Assembly (NCBI GenBank): GCA_037576215.1
Contig: JBANDB010000010.1
Span: 1,116,001-1,180,000, forward strand
Direction: 5' to 3'
DNA from: Armillaria gallica
Lineage: Eukaryota; Basidiomycota; Agaricomycetes; Agaricales; Physalacriaceae
Length of the DNA stretch: 64,000 nt
Shown: one piece after another, positions 1 through 64,000 of the stretch
Layout: each line of letters starts with the position of its first letter
How positions within the stretch are numbered: the first letter of the stretch is position 1
Program-made: the position numbers and the translations under genes
The notes under the pieces: model-generated
The model's input: only the letters and a program-made list of their open reading frames with translations
Told to the model about the DNA's origin: nothing
Database searches by the model: none

Positions 1-927
1 GACCATTTAGAATACGTATAGATGCACGCGCTTCACGACGTCGTGGCGGCTGGCTATGTCCGATACATCGGAATGTCGACTTGCCGCGCCTGGCAGTGTA
101 TGTTCCCTAATTCTCTACACGTCTGCTCCCTGACATAGTTTCTGTCTGTGCAACAGTTCACATCATGCAGGGTACGCGCTTGGGATACTCATTTTAACGC
201 TTCTCATGGCCTGCATTTGGAGACTACGCTCTCAACAACCACTTGACGCCTTTTATCACCGTGGAAACCGATTACAATCTTCTCTATCGCGAGGATGAAA
301 ATGAATTGTTCCCCACATTGAAAGTATGTACATCGTAGGAATCAAATCTGCTGCCGTATCTAACCTTTGCTCCAGCAATTCGGAATTTCTTCTGTACCTT
401 GGTCGACACTTGCTCGTGGGGCTGTGGTCCAACCTCTCAACCGAGAGCCCAGTCAACTGGCAGACAGCCAGTATGCTTATCTCAGGTACGCTATTCGTGT
501 GTGCTTATTTCCTCCTGCAGAAACTCCGAAGGCCAGCAGTGGCATGATACGATTGTCTTGAGGTGACTCAGGTCCTCACTGGGTCCGTCGGTCTCCTGAC
601 ACCTCTTACATCAGGGTAGAAGAGATAGCGAACCGAAAAAATGTTACCATGACGCAAGTCGCCGTAGCCTGGTCGATGAGCCGAGAAGGTACAGTCAAAT
701 CGAGGCGTTTTATTTAATCACCTGTTGAGGTATATGGTTCAGGTGTTTGTGCTTTGATTATCAATGCATCTACGACTGACCGTCTTATGGATGCTGTCGG
801 TGCGCGTTTTTCACTACCTTTATCTTCTAGCACTCAGTCTTATATAGGCGGTTTGGATGTAGTGCTCACTCCCGACGAGATCCGGTATTTGGAAGAGCCA
901 TATACTCCCCAAAAGCTTCACTATTGA
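1..927 (+). CDS. Aldo/keto reductase, 5' end outside the window
   Basis: NAD(P)H-dependent reductase of the AKR superfamily, reducing aldehydes or ketones, presumably in the cytosol; the substrate cannot be read from sequence. Visible exons are about 1-97, 157-171, 223-323, 376-485, 521-562, 615-688, 743-799 and 863-927, all with GT-AG borders and matching phases; exon 2 is only 15 nt. The translation gives GYVRYIGMS, FHIMQDYALNNHLTPFI, NLLYRE, WSTLARGAVV and TQVAVAWSM, the strand order of the C-terminal half of the TIM barrel in the YakC / aryl-alcohol dehydrogenase-like branch. The N-terminal half with the catalytic Tyr lies upstream of base 1. One strand usually reading PIVGTTS is here ALIINAST. 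Stop TGA at 925-927. It converges on the glycosyltransferase. Confidence 0.85.
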
Positions 928-1519
928 CATTGTGAGGTGCTTCAGTTACACAAATTCTTGTTTCGAGTGATGCTTGTCCGATATGTAGGTATGTAGGAAT
1001 GAATCATGTTTATCTGTTGTAATTCTTTGCCTAAAATTCATTGGTGTATGACTCATTGAGTCGTTGAGTGTTATCGCCGCTGAAGTATGTGACTGTCATT
1101 CGGCCTGGGCCGGGAGCTGTTCCGTGCGTATAAGTAGTAACAAAGCTGTAGTGATAATTCCCTGGGTCTTAGGGGGACTCCTTTTCTCTGACCGCATACA
1201 TGACTTCATCGACGACATCAAGACAGACACCATGGGAGGTTCTGGCGTTGCAGACAATTGAATCTTACATAAATATGGAAAGACCTCGTGGCCAGTTTCG
1301 AATACAAAGGTCCAACGAGCACTGAGCTTCTCAATCTAGTGTATGGCTACGGACCGCATAGGCCCATCACGTTTGCGTCCATACCATACTCTAGGTCAGC
1401 ACGAGACCGACTAGTAAGGTTGTCGTCTTTTGTTCTATCTTACTTTTTGATTATGCAAAAATATAATAGGACTGTGATACTTGGCCCCACACAAGACTGT
1501 GCACTTCTAGTACATCAAA
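928..1519. other. Intergenic, convergent
   Basis: This lies between the stops of the reductase and the glycosyltransferase. It holds presumed 3' untranslated sequence. Short ORFs at 1064-1261 and 1288-1539 match nothing I recognise. Confidence 0.5.
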
Positions 1520-3240
1520 TTAATCGTCGTCCTCCATAGTTAGAGTTAGTCTGTCACGACACAGTCGGGCTACCGCTTCTCCATCGATAGGAATAGCATT
1601 TCCTAGAAGTAAAAAAATCATGAATACTGATCCACGGACGAACATGTAATACATACCTTGGAATCCTTCTACATACTTGGGGAGAGGTACGCCAGGGCTG
1701 GTAAAAAATCTGAAGGCTCCTCAGTAAGTAGCACAAAAGAAGGGCTAATGATGCAACACACTGTGATCCCCAGAATCCGTAGTGTATCATACCGAGCGCG
1801 CGGGTGGTATATTCGTAATCGTGCGCGAACCCTCCGGGAAAGAAAAACTCGATGACAGTGGACCTTGGAGAAGGATTCATCCATAGAAGTGATGTAAGAC
1901 CATTTCCATGTACACCCATCATTATCTATATGCCAGTCAAATCGAGGGCAATAAATCAAGCTGACTCCTTACGGTTGTTCTTGCAGCCAATCTAATCTGC
2001 TCTTTTCGCGACAATTTGTCCATGCTAACAACGTTCACTTCGTATCCATACTCGTCACGCAGCTTATAAAGCTCCCTGACCAGTCTATCATGATCCTCCG
2101 GAATCAACATACGTCGGCCCCATTCCTGCCTTGAGATGTATGTTATAACAGGGGTAGTCATTGTTCCACTACCGACGGCTGGTTCCAGGCCAGTATACTT
2201 GACGACGTTGTTGCGAATTGGCATCCACCAATAAGCACTGCCGGGCAAAGGGAAAGCTACAGCAGCCGTTCTTTGAAAACGGGCGTAATTGTGACCCATC
2301 ATGGCGGCGGAGCGGTCGGCTATGAGGACTCTTTCAAAAACAAAGGGTACCCCCATTGATGTGCGATCTTTCCAGTCGTCTATGAATTCCATAGTAAGCG
2401 ACGGCCAAGCTGATCGGATAAACCATTGGTTCATGGACGCATAGTCACGCCAACGGGCGGCGTCAACGCGGTTGAAAATGATGCGACGTGGAGGCGGAAG
2501 TGTTGTGTTGCCGTCGTGGGTGATATAGTGGTCGAGAGAGCTGTACGCTCGCCAAAGCCCAAATCCTAACTCGGCAGACCAATGGTAGTAGTGAGTAATG
2601 CTATAATGATGCTTCAGTATGCAAAGAAACAGGCGCAGATGGAAGCACACACAATTGCTGGGGGTCGTTTATCAGGAACTAGAGACATATTAGAGGAGAC
2701 GCAACAAATATAAGGGCCGACGCACTGTTACTCCGTCGATGACTTGGGCGGCTGCCCCAAAGAGAGCCTTAGCCTCCTTGGAGCTGATGATTTGGATGTC
2801 CTCATTTGTGGGTAGACGAGAATCCTCTGCTTCTTTGCCGTTTAAAATTCGTATACCTTTTGAATAGAACTTGGAGACGTCGGGGATGTTCTTGGGGTCA
2901 TCGCAGACGACATAGACGGTGCCATTATATAGATAGAGCTTATCGAAAATAGTCCAGCCTGTGAGAGCATGTTCTTAGCGACTGACAATGAGGGCAGGGA
3001 ATTCTTACCTGGAACATGGGAAACAAGTTGGGTCTGCGGAACAGCTGAGGCTCCCCAATTTAATTGGGCGCTGAGAGAGGGAGCAAGGTTATTGTGGGGC
3101 TCTGCGATGGCAATGTCTCCTCGAAATGTCAGAGGAACTGTCTGTATTCTGCTCCGCCCCGAGGAAAAGAAATAGATAACGGAGACGAGGAGAACACAAA
3201 CGAGGGCGAATTCCCGGCGCGTGGGGGGAGAGGGAGACAT
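1520..3240 (-). CDS. GT61-family glycosyltransferase, type II membrane protein
   Basis: Likely Golgi or ER-lumen glycosyltransferase of family GT61 (DUF563), whose eukaryotic members include EGF-specific O-GlcNAc transferase and plant xylosyltransferases. ATG at 3240 opens a short cytosolic tail followed by one hydrophobic anchor (FALVCVLLVSVIYFF), then a stem. Exon 1 ends near 3009. Later exons show THYYHWSAELGFGLWRAY, RVLIADRSAAM, VITYISRQ and, after the intron at about 1983, GVHGNGLTSLLWM and STVIEFFFPGGF, which are typical GT61 blocks. The last exons give KYVEGFQGNAIPIDGEAVARL and a short acidic tail before the stop. The splice just before the HYYHW block (about 2570-2740) is not certain. 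The start codon faces that of mis4 across 101 bp. Donor sugar and acceptor are unknown. Confidence 0.82.
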
Positions 3241-3341
3241 GTGTCACGGTCACGGTCACGCACCAATTTAGCTTCACGTTCCTCACTCAACCACGACGAC
3301 AGCCCACCGTTTCCTGCATCGGCTACGCGCATACATCGACC
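3241..3341. promoter_or_regulatory. Shared divergent promoter of the GT61 gene and mis4
   Basis: Only 101 bp separate the two facing start codons. It contains three tandem copies of TCACG[G/C] (3244-3261) followed at once by a CCAAT box (3263-3267). Both genes presumably use it; the binding factor for the repeat is unknown. Confidence 0.55.
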
Positions 3342-6300
3342 ATGGACGGCAGAGACCAGTGGTATAGAGATGGTGCTTCTCAGAGGGCGACTGATTCTGT
3401 CCACGAGTCTCACAAGCTCCTGGCCGCCTACCCTATGGCATCCGCGACTCCCTCGACACACGGTGCGTATTATTCTTCTCGTGTAGATATCGCTGGGCTC
3501 ACAGGCAGCGATGCAGCGGCGCGTCATCTGGGCAACATGACCTCCGTCGCCACTCCGCCGTCATTCGTGCAGCCAAATTACTACTCCATGCAGCCGACAG
3601 ATTATCCTCAGGGCAATCCTCCACCGTATACTGAATACGCTCCAGAGTTGACCTACCTCAGCTCGCAGAACGTACCTGCTGACGACTCCGGATACTGGGA
3701 GAATACGAGGAACGACGCTGTTCGTTTGGTGCAAGAGCAAGCCGGACCGTATGTTGTCTTTTGATACTATCGTTACTGAAATCTCAACGGACGTGTTAGC
3801 TCCTATCCTTATCCAAATAATACACACTGGCATCCTTCTGGTGTCCCGGCATCCACTTATCCGACCAATTCTTTAGCCCAGTCTGTGTTCCAGCATACGG
3901 CTCCGACCGCGGCCTATCCGACACCCCCTCCTCCTACTATCCCGACTTCGTCCTCTTCTTCTTTGGCCTTTGCGTTGGGGCCTCCACCCACACGGCATGT
4001 GCCGCCGCCTCCCAAAGTCTATACTCCTGAACAGTCGCAAGACTTCATCAACGATTTCCTCGCCAAGAAAACACAGGAAATCAAAGTTCGGGAACAGGCG
4101 CAACGTCCATCGACACCTCCCCGTCAACGGAAGCTGTCTACTCAAGAAAGTCCTGACCCCTTGGCCCTCAAACCAGTTACGCCTCGTATTGAATTAGTCA
4201 CTGTCACCCCTAGCAAGCGAAAGCCTGTCGTTGAACTGCTATCCTCGTCGGTAAAACGCATACATTCCAAGGATTCATTTCATACGCCCCACCGGACATC
4301 CGGGACATCCCTTTCCTCGACGCCTTCCAGTTCTCGTGCATCTGTGCCTATTACCCCGAGTACTGTATCAGGCCAGTCTACACCGAAACGAACCAAGACC
4401 ATGGCATATGTTGCGATGCCACGAAACCCTTGGGCGACTCCTTCTACCTCAGGCAAATCGTCGACGTCACGAAGATTGAATGATTCTCCCAATGACTTGG
4501 GCGGATTTGGGTCAGAAGACGGACCCTTCTCTAGTCCGATGAGAGGGACTATCCGTGGTAATCGGGAGGATCGAGGTATGTTTTTCTTTCTCAGCGGTGT
4601 GATTTTCGTTCCTTACAGTGAATAGCTCCTATGGAAAAGCTTGAGTCGTTACTGGAAGACATATTTGAGGCAGAGGATGCTTTGCCTGCTGATGTCGACC
4701 TCGCTGATCTCAACATGGATTTCTTTTCGCCCGCTACAACTGATACTTCGCGACCGCTTCTGCATCCAAATATTGTTCGTAAACTGAGCAAGTATATTGG
4801 ACAAATTGCGAGGCCAAACAAGCGTGTTCGGCATGGTGGACCTAGTGTTGCGGGAACACCACGCAGTAAAGGTCGTCTGGCGGAAGCCACAGTTCAGTCG
4901 CTTTCCCGGATTCTCAAATTGTTAGAGAGAACTGTCAGGACAGGAGAGAATTTGGATCCTTTCGCTTATTCCGGGTACACAGCGCAGGCCTCTCCTCGCA
5001 AAGCCAGTCCAAAGAAGCCCAAGGCAAGAAAACCTGATCGACGTTCCAAGTCAAAAACACCGGTAGATGGTGAACGAGAAGAGGAAGTAGATGCCATCCA
5101 TGCTGACAACCCTTCAAACCGCTCTCCGACTGAGAGCGACTTCGAAAACTTAGGTGTGCAATTGGAAGCAGCTAAGGATAGTGTCCTTGCTGCAGAATGC
5201 TGTATCACATTGTTGGGAAGTGATAGGCTACCGAAACAGGTATTTCGTTCCCCTGTACTGTTTAGCGAACTACGCTCACCGTCATGAAGCTTTATTCAGA
5301 AGAACTTATTACAGCTTGTCTGAGCACCTTGAAAAACCAGCTCAACAAAGTCATTTATCCGTTTGCTGAGGCCTCTTCTGAGGCTGCCCCCACTGCCACC
5401 AATCCCCTACTTCTTCATGTCGTTAAGAACTCCACCAGTAGCGAGTCGAAACGAAAAGTGTTGAACGAAACTTTCCAAACGTTATCGGCATCCTTGTCTC
5501 GTATAAACGCTTTGATAAATGCGGAGAGCGTGGCGATGTCGGATTCTATTGTTATTCAAGCGGTGTATATTGCGATCGGGCCTTTCTTCGTGGTAGAGGG
5601 AGACAGTGATACCAAGGGGAAGAAGGACCAGAGTGTCGTTATTCGCACATTTGGAAAGAGTGCTATGCACGGCTTAATGCTTGAAGCGCTATCGCTCATT
5701 CGTAGCGTGAGTTTATATAACCATTGCGTCTGCAGCATCCTAACCCATCTGGTAAGATATTTGCAAGCCATGAGGGGCAGCGGTCTTGGATCATCGAAGA
5801 GATCTTATCTTCTTTGATCAAGCTGTCAGACTCCAAACAGAAGGCTGGATTGTTTCGGTACGTTTAGTACACCGGCTTGTTTCGTCCTTGTCCTGACTGT
5901 TGCTCAGACTACGTGATGGACGTTCCATTCGTACGGTATCGGCACTACTTCTCCAACTGGTACAGACGTCCGCGCATGATGTCCGCATTCAGGCGAAGAA
6001 GATAGAGAAGGCTAGACAGCAGAAGGTCGCCCTACGTCGTCAAGAAAGCTTTACTGAAAGCCAAAGCCAGATTAGCCGTGAGCCCTTCTTGGACGAGCAC
6101 GATTCCGAAGTATGTCTTTTTCATAATATCTTTTGTCCAAACTGATAGAGTATACACTAGGAAATTCGACTCTATTCTTCTGGTTTAGATTCTGCTTTAA
6201 AGGCAGCGCAGGCAATCATCATCTTTCTGACACAACGGTTAGTATCAAGTTTGAATTCACACAGAACAATGTTTAATATGGCGCATAGATCCGGGAAGGG

Positions 6301-9300
6301 AAAAACTACCAAGAATACGAATGAGGCTGAATATAGGCTGATCTTTGACAACTTGATTTCGGATGTGTTGGTCGTCTTGTATTGGCCCGAGTGGCCAGCA
6401 GCTAGCGTTCTCCTCAGTGTTGCGTCCAAATTTATGGTACGTGACGAGCCAAACCACTTACCACCATCTCATCAAGAACGTAGGTAGCAGCTCTAGACGA
6501 CGTCAAGACGAGTCAAGCGGATAACAATGCAGCCAAGACCATGGCATTGGATCACTTGGGCGTTATCGCTGCTCGCATCCGGTCAAGCGTACTCAAAGTT
6601 CGAGACGGAACTGGTCACAAACCCAAGGGTTTGAAGCCATTCGACGAGGTTCGAGCCTTTTTTCTATTGGTCCTATTCTTTATTGACCATGCTGTCTTCT
6701 TCAGATCGTCAGCGGTGTGGAAACGAAAGAGCTCGAGAAACTATTGAGTGTACACCACGACATTTCAACGCATCTTTCGAAACGCTCTCTAGAAGATCAG
6801 GCTTATGACGCAAGTGTCATTTTATCCACATCGAACGTAAAAATGACTTTATATTGTAGAGCGCCCAAGAGCTTACTGCGGCCACGCTCGGACATGAGCT
6901 TGCGATTGCATTGAAGCACATAGGCACTCTTATAGGTGGAGATGACGACGATGAACTAGCTATCAGCGGCCGAGATACGTCCAAATTCGAACCGTTTGGT
7001 CAAAAAATAAAGGCCGCTCTCCGAAACGTCTGTAAAGATCAATCAGGTGACATATTTGACATAGGGTGGGTTGATTTTTCCCGAAGGTATACAGTATCTC
7101 AAAGCTGCCCTTGAATAGATCACAGGAGGAAATATCTCGCATTGACCGGTATGCAGAAGAGATAGGTACCATCCAAAGCCTGCGAAATTCTTTCCAGCCT
7201 ATTCTTAACATCATACTCACCGCTTTGGATGCGCCGCACATCTTCATGCGTACCAAGGCTCTTCGTGCATTGGGACAAATTGTTTTGAGCGATGCTACAA
7301 TTCTGTCAACGGTAAGGGTAGCTTTGTGTATAAGGATAACAAGTTAATACTGTCTTCATAGCCTGGTGTTCGTAGGGGTATCGAAAATCATCTATTGGAC
7401 AGTTCACCAGCTGTTCGTGATGCGGCAGTAGAGCTGATAGGCAAGTACATGGTAGATCGCCCAGAGGTCGCTGGTGACTACTACCAGAAAATCGCCGACC
7501 GTATAGCTGTGAGTCCATAATATTTCTGGTATGATCTTTATTGACTTGCTCATAGGACACTGGCTTGAGTGTCAGAAAACGGGTCATCAAGCTGTTGAAA
7601 TCCTTCTATGGCGTGACACGTGATTCCGAACAACAGACAGACATCGCGACACGTCTGGTACTCAGAATGTTAGATGAAGACGATACTGTGAAGGAGCTAG
7701 CCATCAAGACACTTGAAGAACTATGGTTTCCTACCGTTGTTCCTCTTCAGTCCGCGTTGAAGTCGAAGTCAGTAAACAACGTTGACGACAAGAGCGCACT
7801 TCTCGGCAAAGTCTCTGTAATCATGGCTGTATCTGGTCATTTCAAGGACCGACAATCTCCTCTTGAAGAAGTTCTGCACAAGATCATGGCTGGACGACAG
7901 GAGTCCGAGGTACCGCTACTACATTCTCGTTACAGTGAGATCTGTGAAGCCCTGATCGACGGCTTGGTCGATGCTTCAGATTTGCCTGGTTTTGTGCGTA
8001 CCCTTCCTGTATGTATCTTCTAATCTGATGGTTCGCAGACTGTGCTTAACTGCATCAGAACAATCCATCTATTTGCGTCGGCATACCCTTCGGTTCTTTC
8101 TGGCTCTCATGCGTCCACACTTCTGCCTTACCTGAAAAATCCCAGTAACGTAAGAATTCTGCTAATGTACATCGCTTTCTCATCCAACTTGATCTTAGCC
8201 CGAACAACAAATGACCACTGACTATCTCCTCAAAATATTTCGTATATCGATACCCAGGTTGCCGAAGACGACTAGCAAATTAGGGCAAGAACTTCAAGCA
8301 GCTCTGCAACCCATGATTATAAAGCCGACTGCCGGGCTACAGGTGAAGATGTTTGTCTTTCATTTTCACAGAGATTTTAAGTCTCTCTACAGGTTCTTCA
8401 AGAGTGTATTGCCTGCATGTGTACGGTTGTCCACCACCTAACCCGCGACTTTGTGCGGATAGTGGCGTTACTCAAGTCTTGCAACAGTCTGCTTCTCTTC
8501 TTTTTGTCAAGTGATGTGGTTTGATCGTTTATGCAGATCGACTCCAAAATGCCATCAGTGGGCCTGCGTTAGCACAACAGGACTCGAAGGGTCTGAAGGC
8601 TTTGTCCATACTCATATTCATTGTGTCTCTCCTCGCGGAGCACATGAATTTCGACAGTCTTCGCTCGGAGCACTCCGAACTTGTTGGGGAGTTGAATTTG
8701 ATAAGCAAGGCATGTCCCAAGCTCCCGAACCGATTCGTCTAATGATTCATTCGTAGGGTTCAATCCTGGAGCACATCTATAACAGTCTCTTAAGTTTACA
8801 TCAGAAATATACCGACGCGGATCTTCGCGGTCGAATTCTTCAATGTCTCGGTAAGTACTGTTCACCATAGTCTGTGGTCATACATCAACGCCGCATACCA
8901 GGTTTTCTGTTTAGAGCTCAACCCACACTTATGACGGAAGAGCGATCCGCTCGCATCATGGATGAGATATTCCAATCTGGCAACGAGGATGCCCAAGGAA
9001 GACTGCTGAAGTTGCTACAGGAGTTCCTGGTTTCTGAGGCGGCCAAGCATTCTTCCAAAGAGAAAGGTACGAGCTCCCTTGTTCAGCCATTACTATGGAG
9101 CTTAGTCTTTCAAAGAAAGCGCCGTTAAACGTAACGCTAAGGCGTCCGATGTGAACATGGATGAACTAATCGGTAACACGGACGGATTTGCGGATTCAGG
9201 GTAAGTAATATTCTCCCAATCGATCTCGTAACATCATTGAGCTTCCCGCAGTGTCAGCTCTGCTGTCGTTCAGCGATACTTGAACCATATCTTGCAATCG

Positions 9301-10517
9301 GCGTTGTCGCAGCAGCCTCAGATTCAAGCGGCTGCTATTGATATACTGAGCTTCACTATCAAACAAGGCTTAGCCCATCCACTTCAGGTGTGCACACAGT
9401 TTACCTTGTCGTCGCAGAGTCCACTGACGTTATGTTTCCAAGTCCTTCCCTGTCATCATCGCCCTCGAGACTTGTCCATCAACGCCGTTGAGCCACAGGG
9501 CCAATGCTCTGCATTCGATCTTGCACACGAAACACAACTCGCTGCTCAATACCCGATACGTGAATAGCGCCCAGGCTGCATTTGATTATCAATCAAAGAT
9601 TACGTCGGGTGCTGTGAAAGGTCAGTGGCATTTACAGACATATTCAATTGTCTTGCTGATATTTTTGAAGGCTTCAGGATCCAGTCATCGATGCCTATTG
9701 CTTTGCTGCAACAGTGGTACTCCTTGGCAAGGGAAAAACGTTCAGGGCGATTAGACTTCTTGAAGTCACTGTCGAAAGTCTTCCAGGACCATTCTTCGAC
9801 TTCCGCGACTCAATATGATGTTGATTTTGTGAGATTCATGGCCGAGAATTTTGCCTCCTTCGACTACAAGACGCAGGAAGAGGTCTTCATCGTCGTTAAG
9901 ACATTGACTACAGTCCTGTCGACAAACGGGACACAGGTGCTCGAGATCGTTTCACCTTCGCACTTGCTTTCCCATATGAAGCAGCCATCTGAAGTTAATG
10001 AGGTGAGATCATGTTTATCCCCAAGGGGATTATCTGACCATACTTGGTAGATCGCCATGAATGTCGATCCTGTCGAGGGATGTCCGACAGTCGACCTTGC
10101 ACAGGACAGAATTCCCCTCATGCGCAGCGCACTCATCATTGGGATGGTCATGTTGCTAAAGACTCATCTGAAGACGCTGTATTCCTTATCCGAGGAGTAA
10201 GTTTTTTGCGCTCCGTCCATAACCGTATTGATGGTCTGCTCCAGGAAGTGCAACAAGTTCGTCTTGGGGAAGAAGAGTGCGATCGGTGATAAAGCATCCG
10301 TCAGACGACATCAGAAGGCGATATCCTGGGATCGATTGCCCCTTGCGACACGGCCAATATTGACCTCTAGTGACGCGGATGAGCAGAAGACCACAGTGAG
10401 CCAAGTATAGCCCGGCGATATTCATGTTTGCTAATGATTGTGGTACAGTTCCTCAACATCTGGAACGAAGATGGCCTGACTGCTGAGCCTGAGGATGACA
10501 CTGTAGAGTTTACTTGA
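3342..10517 (+). CDS. mis4: Cohesin loader subunit Mis4/Scc2 (NIPBL)
   Basis: Large HEAT-repeat protein that, with Ssl3/Scc4, loads cohesin onto chromatin in the nucleus. Roughly 1,900 residues from more than 20 short exons. ATG at 3342 starts a Pro/Ser/Thr-rich disordered N-terminus (about 3342-4575), followed by the conserved segment [20 protein letters not shown] at about 4755-4805. HEAT modules follow, including [18 protein letters not shown] and [18 protein letters not shown], then [33 protein letters not shown] and [17 protein letters not shown], then [16 protein letters not shown] and [20 protein letters not shown], all characteristic of Scc2/NIPBL. The last exon reads [18 protein letters not shown] and stops at 10515-10517. 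Single exons were not all phased, but no frame break was needed in the blocks checked. It shares a 101-bp divergent promoter with the GT61 gene. Confidence 0.93.
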
Positions 10518-11558
10518 CGTTAGTGCTTGCCTGCTTTCCTCTCTCTCCGTTCATCCAGTTACACGTTGCTGTTGCATTCTATCATTATTCTCTGTTATCG
10601 TTGTTATTCTTCGTATAGTAGCACTTCCCCTGCCTTGTAACCGCCAGCTTTCCAAATGGAACTAATGAAAAATATCTGATGCTTTTTTGCTCGACAGACG
10701 GAGTTCGCGTTGGGCGATAAGGGGGTAATGGTAAATCTTTGCTAGAAGGCATTCATTCCATTGTACTGGCATATGAGCGTGGTTCGCGAAGTAGGTTGCG
10801 ATGAAGGCACAATGGGTCGTTAAAGGGAGCCCCATGTATCATGTCACAGAAACAAGCCCTTTGAAGGACGTATTGGCGCTGGCCAAGGGGCAGGGCAGGG
10901 TCAACGTCAACTCATTCACTAACATTTCGCTCTTCCAAGGCGGTCCTGTATTGGGTCCGAGGGATTGCCAATGTCTCCATTCTACGGACCCAGGGTCCAG
11001 CCCATAGTTTTGGGAGAAGTGAGGCCGGGTCTCGGACATGATGCCGTCAGTCATGAGGTGGAAATATCAACCGCGCTCAATTTTTCATATGGCAGGCTGA
11101 GCAAACTAGTATATTAAAGTCAAGAATCTGTTGGAACCGCTCTCTCGGGTCATCGGCAGATGTATAAACGATAATGTTGTGGGAGGTTGTGAGACTGCAT
11201 CAATGTTATGTTCCTTGAGAATACAGAGACTGAGCTCTGCAGAAAATGACTGCTCGGACCGCTCCAAGGCCACTGCATCGCGGTGTCTGAGCTCGGCTAA
11301 GTATTTGTATCATCTACGGACGCCACATTCCGGGCTAAATACCATAACGAAATCAGCGAACATGCTACCTATGACAGATTTCTCCGTTTACGTTGTATCC
11401 ATGAATATAGAAGGAAATCCTTCACGTCGAAGACTTCCGAAACGCGACATTGTCAGCTGAATGGGGAAATGATGTGGTCACGTGACCGTACTACCGCGAA
11501 GTTGATCTTTCAACCTGAACCTCAACAACGCGATACCGGGTCCTTGCCCACGACCACC
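10518..11558. other. Intergenic between mis4 and the NIMA kinase
   Basis: About 1 kb. The first 150 bp are pyrimidine-rich and look like the mis4 3' untranslated region. The last 100 bp contain a 12-bp palindrome annotated separately. Short ORFs at 10801-11007 and 11131-11460 are unsupported. Confidence 0.5.
11476..11487. promoter_or_regulatory. Perfect 12-bp palindrome with central E-box
   Basis: GGTCACGTGACC, a self-complementary site containing CACGTG, lies 71 bp upstream of the kinase ATG. CACGTG is the classic target of bHLH factors (Cbf1/Pho4/USF type). A second CACGTG is at 14206-14211, about 105 bp before the next gene. Regulatory use is inferred from position only. Confidence 0.5.
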
Positions 11559-14088
11559 ATGTCCTCCTCCTCCTCCTACTTTCTCGACCAATATGAACCC
11601 CTAGACGTTATAGGCAACGGATCCTTTGGGATAATACGAAAAGTTCGACGAAAAACAGATGGCCTGGTGTGTGGACTGCCACTCACAAATGGCACGCCTT
11701 GTTAACGACACGGTTCAGATATTTGCACGTAAAGAACTAGATTTTGAGCGCATGAATGAACGGGATCGGAAACAGATTGTAGCAGAAGTGTGCGTCGTTT
11801 CCAGCTCACCGACCGCCAGAAGACTTACGCACAGCAGAAATATTCTCAAGGACCTCCACCACGACCACATCGTTCGTTATCACGATCGACATGTTGACCG
11901 CGACGCCGGAATTCTCTACATACTCATGGAATACTGTGGAGGCGGCGACCTCTCTAACATTATCAAGCAGGCAGTCAAACACAATCGACCTATCCCGGAG
12001 GACACAGTCTGGAACTACTTTATGCAGATTCTGTTAGCCCTCCATCATTGCCACCATCCTAATGCGAACGGTCATGGACGGTCAGGGAGCACGGGTAGCA
12101 CGGACGGAGATAAAGAGAGAAGAGCGCAGATATTACACCGCGATCTGAAGCCTGACAATGGTGCGTCGGTTACGCTCGCTGACAGCCTCGTGTCGAACTA
12201 ACAGGGTCTAGTATTCCTGGACGAGTCTGGTGCTGTGAAGCTCGGCGACTTTGGCCTGTCTAAGGCCCTTGCGCATACTAGCTTCGCCAACACATATGTT
12301 GGGGTGCGCGTGCTCCCTCGTTGATCGTTACATACACTGACGCGAAGTCAGACGCCATACTATATGTCACCAGAACTGATGCAGGAGAAGGCGTACGACT
12401 CCAAATCCGACATATGGTCGCTGGGATGTCTAATATTCGAACTATGCGCGCTGAAGCCCCCTTTTCATGAGGCAAAAACACACAATGAACTGAGCATACT
12501 TATCCGGTGCGCCTCTAGACCCTTCTTCTGTCACATTCGCTTATTACTCGAATAGTAACGGCCGGATACCACCACTACCCAAAGGGTATTCTCAATCTTT
12601 AAATGCAATCATCAAGGCTATGCTCAATCTCAACGTACGTTGTGGCATTGTCTTAATGAAACGTTCGATGACGCATCTAATGTCTACAGCCGGCTATGCG
12701 GCCGTCAGCGGCCCAGCTATTGCAACATGAACGCCTGGAGCTTGTATTCAAGGTTTCGGAGACAGAGCGAATGTACGTGCTTCTGCATCACGCCGGAATA
12801 CGTCAATTTACGACTTGGTAGGCTGCAAACTGTCAAGGCTCATAAGCACAATCTATCGCTGCGCGAACGGGAGTTTCACGCCCGAGAAACCAAGTTCCTT
12901 GGTGAGCTTGCTGCCCGAGAGAAGGCTCTTCAGAACCGTGAAGCAGGGCTTTCCACGGCGATTAAGCACGCCGTAGCGGCGCGCGAGGAGGAACTGCGAG
13001 TCCTTGTTCAACAGAGAGAGGAAGAGGTAGCAGCGGCCATCGCGAGACGCGAAGAAGAAGTTGGTGCGGCGATCAGGCGACGAGAGGAAGAGATCATTGC
13101 CAGCGTCAATGCGAGGGAGAAGGAGATCTTCGACGCTTGGAAAGAACGAGAAGACGCTATGGAGGCGCGAATACGATGGGTGGAGATACGGGAAAGGGAG
13201 CTGGAAGAGGAAGCAAAGAGGGTGGAATGTGTAAAGAATGAAGTAGAGGCGAAGATGCAAGCTTGGGAAGGAGAAAAAGGGAAAGGTGCGTTAGTATCTG
13301 TCTAGACTGAATGTTAGTATTGACTTATCCTAGGCAAAAAAGGGCACCAGACGCGACCCTTGGAGGAGGTTAAAAACCTTCTTGAGCCTTTAAGCAGGCT
13401 CCATACGGTGTACCCGTCGACACCGGCACCACCTAGACCGCAAGCACAGACACTTCCTACGCCAGCATCGGCGATGCGAGGTGTGATGCTCACAGACACG
13501 GGAGAACTGCTCGCGACACCCGGACCGACAGAGCTATTTGTAAATACTCCGAAAGTGGGGTTGAACTTTGTGCGTATATTCGACTTTGAGGACGAGCCGG
13601 AGGATGGGAATGAGGAGACCATCCCTGTACCTGTGACACCAAGTCGCAAGCGCACGTCAACTTCGACGCGTGATTCCACCCTCACGACGTCAAAATCTAC
13701 GACATCTTCAACGAAACCACCACCAACTCGGCTACGGCGGCCATCAATAACACTGTCGTCGACTTCTTCGTCAAGTTCGAATTCGGACGGGGCAAAGCCT
13801 CAGCCTCTGCAGCATCCGCATTTGAAGCCTGCAATCTCTCCGCCGCCGACATACGATTTGGCGGATGAGGAAAACCTGCCAAGTCCGTTCCTGAAGAGGG
13901 CCGAGCGTGCAAATAGCACAGGGTCGAAACCGAAGAAGCGACCGAGTAACGGGAACCTTCTCCGGGCGGTTGCTGCGGCGAACTCTGCAGTGCGGAGTAA
14001 ATCGACTGGCGATGCCGTAGCCCGGCCGTCTGTTGCGAGTGCGCGAAAAGCAGGAGAAGAGGCGCGTAAAGCGTTGTATAGGACATAG
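11559..14088 (+). CDS. nimA: NIMA-type mitotic Ser/Thr kinase (NEK family)
   Basis: Protein kinase of the NIMA/Fin1/NEK family, promoting mitotic entry and spindle pole function. The ATG at 11559 was chosen because the preceding reading is untypical and the family N-terminus begins close to the kinase fold. The order is glycine loop ([12 protein letters not shown]), catalytic Lys in [11 protein letters not shown], hinge [13 protein letters not shown], catalytic [11 protein letters not shown] in LGDFGLSK, activation segment [14 protein letters not shown] and [15 protein letters not shown] Gly/Ser-rich insert sits just before the catalytic loop, as in other fungal NIMA kinases. A long charged coiled coil follows (about 12830-13270, rich in REEE and AREKE), then a disordered Ser/Pro/Lys-rich tail, the usual architecture. 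All catalytic residues are present. Confidence 0.92.
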
Positions 14089-14316
14089 CATGGTGGGACA
14101 TATTTTTATTTTATGATCGGTTTGTTTTCATGTTGTGCATCTGTTCGATAATTATGTCAATAATTATTTTATTTGTAATGCCGGGAAGCCGAGTCCGGGC
14201 ACGATCACGTGGAAACACATGACGCAAGTTGGACTTTGGAATCAGGTTCTGTTTTTGGACATTGATTTCATTGTTCTTTGTCTTTCACCCGTCTGTCGGT
14301 TCAGCTCTCCGCCGTC

Positions 14317-17300
14317 ATGGAGAACATCAGTCCGTCCCTTTACTCGACGACGCCACGCCTCGACCTGCGCCGACTCGCTGCCTCCTCCCACGACGACGCG
14401 GCGAGGATGCTCATTAGTCCACCCCCTGAGGAGGAGCTCAGGATGAGCAGGGTGCGTGCACCGCGCTGTCGGTTATTGTCGGTTTTACTGAACTTTCTCT
14501 TCAGAATACGCCAAGGTCGGACTCGCAGACAAAGAGAAAGAGGCAGACGAAGCAGCCGCAACAGTCGACACCAAATCCTAAACCACGGAAACAACTACGA
14601 AGTCGCACACCTAGTCCATCACATATTCGTTCACCATACAAGACAGTTTTGCTACAGTCGCCACACGCAAACAATCCTAATGCCGACTACATCATTCCCA
14701 CAGCTTACTCTCGCCGACGAAGCACCACTCCCGTCGTCGTTCCCTACGAGCCACCCGCCGACGTTTTCTCCCCACCGCGAGAGGTCATCGTGTCGCCCGT
14801 CGTCCGTACACCCAAGCGACGCACGAAGCTTGCCGTCACCGTCAAGAAAGAACCCCCAGTAATCGACCTTTCCGAACCTATGCCCCCACCAAGTCCCACC
14901 GACGACCCTTTGCTGCTCACCGGCCCGCCAAAGGAAATTCTGCCCAAGAGGTCGACAGCGAAGCCGCGCTGGAGTCTTCCTCCGTCGTCGCCCCAACAAC
15001 CTACCTCTAGTCCACCCAATGAAGCACCCTCCTCCTTCCAATTTGAGCCACCCCCGGACACATCCCTGGACATGGACGTCGACGAGCCATTTAATAATAT
15101 TCTCTTTGGGAATAATTTCGCTGGCGATGGGTGGAGCGACAGCGATGATGACGACGTCGAGATGCAAGGTCAAGGCGACTACACCGGCAAATGGAAAATG
15201 AAGCTCGTCAAAACCAAGAATGATCCCCCTAGCAGCGCTACCCGAACCAGGATGGAACACTGGGGACGTCCCATTAGTCCTTATCCCTGCACGAGACGCC
15301 GTGTCAGCTGCGTGGTTGAAGAGGACGACGACAACGAGGCCGAAGAACCTGTCATTCTGGAGAAGGCCACCCTGCAGCAACATAATAATGCTCCCGGTGA
15401 TCCACTGCCCTCTATCGACGACGATAACGAAGCAGCCGAAGAGAACCAACTTGGGGCAATCTCCGTCGGGGTCGACAAAGAGGGTCAGGACCCTGACAAC
15501 AGTCAAGAAAACGCGTCGCGGGCGATGCAGATTAACCAGGAAGATCAGGATGCGCAGGAAGAACGTGAGGTCAGGGAGATGTCCATTGGACCAGGCGAAG
15601 ACGAGCTTTCTGTCCAATCTGCCACGATTGTGCCATCCGACAACGATGCAGAAGAGGAGAGGCAGGTCAGGGAAATGTCGATTGAAAAAGGCGTTCCAGT
15701 TCCTCCGAAACCAACGTTCCTAAAACCCGTCATCGGTCCTGTCGCTGCCGCGGTTCACTTTATTACAGAGCAGCATGAAGCTCCTGTCGCGGAAATGGAT
15801 CTTAATTCATCACCGGTAGTCGATGCTGAGGTCCAAGTTACTGAAGCCATGGACGAGTCTGATAGTAGTGACGAGGAGATTGATATGGGAGTTGTCAAGA
15901 TCACAAGCAGCGATCCTCGGGCTGCTGCGCGGGCAGCCGCCATCCTCAAACAGGTTGGTGCAGTTATGGACTGGTGTTGTCTCCATATTCTAACAAAAAT
16001 TATTAGCACGATTATGAATGCTATACAAAGGCCAAATTTGTCGTGAAAGAACGCGATAGAAAGAGACGACGTAGGACCATGGATGGAGGCATTGCCAAGA
16101 GCTCACCTGTACGTTTGGGAGGTGCATTTGTAACTCCAGTCAAGGGGCGCAGAAGAGAAACGTTGGGTGGGGTTATTGGAGATCGGGTGTACCTTCCTGG
16201 CAGTCCTGTCATGACACTCGAAGGGCTGTTGCAAGAGGCAGAGGTACAGGTCGCGAGCACGAAGAAGCCTACCTCCAGCAAAGAATCGATTGAGAAGTCG
16301 TCTACTACCATGAAGGTTTCAAATGTCTGGACCAAGGACGAGTGGAAGCTGCTAGACATGTGCTTCACGGAAGAGAGATACGTGGCGGGGGGTGGGAACA
16401 TTATGGCTGCAGTCGATGATGTAGATATTGATGCTGTCGTATGGCGGTTTTTAGAATTGGCGCCTGATAGCCGGTGGGACAAGTCCGTATTCCTCCCTCT
16501 TTTTTTCCGGCTTTTTGATTTACTATGTCATCCACAGGAACGAACTAGCCCACAGGTCACGAGCAATAGCGAAGAAGCAACGCTCTGGGAAGGCTGCACC
16601 ACCTCTCACCCCACGGGCGAGTCCAGCTGAGTGGGAATCTTTTGTGACTGCGAGTCCGCTTGAGAGATGGGGTCGTCGGGCAAGTATGAACGTCCCGGAC
16701 TTTACTCCTTTAGGGAGGAGAGCAATGCCTCCTGCGCGAGTTAAGAGGTCTCCGGATGCACTCAAGACGCCGACCTCATCCTTCAGGTTACCGGAACCTA
16801 TCTCGACGGGAGCTCCCTTCCAGACCTTGGATCATCGAGCGGTGGAGAAGTCAACAAGGAATGTTCCACCGTTGCTCTTTGCCCCACGATACTCGCATTT
16901 GTTAGAGGAGGCGCAGGCGGTTAGTCGGGGCGTAGCACCCAGGCCAGAGGCCGTGGCGGAACAGGAACAGGAACAGGAACAAGAGAAACTGATAACGGAA
17001 GAGCTCGTGGATGCCAGTATTGACGAATCGGTGGATGAAAGCATGGATCAATCAGTGACCGACGCCAGTTTCGACGAAAGCGTAGACGATAGCAGAGAAG
17101 GAGAGTTTCCCCAAACTCCGGCATTCAAGCAACCCGATGCTCCTGCCCCTGTGCCACGTACGACCGTTGGTGGCCGGGTCAAAGGATTCCTATTTTCCTA
17201 CCTTCCGACGATGAACAAGACAGCGCCTGTTCCCAAGCGTTCTATTCCATTCCTAGCCAAGAACCAATTGCCACTTCCACCCCTTGAACTGCTTGAGAAG

Positions 17301-17654
17301 ACTCGTGGACCCATTACGACACCGGTTCGCGAGCCTGCGCCCAAGCAGAAGCATCCCAAAGAGCTGGTCGACTTGAATCATATTCAGGTCAAACCAAAGT
17401 CCATGATACCGAAGAGGATACCGCCGAAGAGACTTGTGGAATTGACTCACGTCAGCCCAGAGAAGCCGGTCGAGCCTATTCGTGTGAGGCCACGAACGAG
17501 TAGTGGAGGGAGTGTCAAGGATCTTGTAAAGGGCTTCGAGGCAATGGAGAAAGTAAAGAAGGCGATTGCTGGAGGTGAGTTGAGGAGGGTGAAGAGTTTT
17601 AATGATACACGATCAAGGGTTCAGACGGAAGCCCGACCTAAATGGAGGCCTTGA
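14317..17654 (+). CDS. Large disordered, nuclear-looking protein of unknown function
   Basis: I do not recognise this protein. ATG at 14317 gives MENISPSLYSTTPRLDLRRL; the first intron (donor after 14455) joins to a basic segment (TKRKRQTK, KPRKQLRSRTPSPS) resembling a nuclear localisation signal. The middle is Pro-rich, then strongly acidic (about 15140-15900), with two copies of a unit containing EE[R]xVREMSI at about 15559-15590 and 15654-15690. After the intron at about 15951 comes VVKERDRKRRRR, another basic cluster, and a compact segment VWTKDEWKLLDMCFTEERY that could be a single SANT/Myb-like helix bundle. A donor GTGGGA near 16473 is needed to stay in frame with NELAHRSRAIAKKQRSG. The tail has EQ repeats and DESVDES-type repeats. 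A chromatin or nuclear scaffold role is a guess. It converges on TIM50. Confidence 0.7.
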
Positions 17655-17878
17655 AGGTCAAGTTTTTTTTGCATTTTGTACGAGTTATAGTTGTTATGAT
17701 AGAATGGCTAAGTAAAGATTTATGATATCTCCAAGCTTCCTTGTGTTTATTATACTGTATATATGCTGTGTTAACAGTCGTTGATTATTCATTTCTTTTA
17801 CACAACACCTAGGGTTCTGTGAAATCTAATGTATTGAGATGGGTACGTGTAGTGTAGTGTAAATACAGTTGACGTCCT

Positions 17879-19474
17879 TCACTTCGTAGAGGGCGCAGGA
17901 GATTGGACTTCCTTGCCTTTCTCCTCTTTACCCTCCTCCGGCTTCGGAGGCCCGCCCTTCATTTGGTCGATAGCGTCCCACAGATTGCTGGGCACTTGAG
18001 CCGCCATCATCTGCCGATCTTGCTCCAGCAACTTGTCCAGCTGTTCCCGATTTTTCTCTATGTACGCCTGCTCCTCCAGGTAGTTTCGCTGCGCCTCCTT
18101 CCGCTTCTGCTCGAGGTAGGTCAGCGGTACGGGCTCAGTCTGGCTGCCCAGGCCAAACATAGCGGCAAAAGGATTCGGTGAGCCCTGCTTCTTCTTCTTC
18201 CACTCCTCGATATGCCTCTGCTTTCCCTCTGCCTCCTTCTTGGCGTATTCCAACGGAATATCCTTCCCTTGGTAAGCCGTTATGATAGGACGGACGTCGG
18301 TGGGTTTGTAGATAGCTATTGATTCTAGGAAAGGGATCATAGCTACGAGTCCTCGGTCGCCTTGGCTTCCGTCCCATTTGGGTAGTATTATGGCGTTTTC
18401 GGGATGGGTGGAGACGTGCTCTGGGTTCGTGTCGAGGACGACAACTTTTGACAAATCGCGATTAAGATACGATAGATCCTATGCGTGGGGGTCATTTACG
18501 ATTGTCCTGTGATTATGTCGCTTCTTACCTTTACAACGTGCCCATTCAATGACCTGGTAGCCTCTCGATGGAGACGGTGGGATATAAAAAATCCATATTT
18601 GTCAAGTTTATCGAGTATAGGTGCGGCCGTCTGCGCATGGTCGTTGGAAAGGAAGCCCGGAGGAATAACCGACACGCACATAAAGATGTTGAGTAGTAAA
18701 TATTACCACCTCATAGAACTGCGAAACATAAGCAAGGAAATAATCCACGCCCGGTCGTTTCGCGGTTCGCCATCCATGTTGACGCTAGGGTTGAATTTAG
18801 ATGATGATGGTGATAAGGACACTAAATGGGCAAGACGTACATCCCATATCGAAGTGACCAGTAGGTCGTCGACGGATACTATTAATGTATACGGCTTTTG
18901 GTGCGGGGCAGGATATGGGGGAGGTAAAAGTTCTGGCCATGCAGGTTCACTGAAGTACTAGCACAGAGAGGAAAACCGTTAGACTTGAATTGACAGCAGC
19001 CAGCAGCGCGCATACCCCCAGCATGTATTTGAATCGTGTCTTCGTTCTTCCCCATCGTGTTGAAGGAGCATTTTCGGAAGTCTAAGGAAAGATTACTGAG
19101 AGTCGGGAACAAATGCCCCAGTAACGTACCAATCTTTTGTCTTTCAACTCATCTTCACTCCAGTCTCTGGACATGTACGCGACATTGAATCCAAATAGCA
19201 CTGCCAATAGAGCCGCTGAGATCCTTCCCACTTGTTTCCGCTGAGCTTCTGCAGATGTCACCGAGTCTCTCGACCGTGCACCCGTCCGCCGAGGTTCTTC
19301 CTGTTCTTCTGTTGGCAAGATATCAAGGCTGGGGAATGAGGTGGAAGTGGGCTGAGGTTGCTCTTGTGCATCTGTCTGTGGAGGTTTCGGGGGGGCTGGA
19401 GGTATCTGAGACATACATCGTGCGGCATATCCGACGGAGCGTCGCGCAATGGGCCGCGAAAGAAGAGCGAACAT
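17879..19474 (-). CDS. TIM50: Mitochondrial import translocase subunit TIM50
   Basis: Receptor subunit of the TIM23 presequence translocase in the inner membrane. ATG at 19474 starts an Arg-rich, acid-poor presequence ([20 protein letters not shown]), then a Pro/Gln linker and one membrane span ([17 protein letters not shown]). The intermembrane-space FCP1-like domain follows over several exons: [88 protein letters not shown] and [21 protein letters not shown]. The phosphatase motif DxDx[TV] is degenerate (VDDLLV), as is normal for Tim50. The C-terminus is a charged helix ending [11 protein letters not shown]. Splices at 19132 and around 18994, 18835, 18688 and 18530 keep phase. It is divergent from PCNA across 211 bp and convergent with the unknown protein upstream. 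Confidence 0.93.
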
Positions 19475-19614
19475 GAGGGTGAACACAAGGAAAATATTCC
19501 CGATTTGTGTATGACCGTATTTGTCTCGGAAGCTCTCGGCATGGCGGCATAGCGGGTATAACACGCCACCGTTATGCGTGACGTGACGATGCGTGAGGGC
19601 CCTGCGAAAAATCG

Positions 19615-19620
19615 ACGCGT
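19615..19620. promoter_or_regulatory. MluI cell-cycle box (MCB), distal
   Basis: ACGCGT, 66-71 bp upstream of the PCNA ATG in the TIM50-PCNA divergent promoter, directly followed by a CT microsatellite. MCB is the MBF target driving G1/S transcription of replication genes in yeasts. Function here is inferred. Confidence 0.6.
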
Positions 19621-19659
19621 CTCTCTCTCTCTCTTTCTTACCTACCACCCACCACCTAA

Positions 19660-19665
19660 ACGCGT
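19660..19665. promoter_or_regulatory. MluI cell-cycle box (MCB), proximal
   Basis: A second ACGCGT, 21-26 bp before the PCNA ATG and 45 bp from the first. Paired MCBs next to PCNA match known MBF-dependent regulation of replication genes in ascomycete yeasts. It may lie within the 5' untranslated region. Confidence 0.6.
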
Positions 19666-19685
19666 CTTTTCCCTCCCCGCCCGCC

Positions 19686-21023
19686 ATGCTTGAGGCCAAA
19701 CTCCAGGAAGCCAGTGTTCTCAAGAAACTGCTAGATGGTGGGCTCTCCATGATATCGCTTTGACGCGCTTGCTGACCGTTCTTGCAGCCATCAAAGAACT
19801 CGTCACCGACGCCAACTTTGAGTGCAATGAGGAGGGTATCAACCTCCAGGCGATGGATAACTCCCATGTCGCGCTCGTCTCCGTGTTGCTGGAAGCCCCT
19901 GGCTTCAAGCGGTACAGATGCGACCGACCAATGCCCTTGGGCGTGAACCTCGCCAGTCTCACCAAGGTCCTCAAATGCGCAAAAGATGATGACGAGTGTA
20001 CAATCAAGGCCGCTGATGAGGCTGACGTGCTGAATCTGGTATACGAAGCCAAACGTAAGTGGCTGACACGTTCTGCATCTCTTTGTGCTGCGTGCTGACA
20101 GCGACTGGCAGATACGGATCGCATAGCAGAGTATGACATGAAACTGATGGACATTGACTCTGACACGCTTGGGATACCGGAAACCGATTATGACGCGCGC
20201 GTGACGATGGCGTCCGTTGAGTTTAGCAGGATCGTGAGGGACCTGTCTTTGCTCGGTGAAAGTGTACGGATCGAAGTCAGCAAGGAAGGCGTGCGATTTG
20301 CCAGCGATGGAGAAGCTGCTAATGGAAGTGTGCTTTTGAAGCCTACAGAGGGTGTTGGCAAAGTACCGAAGAAAGACGAAGACGCCGAGGAGGAGCAAGG
20401 TGAAGAGGCAAACGACGATAACGAAGATGAGGAGGAAGCCGAGGACGGAAAGAGGGTCAAGAAGGAGAAGACTAAGGTTAAGAAGGAGAAGGACACCGAA
20501 GATGTCGAGATGGAGGACGAGGAGGAGAACGACAATGAGAACTTCAAGCCCGAGGGAGACGACGATGAAGAGAAGGACTCTGATGACGAGGAGAGCGGAA
20601 AGAAGAGAAAGAAGAAGGTTTGTCGAGTCGTACTCATTTTGCGTCCCACTTCACTGACAGGCGCCGGTCATCAGCAAGCGAACGGGGCGAGCAGCAAGAA
20701 AGCCAAGACCGTGGCTTCATCTTCGAAAGGGAAGGGAAAGAAGAAAGAAAAGGATGACGACAAAGACTTTGAGGGCGTCATCATTGAGCTGAACCAGCAC
20801 GTCTCGCTGACGTTCTCGCTCAAGTACTTGGTCAACTTTTCCAAGAGCCAGAGTTTGTGTGGAAAGGTGCAGCTGATGATGAGCAATGATGTGCCGCTAC
20901 TGGTGAGCTACTCCAGGTTTCATTGTTCTGAAATGCACTGAATATCGTGAATTGCAGGTGTCATATGAGTTCGGGCAAGGACATATCCGATACTACCTCG
21001 CACCAAAGATCGGAGATGATTGA
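19686..21023 (+). CDS. PCNA: PCNA sliding clamp with a large charged internal insertion
   Basis: Trimeric DNA clamp for replication and repair in the nucleus. Exons 19686-19737, 19788-20054, 20112-20617, 20675-20902 and 20958-21023 join in phase to 372 residues, against about 258-261 usually. Landmarks include [53 protein letters not shown], the interdomain loop region [15 protein letters not shown], and [26 protein letters not shown], where the ubiquitin/SUMO acceptor Lys is residue 164 exactly as in human and yeast. The fold then breaks off near Lys190 and resumes at [19 protein letters not shown] (residue about 309), ending [10 protein letters not shown]. The residues between, about 191-305, are a Glu/Asp/Lys-rich insert with a nuclear-signal-like KKRKKK before the exon 3 boundary. 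No stop or plausible intron pair removes the insert. Two MCB boxes precede the gene. Confidence 0.93.
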
Positions 21024-21447
21024 ACGCGGGCATTTTCAAAAATTTCAATCTATCTATCATAGTGTTTTCTCCTTTTTCTCCCTCGCCTATGTTGTGTTAT
21101 ACAGTATGTCTGTCTGGTTGCCACAATAACAACTCTGTGTCTCCCCCAGCTGTTGCTTGATGACGATTACTTTTTGATAATGTGCTTTTCGCAAGTGCAA
21201 GTTCACTTTATCGTAAACCCAGGTTACATACTTGGACGTGAGTCTATAATTGCATTCGTACGCACTTACCTTCTTAGATGCCCCACCCATTCGGAAGAGT
21301 CTGATTTTCTTGCATCGTGGAGACATCTGCGATATAAAGACAATGCGATAGATTTAGAGCTGCAAGTCACAATACTCGAGTCGTTCAAGATGGAGAAGTA
21401 AAACTACAGCTACGCCGAACATCGTTCCTTCCCTCCTTCAGATGCAA

Positions 21448-21833
21448 CTAAACACTGGTGTGGTTAGCTGTATGGCTCGGGGCAGCGCTGTTACTGGGAA
21501 CACAGAGCCTCTACAGACACAAATAACAGGTTAGGACACTGTAGACAAGACATCGAACCTGACTCACATCACCAATCTGCAAATTGTCGCAATCGATACC
21601 AGGATTGGCATCCTCGAGTCGGGAGACGGAGGTCCCTCCTTCGGAGGCGATGTCCCAGCAGGTATCTTTGGCGACGACAATATGGGTGTATCCTGGGGTT
21701 CCGTTGTCGCACTCGGCTTTGACACCTAAGGTGGAAGAATGAGTAAGAAGGAGACGCCGGTGTGAGGAAACGTACTGGCACTCATAGCCGCTGTCGCGAT
21801 AAAAGCAAGGACGATTAAAGCACGAGAGAACAT
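21448..21833 (-). CDS. Secreted single-LysM protein, copy A
   Basis: Small secreted protein likely to bind chitin or N-acetylglucosamine oligomers outside the cell, resembling fungal LysM effectors. ATG at 21833 gives the signal peptide MFSRALIVLAFIATAAMSA. A phase-1 intron (GTACG...TTAG) follows, then one LysM domain with THIVVAKDTCWDIA, SVSRLEDANPGIDC and NLQIGD; a second intron leads to RLCVPSNSAAPSH and a stop at 21448-21450. Four Cys fit two disulfides. About 85 residues before processing. The mature part is identical to copy B; only two signal-peptide residues differ. TATAAAAA lies at 21882-21889, about 50 bp upstream. Being single-domain and very short, it could also be a self-chitin-masking protein. 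Confidence 0.85.
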
Positions 21834-21881
21834 GTTTGAATGTAGCTTTGGTGCTGGGATGCAGAGAGTGGTCGGGTGGCC

Positions 21882-21889
21882 TTTTTATA
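21882..21889 (-). promoter_or_regulatory. TATA box of LysM copy A
   Basis: Minus-strand TATAAAAA, 49-56 bp before the start codon. Homology with copy B ends just here. Confidence 0.6.
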
Positions 21890-23196
21890 CGCAATCGAAA
21901 GTAAGAGAAATCCTTTTTGCCATATCGACAGGAATTAGTCTTGTTTCATCGTCGTCCCGTGGTAATCGCACTCAAGGTTAGTGTCTGTAAGCCAGAGGAA
22001 AGTAGAATCGAGGACAGATTCCTGAGCCCCGTTTTGTGCTGCGATCAACATGGGCGAACTCGTGTTAGAACTAGAAGCCTCGATGTACTGAAACTAATTG
22101 CTCTAAACATATTTTTGCCTAGCATGCAAAGTGGGTCACAAGCTAACGTTTAAAACACAAGAGAAATTCACGAGGACAGAGGACGGCGACAGCATGGCAG
22201 ATTTGTAACGATAGAAATTTTCATGGTCGCTGGCCGGGAGAATTTCCGGTTGGTGAAAAATTGCGTAGAGGCATACACGAAAATTTCTGGGATGCAAATT
22301 CGTCAACAAGATAGCAATATTACAGAGAGTGAATTGAACCTGCTGTGGTTGGAGGAATGAAATAGTGGAAGGTGTAGAGGAGGAAAGCAAGTACTGATGG
22401 ACCGGGCCGACCGGCCAGTCCACCGACTCTCGTTACTACTTCGACTCACCTTTCGAGGAAACTCTTGGTCTTCGTATCGACTGCATGTATCGCCAGTCGG
22501 CCCTCAAACTACGAATCCTCGTCTATATTTTTTGTCTTCTGTGCCATACTTGAAGATGACTCATCTACTCTGTTGCTCTGCCATTCACATCCAGCAGACA
22601 CCGGTGGATGTCTGCAATGATTCTGTGCCTCTTCTAAGGATTTTTGTTATTCTTTAGAGTTGGAAAACTTGAATATCTGGGACCTAGGTTGTTGACCATT
22701 GAACACCGTCGCTCACGACTTGTGAATTCTGGAACCAAATATCGAGATTCGAAGACAGCTATTCACGACGTTAACACCCCCACCTGATTTTCTTTTCTTC
22801 CAGCCTGGCGCGATGGTCCTTCCATGAAAAGACAACCTGTCTACTGGACCTGTGACTATAGATGGAAACGACAAACAAACCGGTAGATGGTATTTTCCAA
22901 CCGCCGTGGAGCAGTCGAAGAGCTCAGACGCTAGACGTATACGGTATTGGAACGTAATTGAACTCCGCCGAAACAGCGAAGCTCGTGGTTCGTCATTGCT
23001 AGTCAAAACAATTATCTTCTTCTAGCGTATACACCACTTCTCCCATTTTGATCGCCATTCGCAGCGCTCGGGAACCCCGCTTTTTTTCTACACTAGTGGC
23101 TCACGAACCCGACTACCACGGGCATCAGGACGATGGAAGTCCTTGATCTGTGATATTCGTACTCTCAGCTGGTGCGTCGGTGCTGGGACCTGGACC
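21890..23196. other. Spacer between the inverted LysM copies
   Basis: About 1.3 kb between the two divergently oriented LysM genes, containing their upstream regions. Short ORFs (22136-22423, 22397-22657, 22713-23006) match nothing I know. No terminal repeats or transposase remnant were seen that would explain the duplication. Confidence 0.5.
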
Positions 23197-23204
23197 TATA
23201 TAAA
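23197..23204 (+). promoter_or_regulatory. TATA box of LysM copy B
   Basis: TATATAAA, 48-55 bp upstream of the ATG at 23252. Confidence 0.6.
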
Positions 23205-23801
23205 GGCCACCCGACCACTCTGCATCCCAGCACCAAAAGCTACATTCAAAAATGTTCTCTCGTGCTTTCATCGTCCTTGCTTTTATCACGACAGCGGCTA
23301 TGAGTGCCAGTACGTTTTCTCACACCGGCGTCTCCCTCTTACTCATTCCTCCACCTTAGGTGTCAAAGCCGAGTGCGACAACGGAACCCCAGGATACACC
23401 CATATTGTCGTCGCCAAAGATACCTGCTGGGACATCGCCTCCGAAGGAGGGACCTCCGTCTCCCGACTCGAGGATGCCAATCCTGGTATCGATTGCGACA
23501 ATTTACAGATTGGTGATGTGAGTCAGGTTCGATGTCTTGTCTACAGTGTCCTAACCTGTTATTTGTGTCTGTAGAGGCTCTGTGTTCCCAGTAACAGCGC
23601 TGCCCCGAGCCATACAGCTAACCACACCAGTGTTTAGTTGCATCTGAAGGGGGGAAGGAACGATGTTCGGCGTAGCTGTAGTTTTACTTCTCCATCTTGA
23701 ACGACTTGAGTATTGTGAGTATTGTGACTTGCAGCTCTAAATCTATCGCATTGTCTTTATATCTCAGATGTCTCCACGATGCAAGAAAACCAGACTCTTC
23801 C
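23199..23801. repeat. Right arm of LysM inverted duplication
   Basis: Reverse-complement partner of 21293-21889. Apart from scattered substitutions it differs by a 9-bp tandem duplication (GAGTATTGT twice, near 23708-23726) downstream of the gene. It ends at CAGACTCTTCC, immediately before the third, decayed LysM copy. Confidence 0.85.
23252..23637 (+). CDS. Secreted single-LysM protein, copy B
   Basis: Divergent duplicate of copy A with the same length (386 bp from ATG to stop), the same two introns and an identical mature protein. The signal peptide reads MFSRAFIVLAFITTAAMSA, differing by two conservative substitutions. The LysM core TCWDIASEGGTSVSRLEDA and the Cys pattern are intact. Stop TAG at 23635-23637. 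The near-perfect identity over introns and flanks argues for recent duplication or continuing gene conversion. Homology starts at the TATA box, so distal regulation of the two copies could differ. Confidence 0.85.
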
Positions 23802-23838
23802 AAGTGTGCAGATGCAAGACTCACGTCCCAAGTCCGCC

Positions 23839-24003
23839 GCCTCCGGAGGAGGGATCTCCGTCTCCCGATTCGAGGATGGCAATCCTGGTATCGTTTGCAA
23901 CAATCTTCAAATTGGAGAGGTGAGTCACGATAACAAACTCGGCATGGGCGGTATGATAACATGCGGTGTTCACAGAGAATCTGCGTTCCTCGTAATACCT
24001 GAT
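23839..24003 (+). pseudogene. 5'-truncated third LysM copy
   Basis: The stretch GGGISVSRFEDGNPGIVC plus NLQIGE, a GTGAGT intron and RICVPRNT then a stop is the second half of a LysM domain, diverged from copies A and B. The signal peptide and the first LysM half (GDTCW region) are missing; homology starts abruptly near GCCTCCGGAGG. No plausible start restores a secreted protein, so it is probably dead. Confidence 0.7.
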
Positions 24004-24366
24004 TCAGCAGCTTCCCTGTTGTTGTTCAACTGTAGCTTCATTTGCCCTGCTACTCGACTAGGCACTTAGAACCATAACTTGCCACTCGAATTTCAATTGC
24101 ATCATGCTCTGTGTCCTTTTCCACTGTTCGCGCTTCTTGCGAAGACGAATTGGCCTCTTGGAGTCCTCGTCACATCATATCCATGACGGTATCATCATCT
24201 TTAAGCAATCTGTTTACCATCGCAAGCATGACTACTATGTCGAGAATTTGTCACCATGATAAAATCCGGCCAGTCTTACCAATTATTGGGATGAACCATT
24301 GTCTTCAAGATCAAACGGTAAGTTCTCATACCAGTGATCCTCGGCCCGACATACATTCAAACATAT
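24004..24366. other. Intergenic
   Basis: This lies between the LysM relic and the stop of the MYND gene. I see no recognisable feature. Confidence 0.4.
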
Positions 24367-25308
24367 TTAATCTAGATACTTGCTGAGGTTGAGTCCCGAG
24401 CTTGCCTCGAGTTCTTCGATAGCACAACGGCGCCATTCCCAACTCTTTCCTTTCGGTATCAGCATCCCTGGCACCCAATTTCCATACTTTCCTGGTGCCA
24501 TTCGGAAAACAGCCCCTGCCAATGAAAAGTCGCGCATCATTGTCCACCAAGACTGACCCTGCGCAAGCGACGCCGGGCAGGTTTCATCTTCATGTATAAG
24601 TTGGATGGCAGTGAAGATGGAGAGAGGACGCCCATCCTTGATAATAGAGACTATATGTGTGTAAAGGGCTGAATTTTTCGAAGACAACAGAAAAGATGGA
24701 TACGTACAGCAACAGCAGAAGTACCCAATTATTTTGTCATTGGGCCTCTCAGCTTTGTCTTGTGCTTCGGCTTCTTCCACCTCAAGTATACGCCCCATTT
24801 TGTGTACGTGCGGTGCCCCCTTTACCTGAAAGGCCACTGCCGGATTTTCTGTTCCTGACGTGTCGTTTGTAGTGTCGAGCGTAACGAAGAAGGCTTCATT
24901 TTGTCGATCAAACGCGTTGCGGCCGATGTACGAGGTAATCATCGCAATCATCTCATATCGATGAGTCTCAACCCAATCTTCGACTAAACGGCGTTGTTGA
25001 ATGTAATAATCGTCGGTGGTAGTTGCATGAGCTTGCACTGCCTTGCAAAGGCTTTTGTGCAAACGCCAGTGGGCCCTTTGGTGTTCCTTGCACTGGATCG
25101 ACAAATAATAAATAGACGAAGATGTAGCTCATGGGAAGGCACTTACGCAGTAGCGCACCCTCTTGCAGCCCCCGCATAAGCTCATCGGAGGCTCTTCAGG
25201 TTTCCGGTGCTTGTCGCAGTGAACACATCCCTCGGCAATATTTCGAGTGAAGTCAACTTTGCCATTCTGGCGTTTGAAGACGAACTGTTGGTTGAGATGA
25301 CCTCCCAT
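24367..25308 (-). CDS. MYND-type zinc finger protein
   Basis: Small MYND-finger protein; this finger usually mediates protein-protein contacts with Pro-rich partners. ATG at 25308 leads to CVHCDKHR, SLCGGCKRVRYC, then an intron and CKEHQRAHWRLHKSLC, giving the Cys/His ligands of one MYND finger near residues 28-70. The rest (DWVETHRYEMIAMITSYIG, then WWTMMRDFSLAGAVFRMAPG and WEWRRCAIEELEA) is a fungal-specific region I cannot assign. A second intron (GTACGT...TTCAG, about 24670-24710) joins YFCCC to LYTHIVSIIKDG. At intron 1 the acceptor that would give a textbook finger (YC-S-I-Q-C) reads TG rather than AG; the next AG, 9 nt on, deletes the three residues SIQ. The protein may thus have an altered finger. 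Confidence 0.78.
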
Positions 25309-25999
25309 AGTGGCGTGTTGGAAGTAGAGTTAAGACCTGTAATAGAAGAGAAGAAAAAGAAGCAAGAATGGAAGCTATTGCGACACAAAAACGTCGGATC
25401 AAAATGTACCTCTTTTATACCACTCCTCCTATCCCTCCAGTAAGGAGGTATGGTCAATTGTGCCGACATATGTAGTACTGGGAGAAACAATCCTATTATA
25501 TGACTCCCGATTAGGCAGCACAATAACACTAGACACAGATTTCATCACGTAGATAATTCCGTACGAGACTCGGGAGCTCAACGGCGATTGGCTGTCGGTG
25601 CCACGAGAAGGTCGATTCAACTGTGAGCAATTTCTCTGCCTACTATGAATATTCGTCGATTGAGGAGGGATCGTGGCGAAATGGCCCTCACCAAAACTGT
25701 TCTACCGGCAGCTTCGCAAATTTCGCTATCCGTGGTATTATATTTGCGGGTTTCTTTCATCCAAACGCTGCTGTGGAACAGCGAAAGAGCCTGCACCGCC
25801 TGTGACGGGAAGAATTTTGCATTTCATTATAAGCCAAACTCACGATCCTACGAGACTACTTCTAAATCTCTATAATGGTGTAATGAACGAGTCAATTTTC
25901 CAGCGACAGGAAAGAACCTCGTATCTTAAAGGACCGAGTCATATCAAAAGAAGGGAGTTTGTGAGCGTGGAGCAAAAAATTGTCTTTCTGCAATACCAT
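25309..25999. other. Intergenic
   Basis: This lies between the MYND start codon and the stop of the desaturase. It includes the MYND promoter; ORFs seen here are overlapping and unsupported. Confidence 0.4.
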
Positions 26000-27821
26000 C
26001 TATTTGTCAACGATCTCAATGCCCGAATCACTAGCGGTTGTGTCGTTGAATACAGGACGCATCTGCGCCAATCCGTAGGCATTCTTGTAGAAGATGACAT
26101 CGCCTTCATCTTCAACGAACTAGTGGAATAACATTCAATTAGAAAAGCAAAAGTAACCTGACTTTGAGGCGTTACCTTGCACTCCTTGTAGACGCGATAC
26201 ATCTCGGACCAGCCACCAGGGCGGCCATCCAATCGGGTGTGCCCGTTTGCCCGAAGCTTCTTCTTGAGGGCAGCGCTGGCTTCCCAACTAAATTTCGGGA
26301 CCGTCAATTCATCAATGCATCAGGCCATTTCATCAATAACTCACGCGTTATAGTGGGGTATTTTGCTGGCGACATGGTGAAGGATGTGTGTCTCCGAGAT
26401 GCCGTGAGTAGCATGAGCGCCGATCCAACCCATGACACTGCCCAAATCACCGAGCAAGTTACGATCCAAGGTAGCTAGAGCACCCCGAGGGAAGGTGAAC
26501 TCGGGCGCTCGGTAGTGGGGAAGAAGGGGATCGGTATGCTGGAGGAACGTGATCAAGACAAGCCAGTGATTGACCCTGTGCTTAATCTATCAATGGCGTT
26601 GATGCAATAAAAATGAACAGATCCAAACCATAGGTACGGTACAAAATAAACGCGGAAAACGTTAAGCAGACCCCAGTTACGAATGGAAAAGCCGAGAGCA
26701 ACGAGCCAAAGGCCAATACCAATGTTCGACCAGATGATCTGGTTATAGTGCTGAGGACCGAACATCGGGGCATTGGGGTTGAAGTCTATTCATGCATATG
26801 GATTTAGCTGATCCATAACGATTCTGACAGGACGTACGGTTCGTTGTACCCTTGGGATACCTTTTTTGACCAGAAGCATTTTTGATCAGGTGCATCCACC
26901 AACCGCCGAGCTGATCGAACATTTAAATGAAAGAAACATCTGAAGATAACGGAAATGCTTACCAAGTAGCTACCGGCACCCAACATAGCCCCAATAGGAG
27001 AATCTCCCAGCGCCTCCCACATTTCCCGCTTGACCTCTTCCGTGACCCGTGAGCCAAGCAAATCCTCCTTAGCACAGTCAATCGGCTTAAGCCCCACGTC
27101 AGAGCGCGTCGGAGGTACGAAAACTTGATCTTGGGTCATATGGCCAGTGGATGCATGATGTTTACCGTGGGTGATCCGCCACGCTTGGTACGGAACGCCA
27201 AGTCTGTAATACGGAACAATCGAAGTCAGAAAAAGAACCTCAGGGGCCACCACGTGCGCAAAGATTTTTTTCCTCCATTGAGGAAAGACTCTTTGACATC
27301 GGACAGCAGGAATGGTGGACCCACCCTGAATGCAAGACCCAACCAACCGCGGTGTTCACTGCCTTGGATTCGGAGAACGCTTGGTGCCCGCACTCATGCG
27401 CAATGACCCAGAGGCCGGTTGCGAAGAGACCCGTCCAAAAGCCATACAGCGCCCAGATAGAGAAACGGGCAAGGGGATAGAGAGCGGGGTGTGGCAACGT
27501 GATGGTCTCCGCATTGACAAAGGCGTCAGCTTTCGTTACCAGCGTGTAGAAGGCCGCAATAACGATCAGGTCCTCGACACTGTATTGTCATGTTAACCGC
27601 AACGAACAAGAGACACACAGAGACATTCGCACATGTAAAGAGACGACCTCAGTGCCGACCGCTTGTGGCAATGGGCGCTGTAATTCTGCAATGAGTACGG
27701 TTATTCAGAGTAGACTTGATACGATAACTCACGGAATTGCACTGAGTAAATCCTTGACAGTGAAGTCGGGCACCACAAAGGCCTCCTGTTCGACGACGGT
27801 ATCTGCAGCGTCAGGCGTCAT
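26000..27821 (-). CDS. Delta-12 fatty acid desaturase (oleate to linoleate)
   Basis: ER membrane di-iron desaturase of the FAD2 type, converting oleoyl to linoleoyl chains. ATG at 27821 gives MTPDAADTVVEQEAF, then DLLSAIPAHCHKRSALRSSLY across two introns, the family N-terminus. The three histidine boxes are visible: HECGHQ (about 27380), HGKHH in ITHGKHHASTGHMTQDQVF (about 27170), and ETHILHHVASKIPHY (about 26370). Hydrophobic segments lie around FSIWALYGFWTGLFATGLWVI and WSNIGIGLWLVALGF. A further exon gives GWSEMYRVYKECK, and the last reads FVEDEGDVIFYKNAYG to stop at 26000. Box 3 has an extra residue pattern typical of fungal delta-12 enzymes. Delta-15 activity cannot be excluded from sequence alone. 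Confidence 0.92.
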
Positions 27822-28482
27822 AGCGGTCGATAGAAAATGCCTCGCTCTAATCTGAAAAACCAGAGGCGTAGGAAACGGCGGTCTAGAAGAAAGGGAGCAA
27901 ATGAAACGATGGTAAAGGAAAGAAAGACAGGAGCATTTCCTTCAAGTTGGGGTTTCTTATGGGGAATTAGGCGGAATTCCGGATTTTGCCGGTGAAAATT
28001 TAGTATTATGGGGACCCAATTGGGCCCTGCAAAATATGTTTGTCCGGGCCAACCCAGAAAGCTCCGTTTCTGATACTCCTACACGCTTTACAATAAAATG
28101 GTACGATAGATATTGGGGTCGTTTGTCTCATCTAATGACTCTAAGTTGCTCTGCAACACCTTCCAAAAATGCAAAGCCATCCTATCAGCGAAGTGGTGAG
28201 ATACGGCGACAGGATAATGTCATTGCATGCGCACCTTTGTTACAGTCCGTCCGTTGCTACGGTTCGTAACTCTACCAAAGTCTTCTACCATAGTAGCGAG
28301 CTGCTTGTTGCTATAAACTGTGCTCACTTCACGGCGAAGCTTCGCTACAATTCCCAGTTTCGCGAGCATAGGTTCTCGATTTTGGTGGACATTCTGCGAC
28401 CTTGATCTTGATGTCCTTCAATAGAAACGTCCAGATTGGACGTGGATCAATACCGTGACTGATGTGGTCAATATGGTGGCGC
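27822..28482. other. Intergenic
   Basis: Desaturase promoter and presumed 3' region of the CK1-like gene. The CK1 stop overlaps a good donor (AG|GTAAGC), so an extra short 3' exon could lie here. Confidence 0.4.
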
Positions 28483-30089
28483 TTACCTTAATGGTGTCAC
28501 GTCAAAAACAGAAGGATCCTCCAGCTGCTTATACAACGCGTCAAGAAACGCAAAGCCTTCTTTGGTTAGACTGCGGGACGTATAGGATTTTAAAACACGC
28601 GAGAACTCGAAGACAATATCGGATAATGCCGCATTATCAGTAGCGGCTAGGGCTCTCTTCGTAAGTTTGTTTAGTTTCTGCGCTTTTGGTGTGGCAACGT
28701 TGGCAGCGTCATCCTCTGAATCACTGCTGATGACAATACAATGATCAGGTTCAGGTTTATGAACTTCTTGTCTGGCCTTTTGAATTGCATTGTCAATGTT
28801 GCGTCTGTCGCCAAGAACAACGCGGTCGCCCAGGTTGAGATTGCCCAGACCATTCAATATGTGTTCCATTTCTTCCGGTGCTGGAGCAACACTACGACGA
28901 GGAGCACGAACGACCCTAGGTGTAGGAGGCTGCGATAATTGATCAGCTAGGTTCATCATCATCATCATCATCATCGCCGTTGTGCGTGCTCACCGGCCAT
29001 ATGAAGTCGTCACTTGGCGGAAAACCTTGTGATACAGCGAGCTCCCTAAATTCATTTATCCACCGCCCATAATCAGGGCAGTCCATGAAATTTAACCGTC
29101 GGCAATATCTCAAAAATTCTTCGAATTCTGATGGCATCCCTTGACAAAGATCTTCAGGACAGGCGGTCCTCTTCATTTTCTTCAATCGCTCATGGGCGTC
29201 GTCCGTCTTTGGAACACCATTGCGTGTCCAAGGAAGACCACGAGGGGTGAGCAAGTGAATGAACATTAAAGCGGCTGCTTCCATGTCATCGCGCCGTGAC
29301 GGGACTAGAAACACTTCAATGTCAGGTCAGAAGGATAACGAATCACTGGCTGACCCTTTCCGCGGCAGTGAACACCAACAGAACTGCTCATAAAAGTAAA
29401 CGGAAGTAATATCAGCATCAGTGGCGTTCACGCACCTAAACCAGTAGTTCCCGATAAAGTCTCGCTTTCCTTTGCCTTCAGGTATATGACGGTGGGTGCG
29501 TGGATCAATATAACGTTTCGAGAAACCAAAATCAATCATATAGATCGTGGTCTCGTTAGGTGGAAGGCCGATGGTGCAGTTGGCGAGCTGGATATCTCGA
29601 TGAAGGATACCTCGAGAATGCATGAACTCCAGCCGTGCTATCTGGATACATTTGAGATGACGAGGACAACTGGAAAAAGTCCCGACATACCACTTGCATG
29701 GCGATGCAGCACGTACTCCTCAGGTCCATCATTTCTTTGCCGCTCTTACGATATAGACTGTCCAGACTGGATCCGAGAAGATCGATGGCAAGGTAGTCCC
29801 ACTTTCCTTCTACGCCGGCAGCCCATAGGGTAGGCATGCCCTTTCCGCCTTGCAAGGAAGGGTAGAAAGCCCGTTCATATCGGTTGGTTGGGCATTCATG
29901 ATCCACGTCCTGGACCTTGAGGGCGACAACCTCGCCGTTGTGAATGTTCTGGGCGCGCCAAATCGAGCCTATGTGCATGTTATATACGTGTAAGAAAGTG
30001 TAGGTGCCTTGCGACACACCTGAATACCCCGACCCGAGGTTCTCTCCCAGCCACCAATTTCCGATGACATTAGGTGGACGCGCAGTCAT
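28483..30089 (-). CDS. CK1-like protein kinase with atypical catalytic loop
   Basis: Casein kinase 1-related kinase. ATG at 30089 gives VIGNWWLGENLGSGYSG and, after an intron, SIWRAQ; then the ATP-anchoring Lys in VVALKVQ, YERAFYPSLQG, GMPTLWAAGVEGKWDYLAIDLLG, LEFMHSRGILHRDIQLANC, MIDFGFSKRYIDP, RDFIGNYWF/SSVGVHCRGK and PSRRDDMEAAALMFIHLLT, all in CK1 order. The catalytic loop reads HRDIQ instead of HRDxK, losing the Lys found in nearly all Ser/Thr kinases, while DFG is intact. An intron carrying a GAT microsatellite separates the kinase domain from a C-terminal region with a SUMO-interaction-like IVISSDSEDD. The end at 28483 is tentative because the stop overlaps a splice donor consensus. 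Confidence 0.82.
28953..28975. repeat. TCA/GAT microsatellite in a CK1 intron
   Basis: Seven TCA units on the plus strand, read as GAT on the gene strand. It lies inside a GTGAGC...GCAG intron. If the intron were retained it would encode an Asp run followed by a stop. Confidence 0.8.
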
Positions 30090-31113
30090 TTGTCGAGTTA
30101 GATTCGCGTCTTCGTTGACGCTATGATGGGCTTAGATAGGTTGTCGATTTGTGCAGATACCGAGGCTGCTGCTAGGGGCCTGGAGTCAGTAATTTACTTG
30201 AACTTTGCAGAGATTGTTACAGTAGCTGTAGGACTGGTAAGGCGCACAACAGAAAGGCACGCGTAGTAACGATAGGATATGGGTAGCAGGCGAATGTTGT
30301 GGTGGTTGTTTGATTCCAGGTTTGAGTTGAACGCGTAGTCACGTGGTGGCACGCGTCGCATGTCGTGGCTGTGCAGACTCAACTGTCCTTCCTCTGTATT
30401 TTGTGCGACGTGTTGGCGGCTGCGGACAAGGAATCCTCAATGAGGATCCTTCTGAATATGAAGCCGAGTCCACGCTACAACTTTGCTACATTTTTGTACC
30501 GATTCTGCGTAGGGTGGCTGACCTGATGGGCACGTAAGTATGTCCTGTCGAGGTCCTCTGCCGCTTTTTACATGGACTTTGCGCCGGGTTGACACTTATT
30601 GCGAGGATACTGCGGTAAAAGTGCAGTTCCAGTCTGGATTGAACAGGATTGAACATGCTTCGTTGAGGCTACGTTGCTTTGTCGTTAGATGCCGTTGTTG
30701 GGTTGGTCTGGTCTGCACCGTATAATGTATGTCTCCGACTATCGCCTGTGCTTCAACGTTCTGACTATCACGCCGCCTCTTCTAGGTGCTCCGGACCCTT
30801 CCGAGGCCCATCGGGCTTTGATTGGTGAACAGGAACCGTGTGCATCGCTGTCGATATCATTGGTGCCAGGCAGGCCTGTTGTAGTTATCGGGAAAGCAAC
30901 AAAATATGTGTATCCTTGTGTGTGTCGAGGTCTCGAACGACGGAGGCCTGACCGCTGCTTACCACATTTAATTGTCGTCATCAATCGTCACAGCCGAGAC
31001 CAATAAGTCGTCACTGAGCCCTGCTTCGGTGCTTCGCGTTCTATTTAGTCCGGATCCGTATATAACCTGGAGACAGACGGTGTTCACCGTCATTACCTCT
31101 CAACCATACCACC
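30090..31113. promoter_or_regulatory. Divergent upstream region of CK1-like kinase and pyruvate decarboxylase
   Basis: About 1 kb between two facing start codons, unusually long for this window. A TATATAA box at 31059-31065 lies 49 bp before the decarboxylase ATG. No coding region recognised. Confidence 0.5.
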
Positions 31114-33591
<2,478 letters not shown>

Positions 33592-33818
33592 AGGACGAAC
33601 TCCATGTTTTCTTTTTACGATAGATCTTGCTTTAGACAATGCCTGACAAATTACCCCACTGGTTGTACTTTTTGGTTATTAGATATATAGATATTCGCAG
33701 ATTGAATGAATAGCGTGGCTTGCTAAATTTATTCAAATGTTTGCACAAATACTACAAGAACCATCGTCAGCACTAGATTGTACAGATTGTCCATTATATC
33801 CCGCTGGCTGGAACACCA

Positions 33819-36800
33819 CTACAGACTCGACTTCGACGACGGAAATATTTCCTTTAAGAAGGCGTCATTGTCGGGTGCCCTACCCAAAAAGTCCTGATAG
33901 TAATCGTAGTCAGCAGCTATCAAATCGAGACGACGGATCACAAACCTTCAACGAGTCGAGCTCTTCTCGCCCTCCACCAGCACGTAATATCTTGTCGCGG
34001 TAGCGCTTACCCCGAGCAGGATCCAAAGGGTCAGCTTTGAATACAGTAGCTGCAGAACAGTCCAGAGTGGGTACACGAGGCATCTAAATTATGATGATCA
34101 CGCACCATACATGTCCGCTGCAAACACCAACGAGTACGTGTACCTAGTGATGCATCAGTAATGCGTTAGTCCTCAAAATTTAAATTAATGCCAATACCCG
34201 TAATAGCCTGCATCGTAGCCCCCTGTAATGTGTCCGAAAGTGCCTAGACTATGTTCAGCCGAAGAGGGGCGAAGATGAACTAAGTGTAAGGTACCTTGTC
34301 CAGGGCATGGTTTGCCGGCCTTGACTAGCGAGATGGACTCCCTGAGTTCGTTCCAGAGGTTAGTGTAGTCCGCGTCCTCTGATCATCATAGAACGTCAAG
34401 TTGTTTTTCGGATAAGACATTGAGCACCTACCTTGGTCCGTGTGTACTTTGATGTCGAATTTGGCGAAGAAGAGCTGTCGGAGGTAGAATAGGCCAACGT
34501 TGACGTACCGGCTAGATGAGGGGATTAATGGAGTGAACTACATACGCAGTCATTATCAGACCTTTTGATGAGTTTGTCAATAAGCTCAGGTGACAGAGGT
34601 TGACCGGTCTCATAGTGACTGGACATCTTTTGCAGGACCTTTGGCTCCCAGCACCAGTTCTCCAACATCTGAGAAGGGGCCTCCACGAAATCCCGCGCCA
34701 CACTGCAAAAAATTAATCTCTGTACATCTTTAATCCGAGCAGGACCAACCTTGTGCCATGGAATCTCGAGAATTTGGTTCGGCTCAGCAGACCGTGGAAG
34801 ACGTGCCCCATCTCGTGGAAGAAAGTGACAACATCGTCATGCCTCATGATTGCGGGCTTATCCGGTGTTGGCTTTGCAAGGTTAGCAACCATCGCAGCAA
34901 GAGGGTACTTCCGTGAACCATCGGGAAGGTCATAACCGGGGAGTAGGGGCCATACGGCGGCGTGTGAATACTTGGAGGCTGTTGGACGTGAATTTCAGGG
35001 AGGTTTAGAGTGACTGCGCACGTACCACGCGGGAAAAGGTCAAGGTAGCAATACCCAACGAAATCAGATTCATCTTTAGCGTTCTTTTCCCAGACAGCAA
35101 ATTGTTGGACATCTATTTGATCGTCAGTCTGTTGTCTATGAAAGAATGATGGACTTTACCTGGATGCCAAGTCGAACCACCTTTGATTTCCTCGAATTGA
35201 ACACCCAACAGGTTCTGGTAGATGGAGAGGATGGTGGGGATAACAACGGAAACTGGGAAGTACTCCTTGACAAGCGAGTCATCGAGGTCGAGAGTCTTTT
35301 CAATGAACTTTCGGTCATAGTATCTATAATCCCAAACATAAAACTCCCCGTCAAAGGGAATACCAGCTTCCTCATGTTCCTGTTTCTTCAATGCGAGGAG
35401 GGATTCTTTGTCCTTCAATCCGACAGGTCGAAGCTTTTGCTCCAAATCATCAAGGAACTAGGGAAACGATTAGCTTCAAAAGTACTCTAACAGATGTATT
35501 CACCTTTTGTGCGTTGTCTGCGCTTTTGACCATCTTCACTTCCGTAATGTAGTCGGCCCAGGTCTTGTAGCCTAGGAGCGAGGCAATCTTACGGCGTAGC
35601 TCTAGTGCCTTGTTCAGTAGAGGTACGTTGATCGAAAGTCGCGATTCATGGCCTTCTTGAGCTCGTTGACGCGTTGTCGGGTTCTTCGCGTATTTGAACT
35701 ATAAAAGACATATATCAAATCGCGTTCGCACAGGTACAACTACACATACGATGGGGAAGATATCGGGAGTCTTGTAGGTGACGTCGTATACTTCCTTTGA
35801 ACCTTCCGAACGCTTGGTATATCCGGAAATCACGTCTGAAGGCACACCCTCAAGCTCTTCGAGGGTGAACGAGATGACACCCTGTGAAGAAGTCAGAATA
35901 AGTGTGAACCGAGACAGACAGACGTACATTCTCCTCATTGAAGTTTTTCTGGACCAGTCAGTGAGTAAAGGCCCCTAAGCACGGCATGATCGACTTACGC
36001 TGAAATCCAAGCAAACCTTAGATAGCTCCTTTTTAAGGTCCATTAGTTCAGCTCTCTCTTTGTCGGGTAAAGCAAGACCAGCGCGTGTCCCTTCTAGAAC
36101 CTGGAACCTATAAGGGTAGAGCGCTTTAACGAGGAAGGATAACAAACCATCTTCTCGATGAGCCGTTGTTCCTCCGAAGATAACTTGTCCCAAGCACCGG
36201 ATTCCTTGATATTCTTCTCCGCAGCCTTCTTAGCATTGAAGACGTCCAGACGCATGGATGCTTCGACACCGTAGTCGCGCACGATAGTCTCGGCATCATT
36301 AGAAGCGTCCCGAAGTTCTTTGGATGGCGAAACATTCTGGTAGAAGGAGAGAGGTTCAATGACGGTGTCGAATGCCGTTTCGGCCTCTGCCAGAGGAAGC
36401 TACAAGCGGCATCAATAATCGACCCAGTCGAACCAAGCACAGTCCTTACAAAAACCTAAGTTAAAGTAAGATTCAGATATCAGAGGTAAGCCCAAGACTA
36501 GTAACCACGCACCGATTTGAAATCAGCGTCCTTGGCTGCCAGACTGCCGACCTTGTCCATGGCTGCACGATCCTTTTCGATAGCATTCTTGGTAATGCTC
36601 AATATCTGCTCTGGGGTGTGATCCCATGATGGCGGCGCCTGAGGAGGAGTAAGAGACATTGGTGAAGTGAACGGGGTAGAGAAGAGAGAGGTGCTGTATA
36701 ACCTAAAGAGAGTCTTATGCGTGACTCTCCGGAAATCTCCAGCACCTGATCGATAGCTGGTGGCGACGAGCCCAACAGCGAGTGCTCCTCCCCATCCCAG

Positions 36801-36866
36801 CGTCCGTTTTGAGTACAGAGGCGGTCGCAGGAGCCGAGAGCATTGACCGAGATGTCGAACAGACAT
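33819..36866 (-). CDS. M3-family oligopeptidase (thimet oligopeptidase / saccharolysin type)
   Basis: Zinc metallopeptidase degrading short peptides in cytosol and/or mitochondria. The zinc motif HEMGH lies in DDVVTFFHEMGHVFHGLLSRT (about 34790-34830), with the downstream Glu in SVARDFVEAPSQMLENWCWE. Other family blocks are FNEENGVISFTLEELEGVP, DGEFYVWDYRYYDRKF and ITGGYDAGYYGYTYSLVFA. The final exon gives DFLGRAPDNDAFLKEIF. The first exon is open from ATG 36866: an Arg-rich hydrophobic leader (MSVRHLGQCSRLLRPPLYSKR) precedes a second in-frame Met (MSLTPPQAPPSWDHTPEQI, near 36660) where cytosolic relatives begin. This suggests two products, mitochondrial and cytosolic. About 12 introns. The order of blocks favours the Prd1/THOP branch over the mitochondrial intermediate peptidase. 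Confidence 0.9.
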
Positions 36867-37088
36867 CTACCATGCAGAGGAAAGAAAATTGTCGATCATC
36901 CCGGACGGCACTTTATCTTATCAAGAATATTCTGTCATCTCTATTACTCAGCGTTCCTCGACAGAAAAATAGCCTGAATACACTTGTATACTTCCTGGTC
37001 ACTATTAATTTGAATAAATAAAACTATCTATAAGAGTAGTGCTTGGCCCAATATTTGGCGAACGTAGATAAAAGTCCCAACAGTGTCG

Positions 37089-39375
37089 TTAACCTGCCAC
37101 CTTAACGCCAGATGGGCTATCATCTTCATCGTCATCCTCCCCATCTGCCTCTTCTTCTTCTACGTCGTGCACCGGCTCGTGCCCCGCCGCAAATCTTCCT
37201 GTGCCGCCCGCGGCATCACGACGGTCATCATCTCGCTTTATTTCATCACGCATGACTTTCACATCCTGATCAACCTTGGCTGCAACACGATCAATTCCAG
37301 CCTCTGCGAGGGACACATGTGCACGGTGCTTGGCGAGATGCGCCGACCGTCTTGGGGGACGCTTGAGTCGGCGACGGGCAACCTATACAGGGCGAAAAGT
37401 GAGTGATGTATTCAGAAAACATATAAACAGCAACGCTGACCATCACCGGTACTGAACATTTCTGATAAAGAACCAAGTATCAGTACATTGAACACCGGTA
37501 TTAATCAAAAACACACCTGAATGAGATAATTGGATGTGGACCCGAGAAGAATCCTAACCAACGTGTTGCGTTAAGTCGGATAAAAGGATAAGGTATGAGG
37601 AAGGCATACCCCTTAAGTTGTCCTACTCCACGAGATCCTACAATCAGCATTATGGGTTCAATATGATCCACGACATCTGTACCGCAGTTAGTTCTTCCTC
37701 AGTGAGTACCTGCACACGCCTCACCTAACAGCATATGCCTAGAGTTCTTCGCGTGCCATGCCTGGCACCGTACAGTAACGTTCAACTTGGTGCGTTGCAA
37801 TAAACCTGTGGCCTGACGGGCGAGAATATAAGCAAGGCCTTGTCTCTGGTAATGACGATACACGTTAGCGGTCATGATGTATATCACAGTGGATAGCTTG
37901 CCTCTTGCTGACTTCTCAATTTGATAGCACGGTCGGCCGCATTCGGGATAGCCGGATCCACTTAAAGAAGACAAACAATGAGCTCGATAGTCGCATGTCG
38001 TTGCTGCTGGGATCGACGCACCTTTGCTTTCGTTTTCAACCACTGTAACGATCAGCATTTCATCCCCATCTCGGATCACAGTACCTATACCCCATTCAAC
38101 TGCATACCGACTCTCCTCACTCATGTCGCTGGCAACTACGTAACGTTTCGGTCGTCGGCCCTCGAGCTTTGCTTCGGGATCACCTTGGGTGATGGTTATG
38201 GTACAACGATCCCTTTGAAACACAGGACGTGACGTCTGGAGGGGAGGGGGCTCATGTCTCACCGACTTTCTCCGCCTGGGATTCCGTTTGCCCTTAACAG
38301 TGCCTCCGGCACTACGCGCGTACGAGTTCAAGGTGCTGGGGAAGTATGGCTCGGGAGGTACAACGACGTTGACACCTTCTCCAAGTGGATCAGGGTCCAC
38401 ATCTATTTCGTCTCCACCTGTGAGAATTGCATCTCCTACGGCAGGCTCGATGAAGGCATTCCGCTCAGTGTTGCGCTCAGTCACAGGATCAAACATATCA
38501 TCGTCGGACCAGTCGTCGTCTTCCGTCTCCCCGTCGTCACCAACGGTTTCATCGCCCGAGTCATCGACGTCGGTCAGGACGAATGCATTGCGGGGACGGA
38601 TACTCGAAGCTGAATCTGACAGGTCAACATCAGAGTGTCCGAGAGGAAGGGGCTGCGGAGTTGGTGATATCTCTCGCTGGCGAAAACGACGGAAGGAGAA
38701 TGGGGATTGAGAACGTGCACGAGATTGGCTTCGGGACGGTGGTTCTGAGGCGGCGGGGGTCTGAGAAGCCGAACGTACGTTCATCATCTTGGAAAGCGAC
38801 CGTCCCCTCTCCTTATCCTCCTTCTTTTCCTTCTCCTTCTCTTCGACCATACTGTTCAGACTCGAATTTGTGTTGGTTCGAGTGAGCGACAACGAAGACA
38901 GTCCTCCAATCATGGAGCTGAAGCTCATGCGACTGAATGAGCCAGGCTTGAGAGAGCTGTCGGCTGTCTTGGGTGAAGTTTGTGCAGGTTGCTGGGCGGA
39001 ATTTGTCCGTTCTAGGCCGTTGGCGATGAGCTGGGAGACCTCATTGTCGAGATGCTGTGTTTTGGAATAAGATGTAAGTAAAGGTGATGCAGACCATCTG
39101 CGTGGCGTAGAAGGACGAGAATGGGGTGGTGTGTCTATAGCAGGCGTCGAAGGGCCGTCGCCACCGCAAGACGAATTCACGGACGATGTCATGGGTGGAG
39201 ACATGGAAAGCTCGACGCCCTCAGTGGGCACGGGTAATCCAGCGCTACTGCCTGGCCGACTAGAATGCCCAGCACTGCTGCCTGGCCGACTGGTATGCCC
39301 AGCACTGCTACCCGGCCGACTGCCTGGAGTGTATTTCGCATACCAGCTACGCCTTTTGCTTTCTGTCGTGGACAT
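37089..39375 (-). CDS. Universal stress protein (UspA) domain protein with long disordered N-terminus
   Basis: ATG at 39375 gives MSTTESKRRSWYAKYTPGS; the frame is open further up but without an ATG. The first about 400 residues are low-complexity, rich in Ser/Pro/Arg, with three 10-residue repeats of SRPGSSAGH type, an SR-like stretch and an acidic patch (about 38470-38560). The Usp fold follows over several exons: KRYVVASDMSEESRYAVEWGIGTV, MLIVTVVENES, DPAIPNAADRAIKLRSQ, QGLAYILARQATGLLQ, NVTVRCQAWHAKN and HIEPIMLIVGSRGVGQLKGILLGSTSNYLIQ. The last fits the ATP-binding pattern G-x2-G-x9-G-S/T. A basic segment (ARRRLKRPPRRSAH) and an acidic tail (EEEEADGEDDDEDD) end the protein. Probably a nucleotide-binding stress regulator; partner unknown. 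Confidence 0.85.
39241..39325. repeat. 30-bp minisatellite inside the Usp gene
   Basis: Two full 30-bp units (39241-39270, 39271-39300) and a partial third (39301-39320) in frame with the protein. Each encodes a decapeptide of SRPGSSAGH type; unit length keeps the frame, so copy number could vary between strains. Confidence 0.8.
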
Positions 39376-39875
39376 GCTTTGTGCGGTGCCGGTGCTCCGA
39401 GTAGAATGAAACACTCAGCCAAGAAATCAGGAAATCAGCTTACCTGTACAAACAACTTCTGGGTCTTGGCGGTGTCCTATACAATCTTTTGTGAGGTAAC
39501 GCGATGGCTTGGCAGATGGTGTACGTACACTAGTCATCGATATCGGAGTACCTGGCGTTGGCTTCAGGTAACAGCGGTAAGAATGAGAAAAAGGGCGGTT
39601 GTCGCTGTCTCTGACCAAGAGCCTGGTTAATTTAAATTCATTTTTCCTTATCATCCTTGCACAGCCACCGGTCCCGGCAACAACGACGATCTACTTTCGG
39701 ACCGTGCAAAATTGCGGGAGTAGTGTACTATATTGAATGCAAAAAGAACCTCTAGTATATATAAAATAAACATGTTACTTCTGCGTCTCATCATCCTCAT
39801 CTGATTGTCTCGCTGTTTTTCAATCTGCGATGACTGTGGCGGCGGATGGTGCCAGAAGGAGACAAAGTCGGACTT
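39376..39875. other. Intergenic
   Basis: Upstream region of the Usp gene and 3' side of PET127. An open stretch on the minus strand (39427-39654) is followed by a good donor; it may be an untranslated 5' exon of the Usp gene, but I could not join it in frame. Confidence 0.4.
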
Positions 39876-42800
39876 TTAACAGTCTGGACGTCCTCCGTCT
39901 GTCGGCAGGTCGGTCTGTTTCTGAGGCGGGGCAGTCATTAAAGTTTCGGGTGCTGTCGGATGTAACCAGGCACTTGTTCCCGACAACTCTGTTTGAGATG
40001 ACTCTTCAGCTGAAGCGTCCACAGCATCAACTGCAGAATCTTGAGAATCCACTTCCGCTGACAGTGAGCTCTCTTCTGGTGCATGCCCTATAACGGCCTC
40101 GGGTACAGCCTCACCTGACAAGGAGTTCCTTGACGGCCTTTCAACGCCGGAAAGACTTTGTGCAGCAAATTCTTCATCATCCATTGGTCCACGGATCTCC
40201 TCCGCAAACTTGGTCTCCTCTTCATCAGCAGGTTCAATTTCAGCACCGACATCAGGGCCTCCATGCGCAACGGCCTCATCAAACCTTTCTCCAAGAACAT
40301 AAATAGGTCGGCTCTTGTCGAGGTCCTTCAACCGCTCTGTCTCTGCCCGACCGTTCTTCGCCGCCTGTCGAAGCATAAGAATCATAGCATCTGGCTCCGT
40401 AAAGTTCTCCAGGAAAAACTCGGGAGACAAAGCCACCGCAGGATCGGGTGGTTGACCGTTGAAGTTCAGATTCGTCCAGAACTCGGCGATATTCGAAAAG
40501 CTTACGCCTTCAGGTAGACAGTGAGCACGGAACTTGCGCATCAGAGTTGCTCTGAATTGCGCTCGTATTTCGTGTTCTTGTTCATCTGGGGTCAAGCCGA
40601 TGGCCCAATGTGTCGTCCCTGGAAAAGTAACATTCAAGGCTATCCCGGTTCCGTAATTAACATGATACTCACAATCTTCAACATGTGAGTTCTCAATGGC
40701 TTTCTGGCCAGAAACGATATATGGAGGAGATCCAAGGTAATGCTTCAACCTGACAACTAGCTGCTTGATGGGAGGTTTGTCTTCAGACTTCCAGTCGGCA
40801 GGTTGGACGAATACATTCAGGTCGGACCTTACGGTCTCAAAAGTCGCTTTAACCGACTGCATTCAATCAGCCAATTATAGAGGAAACCCAAACAGAAAAG
40901 GCGAACCTGTCCCGGGAAACAGTTGACAACCTCTTCTGAGATGGCTTCGAGCAGAGAAACACATTTGTCGAACACTCGATCGCCTACGCCTTCAGTTTGT
41001 CCAAAAAGGCAGCTGTCCATCTCTGCTAATGACACATATTGGAAACCGAACATGCGCTCTGTATTGTGGTATGCAACAAATACGCCGTCCATGTTTCCAA
41101 TGCGCGCCTGGAAGCTAGACAGAGAAAGATGAGCGTGAATAATGTTGAAGTGGACAGGTATTGAAATGTTTACCTGTACTTGAGGAAAGCAGCACGGATG
41201 AGATCATAGTACTCCCTTTCAAAACTTTCCATGACACCATAATGCTGCTTTATTATGTATCCAGAGTTCTCCTGGTTGGTCGAATTAGCGAAATATTCCC
41301 AGGTGTCATTTATTTATACCAACCTTGAAATTTAAAATGTCCATCCGTATAGGCAAACAGGCTCGTGTCTTGATGTCGAAGACGCCCGTACCAGGTAGCC
41401 GAGGGTCCTGACAATCCAATTGAGACCGCATGACAAACGTTTTCGACTGCAATTTTGATGATAGTTAATACTTGTCTCATCGCATCGAACTTGGTCCCCA
41501 ACCTTTGAAAATCGGAAGGCGTCTCTGATATTCTGCTCGGTCGTGTCGGCCTCGAAATCGGGTGTTTCCGTGCGCATAAAGGTAGGAAATTCAGGTAGCG
41601 GAGTGGTCAAGTATTTTTCAAGAAGGGTACCCTGCCATGAACGTGGATAAGTCATTGGGGGAATATTCTCCGTGTGGTCTTACCATCCATGTTAAGATAT
41701 TCTTGTCAGATAATGTATCTGCATGAGAGTCTATGGCATAGGTACCATTTTGGTGGTTAAAGACGACAGTTGGAGGCATTCGTTGGCCTGGTGTAAAATT
41801 AGTTGGCTGGACAAGTCGATCAATTAGATTTTGTAAGCTGTGAATGGCAAGTTCACACACCGCGCGTTGGAAGTTTTGGCTGAGCGTTACTAGATTGACG
41901 GGTTTGTTTCCAGAGATAAGGAAGTATATTTGACACAGCATGCCCGACAAAGATGACGTTGATCCTGCGAATTTACGATTTTCGCGACTTGCCAGATCCC
42001 AGAGTTCCTGATTAGAGAAAAGTTCGCGCCGACTGCAAGATAGATAGGCTAAGGCCACGTACATCATCTCGCGAGCTCTTTGTGAAACCAGGAAGCCGTT
42101 CAAAAGCAAAATCGAATACGCGAGGTATATTCTCCACGCTAGGAGGGAAATTATACACATGCGACCTAGGATCGCGTAGCCAGTGAACACCAGGGCTGCC
42201 TATGCGTCAAGATTTACTCGAAATTGAAAATCAAACGACAAACTTGAATAAAACACGATCTAGTCCGTGAGAAAGCTTCGCTACTGGTCTTTGGGCCACG
42301 ACGGGCTTTACGTCTGAAGGGGAACACCATGAGAAGGAGCCTCATTGAACTACTAACCCATACCTCGCAGAACATGTCCTTCTGCTGGGTACAGCGTGCC
42401 CTCGACCATGCGAGCGTAAGGAAGAATTAGCTTGAGCGGCGTTGGATCCGCTATCACTCCGTCTGATTCCATTGGTGTATCATCATCCTTCTTCCCAGCC
42501 TTTGCTTTCTTGGCCAATTTTTCTTTCGCCTTGGTAGGGGCCTTGATCTTGGGTGCCTTCGCCTTTGTACCCTTTTTTCCCGTGCCTTTGGCAGCTGCTT
42601 TCGTTGCCTTCGTGAGCGCTTTTGAAGCCTTGGCTTGCGACTTTTTAGTTTGTACATGTAGTTTTAGGTCCTCGGGCCTCGCCAACTTCCCCGGGTCTAG
42701 CGTATACGATGCAGGCCCTTCTGGCGACGGGTCATCGGGAGGTATCAGTTTATCGGCCACGAGCGGTGTTAGCTCTTGCACATTCAGTCAGTAAATCTCA

Positions 42801-43261
42801 ATGGCCCAGCAACGAACATACGGACTATTCTCTCCCCATCCTGTCACAAACTCTTTCTCCGGAAGTGCGGTTTCATGTGTACGACTTGGCGTGGCCGCCA
42901 TTCTCGAGATAGTCTCTAACACTCTGATAGTCGTTTTAGCGTTTTCCGACAGTGCTTCCTGAGACTGAAGAGATATTTGGAAGAACCTCTTCCGAGCCAA
43001 GGGCTTGCGCCGGGACATCGTTTTGAGTGAAGATCGACATATTGACGATGGTCCTGGCAGGTTTGCGCGGCCGGTATGGAAGAAGGACATAGAATAGGCG
43101 CGGTCAAGATGAGCTAGCGTCGGCTGAAATTTGGCAGGCAAAGCGGCGGTGTGAGGTACGTATTTCAGTGAGAGAATGCGGTAGATAGCGCAAATATTGG
43201 CTGCACGGTGCGGTGCACGAGTAGAGAACGAACGCGAGTGTTCTCTTGAAAATTGGATCAT
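39876..43261 (-). CDS. PET127: Mitochondrial RNA-processing factor PET127
   Basis: Matrix or inner-membrane-associated protein that in yeasts promotes mitochondrial RNA 5' processing and turnover. The conserved core is clear across exons: HGLDRVLF, SPGVHWLRDPRSHVYNF, VFDFAFERLPGF, RKFAGSTSSLSGMLCQIYFL, NFTPGQRMPPTVVF, GTYAIDSHADTLSDKNILTW, GTLLEKYLTTPL, ENSGYIIKQHYGVMESFEREYY, RIGNMDGVFVAYHN and GFQYVSLAEMD. ATG at 43261 opens an Arg/Ser-rich leader fitting a presequence. A Lys/Ala-rich low-complexity segment (about 42480-42660) precedes the core, and an acidic disordered tail ends at 39876. Fungal Pet127 is thought to relate to PD-(D/E)XK nucleases; I could not place catalytic residues with confidence. 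It shares a 123-bp divergent promoter with ARL8. Confidence 0.85.
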
Positions 43262-43285
43262 TCCAAAGCGGGGAAATTTGGTGTC

Positions 43286-43304
43286 ATGTGATATGAGATC
43301 ACAT
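43286..43304. promoter_or_regulatory. Palindrome in the PET127-ARL8 divergent promoter
   Basis: ATGTGAT-N5-ATCACAT, perfect 7-bp arms with a 5-bp spacer, followed by TACGTCACGCGATGTGTCACG with two GTCACG-like elements. Its position between two start codons 123 bp apart suggests a dimeric regulator site. Confidence 0.45.
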
Positions 43305-43384
43305 ACGTCACGCGATGTGTCACGCTGTGCATCTGGCTCCCTTTCGAAGACTCCGACTCCCCTCGTTCCCTCATCCCGTACGCG

Positions 43385-44573
43385 ATGGCAGGGTTCTTTG
43401 GATCTGTACTGCAATGGTTCATTGGGTGAGCACCTATTCGCTTATGGGTTCTTTCTCTAATCCGTCTATCTCAGAATATTCTTCTCCAAGTCAGCTGAAA
43501 TAGCCGTAATCGGCATCCAGGTCATAAATCTTGACACCGTCAATGATTTTTCGCGTTAATATGGCTTGTTAACTATCCAGGCCTCCGGGAAGACGTCCTT
43601 TGTAAATGTTATCGGGTCGGGACAGGTGATCTCACAACGAATATGTATGCGTATCCTTCTAATCAGACCGCAGTGGAGTGAGGATGTTGTGCCAACTGTT
43701 GCGTTCAATTTCAGGAAAGTCAGAAAGGGAAACATAACTCTCAAGATATGGGACGTTGCTGGTACGTATAGTTGTCTATGTGGTCGTATCCTTCTTATTC
43801 ACGGTACCCAGGGCAACCCAAATTCCGGTCCATGTGGGTGAGTGACATCCCTGATATTTGTACCCAGTCACTTCGGATAACGCTACGTCAAGGAACGGTA
43901 TTGTAATGGAGTTGACGCTATCGTGTATGTTCGGACTTTGGCCATTTACATTGTCTGATTAACCTCTTTATAGGTTCGTTGTCGATACAGCGGATGTTAG
44001 TATTTGCTAAACTGCTGTTGCACTGATTCTGACCACTCTTTGGAGCAGAAAGAGAAATTTAACAGTGCTCGTTTCGAACTACATCAGCTACTGGGTCAAC
44101 CTTCACTTGCCGGAGTTCCCTTACTAGTGGTCAGTTCTTCTGTGTCTCTACCGAGGCTGTTCGACTTACTCTTCAATCTAACACGCAGCTCGGCAACAAG
44201 AGTGATATCGAAGGGCATGCTTCTGTGAAAGAACTGATCAAGGAGCTGTAAGTCCGGCGTCTATTATTCCTAAAATCCCGTGGCTTTAATCACTCTTTAA
44301 CCGTTCTCTAGGCAATTGGATAAAATTACCGACAGACCGGTCTCAGTACGTATCTTGCATTCTTTGAGAGTTTCATCTTTTATTAATTGCTCTTCTAGTG
44401 CTACTCGGTATGTCTTCCATCTCCTTCTGGCTGCAGATCTAACGCTCGCATCAGTGCTCCATGAAGAATCAGCACAACCTGTAGGTTCCTTGCCTTCTAT
44501 ATGATAGACGTTTGCTAATATCGCATTTAAAAGCGGTGTTATTATGCAATGGCTGTCGGAACGAGGCCACTAG
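43385..44573 (+). CDS. ARL8: ARL8-type small GTPase
   Basis: Arf-like GTPase acting in lysosome/vacuole positioning and fusion. ATG at 43385 starts an amphipathic N-terminal helix ([17 protein letters not shown]) without a myristoylation Gly2, as in Arl8. The G motifs are spread over many small exons: P-loop GIQASGKTS, switch I Thr in [13 protein letters not shown]3 [17 protein letters not shown] (DVAGQ rather than DIGGQ), G4 LGNKSD and a G5-like CYSCS. The helix [23 protein letters not shown] matches Arl8. At least ten GT-AG introns, some exons under 40 nt. It ends [10 protein letters not shown] at 44573. It converges on the SCOC-like gene; SCOC is itself an Arl-binding protein in animals, so the adjacency is curious. 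Confidence 0.9.
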
Positions 44574-44725
44574 TCGTGCTCTTTACCAGTTCTCTTCCCC
44601 CATAGGTCCTATTAATTAAATTATTGTATCCAGTGGTTTTCTGTGCTTGGCTTTTGTGCATCTTATCGCATTCTGTTACATTGTGCGTCTCTTAGTCAGG
44701 CTCTGGATTATGAACCGATAAGAAT

Positions 44726-45061
44726 CTATCTTCGTTTCGCCATCTGGACTGTCAGGTTGTCGATATACATTTGCAGTGTTTCATTCCCGGAAGTCAGTTT
44801 ATCGACCTCCTTTTGAACAGCTTGCGCCCTTTCATACAATGCTGAGATCCTAATCAGCATGGATATCCTACGAGGGATGAAGCTACACACTACGAAGGTC
44901 GTCTTGCGACGCTGCAATTTCCCTGAAGAAGCGAAGATTAGTCCTGCAGTAAGACGGCGAAGGCAGAATCCTTACTTGATGAGTTGTTCCTTCCGCAGCG
45001 CATCCTTAACGACGTCGCCGGCCTGGGGCGAAGGACCCCATCCCGGAGCGTCATCGTACAT
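44726..45061 (-). CDS. Short coiled-coil protein (SCOC / SCOCO domain)
   Basis: A protein of about 80 residues. ATG at 45061 gives MYDDAPGWGPSPQAGDVVKDA and LRKEQLIKEIAASQDDL, then a continuous coiled coil YERAQAVQKEVDKLTSGNETL and QMYIDNLTVQMAKRR. The motif LxxxNExLQxYIxNL is characteristic of SCOC, which in animals binds Arl1/Arl3 at the Golgi and helps regulate autophagy. The intron between the two helical parts (about 44862-44898) must be only about 37 nt to keep frame, which is short for this genome, so that junction is tentative. Its start faces RPN13 across 86 bp. Confidence 0.75.
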
Positions 45062-45147
45062 GGTGAGTGAGTAGACAATCGGAGTTTGAAATCTTGGTGA
45101 CGCGTCGCGTGTAGTGTGCTCACTTCTGTACTACTACCATCACCACA

Positions 45148-46295
45148 ATGGCCGATATTCTTCTCGCATTCAAAGCTGGCAGAGCCTTCAGAAGAGAAGG
45201 GACAAACATGGTTGATCCAGTCGCTGTCAAGGGCGCCGTTATGATCACCAACGGAGAAGATGGACTGTTACATTTCATCTGGAAAAACAGAGTCACCAAC
45301 GATGTCGAAGAGGTCATTTCCACCTCATCTGAAGCATATTCTGGTCTAATATATGGATATAGGACTTGATTCTCTTCCCTTCGGATGCAAGCTTCATCAA
45401 AGCATCTGGGCGCATGTATGTTTTGAAGTTCTCCTCATCGAATCAAAGGCACTTTGTGAGCAATCTTCTTTTGGATTGCAGAACATAGTCTGATTTTTTC
45501 TAGTTCTGGATGCAGGTAATGAGTGTTTGTACAACTATTCGACGGCTTCTCATCGCCCGTAGGATGCTTCTCCAGACCGAGACGATGAGTTTGTGCGCAA
45601 TGTGAATGGCCTTTTGGAGGATCCGGAATTTCCTCTAACGTGGGGATCAACATCGGCACCAGCTCAAGCATCAACATCCTCTCAAGGTGCTTCTTCGTCG
45701 TACGCCTTGCCTCCACTGTCTGTCGTTCATGTTTTTGACCTCATATCAGGTCCGCTGCTTCCCAATTCCAAGCAACGCCAGAACAGCTGGAACAATTGCA
45801 ATCGATACTTACGTCAATGACGGCAGGAACAGGCGGTGCTCAATCTGGTATCCCTGGTATGTCTGGTAATTTGGTTATCAATTGGCTAATGAACAAGCCA
45901 TTTGTCTGTAGAGATGTCCCTCTCTGACATCCTTACACCCGAGAATATCACCCCACTATTCACCACCCATCCTTCACTCTTACCAGCACTTTTCCCTCAT
46001 CTGCCGCCCGACCTGCCAACACCTCCAACGCCAGAAGCACTCCGACGTGTGATTAGGTACGTTCTTCTTAACCCCATAGAATTCAAGATAACGTGACCGT
46101 TTTAGTTCACCACAATTTCGAGCTGCTGTTTCGAACTTCGACCAAGCATTGAGGACGGGTCTTTTGGGTGGGCTTGTGAGAGGACTAGGGTTACCGGAAG
46201 AAGCAGGTACAGGAATTGTCCCGTTTTTGCGCGCCGTGCAAGAGCAGGCGGATAGCCAGAATCAATCAGGAGAGGACCAGATGGACACAGATTAA
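45148..46295 (+). CDS. RPN13: Proteasomal ubiquitin receptor RPN13/ADRM1
   Basis: 26S proteasome regulatory-particle subunit that binds ubiquitin and activates the UCH37 deubiquitinase. The Pru domain: MADILLAFKAGRAFRREG, VKGAVMITNGEDGLLHFIWKN, VEEDLILFPSDASF, GRMYVLKF, then HF-FWMQ-DASPDRDDEF. The four residues FWMQ come from a 12-nt micro-exon at 45504-45515, flanked by TTTCTAG and GTAATG. A Ser/Ala/Gln linker (SAPAQASTSSQG) leads to the C-terminal DEUBAD/UCH37-binding domain: SLSDILTPENITPLF, LPALFPHLPPDLP, EALRRVI/SPQFRAAVSNFDQALRTG and GIVPFLRAVQEQ. Stop at 46293-46295. Domain order and length are normal, and unlike S. cerevisiae Rpn13 the DEUBAD domain is present. Confidence 0.92.
45504..45515 (+). 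other. 12-nt micro-exon of RPN13
   Basis: TTCTGGATGCAG between a 48-nt upstream and a 48-nt downstream intron. It encodes FWMQ, the conserved Pru strand. Skipping it would keep the frame but delete a core strand. Confidence 0.75.
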
Positions 46296-47473
46296 AGTAG
46301 ACTGTGCATCTTTTATAGAATCTCTTCCACCCAGAATCGAACGAAGGCTGGCATGTAGATCGTCGTCTTATGCCCTGGGCAAGTTACTCTATCTCATTGC
46401 CTCGTGATTGCCATTCGTGTTGTTCTAAGTGTTTTATGACGGCTTCACCTCCAGGCCCGACGAATCCGTGTATCGCACCCTTTGATCTCATGCGAAGTGT
46501 CTGTCAATGAGCGTTTGTGCCGATCTAAGGTCACTAGATTGGCTTATAGCGCCGTCCAAGGCTAGACTATACAGAAAATTTTGGGGATTTCGAGGCCTGG
46601 GCGAGGTTTGTGGTGTCTAGGTTTCATCTCATCATTTCACGGCACGGTACCTTCAGCAATTCGGACTGGATGATTCCGCATCGAGCATCTTGCAAGCAAC
46701 AAAAACATATAGCAAGCGGATCGTATTCTCCCTCCGTATCCTGTTGATCGCCTGTAGCTAATATTGATTTCATAGATACTTTGACGCTTCATTTTCGCCA
46801 ACACAATCTCTATCAAACTTACGTGCTAATGGAAGTTTCTAACGTTAAACTAGCGGCTACCATGATTAAATTGAGGACCTTTCCCGGAGTAATAGTACTA
46901 ACACATCTTTCAGGGGAGCACCAGACGACATTCCACAACCCGATTCCAACGTGTTTGTACTGCGGTTTGCGGACCAATGACCTTCATGCACTACTTCCTT
47001 TTAGCTTACGGTGTCGAAAGCTACACGCGGGTCATACGAAGGTGTGAGCATTATCATTATACACGTTTTCCTTCAATTCTGTGTCTCGGCCAGTCATTCA
47101 GCTTTCGAGGTATTTTGCAGATCAGGACAGGTTGCTGTTTGTGCTCATAGTCAGCTCAGCTGCGATTAATTTTTGGATGTCATGATCCGAGGAGTTAGAG
47201 GGTTCTGCTTCGGTCCTGAGAATAGGCGCACGAAAACGTAATCGAAGCGAGAGTAAATCTCGGTCGACGCAAAGGATTCCTGCGCCCGCCACTCGCCGTC
47301 AAAACCTGGGTCTACTTACTCCACCTAAAACAAGGCAACAGTGGACGATAATCACAAGGCAGTGAGCTACCCATCACCGTACCCAAGGTGGAACCAGGTG
47401 GCGGGTACTTCCATGTAATAGCGACCTCGGTTTAAAATGGGCGGGCCACGCAAACGCATAATTCACCGTTCAT
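46296..47473. other. Intergenic
   Basis: About 1.2 kb downstream of RPN13. The one long ORF (46781-47047) shows no family features. The region is otherwise unremarkable. Confidence 0.5.
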
Positions 47474-48356
47474 ATGGCATTCATTCCTCAATCTCACTGG
47501 AGCAGGACTTCTGTGAGTGCTGCCGTCCTTGATCTACTTTCATAAACTTAATCGGCCTATAGATGCAGGAGCAGCTTGGCATCAAAGAGACCCATGATCT
47601 CCGCACTGGTTCGACCTACGCGGTTAGGCAAGCGACACCCTATGAACGCTACAGCGCATCACGTATGAGGGTGAGGTTGAGGTTGCAGCTGTTCATCGTA
47701 AGTACTTCGCAAATCGGCTCTTCACCGCCCTAATAGTTAATATAGACCACCCTGATCTTAATGGTCACCTCTCCCTTTGCGTTGCCGATGCTTTTACTCA
47801 AGCTTCATCACCTGGATCAAATATCTACGTCTTTCGAGACCATCATCCCAGCCACCTTCGTCGCGACCTTCGTGGTTGCGCTTACGATTGCTCATGCTCG
47901 CAGGCTACTAGTGAAATCCAACGTAAGGCATCTCTGAGTTAGTGTTAATATGTCCTGCTCAGTTGTACTGCTTCTCTAGGTGGATGTGCTCTATTCCGGA
48001 AAAGACGTGCGTTGATTACCCAGGCATATCTTATGTTACCGACTCTTTCTCAGGTCTTCCAAACTGCGAGGCTCTCGTACATATCCAGGGTTTCCAAGCA
48101 CTCTGGTGCTATCAACTTCGGCTGCGTCTCAGCATATGCCGCAGGTTGTGGCTCTCTGCTACTTGAACACTACCCCACGCCCACTATCGCGTTTGGAATT
48201 GCATTGTCCACCGTCATCCTTGTTCATACGCTCCTCTCCATGATCCCCCAAATCAAATCCAACACCTTCTTCAAGCGCAATGTCTTCTCTGCCGTGTCTA
48301 ATCTTCGGGACGCTGTTTCGGAAAAGAACGTGGCTGCTCTTGCACCGACGCTGTAG
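47474..48356 (+). CDS. Multi-pass membrane protein of unknown function
   Basis: I do not recognise this family. ATG at 47474 gives MAFIPQSHWSRTSMQEQLGI, KETHDLRTGSTYAVRQATPY and a basic segment, then three to four hydrophobic spans: TLILMVTSPFALPMLLL, IIPATFVATFVVALTIA, AINFGCVSAYAAGCGSLLL and TIAFGIALSTVILVHTLLSMI. It ends RDAVSEKNVAALAPTL. The four exons join in phase if the third intron runs about 102 nt from the donor at about 47924 to the acceptor TTACCCAG before GCATATC; closer acceptors break the frame. The short N-terminus lacks a signal peptide. No polar catalytic or transport motif is evident. Confidence 0.65.
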
Positions 48357-49740
48357 CCGGACGGTCGTGTTACTTGGGATTCTACGGCTGTATATGTCGT
48401 CAGTGCAAAGCATTAGCCGCTTTTTCTGCAGATATAACATTGTGATGTCGCACAAGCTTGAATTGTTTTTCTTGTTTGATCGGTGCAATCAGCTTTTTAG
48501 CTACACAAATACGTAGACTAGATGGTCTTTCATCCCTCACTAAGGACGGAATAACTAAATACAACTCGTATTTAATTACTCACTGCAAGTGAAGGTAAAT
48601 GTCAAAATTAGACGATCGTCAATCGCCATAGACTCGAACCAGTCTCACCGCCAGTTGATGACAATCGATCAACTCGGGCAGGCGAATGATCGACTGTCAT
48701 CAACCGAAGTTGGGACTGGCTCGAGTCTACAATCGCCATGCCTACGTGTCCGGAGGCCTTGTACGATCACAAACATACACCTCCGTGGGCCTCCAGTCCT
48801 GAAATCCTGATGTTTGTCGGCTCAGTTGACTTTTGGCCAATGATGTCGCAACCTACGGGTCAAGAAATGAGTTTCTGACCGTCCACTGAAAAAATAAATG
48901 AGAGTGAATGATATTTTCGGCCATGACATGCATGACAATCTAGTCGGTTTTCTCGGTCAAATCGCGTTGTTTCAGATATCGTGCCAAGTCCTGTCAAAAG
49001 GCGCACCAAAATTGCCGAAGAATTGAAGAATCAACATGTCGCCGTAGGAGGAGGGAATGTTGGAAAAGATTTCAAGACGATATTTGAAGTTCATAAAAAA
49101 ACCATAAGGCTATGGATCGAAAAACCGATTCAATCCCATCGCAGTAGCCCTCCTCCAGCTGAAATCACAACGATATTATTGGTTTCTAGTTTCCCGTCTA
49201 TAGGTCTTCCCAATTTCTACAACTGATAGGGTGGCTCGATCTGGGTTTCTCTGTTGGGGGTTGACTAGATGGTAGCGAGGAATGGGTTTCATAGTGCATT
49301 TGTATGTGTCCGGTGCCTAAAGATACTGTGCTGTTGGTGAGAAATCAATTTGAAATTCCAGTTGTCTAGTCGTTATGCGACTGCCACTCTGCAATGTTGC
49401 CGGGTAATAAAACTTCCTTCTTTCTTTTCTTGCTAACTTTCTTCCGTTGCCTTTTGAAATGACATTGGAGTGAGCTGATCCTTGCTCGCACTACAGCAAC
49501 AAAAGAGGGGCAATGTCCTGAAAGTCTACTCTGATATGGATTTTTCTGTATTTTCACGGTTAGTCTTCCGGGCAGCTAACGGACCACTGTACCCGAACGT
49601 GATCCTTACCAGCTTACCCTGACTATTGCCGTCCTCTCCGAAATCAGAGAAAGAGGCTGTGTAAGTCGCCACCATCACCAACATAGTCGTCCTCGGGAGG
49701 CCTCCTCGTTGACGGGCGATCTCTTTTCTCTTACTGTCCC
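48357..49740. other. Intergenic with one foldback element
   Basis: About 1.4 kb. It contains the MITE annotated at 48620-48739. An ORF at 48981-49226 has a faint helix-turn-helix look (KTIRLWIEK) but no family support. The rest shows nothing recognisable. Confidence 0.5.
48620..48739. mobile_element. Short foldback MITE with 10-bp target site duplication
   Basis: Inverted arms 48629-48670 and 48688-48729 (42 nt, about 35 matches, ends TAGACTCGA / TCGAGTCTA) enclose a 17-nt loop. The direct repeat CAATCGCCAT flanks them at 48620-48629 and 48730-48739. A roughly 100-bp non-coding element that is almost entirely inverted repeat, with a 9-10 bp duplication, fits a Mutator-like MITE. The arms could also transcribe into a hairpin RNA. 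Confidence 0.75.
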
Positions 49741-52148
49741 ATGCTGACACTAATTCTCTTCTGGACGCTGGTCGCTCATTCTCTTCTGCTAGTTGCTGCC
49801 CAAGATTTCACTCCTTCGTCTTCCTGGCGAGTGAGCAATCTTCATGGTCATCATTTTGCGCAGCCGGCAGCTGATTATCACTCTCTGTTAGAGTCCGAAT
49901 GTAACCACGTCCCAAGATGACCGTATCAGCATTGCGGGTGCTGCCCTGGACAAAACGGCTGGCTTCCTTCGGAGTGATGGATCATTCAATGGTCAGTACT
50001 TTATCTCCCCCCCTTGCGCGTTTTTGACGTCGTGCTTAGATTCTGCTTACGGGACACCTGGAATGCTTTACGCTCAAATGGCCGAGTTTGACAGGATAAC
50101 AAATCAGACAAAATACAAAGACGTGTTGAAGAAATACTTTCCACTCATGGAGGCAGTTCGACCAAACTTTTTGGATGAATTGTGCGTCTCCCTCACTGCA
50201 ACGCGATCGTGGCTGACTTCTTGTATTATAATGAAGCGTCAGTCTATGTTTCATATGCGTCTTCGTCTGCTCATCTTTCTCCTTTCCCTCCTCCTCTTCA
50301 ATAGCTGAACTATGGGCTGTGAGTTGTTGCCTCGTTCTTTTTGCCAGATGACATGTTGAAACGGGTTATAGCTCTTACGGCTATGCGGCTGCTCGTGCTT
50401 ATGAAGTCTACCAGGACGAAACATTTTTAGACTACGCTATCACCTCTTGGACCTCCGCAGGAGCATACACCCTCTCAGACAGCGACACTTCGTCCGGGAG
50501 CACGCCTGGAAAATCATTCAATGTGCAGGCTACATGCCAAGGCAGTGAGTATCACACGTCCGGCCTCCGTCTGAATGATTCTAACATCGGTTTGCAGTCA
50601 CCATGGCGGGCGGTACTTTCTGGGTAAACCATACTTGCTCAGGTGTTCTAATCACATCTCATTCCGTGTTAGGAAACTGACCAGGACAATCCGACTATCG
50701 TCGGCTTAGCCACAGGGTGAGCTCTCTTGGCTATCACCAATTCTCCAGAATCTGATTTTTATATACTTAGGTCATATCTAGTGTGGGTTCTCTGAATTCT
50801 TCATTCATTCCCGACTCTTATAAGCCGCCTGAATGTACAGTGTCTCTGCTCTGTTGGCCGAGGCGACTGGCAATAAGACCTATCTGGATGCTGCCATCAA
50901 TTCTGCGACTTTTATCCATTCACATCTCTATAATGTACAGAATGTGGTCCAAGATAATATTTCGGCCAGAAAGAACGACTCATGCTCAGTTGGTTCAGGG
51001 ATAAACCCCTATAATTCTGGGTTGTTCATCGAGGGCCTGGCCATACTAGATTCGATCAGTGGAAACGCGACCACGCAAACTTTACTTCGTGAGACCATAG
51101 CAGCAGCAGTGACCAATAATGCTTGGCAAGGCGACGATGGCATTATTGCGAACTGGAGTGGGTGCAAAGTGTTTGATTCCTCGTCACAGCAATTAATAGT
51201 TGTTGCACAGATTCCAAAGTTGGCGACCTCCTTATGATGCGTGGCCTGGGCGCAGTGTATTGGCGGAACACCACATATTCTGACATGCGGAATTATGTGA
51301 AGGAATACATCGGTGTGCAGGTATGTGTGTCCTAGCGTATATCCATCTTGCAAATGATATTTTTTCTCATCCCACAATCTCTCCAGTACAACGCCGTCCT
51401 TGACCTGGCGACATCAAATGGAACCAATGTATATGGTGCTTCATGGGTCGGTCCACCAAGCGCTGTCTTCTCAAGTGACAACCAGACCACAGCCCTGAGC
51501 GTTCTTATCAACGGAATATTGCTGAAAGACCAGGAACCCCCCTCGTCAAACACATCGGACTCGGGCTCGAGTTCTGGTTCTGGCTCTGGTTCTACCCCAG
51601 ATAAGTCTTCTTCTAGCCCAGCAGGTGCCATTGCAGGAGGTGTCGTTGGTGGTATTGCCCTCCTTGTCATCATCGGTCTCGTCGTATTCTTCGTTCGCCG
51701 GCGGCGACGGCGCGAGAAAACGCGCAGGTCCGTCTTATTGGATGACGACTTCTCTTCATCGTCACCGCTTGCGCCTACGCCATTCATAATGGCGCCTCTG
51801 ACTTCTACTCAGTCGAGTCCTGACAGACAACCATATTCCCCGACAAACAGTCAGCGGTCCGAAAAAGTGCTGGCAGGAGGACGTAGTCATATTGGGCAGT
51901 CATCTATGGGAGAGAAAGCCGCTCTTCTGCATGCTCAGTCAACGGTGAGCCTACAAGAGGGTGGCTCAATGCAGCCACGGTCATCAACGCCAGAAGCCGC
52001 AGCTGCAGCCCCCGGGCCATCGAACGAGGAACCACCAAGGGTTAACCTGCCCACGGAGGAATTGGTTAGACTCTTAAATGAGAGGCTACAAGCAGGCGGT
52101 CATTGGGATGAGGATGAAATGCCGCCAGAATATCATACTGCTTCATGA
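49741..52148 (+). CDS. Membrane-anchored GH76-like (six-hairpin) protein
   Basis: ATG at 49741 opens a signal peptide (MLTLILFWTLVAHSLLLVAAQ). The (alpha/alpha)6 region reads ISIAGAALDKTAGF, GTPGMLYAQMAEFDRIT, SYGYAAARAYEVYQDETFLDYA, TMAGGTFWETDQDNPTIVGLATG, GNKTYLDAAINSATFIHSHL, NSGLFIEGLAILDSISGN and WQGDDGIIAN, resembling glycoside hydrolase family 76 (alpha-1,6-mannanase). The usual catalytic Asp-Asp pair is not evident. A Ser/Gly linker (about 51550-51620), one transmembrane span (GVVGGIALLVIIGLVVFFV), an Arg stop-transfer and a Ser-rich cytosolic tail of about 145 residues follow. The intron at 50182-50371 is read as 190 nt; including the 14 nt between internal splice sites would break the frame. 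Likely a wall-associated enzyme or sensor. Confidence 0.8.
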
Positions 52149-52465
52149 CGGCGTGGTTGATTTATTCAAGAACAATCGTTTATCCTTGGTATCTTGTTGT
52201 CTGGACCTCCACAGCGAATCATGTGGTGATTGGGACCTGCCTATTGTTATTATTTGTACCAGTGTACCTAAGCTATACCTTAATGTTTTTCATGTAGCAA
52301 TTACATACGGTGTTGATCCTCTATATTCGCGTCTGTATGTGCCTGGGAAAAGATGAGCGCGACAAGCATGTGATCGAACAGTCTGGTTTTCAACATCAAC
52401 ATTCCGACAAGCTTCTCAGCGTTAACGTGACATTCGCTAAATTCTAAGAACTTCACGACGCAGAA
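52149..52465. other. Intergenic
   Basis: About 317 bp of presumed 3' region of the GH76-like gene and promoter of the hydrolase; nothing specific seen. Confidence 0.4.
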
Positions 52466-53912
52466 ATGGACGGCCTGTTAACGAATCCCTTTCTAAAGAA
52501 GGCTCGGACTGTGTTTGCGGTCCTCGGCGGTGTTTACGTAGTCGCAGTGGGTCTACTAACCATACCTTACTTTCAAGGCCAGTCAGTATAACTTTATCTG
52601 CTGTTGCATGCACATCTTTCTAACCTGATTCAGCACAATATATCTTAATGCTGTCCGTATTCCTTGGTTTGCCGACTTTGACGCCCCAGAGAGATACGGT
52701 CTTTCTCGTGCGTTATTGCTACTTCTACATCTGACAGTGTCTGACCTGATTACAGCAAACAAAACGTACAATTTCAAGATCCAAACATCCGACAACGAAA
52801 CTCTCGGCTCGTGGTTTATTCTTTCAGACAGACAGTACCAATCCATTCCATTTCCACCTCAATCACCCGAGCTGCTCATCTCTGATGCTGTAAGAGGCTC
52901 ACCTACCATTCTCTTCCTGCATGGCAACGCCGCCACCCGTGCTTTCAATGCACGCGTGCAACATTATCAAGCTTACTCTTCTCGGCTTCATGCCAACGTC
53001 CTGGCTATTGACTATCGTGGGTTCGCCGAAAGTTCCGGAGCACCTAGTGAGGATGGCTTGGTCCGTGACGCGAGAGCTGCGTGGGAGTGGTTGATCAGCC
53101 AAGGTGCCAAAGGCGAGGATATTCTCATCGTTGGTCATAGCCTCGGTACCGGCGTGGGCGCTCGTTTAGCCGCCGAACTCTCAGACGAAGGCGTGAATTA
53201 TCGAGGAGTCGTCCTCATGAGCCCCTTTTCGAGCATTGAAGAGGTCCTGAAGACGTATAACGTGTTTGGAGCTGTACCCTTGATGAAGCCCCTTTCTATG
53301 ATACCATATGCCGCCAGTGAGTTATGTTAAATTGGTTCTCTAACCTATTGTCATGACGTTTTTGTCTAGATGTGGTTACATGGGCATTGATACATAAATT
53401 CGACACCATTAGCGTCATACCTGTACGTTTTTCATCTTCAGATTGCACTAAATACATTCATTCACATCTGTTTGCAGAGAATAAAGGGCGAAGTGACTAT
53501 TGCTCATGCCGGTCAGTGTGATCGTTCTTTCGCTTGCTGTGTCTTATCCCTTTTTGTAGAGAATGACTGGGACATACCCTATACCCACTCCGAAACACTC
53601 TTCAACGCCTTCCTTGAACCTCACCTTCCAACTGTCAAACTGCCCACAAATCCTGCAGCTTTGTCGAAGGATGAGTGGGCGTCCTTCACCTCGCAAGTAA
53701 GCGCTAGAAAAGAAAGGCGCGAAGAGTTGGTCACCCAAACAAAGCTGGCCAATTTTGGATCTGTAGAAGAATTTACTGATGGCAATAGAGACGTCATGTT
53801 CGTCAAGTTGTTCGCTGGCGGTCATGATTTGGTTGGCGTGCAGGAAGGACTTCAGGATATTATTGGAACTAAGTATGGATTTATCAGGGAACGGAAATTG
53901 ATTTTAGACTGA
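52466..53912 (+). CDS. ABHD12-like serine hydrolase (monoacylglycerol/lysophospholipid lipase)
   Basis: Alpha/beta hydrolase anchored in a membrane, probably ER. ATG at 52466 gives a short tail and one membrane span (TVFAVLGGVYVVAVGLLTIPYF). The fold shows the oxyanion region ILFLHGNAATRAFNARVQHY, AIDYRGFAESSGAPSEDGL, nucleophile elbow VGHSLGTGVGARLA (Ser in GHSLG), the acid in AHAENDWDIPY, and the His in LFAGGHDLVGVQEGL. RGVVLMSPFSSIEEV and MKPLSMIPYA are typical ABHD12 blocks. A Lys/Glu-rich insert (VSARKERREELVTQ) lies between acid and His. Ends at 53912. Physiological lipid substrate not determinable. Confidence 0.87.
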
Positions 53913-55005
53913 GTAGAAGAAACTTATGGTCGTTGATGATGATGTTTATATTTGAATCTCCTATGATATGATATAGCGCGCGCGGTTGAAGGATTGGAAG
54001 GAACATCGCTTTTTTACAATATTGTCGCATAGATACTATCCTTAAACACCGGGCATGTCGCCTTATGATTGTTCCATAATCCTTGAGTATGGCGTCCTTA
54101 GCGTCGTACGTACAGCCCAATGAGAATATCAAAGCTCTATTGGGACAGAACGCTGGCGTGCGAGGATCAGCTGGTCGCAAGTTGACCCGCTTCAGTGGTC
54201 TACTACCGCCAAGGACTTTGGGGTTCCGAGTAACTATACAGATAACAGGCGTTCGTTCAGTCCACGCCCGTAAGCTGAGAGCTTTATCGAAAAGATTTGG
54301 AAAACCTGGACGACCTAGTCTCTTGTGCATGTATTATTTTCAGAGACAAGTTGCTGTGTCTCTCTCATGAGGTTGAGTCACTAAAATAAGCATAAGATCA
54401 ACGTCGTAAAAAAAGCGAGGAAACTCACCACAGAAGGAACGCCGTCAGCGAGCTGCCCGATTCTTGCAGAGCATTGATGCGCGCCACAGGTTCAGTCATT
54501 CTTTAGTAAGAGATGTGTATTATTCTATAGGTATAAATGGAAGCAATAGCAGATCAAACTTTGAATCCCAGTCCCCGCATACACGCTATATGACTTGCAA
54601 CGAGCTCCTTGCATTTGTCATCAGCCTCGACACCGGCGTGGAGGAAGCAGTCATCGCGAGCTGACTTTGTCTGTGGGCATGCGCAGCACCTTGAGAGAGA
54701 CTGTGAACGCTGCACAAGTAAACATTATAACTCGACGCACGGTTTCAAGCCCTGCGGGTTTAGCGGATTCATTTTGGGATCCGTTGGGTCGAATTTTGCT
54801 GGTGCGGGAGCAGGCGACGGCGTCCAGAGCCAGGATACCTTAGAAATAATATGTTACTGCTCTCTAGAAAATGGAAAAAGGTCTACCTTTTCTAACATGA
54901 CGAACGGACGTGAAAGTTTGAAAGCAAGAAGCTGAGTAATGACACCTCCGCGATCGGAAAATACCGTGTGCGGCAATCAAATGACACACCGCTCTGACGT
55001 CTATA
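53913..55005. other. Intergenic, convergent
   Basis: About 1.1 kb between the stops of the hydrolase and the transporter. ORFs at 53884-54330 (minus) and 54609-54935 (plus) have no family features and no credible splice context. Confidence 0.5.
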
Positions 55006-56409
55006 TTATTCTGTCTTTTTCTTTTCTACCCTAGCTCCCGCGCTGTACAATATGCTACCCAGGAACACCATGGAGGCACCAACACCAAGTTGCAGATTCC
55101 ACCCGTTTCCAAACCACCATACACTGAAGCATAAACTGATTGCTTTTCTTGTCGTTAATACCAAATTCGTTGACACAGACGATACTCGCTGTAGTCGACT
55201 CAGCTAAAGACTTGGCATAACGGATAAAACTCACCGATGTCAACCGATTCACCCCCGAAACGCATATAAGCTGTGTAACAAGGTTCCCTGCTAATATTAA
55301 CCATGCCATGCCAGCTGCCGAAGCCTCAGTTGGTTCCGAAAGACTTGCCAAGCCCTGCTTAACATCCTGAACCAGGAAAAGGAAGACGGGAAGAGAGAGA
55401 CAGTGCTTTTGTCTTCCATCAGCGAAGAAGGGGGCGGAATGACAAAACTGTACCGTATAAAACACTCCTTCTTTCCAGCAGGGCCCGTATCGTTGATAGG
55501 TCTTCTCTTGCAGCATCCCGAGAAATCCAGTGCACAGCAAGGATAAGACCAACATCACAATTCCTATGGAATATTTCCGGACATCGGAATTTGATTGCGA
55601 AGGTGCATTTGATGGCGGTCGAGAAAAGGTCGCGATTGTAACTCCAAAGGAGACCATGATGACCGAAAACTTATTATAAAAGCTCAGGTAACAAAAAGCT
55701 GAGAAGCAGGAAGGACCTACCACTTGCACAAGGCTGTACCTCCTCTTCAGGAAGAAGAATCCGAATAGCATGGACACCGGGAGACCTATAGGTGGTGTGA
55801 GAAACATCACAAGTCAGACAATTGGACATGTTTACCAGCTGAACGGAAGACCATTAAGACAGTAAGAGGCACATTAAAGGCAAAGGCCCAGTTATTTAAT
55901 AGAGACCCCGTAGATAAAACGAGCACTTGGGTAGCCCAGTTCCTGAGTGGTACTTGTCGTGACTTAAGCCGTGGTATCCATGCTTCCGGTGAATAAGTGA
56001 CGAACGACGGCAGTGATTGCAAAGAAATGAACATCATTTGGGAAAAGGTGAGTGCCGAACCTGGAGTGAAAGAAGCAGCGTTGGCTCACGTCCGAGAAAC
56101 GACGAGACAAATGGGTCTAAAATTCACCAATTCGTGGATTGAGCAGGAGGAGATTTTCATAAAGCCAGACGTTCCTAGAGATCGGCTGAGTTACAAGTGT
56201 ATCCTGACGGTGTCAGAGTGAAACGTACGAGCAACAACCTCCAAATACCAATGAAAGTATCTGAAAACATACATTAGCTAGATGACAAATACCGAGAGCA
56301 ATGTTGTTACAGAGGTGTAGTCAAATAAGCTGGACGATGCCTGTGCCAGTGAAACACCTGGGTCGAACGACACAGCATCAGCGCCACGCGTAGAAGACGT
56401 TTCCTTCAT
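55006..56409 (-). CDS. YEA4: UAA-family nucleotide-sugar transporter (YEA4/SLC35B type)
   Basis: Multi-spanning antiporter bringing a UDP-sugar (UDP-GlcNAc in yeast Yea4) into ER or Golgi. ATG at 56409 leads, over small exons, to ILSLVFGGCCS, NVWLYENLLLLNPRIG and SALTFSQMMFISLQSLPSF, then QVLVLSTGSLLNNWAFAFNVPLT, VMVSFGVTIATFSRP-like spans, GIVMLVLSLLCTGFLGMLQE-KTYQRYG, WKEGVFYT-HCLSLPVFLF, AWLILAGNLVTQLICVSGVN-RLTS and VSSVSTNLVLTTRKAISL, ending WWFGNGWNLQLGVGAS and a KKKTE tail. The motifs YQRYG, WKE and RKxISLxxSVWWFGN are diagnostic. The Lys-rich C-terminus fits ER retrieval. The extreme N-terminal exon (56409-56290) is less certain than the rest. Confidence 0.88.
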
Positions 56410-58432
56410 CTAAGAAAGAGCTGGAGGAGGCCGACACGATGCCAGATGACGTGGGAGGAAAAAGACACGTAGAATGAAGCAGAGAGTGGAAGACAACCGG
56501 TCCGGGACATCGGTCCGGCAAAAGAAAAGCCGATCACTTGCCCGATCAGGGTTTACCGGAACCACCACACTACGGCACTTTCATGCTGGAGCAGTGGAGC
56601 TCACCTCGGTGGCGAACCCTGGACGCTTTCACTGAATACCTGTGCTGCCACTGGACATGATCTACATGAAGGGGAACCTCGGAGTCGCTCGGCCTGACGC
56701 ATGTGGCACTGCGACAACTTAGTTCATCTGCTTCGGGTATAAGCTTGAAGGATACAACGCTTCTTCAAAACCGCTCCCTATATTCATCTGCGGATCTGTC
56801 TTCTGTATCTGCGCTACAAGAGTTATTTCCGATCGTGAGCCTGACACTGTTGCTTCACTGAAGCCCAAGTTCCGCTCCGCCTCTTCCCCTTGTCCTTTAT
56901 CAGAGTCGCCAACTTTTTCTTTGCCCTGCATACAGGGCCCAAAGGCCCCGAGAGAAACTAGATTTCCCTGAAGAAGGTATGAAGTTTTTTCGAAATTACA
57001 TCAAACAGTTAACTGATGGATCTGCAAAGACGTTGTAAGGTTTCTTTGGTATAAGTACTCACTACGAACATAACAGTCAACATTTTTTCTTTCACAAAAG
57101 CTGACTGGATCTCAATTCTCCAGCGGACACGAGAGCTCGGTTTTAAAAATGGTATATCACGACATAGCTATCATCTGAGTTTTATCCTTTACCAGCCTCA
57201 GGATCCTTCTGAAGCCAAATAAGGTCAGCTTCTTCTGCTATCTGGTAGGCACGTCTATCCTCGCTCGAAGGTCGACAGGAACTCCGGATATAATTTAGAC
57301 ATTCGCGACTGGGATATCACCGGGCTGGGCAGAAGTTTTGGTCAGGCTCACTTCACTTTTTTTCCGAGTCTCTTGGCGCACCTTTGTCGTTTCTCACTTG
57401 AGGCCGAGTTGCCCAGTGTGAGCAAGCACGCGATGCACCGGCATCGATGGCATCCTCGTTCCAGGGTTGTGCCGACGCCACATCGACCACTAGCTCGCGG
57501 CGGAGCGGATCCACCGCCCACTTCGCCTTGGAACTTCGGAATAACTTCAAACTCCAGACTCTTCTCAGAACGATGTGTGGGCGCGCGCATCGCTGCTGTG
57601 TCTCAAGCATCAGTCTGTACTGACGCACAGGCAGAGACCCTCGGACTAAAGGCCGATGCCAACTGTCGAACGACCTCCAAGCGGCGCGTCAGGGGATGTT
57701 AAAACACCGTTGCCGCACACACGAATCATACAATGAAACTAGTGTGAGGAGGGCGACTGTTTATTGAAAACTTCTTTCCTTCAAAGGAAGGGTTTGTGAT
57801 GCGCTCAGCGTGAGACCGAAATGCAAAGAGGAGGATAACAATCATAGGAGCTACAGGGACTTGTTATCTCACCAGGCTTCCAAGAAACTATTTTGATACC
57901 TTCTCTCTTCATCAATCCTACACAATGAACCTCATTCATGTCCATGAATACTCATGTTCGTGCCTTGTACATGATACTCTTCTCGTCTCGTTCTTGTAAC
58001 TGAAACAGCCCACCTACCTTCAGAACCAACTCAAACTGATTCAGAATCAGGACAAAGAATATCTTCAGTACCTTGTTGATCACAGAAGCATTATAGGTAG
58101 ACAAGAACGGAAACACAGCGGTATTCCTGATCGGCGTCAATCTTTTTCCCATCCGTGGTCCTCGCCCATCTCGTCTATCCTTTGTTGGTCCGATATAAAC
58201 GCGAATTACAGTACCTCGCTGACCCACTCGTTTCCGTTTCATCTCAGACCGTCATCGAACACTGAAGGCATGGAATTGGTGCCTATGTTTAATTATTTCT
58301 TCGTGTACCCCACTCTCGGTCAAGGTGGGTATATGGTGAAAAAGTAGACGCATACATCCATTTGTTGTTGCACGGGGCACTAAGAAGATAAGGTACATTT
58401 CGAAATCACCGCATATCATGACCCCTTCGAAT
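56410..58432. other. Long gene-poor stretch
   Basis: About 2 kb without a gene I can support, the longest in the window. A GC-rich part (57350-57710) has overlapping open frames on both strands, and the minus frame continuing to about 57190 looks faintly coding (EDRRAYQIAEEADLIWLQ). It could be the relic of a lost gene or transposon, but no family was recognised. ORF 57952-58242 is likewise unsupported. Confidence 0.45.
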
Positions 58433-60669
58433 CTACCAGAACTCATCCTCCAAAACGGAAGCATCCCAAACATCAGCCTTGGTCCACTCGTCCGCAGGTA
58501 ACTGCTCAAACTGGGTGAAGTTCTCCCTCGTGATATAATCTTTTTCCCATTCCTTGTTAGCATAATAAGAAAACACCTCCCAGTTCCTGACGTCCCCTAT
58601 CAATAACAAGAAACCAGGCGAAGTAGAAAACGTACTGTACGGGCCAAGGGGAGACGAGTCTACCACCGTGTTCAAGAGACTCGTTGTTGAGCCACGCCAC
58701 ATATTGGCGAACGATAGCTATCAGTGACAGTCAAAACTGGGGTCCAGTGTACTTCTGCAAAGACTGACCTTCCGAGGGACCAGTTCCGAAGAGTCCGCGG
58801 AAATGTGTATATCTTGTACCGTTGTATTGCCTCCAAAGCTCAGCTTCATTAGGGATTCGGGCGGTTCCTTCCCAAACCTTAGCTAGTGCGTACGATTGGT
58901 ATTGACCAACAGTCCACGGGCGTACTTGTGGCCGGAAATAAGCGGTACATCGTAAAACCAAGGATATTATTACACACCATTGGTGAACGCAAGCGTTGGG
59001 TCAGGGATGTAATGTCCAGTCCAGTGAACATTCCGCAAAGCATTTCCATTGAACACATCGGTTGGAGGGCCCGATGGGGCTTGGAATTTGTTGCCAAGAG
59101 TGCTGCACGACAACTTGTCAGCCGAAGACCAGTCGTGACTTTGGCCAAGACCTACTCATTAAGAATCGCTGACAGGAACGAGTTTGACCTCTTGTATCCT
59201 GTCGCAAGGATAACCTGGACATCATTCAGCACTCGTAAGGTTGTCCGAGAGAAAATGAGACCGGGTACCTCGTCAATATCTTCCAAGACACTCCCATTTA
59301 CGAGAGAGATCTTTCCCGCTTTTATGCCGTTATCAAACGAAGGCAGTGCGCTGAATGAAGCTATCTCGGGAATGAATTCAGTCTCTGGAGGGAATCGGCG
59401 GAATGAACGGCGCTGGAAGGGGTGGAGGTTGTCCCAATCGTATTTCTATCCCGAGAGTCAGCGACCTTGCTGTGGATAACAAACCAAACTGCAAACCTTC
59501 GAGCTAGCATAGACCTTTTTAGCATAAGGTATGATGTCACGAGCTATTTCCGAGCCAGAGGTGCCAACGCCAACGACCAATATTTTCTGGACGGCAGACA
59601 TTCATTAGTCACCTGTTATCCTTCAAAATTATGCACATACCTTTCCAGTGTATCGCTGCGGAGTACGGTAGATTCTCGAATGATAGACGCTAAACCTCGA
59701 CGGATCATTGACAGCTCTCACTTTGCTCCACTCAATCAGACCATCAATGTCAGGTACATGAGGTTGATCATAGGGACCCGAGGCAACAACAACAGCGTCA
59801 AATTCCTCCGTCCACCAAGTAGCTTTAATCCGTTGTGATTCTTCAAGCTTTTTGAGATGCCTCAGGGTGAGCGTCCACGCTGAACCGTCAGATTTCTTTG
59901 CCAACTTTTCGACACGTGTTGAGTATGCGGTTACTGCTGGGTTGTCGTTAACGTTGAGCTTGTGAAGGGAGGCGTAGGCGCGAACGTGCGCTTGAATTGT
60001 ATGCGCAGGGATGACCCAAGGCTAGGAAAGATATTACTAAGGCATCAAACGCTAGAACAACGTGATGAACATACGTGATCAGGCAAATAGGGCACATCGG
60101 GAAGTCCAGTTATGACTGCGGGTGAGTTTGTGGCAAGTGAATCCCAAATCGGACGAGGGAGCCAATGCTCTCTCCACCTCTCGTCCAAACTCAGGCCACC
60201 ATCGCCTTCTTGATAGTACTGGGTAGCGGGGAGATGGTCGGGAACCCATTTTTGCTTTCCCAAGGGTTCATCTCTGCGTACGATATGAGAAAGTTGCGGG
60301 AAGATGTGATGCCCAACTTACGGGTAGGACTCTCGAGCAGGAACCTCTTCAGAATAGAACCAGTTCCCACCCGGGCCAGGGGCGCGATCGAAGAGACGGA
60401 CTGTAAAGTTGTGTTCTACCAAGGCAGCAGCTGCTTGAAGTCCCGCGGGACCTTGGATCGTGATCAAGTCAGCAAACGTGCGAGATGTCGACCACGAAAT
60501 GCTCCTGACCTGCTCCGATAACCGCGACACGCTTGATTGTATGGTTGAATTGTGTCCATTCCGAAGCGGCGTGACTTTGATGGTAGGAGTCGAGCCCTTG
60601 GAAGGCGACCTGCTGCGCTAAAGCGCTAGATAGAAAAAGTAAAGTGTAATGTAGTTGGGAGGAGACCAT
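58433..60669 (-). CDS. Flavin-containing monooxygenase with N-terminal signal peptide
   Basis: FAD/NADPH-dependent monooxygenase of the FMO/Baeyer-Villiger group. ATG at 60669 gives a clear signal peptide (MVSSQLHYTLLFLSSALAQQ), then the FAD Rossmann motif IKRVAVIGAG/PAGLQAAAALV across an intron, LFDRAPGPGGNWFY, the linker ATQYYQ, WVIPAHTIQAHVRAYASLHKL, AVVVASGPYDQPHVPDI, an FMO-type FSVYHSRIYRTPQRYTGK, and the NADPH motif ILVVGVGTSGSEIARDI. The C-terminal part has RVLNDVQVILATGYK, NPWFYDVPLI-type and ARPWTVGQYQSYALAKVWEG blocks and ends WDASVLEDEFW at 58433. About seven introns. Secretory targeting of an FMO is unusual outside fungi; the substrate may be a secondary metabolite or an extracellular sulfur/nitrogen compound. 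Confidence 0.87.
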
Positions 60670-61019
60670 GGCTACACGAAAGAGATTAGGAAGCGGCGCC
60701 GATAATAAGTAGCTATTCTGGGTGAGAACGAGATCGCGCCATCATGGAGTCGAATTTCGCGACTCGACTCTTTTGTCACTGTTAGTAACTATTAGATAGA
60801 CAAGTTCGCAATCTATCAGACTTTGCACTGAAGAGCACGGAATCAAGGCTTACCAAGAAGAAAGTAATACAGGCCGAGACCGCAAGAACAAGGCGTTCCG
60901 ATGCATGGAAAGCGCCGTCACAAACGGTGGATGGCGGATTCCTTTGACATATAAAAAAGTCTGAAGCGGTGTTTGGTATACTCGGTGTTTCCATGAGGAT
61001 CTCTTGTAAATAATAAATA
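60670..61019. other. Intergenic
   Basis: 350 bp between the monooxygenase start and the ER protein stop. A short minus ORF from ATG 60994 ends its hydrophobic segment at a GTAAGC donor (ACITFFL), but no following exon could be found. Confidence 0.4.
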
Positions 61020-61681
61020 TTAAGGCTTTACGCCAAATGATTGCAAACGTCGCTCCTTCCTAGCTTCGACTGCTATTTTCTCCAGATGCACGCTGATCCA
61101 AGGGATAGCAAGACCTGCCATCAGAAGAAATGGGACCATGAAAGCAAGAGTAGGTACGACAGAAGCCGGGAGGAAACCAAAGTACAGGCGCTCCAAGATG
61201 ATATTGAACGACACGGGAGTGGGCTGCTTTGTTCGTCCTGGAGTGAGGACGCCGGTATCGACGAAGCGAATGTGTGCTCGAGCTGGCTTGTCGAGGACGT
61301 CAATGAAAACGTTAGTGGGGTGCTGCACGCAAGTCAGAATGAGTACTTGGTAGAGATGAGCATGCCACGAACGTATGCCGCCTACGAGACTCGCAATGTA
61401 TAGGCCGTCCGTTCCTTGCTCGACAGGTCCAGGTTGATCCAGAGCTGGGAGGTATTATCCGATAGATACAGTCCCAAAGGCGCCGGTAGTATTTCCCATT
61501 GCTTCTGCTTCCATTGGCGCTCAACGTTGTCCTGGATAGACGTTTAACGCTTTGCTGTGAATTGAATGCTTGCTTACCATTCGTTCCGTGCTGCTTGTTG
61601 GTCTGAAGAGGCATAGAAATTGACAATCTCAGTATTCGCAGCCACGACCGTGAAGAGAAAGAGGAAACAAAGTTTTAGCAT
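61020..61681 (-). CDS. Small ER membrane protein of unknown function
   Basis: I do not recognise the family. ATG at 61681 gives a signal peptide (MLKLCFLFLFTVVAANTE), then IVNFYASSDQQAARNEW, an intron, and a short luminal domain WEILPAPLGLYLSDNTSQLW, LSSKERTAYTLRVS and, after a second intron, HPTNVFIDVLDKPARAHIRF. One or two membrane spans follow (ASVVPTLAFMVPFLLMAGLAIPW), then a basic cytosolic tail (VEARKERRLQSFGVKP). The layout, about 185 residues of signal, beta-rich lumen, span and basic tail, resembles small ER chaperone-complex subunits (for example of GPI or glycan assembly), but this is only a shape resemblance. Stop at 61020. Confidence 0.65.
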
Positions 61682-61721
61682 GGACGTAATAAGTTTTTAC
61701 AAATACTACGACAAACAAAAT

Positions 61722-63280
61722 TCACTGCCTAGGCATGCCCGAGCGCAAGCTAATCACATCAAGCACCTCCTCCATCGAAAACATGGCCGCCTCAGTGGAC
61801 CAGTCGCCATCAGTGGCAAACTGCTGCGGTACAATTCTCAGAAATTTCAGGTCCTTCAAGATATCCGGCCCGCGGGGGGACCCATTCGGGTTAATTACTG
61901 TGTCCAGCGTTCGGACTTGCGCTTTCGTGAGCCCAAACATTTCTTGTGCAAACTTGCTCTCCGTGCAATTCCAGCTTCCGTCACATCGTCCCAGTCCAAA
62001 ATGACGGATCAAATGGTAGCAGGTTTGCGCCAGCCCTTCTGGCAGAATCCCCCCGACAATGAGACCTGCCTCAGCCTGCGGGATGATGTAGCCTTCAACA
62101 AACTGATAAAAATGAATCCCGAGTATTTCCTCTAAACGTTTTTTAAGAGCATGCACGTTCTTTTCAAGTGTCGGCGCATTGTAGTTGTCGATAGACAGGA
62201 AGATCGGCCAATCTGATTTCTTGACGAATTTCTAACATGAGATCATTAGTTGCGAAAGTGGGAAATGCACAGGACAATCACCATGACCGCAATGATACAA
62301 GAACCATTAGTAGGGAAATTGCGACAACAATCTTGAATCTGTTCCTCCGTGAGACCCAAATGTTCTTTATACTTTTGCATGAAATTCGTCAACGTGTCGA
62401 GGACATATTTGTTGAGAGTGCTCTGGAAATCTTGGGCAGACGAGGTGATCAGTGTCGAGTGATTCATGTCGAACTCCAGGACTAGGCACTCGGGAGCATC
62501 GGATCCTTCGAGAAAAGTCACGTCTGTACGACGGACATCGTGCAGAGCAGCGAGCATAGCTAACAGTATTGTTTTTCCATAACCACGAGGGCGGCGAACT
62601 ATAGTTACACGGTACTGCTCATGGCACCGCCGCCATGGCCGAGTCTTATCGACAAATAACACACCGGGAGTCGTGGCCAGCTGATTGAAATCAGTCAGGG
62701 AAGTCCAAGGAATGACCTGGAAGCGAGAACCGAGAATGAGAACTATGAAAGTCGACGGCGACACACCGGCGTTCCGGGACGGTTGGCCTCCTTCATCAAC
62801 ACAGAATTCCCGAACACTATGTGCTCGCCCTTTCTACCATCCACGCGTTTGAAGGGAGCTATGTCCAATTCTGAAGTAGCAAGACGACAGGAATCTGCGA
62901 GGCTCACCTGGGCGCGAGTCGTCGGTATCAAACACAAGCTGAATAGTCGCAGGTTCTTCGCTCACGTCCCGTGGAGGAAAATGATCGATGACGCGCGCGC
63001 TGATGTCGATGCTGTTGTCCTTGGTTCTCAAGAGCTCATCCTCATCGAAGTCGGTGAGTATGCGGTCGACGAGGTAAACTTCCCGGTCGAGATTTGTTCT
63101 CCAAGCATCGGTGAGGCGCGCCCCACACTCGCAATTGGCGTCGTGGTGGTTGAATTGGACTTCTGCGCGCAGCTCTTTGAACGTGGCCGATTGGTCACGA
63201 AGGAAAACGGAATCAGTTGTGCTGAAGATGTGGCCGGTGTCGTGGCCAGCGATGGCGCAGATGAAGTTTGGCAATGACAT
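61722..63280 (-). CDS. Predicted AAA-ATPase-like protein with Crinkler-like N-terminal region
   Basis: From ATG 63280: MSLPNFICAIAGHDTGHIFS, FKELRAEVQFNHHDAN and EPATIQLVFD, whose spacing recalls the ubiquitin-like head of Crinkler (CRN)-type proteins. After two introns comes VIPWTSLTDFNQLATTPGVLFVDKT, then RPRGYGKTILLAMLAALHDV, the start of the AAA-ATPase-like family (PF09820) usually written FVDKT and RPRRFGKS. The next exon carries the Walker B position as FLSIDNYNAPTL; the family normally has DEYD, so the acidic pair is lost. The remainder (FYQFVEGYIIPQAEAGLIVGG) ends GMPRQ at 61722 with no C-terminal PD-(D/E)XK nuclease. Possibly a degenerate or regulatory member. The CRN assignment rests on pattern only. 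Confidence 0.65.
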
Positions 63281-63311
63281 GAGGGCAGGAAGCAAGACAA
63301 ATTTGTTTATT

Positions 63312-64000
63312 TCACTGCTTCCAGACAGCGCTGAACCTCAGCCGCATATACATCATTTGCCAGCGTCCTTGGCTGTCCTGGCAGTCAATCCTACACGTCT
63401 CCTCGACCTCCTTCATGATATCTGCGGCCTCTTCGTCACTAAAGTCCTTCAATATCATGGGTCGAACGAACACTGCCAGCCAACCAAACACGCCTGCTGG
63501 GAGCGCTGTCACTCGCGGCGTCAAAGTAACCTCGATGGGCTCGAACGACTCAGCTCTGAGAATCTGCAGGAATCGTCAGCAAGAGGTACATGCAGCATAG
63601 TTGACGGACATCTGTGTAGTCTTCCACCGACGGGAAATACCACGGATCCATGGCACCAGCATCGTACCCTCTCGTCTTCAGAGCCTTGTGCAGCGCCCCT
63701 CTGATACCTGCTGCAGCGTCAGCCCTGACCAAGTCACGGAATCTCGCAGCTCACCAATGCAATTCATGAACCCGCCCATCTCGCCTGCAATCCTTCCACC
63801 CGGCTTCAGTACTCTCTTGGCACTCCGTAGAACGCCCCTCGGATCGCGTTTGCACCAATGCAGCGCCGCGTTCGTGAACATCGCGTCAAACTTGATGTCC
63901 GCACCGATAGGAAGGTCAGGCAAGTCCTGAATATCAGCGACATAGGCGTGTTCTAGTCCTCGTGCTCTAGCCTGTGTGATCTTCATTATTCTAAGGTCAG
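63312..64000 (-). CDS. SAM-dependent methyltransferase, 5' part outside the window
   Basis: Class I methyltransferase of the trans-aconitate/UbiE-like type. The visible part starts inside the SAM fold: ITQARARGLEHAYVADIQDLPDL, FDAMFTNAALHWCKRDPRGVL, SAKRVLKPGGRIAGEMGGFMN, then after introns RADAAAGIRGALHKALKTRGY, PWYFPSVEDYTD, ILRAESFEPIEVTLTPRVTAL, GVFGWLAVFVRPMIL and MKEVEETCRIDCQDSQG, ending RLRFSAVWKQ at 63312. ALHWC and LKPGGR are standard motif II/III features; the glycine-rich motif I lies beyond base 64000. Its stop is only 31 bp from the ATG of the AAA-like gene on the same strand. Substrate unknown. Confidence 0.85.

What the first reader, a model, noticed from the sequence alone, without database searches (positions are those of the whole stretch)
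20363..20764. PCNA carries a charged insertion of about 114 residues in the loop after Lys190
The clamp is canonical on both sides (Lys164 in place; strands resume at [13 protein letters not shown]) but has about 114 extra Glu/Asp/Lys residues where the human protein has the short acidic DKEEE loop. This loop sits at the edge of domain 2, so three long polyampholyte arms would decorate the ring without blocking closure. They could tether partners, histones or DNA, or self-regulate by charge. The run KKRKKK could be a nuclear signal. I recall a report of alternatively truncated PCNA forms in Coprinus, so related insertions may exist in mushrooms; I could not check this.
Basis: partly seen in the sequence, partly recalled or inferred. 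Interest (0 to 1): 0.75.

Follow-up and report, generated by a model that had tools for sequence, protein, structure and literature searches.

The report
Charged arm on mushroom replication clamp
In honey mushrooms, PCNA (the protein ring that holds DNA polymerase on DNA) carries a long, floppy, charged arm; such an arm has been noted before in a few related fungi, but it turns out to be widespread in mushrooms, smuts, rusts and their yeasts and keeps the same short signals, which suggests a role in nuclear targeting and perhaps SUMO tagging.

Summary
Confirmed. The window (an Armillaria-like genome; best match 98% to A. nabsnona) holds a single-copy, five-exon PCNA gene (19686-21023, +) for a 372-aa clamp. 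The loop after strand D2 (aa 184-309) is 126 aa, against 10-15 aa in 23 non-basidiomycete fungi. The 120 best homologues listed all have 105-150 aa there, though 13 other named Agaricomycete models lack most of it. The arm occurs in all three basidiomycete subphyla, so it is probably ancestral. It is predicted disordered, charge-blocked, and keeps a KKRK-like motif in 96 of 100 hand-picked sequences and, in Agaricomycetes/Dacrymycetes, SUMO-consensus psi-K-x-[DE] motifs in 63 of 63 (29.3 expected). Best reading: a flexible back-loop arm presenting a nuclear localisation signal, with SUMO-acceptor sites prominent in Agaricomycotina. Function is inferred. The insertion is not new: a 2022 review notes it in Cryptococcus, and I recall a 2002 Coprinus paper. 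The wide distribution and motif conservation are what I add.

The parts
19686..21023 (+). PCNA gene, five exons (19686-19737, 19788-20054, 20112-20617, 20675-20902, 20958-21023), 372 aa
   Evidence: splicing in script; PCNA_C over the cut-off on two exons; 98% to A. nabsnona PCNA
20282..20284 (+). codon of Lys164, the conserved ubiquitin/SUMO site of PCNA
   Evidence: invariant in 50 sequences; role from PMC9225081
20342..20617 (+). first, larger part of the arm (aa 184-275), in exon 3
   Evidence: loop boundaries by alignment
20618..20674 (+). 57-nt phase-0 intron inside the arm, right after KKRKKK; donor GTTTGT, CTGAC at 20654, acceptor CAG
   Evidence: same join in P0001; 24 of 29 environmental ORFs that break off after the motif show Val within 9 residues (my reading of the tails)
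20675..20776 (+). second part of the arm (aa 276-309), in exon 4
20456..20470 (+). VKKEK (aa 222-226), psi-K-x-E SUMO-consensus motif 1
20477..20491 (+). VKKEK (aa 229-233), psi-K-x-E motif 2; AAGAAGGAGAAG is repeated exactly at 20459 and 20480
20498..20524 (+). EDVEMEDEE, acidic stretch after the psi-K-x-E motifs; a DVEM-like string is in 58 of 63 Agarico/Dacrymycete loops
20543..20554 (+). FKPE (aa 251-254), third psi-K-x-E match
20579..20596 (+). SDDEES, CK2-type acidic serine site just before the basic cluster
   Evidence: CK2 pattern recalled
20600..20617 (+). KKRKKK (aa 270-275), classical NLS-like cluster
20693..20707 (+). SKKAK, second basic cluster (possible second half of a bipartite NLS)
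   Evidence: bipartite pattern in 83 of 100; position
20726..20746 (+). KGKGKKK, basic tail of the arm

Best explanation
An ordinary PCNA ring whose back loop is extended into a disordered, charge-blocked arm of about 115 extra residues per subunit. The arm is an old basidiomycete feature. Its ancestral and most conserved job is most likely to present a classical nuclear localisation signal (KKRKKK, often with a second basic cluster 10-12 residues on) on a flexible stalk, in Armillaria and many others next to an acidic CK2-type serine site that could tune import or retention. In Agaricomycotina the arm also carries psi-K-x-[DE] motifs followed by acidic residues, which would make it a SUMO acceptor on the ring that bears Lys164. 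Shown here: gene structure, loop position, distribution, predicted disorder, motif enrichment. Inferred: nuclear import, phosphorylation, SUMO modification.
For: Arm in all three subphyla and absent in 23 other fungi (hand-picked set). KKRK-like in 96 of 100 against about 4 expected from global shuffles (sum of groups) and about 8 from local shuffles; it is also in 13 of 13 Ustilaginomycotina, whose loops (median 41 aa) hold little more than an acidic run and this cluster. Bipartite basic pattern in 83 of 100, about 36 expected. psi-K-x-[DE] in 63 of 63 Agarico/Dacrymycetes (29.3 expected) and 8 of 12 Tremellomycetes (2.5 expected); with acidic residues downstream 61 of 63 and 8 of 12 (23.6 and 1.6 expected). 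psi-K-x-[DE] precedes KKRK in 62 of 63. Charge segregation median z 7.3-9.2 by group. pLDDT 44-52 for residues 201-300.
Against: No experiment. Shuffle controls keep composition, not ancestry. Four of 100 lack KKRK by the pattern used. The bipartite pattern is in 0 of 13 Ustilaginomycotina, and CK2-like sites before KKRK in only 43 of 100 and 0 of 12 Tremellomycetes. psi-K-x-[DE] is in only 1 of 13 Ustilaginomycotina, and 9 of 12 Pucciniomycotina against 5.0 expected is weak. The same motif also occurs in the structured clamp (24 of 63 Agarico/Dacrymycetes, 18 of 23 other fungi). Other fungi manage without the arm, so it is not needed for import of PCNA in general. 13 named Agaricomycete models, and two Psilocybe cyanescens models, lack the arm.
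Confidence: 0.5

Rival explanations
1. SUMO regulation first: the main selected function is SUMO conjugation (and in some lineages SUMO binding) on the arm, near Lys164, standing in for the Lys127 site of budding yeast to control recombination or partner choice; the NLS is secondary.
For: psi-K-x-[DE] enrichment and order; acidic residues downstream fit the NDSM definition (PMC5727262, abstract start in the listing); residue 127 is Gly here (G127 nearly invariant) and Lys127 is confined to S. cerevisiae and C. glabrata among 15 fungi (PMC9225081); SIM-like motifs in 10 of 100 loops.
Against: Absent from 12 of 13 Ustilaginomycotina, weak in Pucciniomycotina, while the KKRK cluster is kept there; SIM-like motif absent from Armillaria and from 90 of 100; K/E-rich sequence yields such motifs easily.
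Confidence: 0.25
2. Charge tether: alternating acidic and basic blocks hold partners, histones or DNA, or help PCNA gather in replication foci.
For: Charge-block z of 7.3-9.2 (group medians) over composition shuffles; predicted disorder.
Against: Charge blocks are also what an NLS beside acidic sites would give; no partner evidence; block number and length differ between subphyla (profiles).
Confidence: 0.13
3. Near-neutral growth: a surface loop that tolerates low-complexity expansion, with motifs arising from K/E-rich slippage.
For: Insert evolves faster than clamp (A. nabsnona: clamp 246 of 246 identical, insert 120 of 126; Pleurotus P0075: 203 of 246 and 55 of 113); length 38-175 aa over the phylum; two exact AAGAAGGAGAAG copies 21 nt apart in the window; repeat-flanked length differences in two pairs of near-identical proteins.
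Against: Motif content and order far above local shuffles; conserved intron position; no long tandem repeat in the arm now.
Confidence: 0.1
4. The arm is largely removed from mature mRNA, or is a prediction artefact in long models.
For: 13 named Agaricomycete models (e.g. Laccaria 256 aa, Heterobasidion 263 aa) and two Psilocybe cyanescens models lack most of it. I recall that a truncated second PCNA form was reported in Coprinus (paper not in the library).
Against: Only one good donor in the arm in the window, 20618 (crude score); short and long models occur within Lentinula, Lentinus and Irpex, which points to annotation choice; 120 of 120 models listed contain it. I had no DNA or RNA of the short-model species.
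Confidence: 0.02

Closest known systems
Coprinopsis (Coprinus) cinerea PCNA, 'CoPCNA-alpha' (Hamada et al. 2002, Eur J Biochem; recalled, paper not seen)
   Same: Insertion in the same loop; P0031 of C. cinerea is 368 aa, 107 more than the 261-aa chain 1axc_A (human by recall); same VKKE/IKKE, DVxM, KKRKKK order.
   Different: A truncated second form was reported there (recalled); I found no second good donor in the window gene. Arm sequence 68 of 112 aligned residues identical.
Cryptococcus neoformans PCNA (PMC9225081, section 23 read)
   Same: Insertion of over 80 residues in the P-loop/back loop, said to be absent from the other species compared; KKRK-like cluster in P0289.
   Different: Loop 98 aa in P0289 against 126 aa here; the review gives no motifs or function.
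Trypanosomatid PCNA (PMC5662062, passages)
   Different: A distant lineage, shorter; I did not align it, so exact position and relation are untested; presumably independent.
Ascomycete and human PCNA (solved structures)
   Same: Same clamp fold: target-normalised TM 0.92-0.98 in the 50 PDB rows listed.
   Different: No arm; loop 10-15 aa in 23 non-basidiomycete fungi.

Membership tests
Eukaryotic PCNA | PCNA_N and PCNA_C domains | tested here: met
   PCNA_C over the cut-off on the window's own exons; both domains over cut-off in the 98% identical P0001. The spliced window protein itself was not run against Pfam.
Eukaryotic PCNA | Clamp fold | tested here: met
   AlphaFold2 of P0001 and Foldseek
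Eukaryotic PCNA | Lys164 | tested here: met
Eukaryotic PCNA | Homotrimeric ring on DNA | not testable with these tools
   needs purified protein; no trimer was modelled
Basidiomycete PCNA with P-loop insertion (Coprinus/Cryptococcus type) | Long charged insertion between strands D2 and E2 | tested here: met
Basidiomycete PCNA with P-loop insertion (Coprinus/Cryptococcus type) | Arm present in the mature protein | not testable with these tools
   no RNA or protein data; only gene models and splice signals
Classical NLS | Basic cluster of K-K/R-x-K/R type in an exposed, disordered segment | tested here: met
   KKRKKK at aa 270-275, pLDDT about 46-50 there; consensus recalled
Classical NLS | Drives nuclear import | not testable with these tools
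   needs a reporter or mutant
NDSM SUMO substrate | psi-K-x-[DE] followed by acidic residues | tested here: met
   two sites in the window arm; definition from PMC5727262, abstract start in listing; my threshold of 4 acidic in 10 is arbitrary
NDSM SUMO substrate | SUMO conjugated in the cell | not testable with these tools
   needs pull-down or mass spectrometry

The most novel reading that the evidence does not exclude
The replication clamp of a whole fungal phylum carries three built-in disordered regulatory arms that combine a nuclear-import signal with SUMO-acceptor (and in some lineages SUMO-binding) motifs on the Lys164 side of the ring. SUMO control of PCNA, which budding yeast partly runs through Lys127, would sit on an evolvable arm, and clamp supply, recombination and meiosis in basidiomycetes would be regulated through it.
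Probability: 0.25. Interest if true: 0.72.

Novelty: new member of a known kind. Interest (0 to 1): 0.48.

Why it matters
PCNA is one of the most conserved eukaryotic proteins. An added segment almost half as long as the human protein, kept in all three basidiomycete subphyla sampled with the same short motifs, suggests that the back of the ring can be extended without loss of function and that part of its regulation may lie in a disordered arm. This can be tested directly by removing the arm in Coprinopsis cinerea. It also suggests that a number of public basidiomycete PCNA models are mis-annotated.

Tried and rejected
Assembly error or gene merge: rejected (120 of 120 listed homologues carry the arm; one locus). 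Long tandem-repeat expansion: Tandem Repeats Finder on 19600-21100 found only a two-copy 9-nt repeat inside the arm (20598-20615). A 43-nt intron with acceptor at 20660 would shift the frame and lies 3 nt after the branch-type A, so 20674 is preferred. SIM motifs as a general feature: dropped, 10 of 100 have one by my pattern and Armillaria does not. Papers: searches for the Coprinus report or for basidiomycete PCNA insertions found no survey; the one direct mention found is the sentence on C. neoformans. One of those hits (PMC548137, listing only) holds the words of the Coprinus title. Searches gave listings; from them I opened passages of PMC7255605, PMC4621508, PMC5662062 and PMC3146543; PMC7255605 and PMC3146543 said nothing on this insertion in the passages shown.

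Rows dropped before counting: searches (motif part; motif part) used 123 sequences picked by hand from 336 (335 fetched proteins plus the window protein), about one per genus (two Mycena). Left out were the 13 short Agaricomycete models (P0121, P0123, P0125, P0128-P0136, P0138), the Psilocybe cyanescens copies, fragments, the unnamed environmental sequences, further species of the same genera, non-fungal hits, and the short Phakopsora model P0199 (the longer P0249 of the same species was used). So the presence of the arm in the 100 basidiomycetes is by selection, not a rate. Classes such as Wallemiomycetes were not seen. No tree was built; 'ancestral' is inferred from the distribution. Which face of the ring the arm leaves from was taken from papers, not measured.

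Full report
What is there. The window lies in an 86-Mb assembly of 28 contigs with one PCNA_C locus. Joining exons at GT..AG sites gives a 372-residue PCNA at 19686-21023, + strand. The closest proteins are from Armillaria nabsnona (98% over the full length), Desarmillaria, Guyanagaster and A. mellea. The loop after strand D2 runs from aa 184 to aa 309, before VIIELN: 126 residues, 48 acidic and 30 basic, net charge -18.

The intron in the arm. [19 protein letters not shown], open in the same frame, is best read as an intron: GTTTGT at 20618, CTGAC at 20654, CAG ending at 20674. P0001 joins at the same residues. Of 38 unnamed environmental ORFs in the second search, 6 have no KKRK motif (they are armless clamps), 3 read on into the C-terminal clamp, and 29 break off. 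By my reading of the printed tails, 24 of those 29 show Val, as a phase-0 GT would give, within 9 residues after the motif; some of the 24 share their tails and are not independent. So an intron near this point is common in Agaricomycetes, and the exon before it is open in many of them.

Artefact or not. The 120 best homologues listed all have 105-150 residues in the loop; 10 of those 120 bear no species name, the rest are named Agaricomycetes. Against this, 13 named Agaricomycete models with an otherwise complete clamp lack most of the arm, as do two of several Psilocybe cyanescens models. In Lentinula, Lentinus and Irpex one species has a short and another a long model, so annotation choice is the likelier cause; without their DNA or RNA I cannot exclude real short transcripts. 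In the window, of 16 GT sites in 20330-20790 only 20618 reaches 3 of 4 on my crude donor score.

How far it reaches. A search with the first 185 residues (candidates up to about 324 aa) and one with a profile of seven smut and rust PCNAs brought in the rest. In 100 hand-picked basidiomycete sequences the loop is 76-141 aa in Agaricales (38, window included), 81-142 in other Agaricomycetes (24), 99 in the one Dacrymycete, 57-128 in Tremellomycetes (12), 38-107 in Ustilaginomycotina (13) and 61-175 in Pucciniomycotina (12); in 23 other fungi it is 10-15. The arm is in all three subphyla and absent from the outgroups sampled, so one origin in the basidiomycete ancestor, with later growth, is the simplest reading. 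Tremellomycete arms resemble the second half of the mushroom arm (KPxxDEEGEEEQ..KKRK..NGK..KKAK; my reading).

What is conserved. KKRK-like cluster: 96 of 100, 0 of 23 others; expected about 4 from global and 8 from local shuffles (sums of groups). The four misses are P0142, P0149, P0180 and P0284, each with another basic cluster. Bipartite basic pattern: 83 of 100, about 36 expected, 0 of 13 in Ustilaginomycotina. psi-K-x-[DE]: 63 of 63 Agarico/Dacrymycetes, 8 of 12 Tremellomycetes, 9 of 12 Pucciniomycotina, 1 of 13 Ustilaginomycotina, with 29.3, 2.5, 5.0 and 1.1 expected from shuffles within 20-residue windows. With at least four acidic residues in the next ten: 61, 8, 5 and 1 against 23.6, 1.6, 2.9 and 0.5. 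psi-K-x-[DE] precedes KKRK in 62 of 63 Agarico/Dacrymycetes. Charge segregation: group median z 7.3-9.2 over composition shuffles. CK2-like site before KKRK: 43 of 100, 0 of 12 Tremellomycetes. SIM-like motif: 10 of 100, not in the window. Limits: these controls keep composition, not ancestry, and psi-K-x-[DE] also occurs in the structured clamp (24 of 63 Agarico/Dacrymycetes, 12 of 12 Tremellomycetes, 10 of 13 Ustilaginomycotina, 7 of 12 Pucciniomycotina, 18 of 23 others), so the enrichment is a lead, not proof of SUMO sites.

Structure. AlphaFold2 on P0001 with 50 sequences: ten-residue blocks at 89-98 over the clamp except 76 at residues 121-130 and 48 at the last two residues; 63 at 191-200, 44-52 over 201-300 and 69 at 301-310; no helix or strand from residue 190 to 310, strands resuming at 311. 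Foldseek lists solved PCNAs with target-normalised TM 0.92-0.98 in its 50 rows. The loop is the P-loop or back loop (PMC9225081, section 23 read), and ubiquitin on Lys164 has been placed on the back face or radially (PMC4621508, passages), so arm and Lys164 are probably on the same side; I measured no coordinates.

Mechanism. The short form in smuts is little more than an acidic run and a KKKRK-type cluster, and KKRK is nearly universal in the set, so a nuclear localisation signal on a stalk is the most economical ancestral function; an acidic serine site before it recalls the CK2-NLS module of SV40 T antigen (recalled). psi-K-x-E sites, strongest in Agaricomycotina, would make the arm a SUMO acceptor; yeast's second SUMO site, Lys127, is not available here (Gly127; PMC9225081). 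These steps are inferred. Odds: 0.5 NLS-led arm, 0.25 SUMO first, 0.13 charge tether, 0.10 near-neutral growth, 0.02 removed or artefact.

Novelty. The insertion as such is known: PMC9225081 (2022) notes over 80 extra residues at this place in C. neoformans (section 23 read), and I recall a 2002 paper on Coprinus cinereus that placed 107 extra residues in the D2E2 loop and described a truncated form; it is not in the library, but C. cinerea P0031 is 368 aa, 107 more than the 261-aa chain 1axc_A. Trypanosomatid PCNA has another insertion of over 30 residues (PMC5662062, passage). In the searches made I found no account of the distribution over the phylum or of the conserved motifs; most subscription papers are not in that library.

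Noticed in passing
P0151 (loop): A PCNA filed under a bird (Spelaeornis/Elachura formosa) has a tremellomycete-like loop ending (DEPGVSIILE), so it is probably fungal contamination in a bird assembly.
   Followed up: no
P0122, P0140, P0143, P0148, P0156, P0240: Psilocybe cyanescens has several partial or divergent PCNA models, some without the arm: extra copies, pseudogenes or assembly fragments.
   Followed up: no
P0059 against P0061; P0191 against P0194: Two pairs of otherwise identical proteins (Moniliophthora roreri; an environmental pair) differ by one 14- or 27-residue gap inside the arm: repeat-mediated indel, alternative model or assembly collapse.
   Followed up: partly
Boletales and other non-Agaricales Agaricomycete loops, e.g. 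P0320, P0325, P0334, P0335: The arm begins with a conserved AREKYxNYGK-type stretch in these, which the window and most Agaricales lack; function unknown.
   Followed up: no
window 21511-21894, minus strand: ORF with a LysM domain (PF01476, E 3.9e-10) just downstream of PCNA.
   Followed up: partly
window 19082 to about 19476, minus strand: Reading frame that may belong to a gene facing away from PCNA (shared upstream region); the whole ORF 19082-20398 matched no Pfam family, and its upper part is antisense to PCNA.
   Followed up: partly
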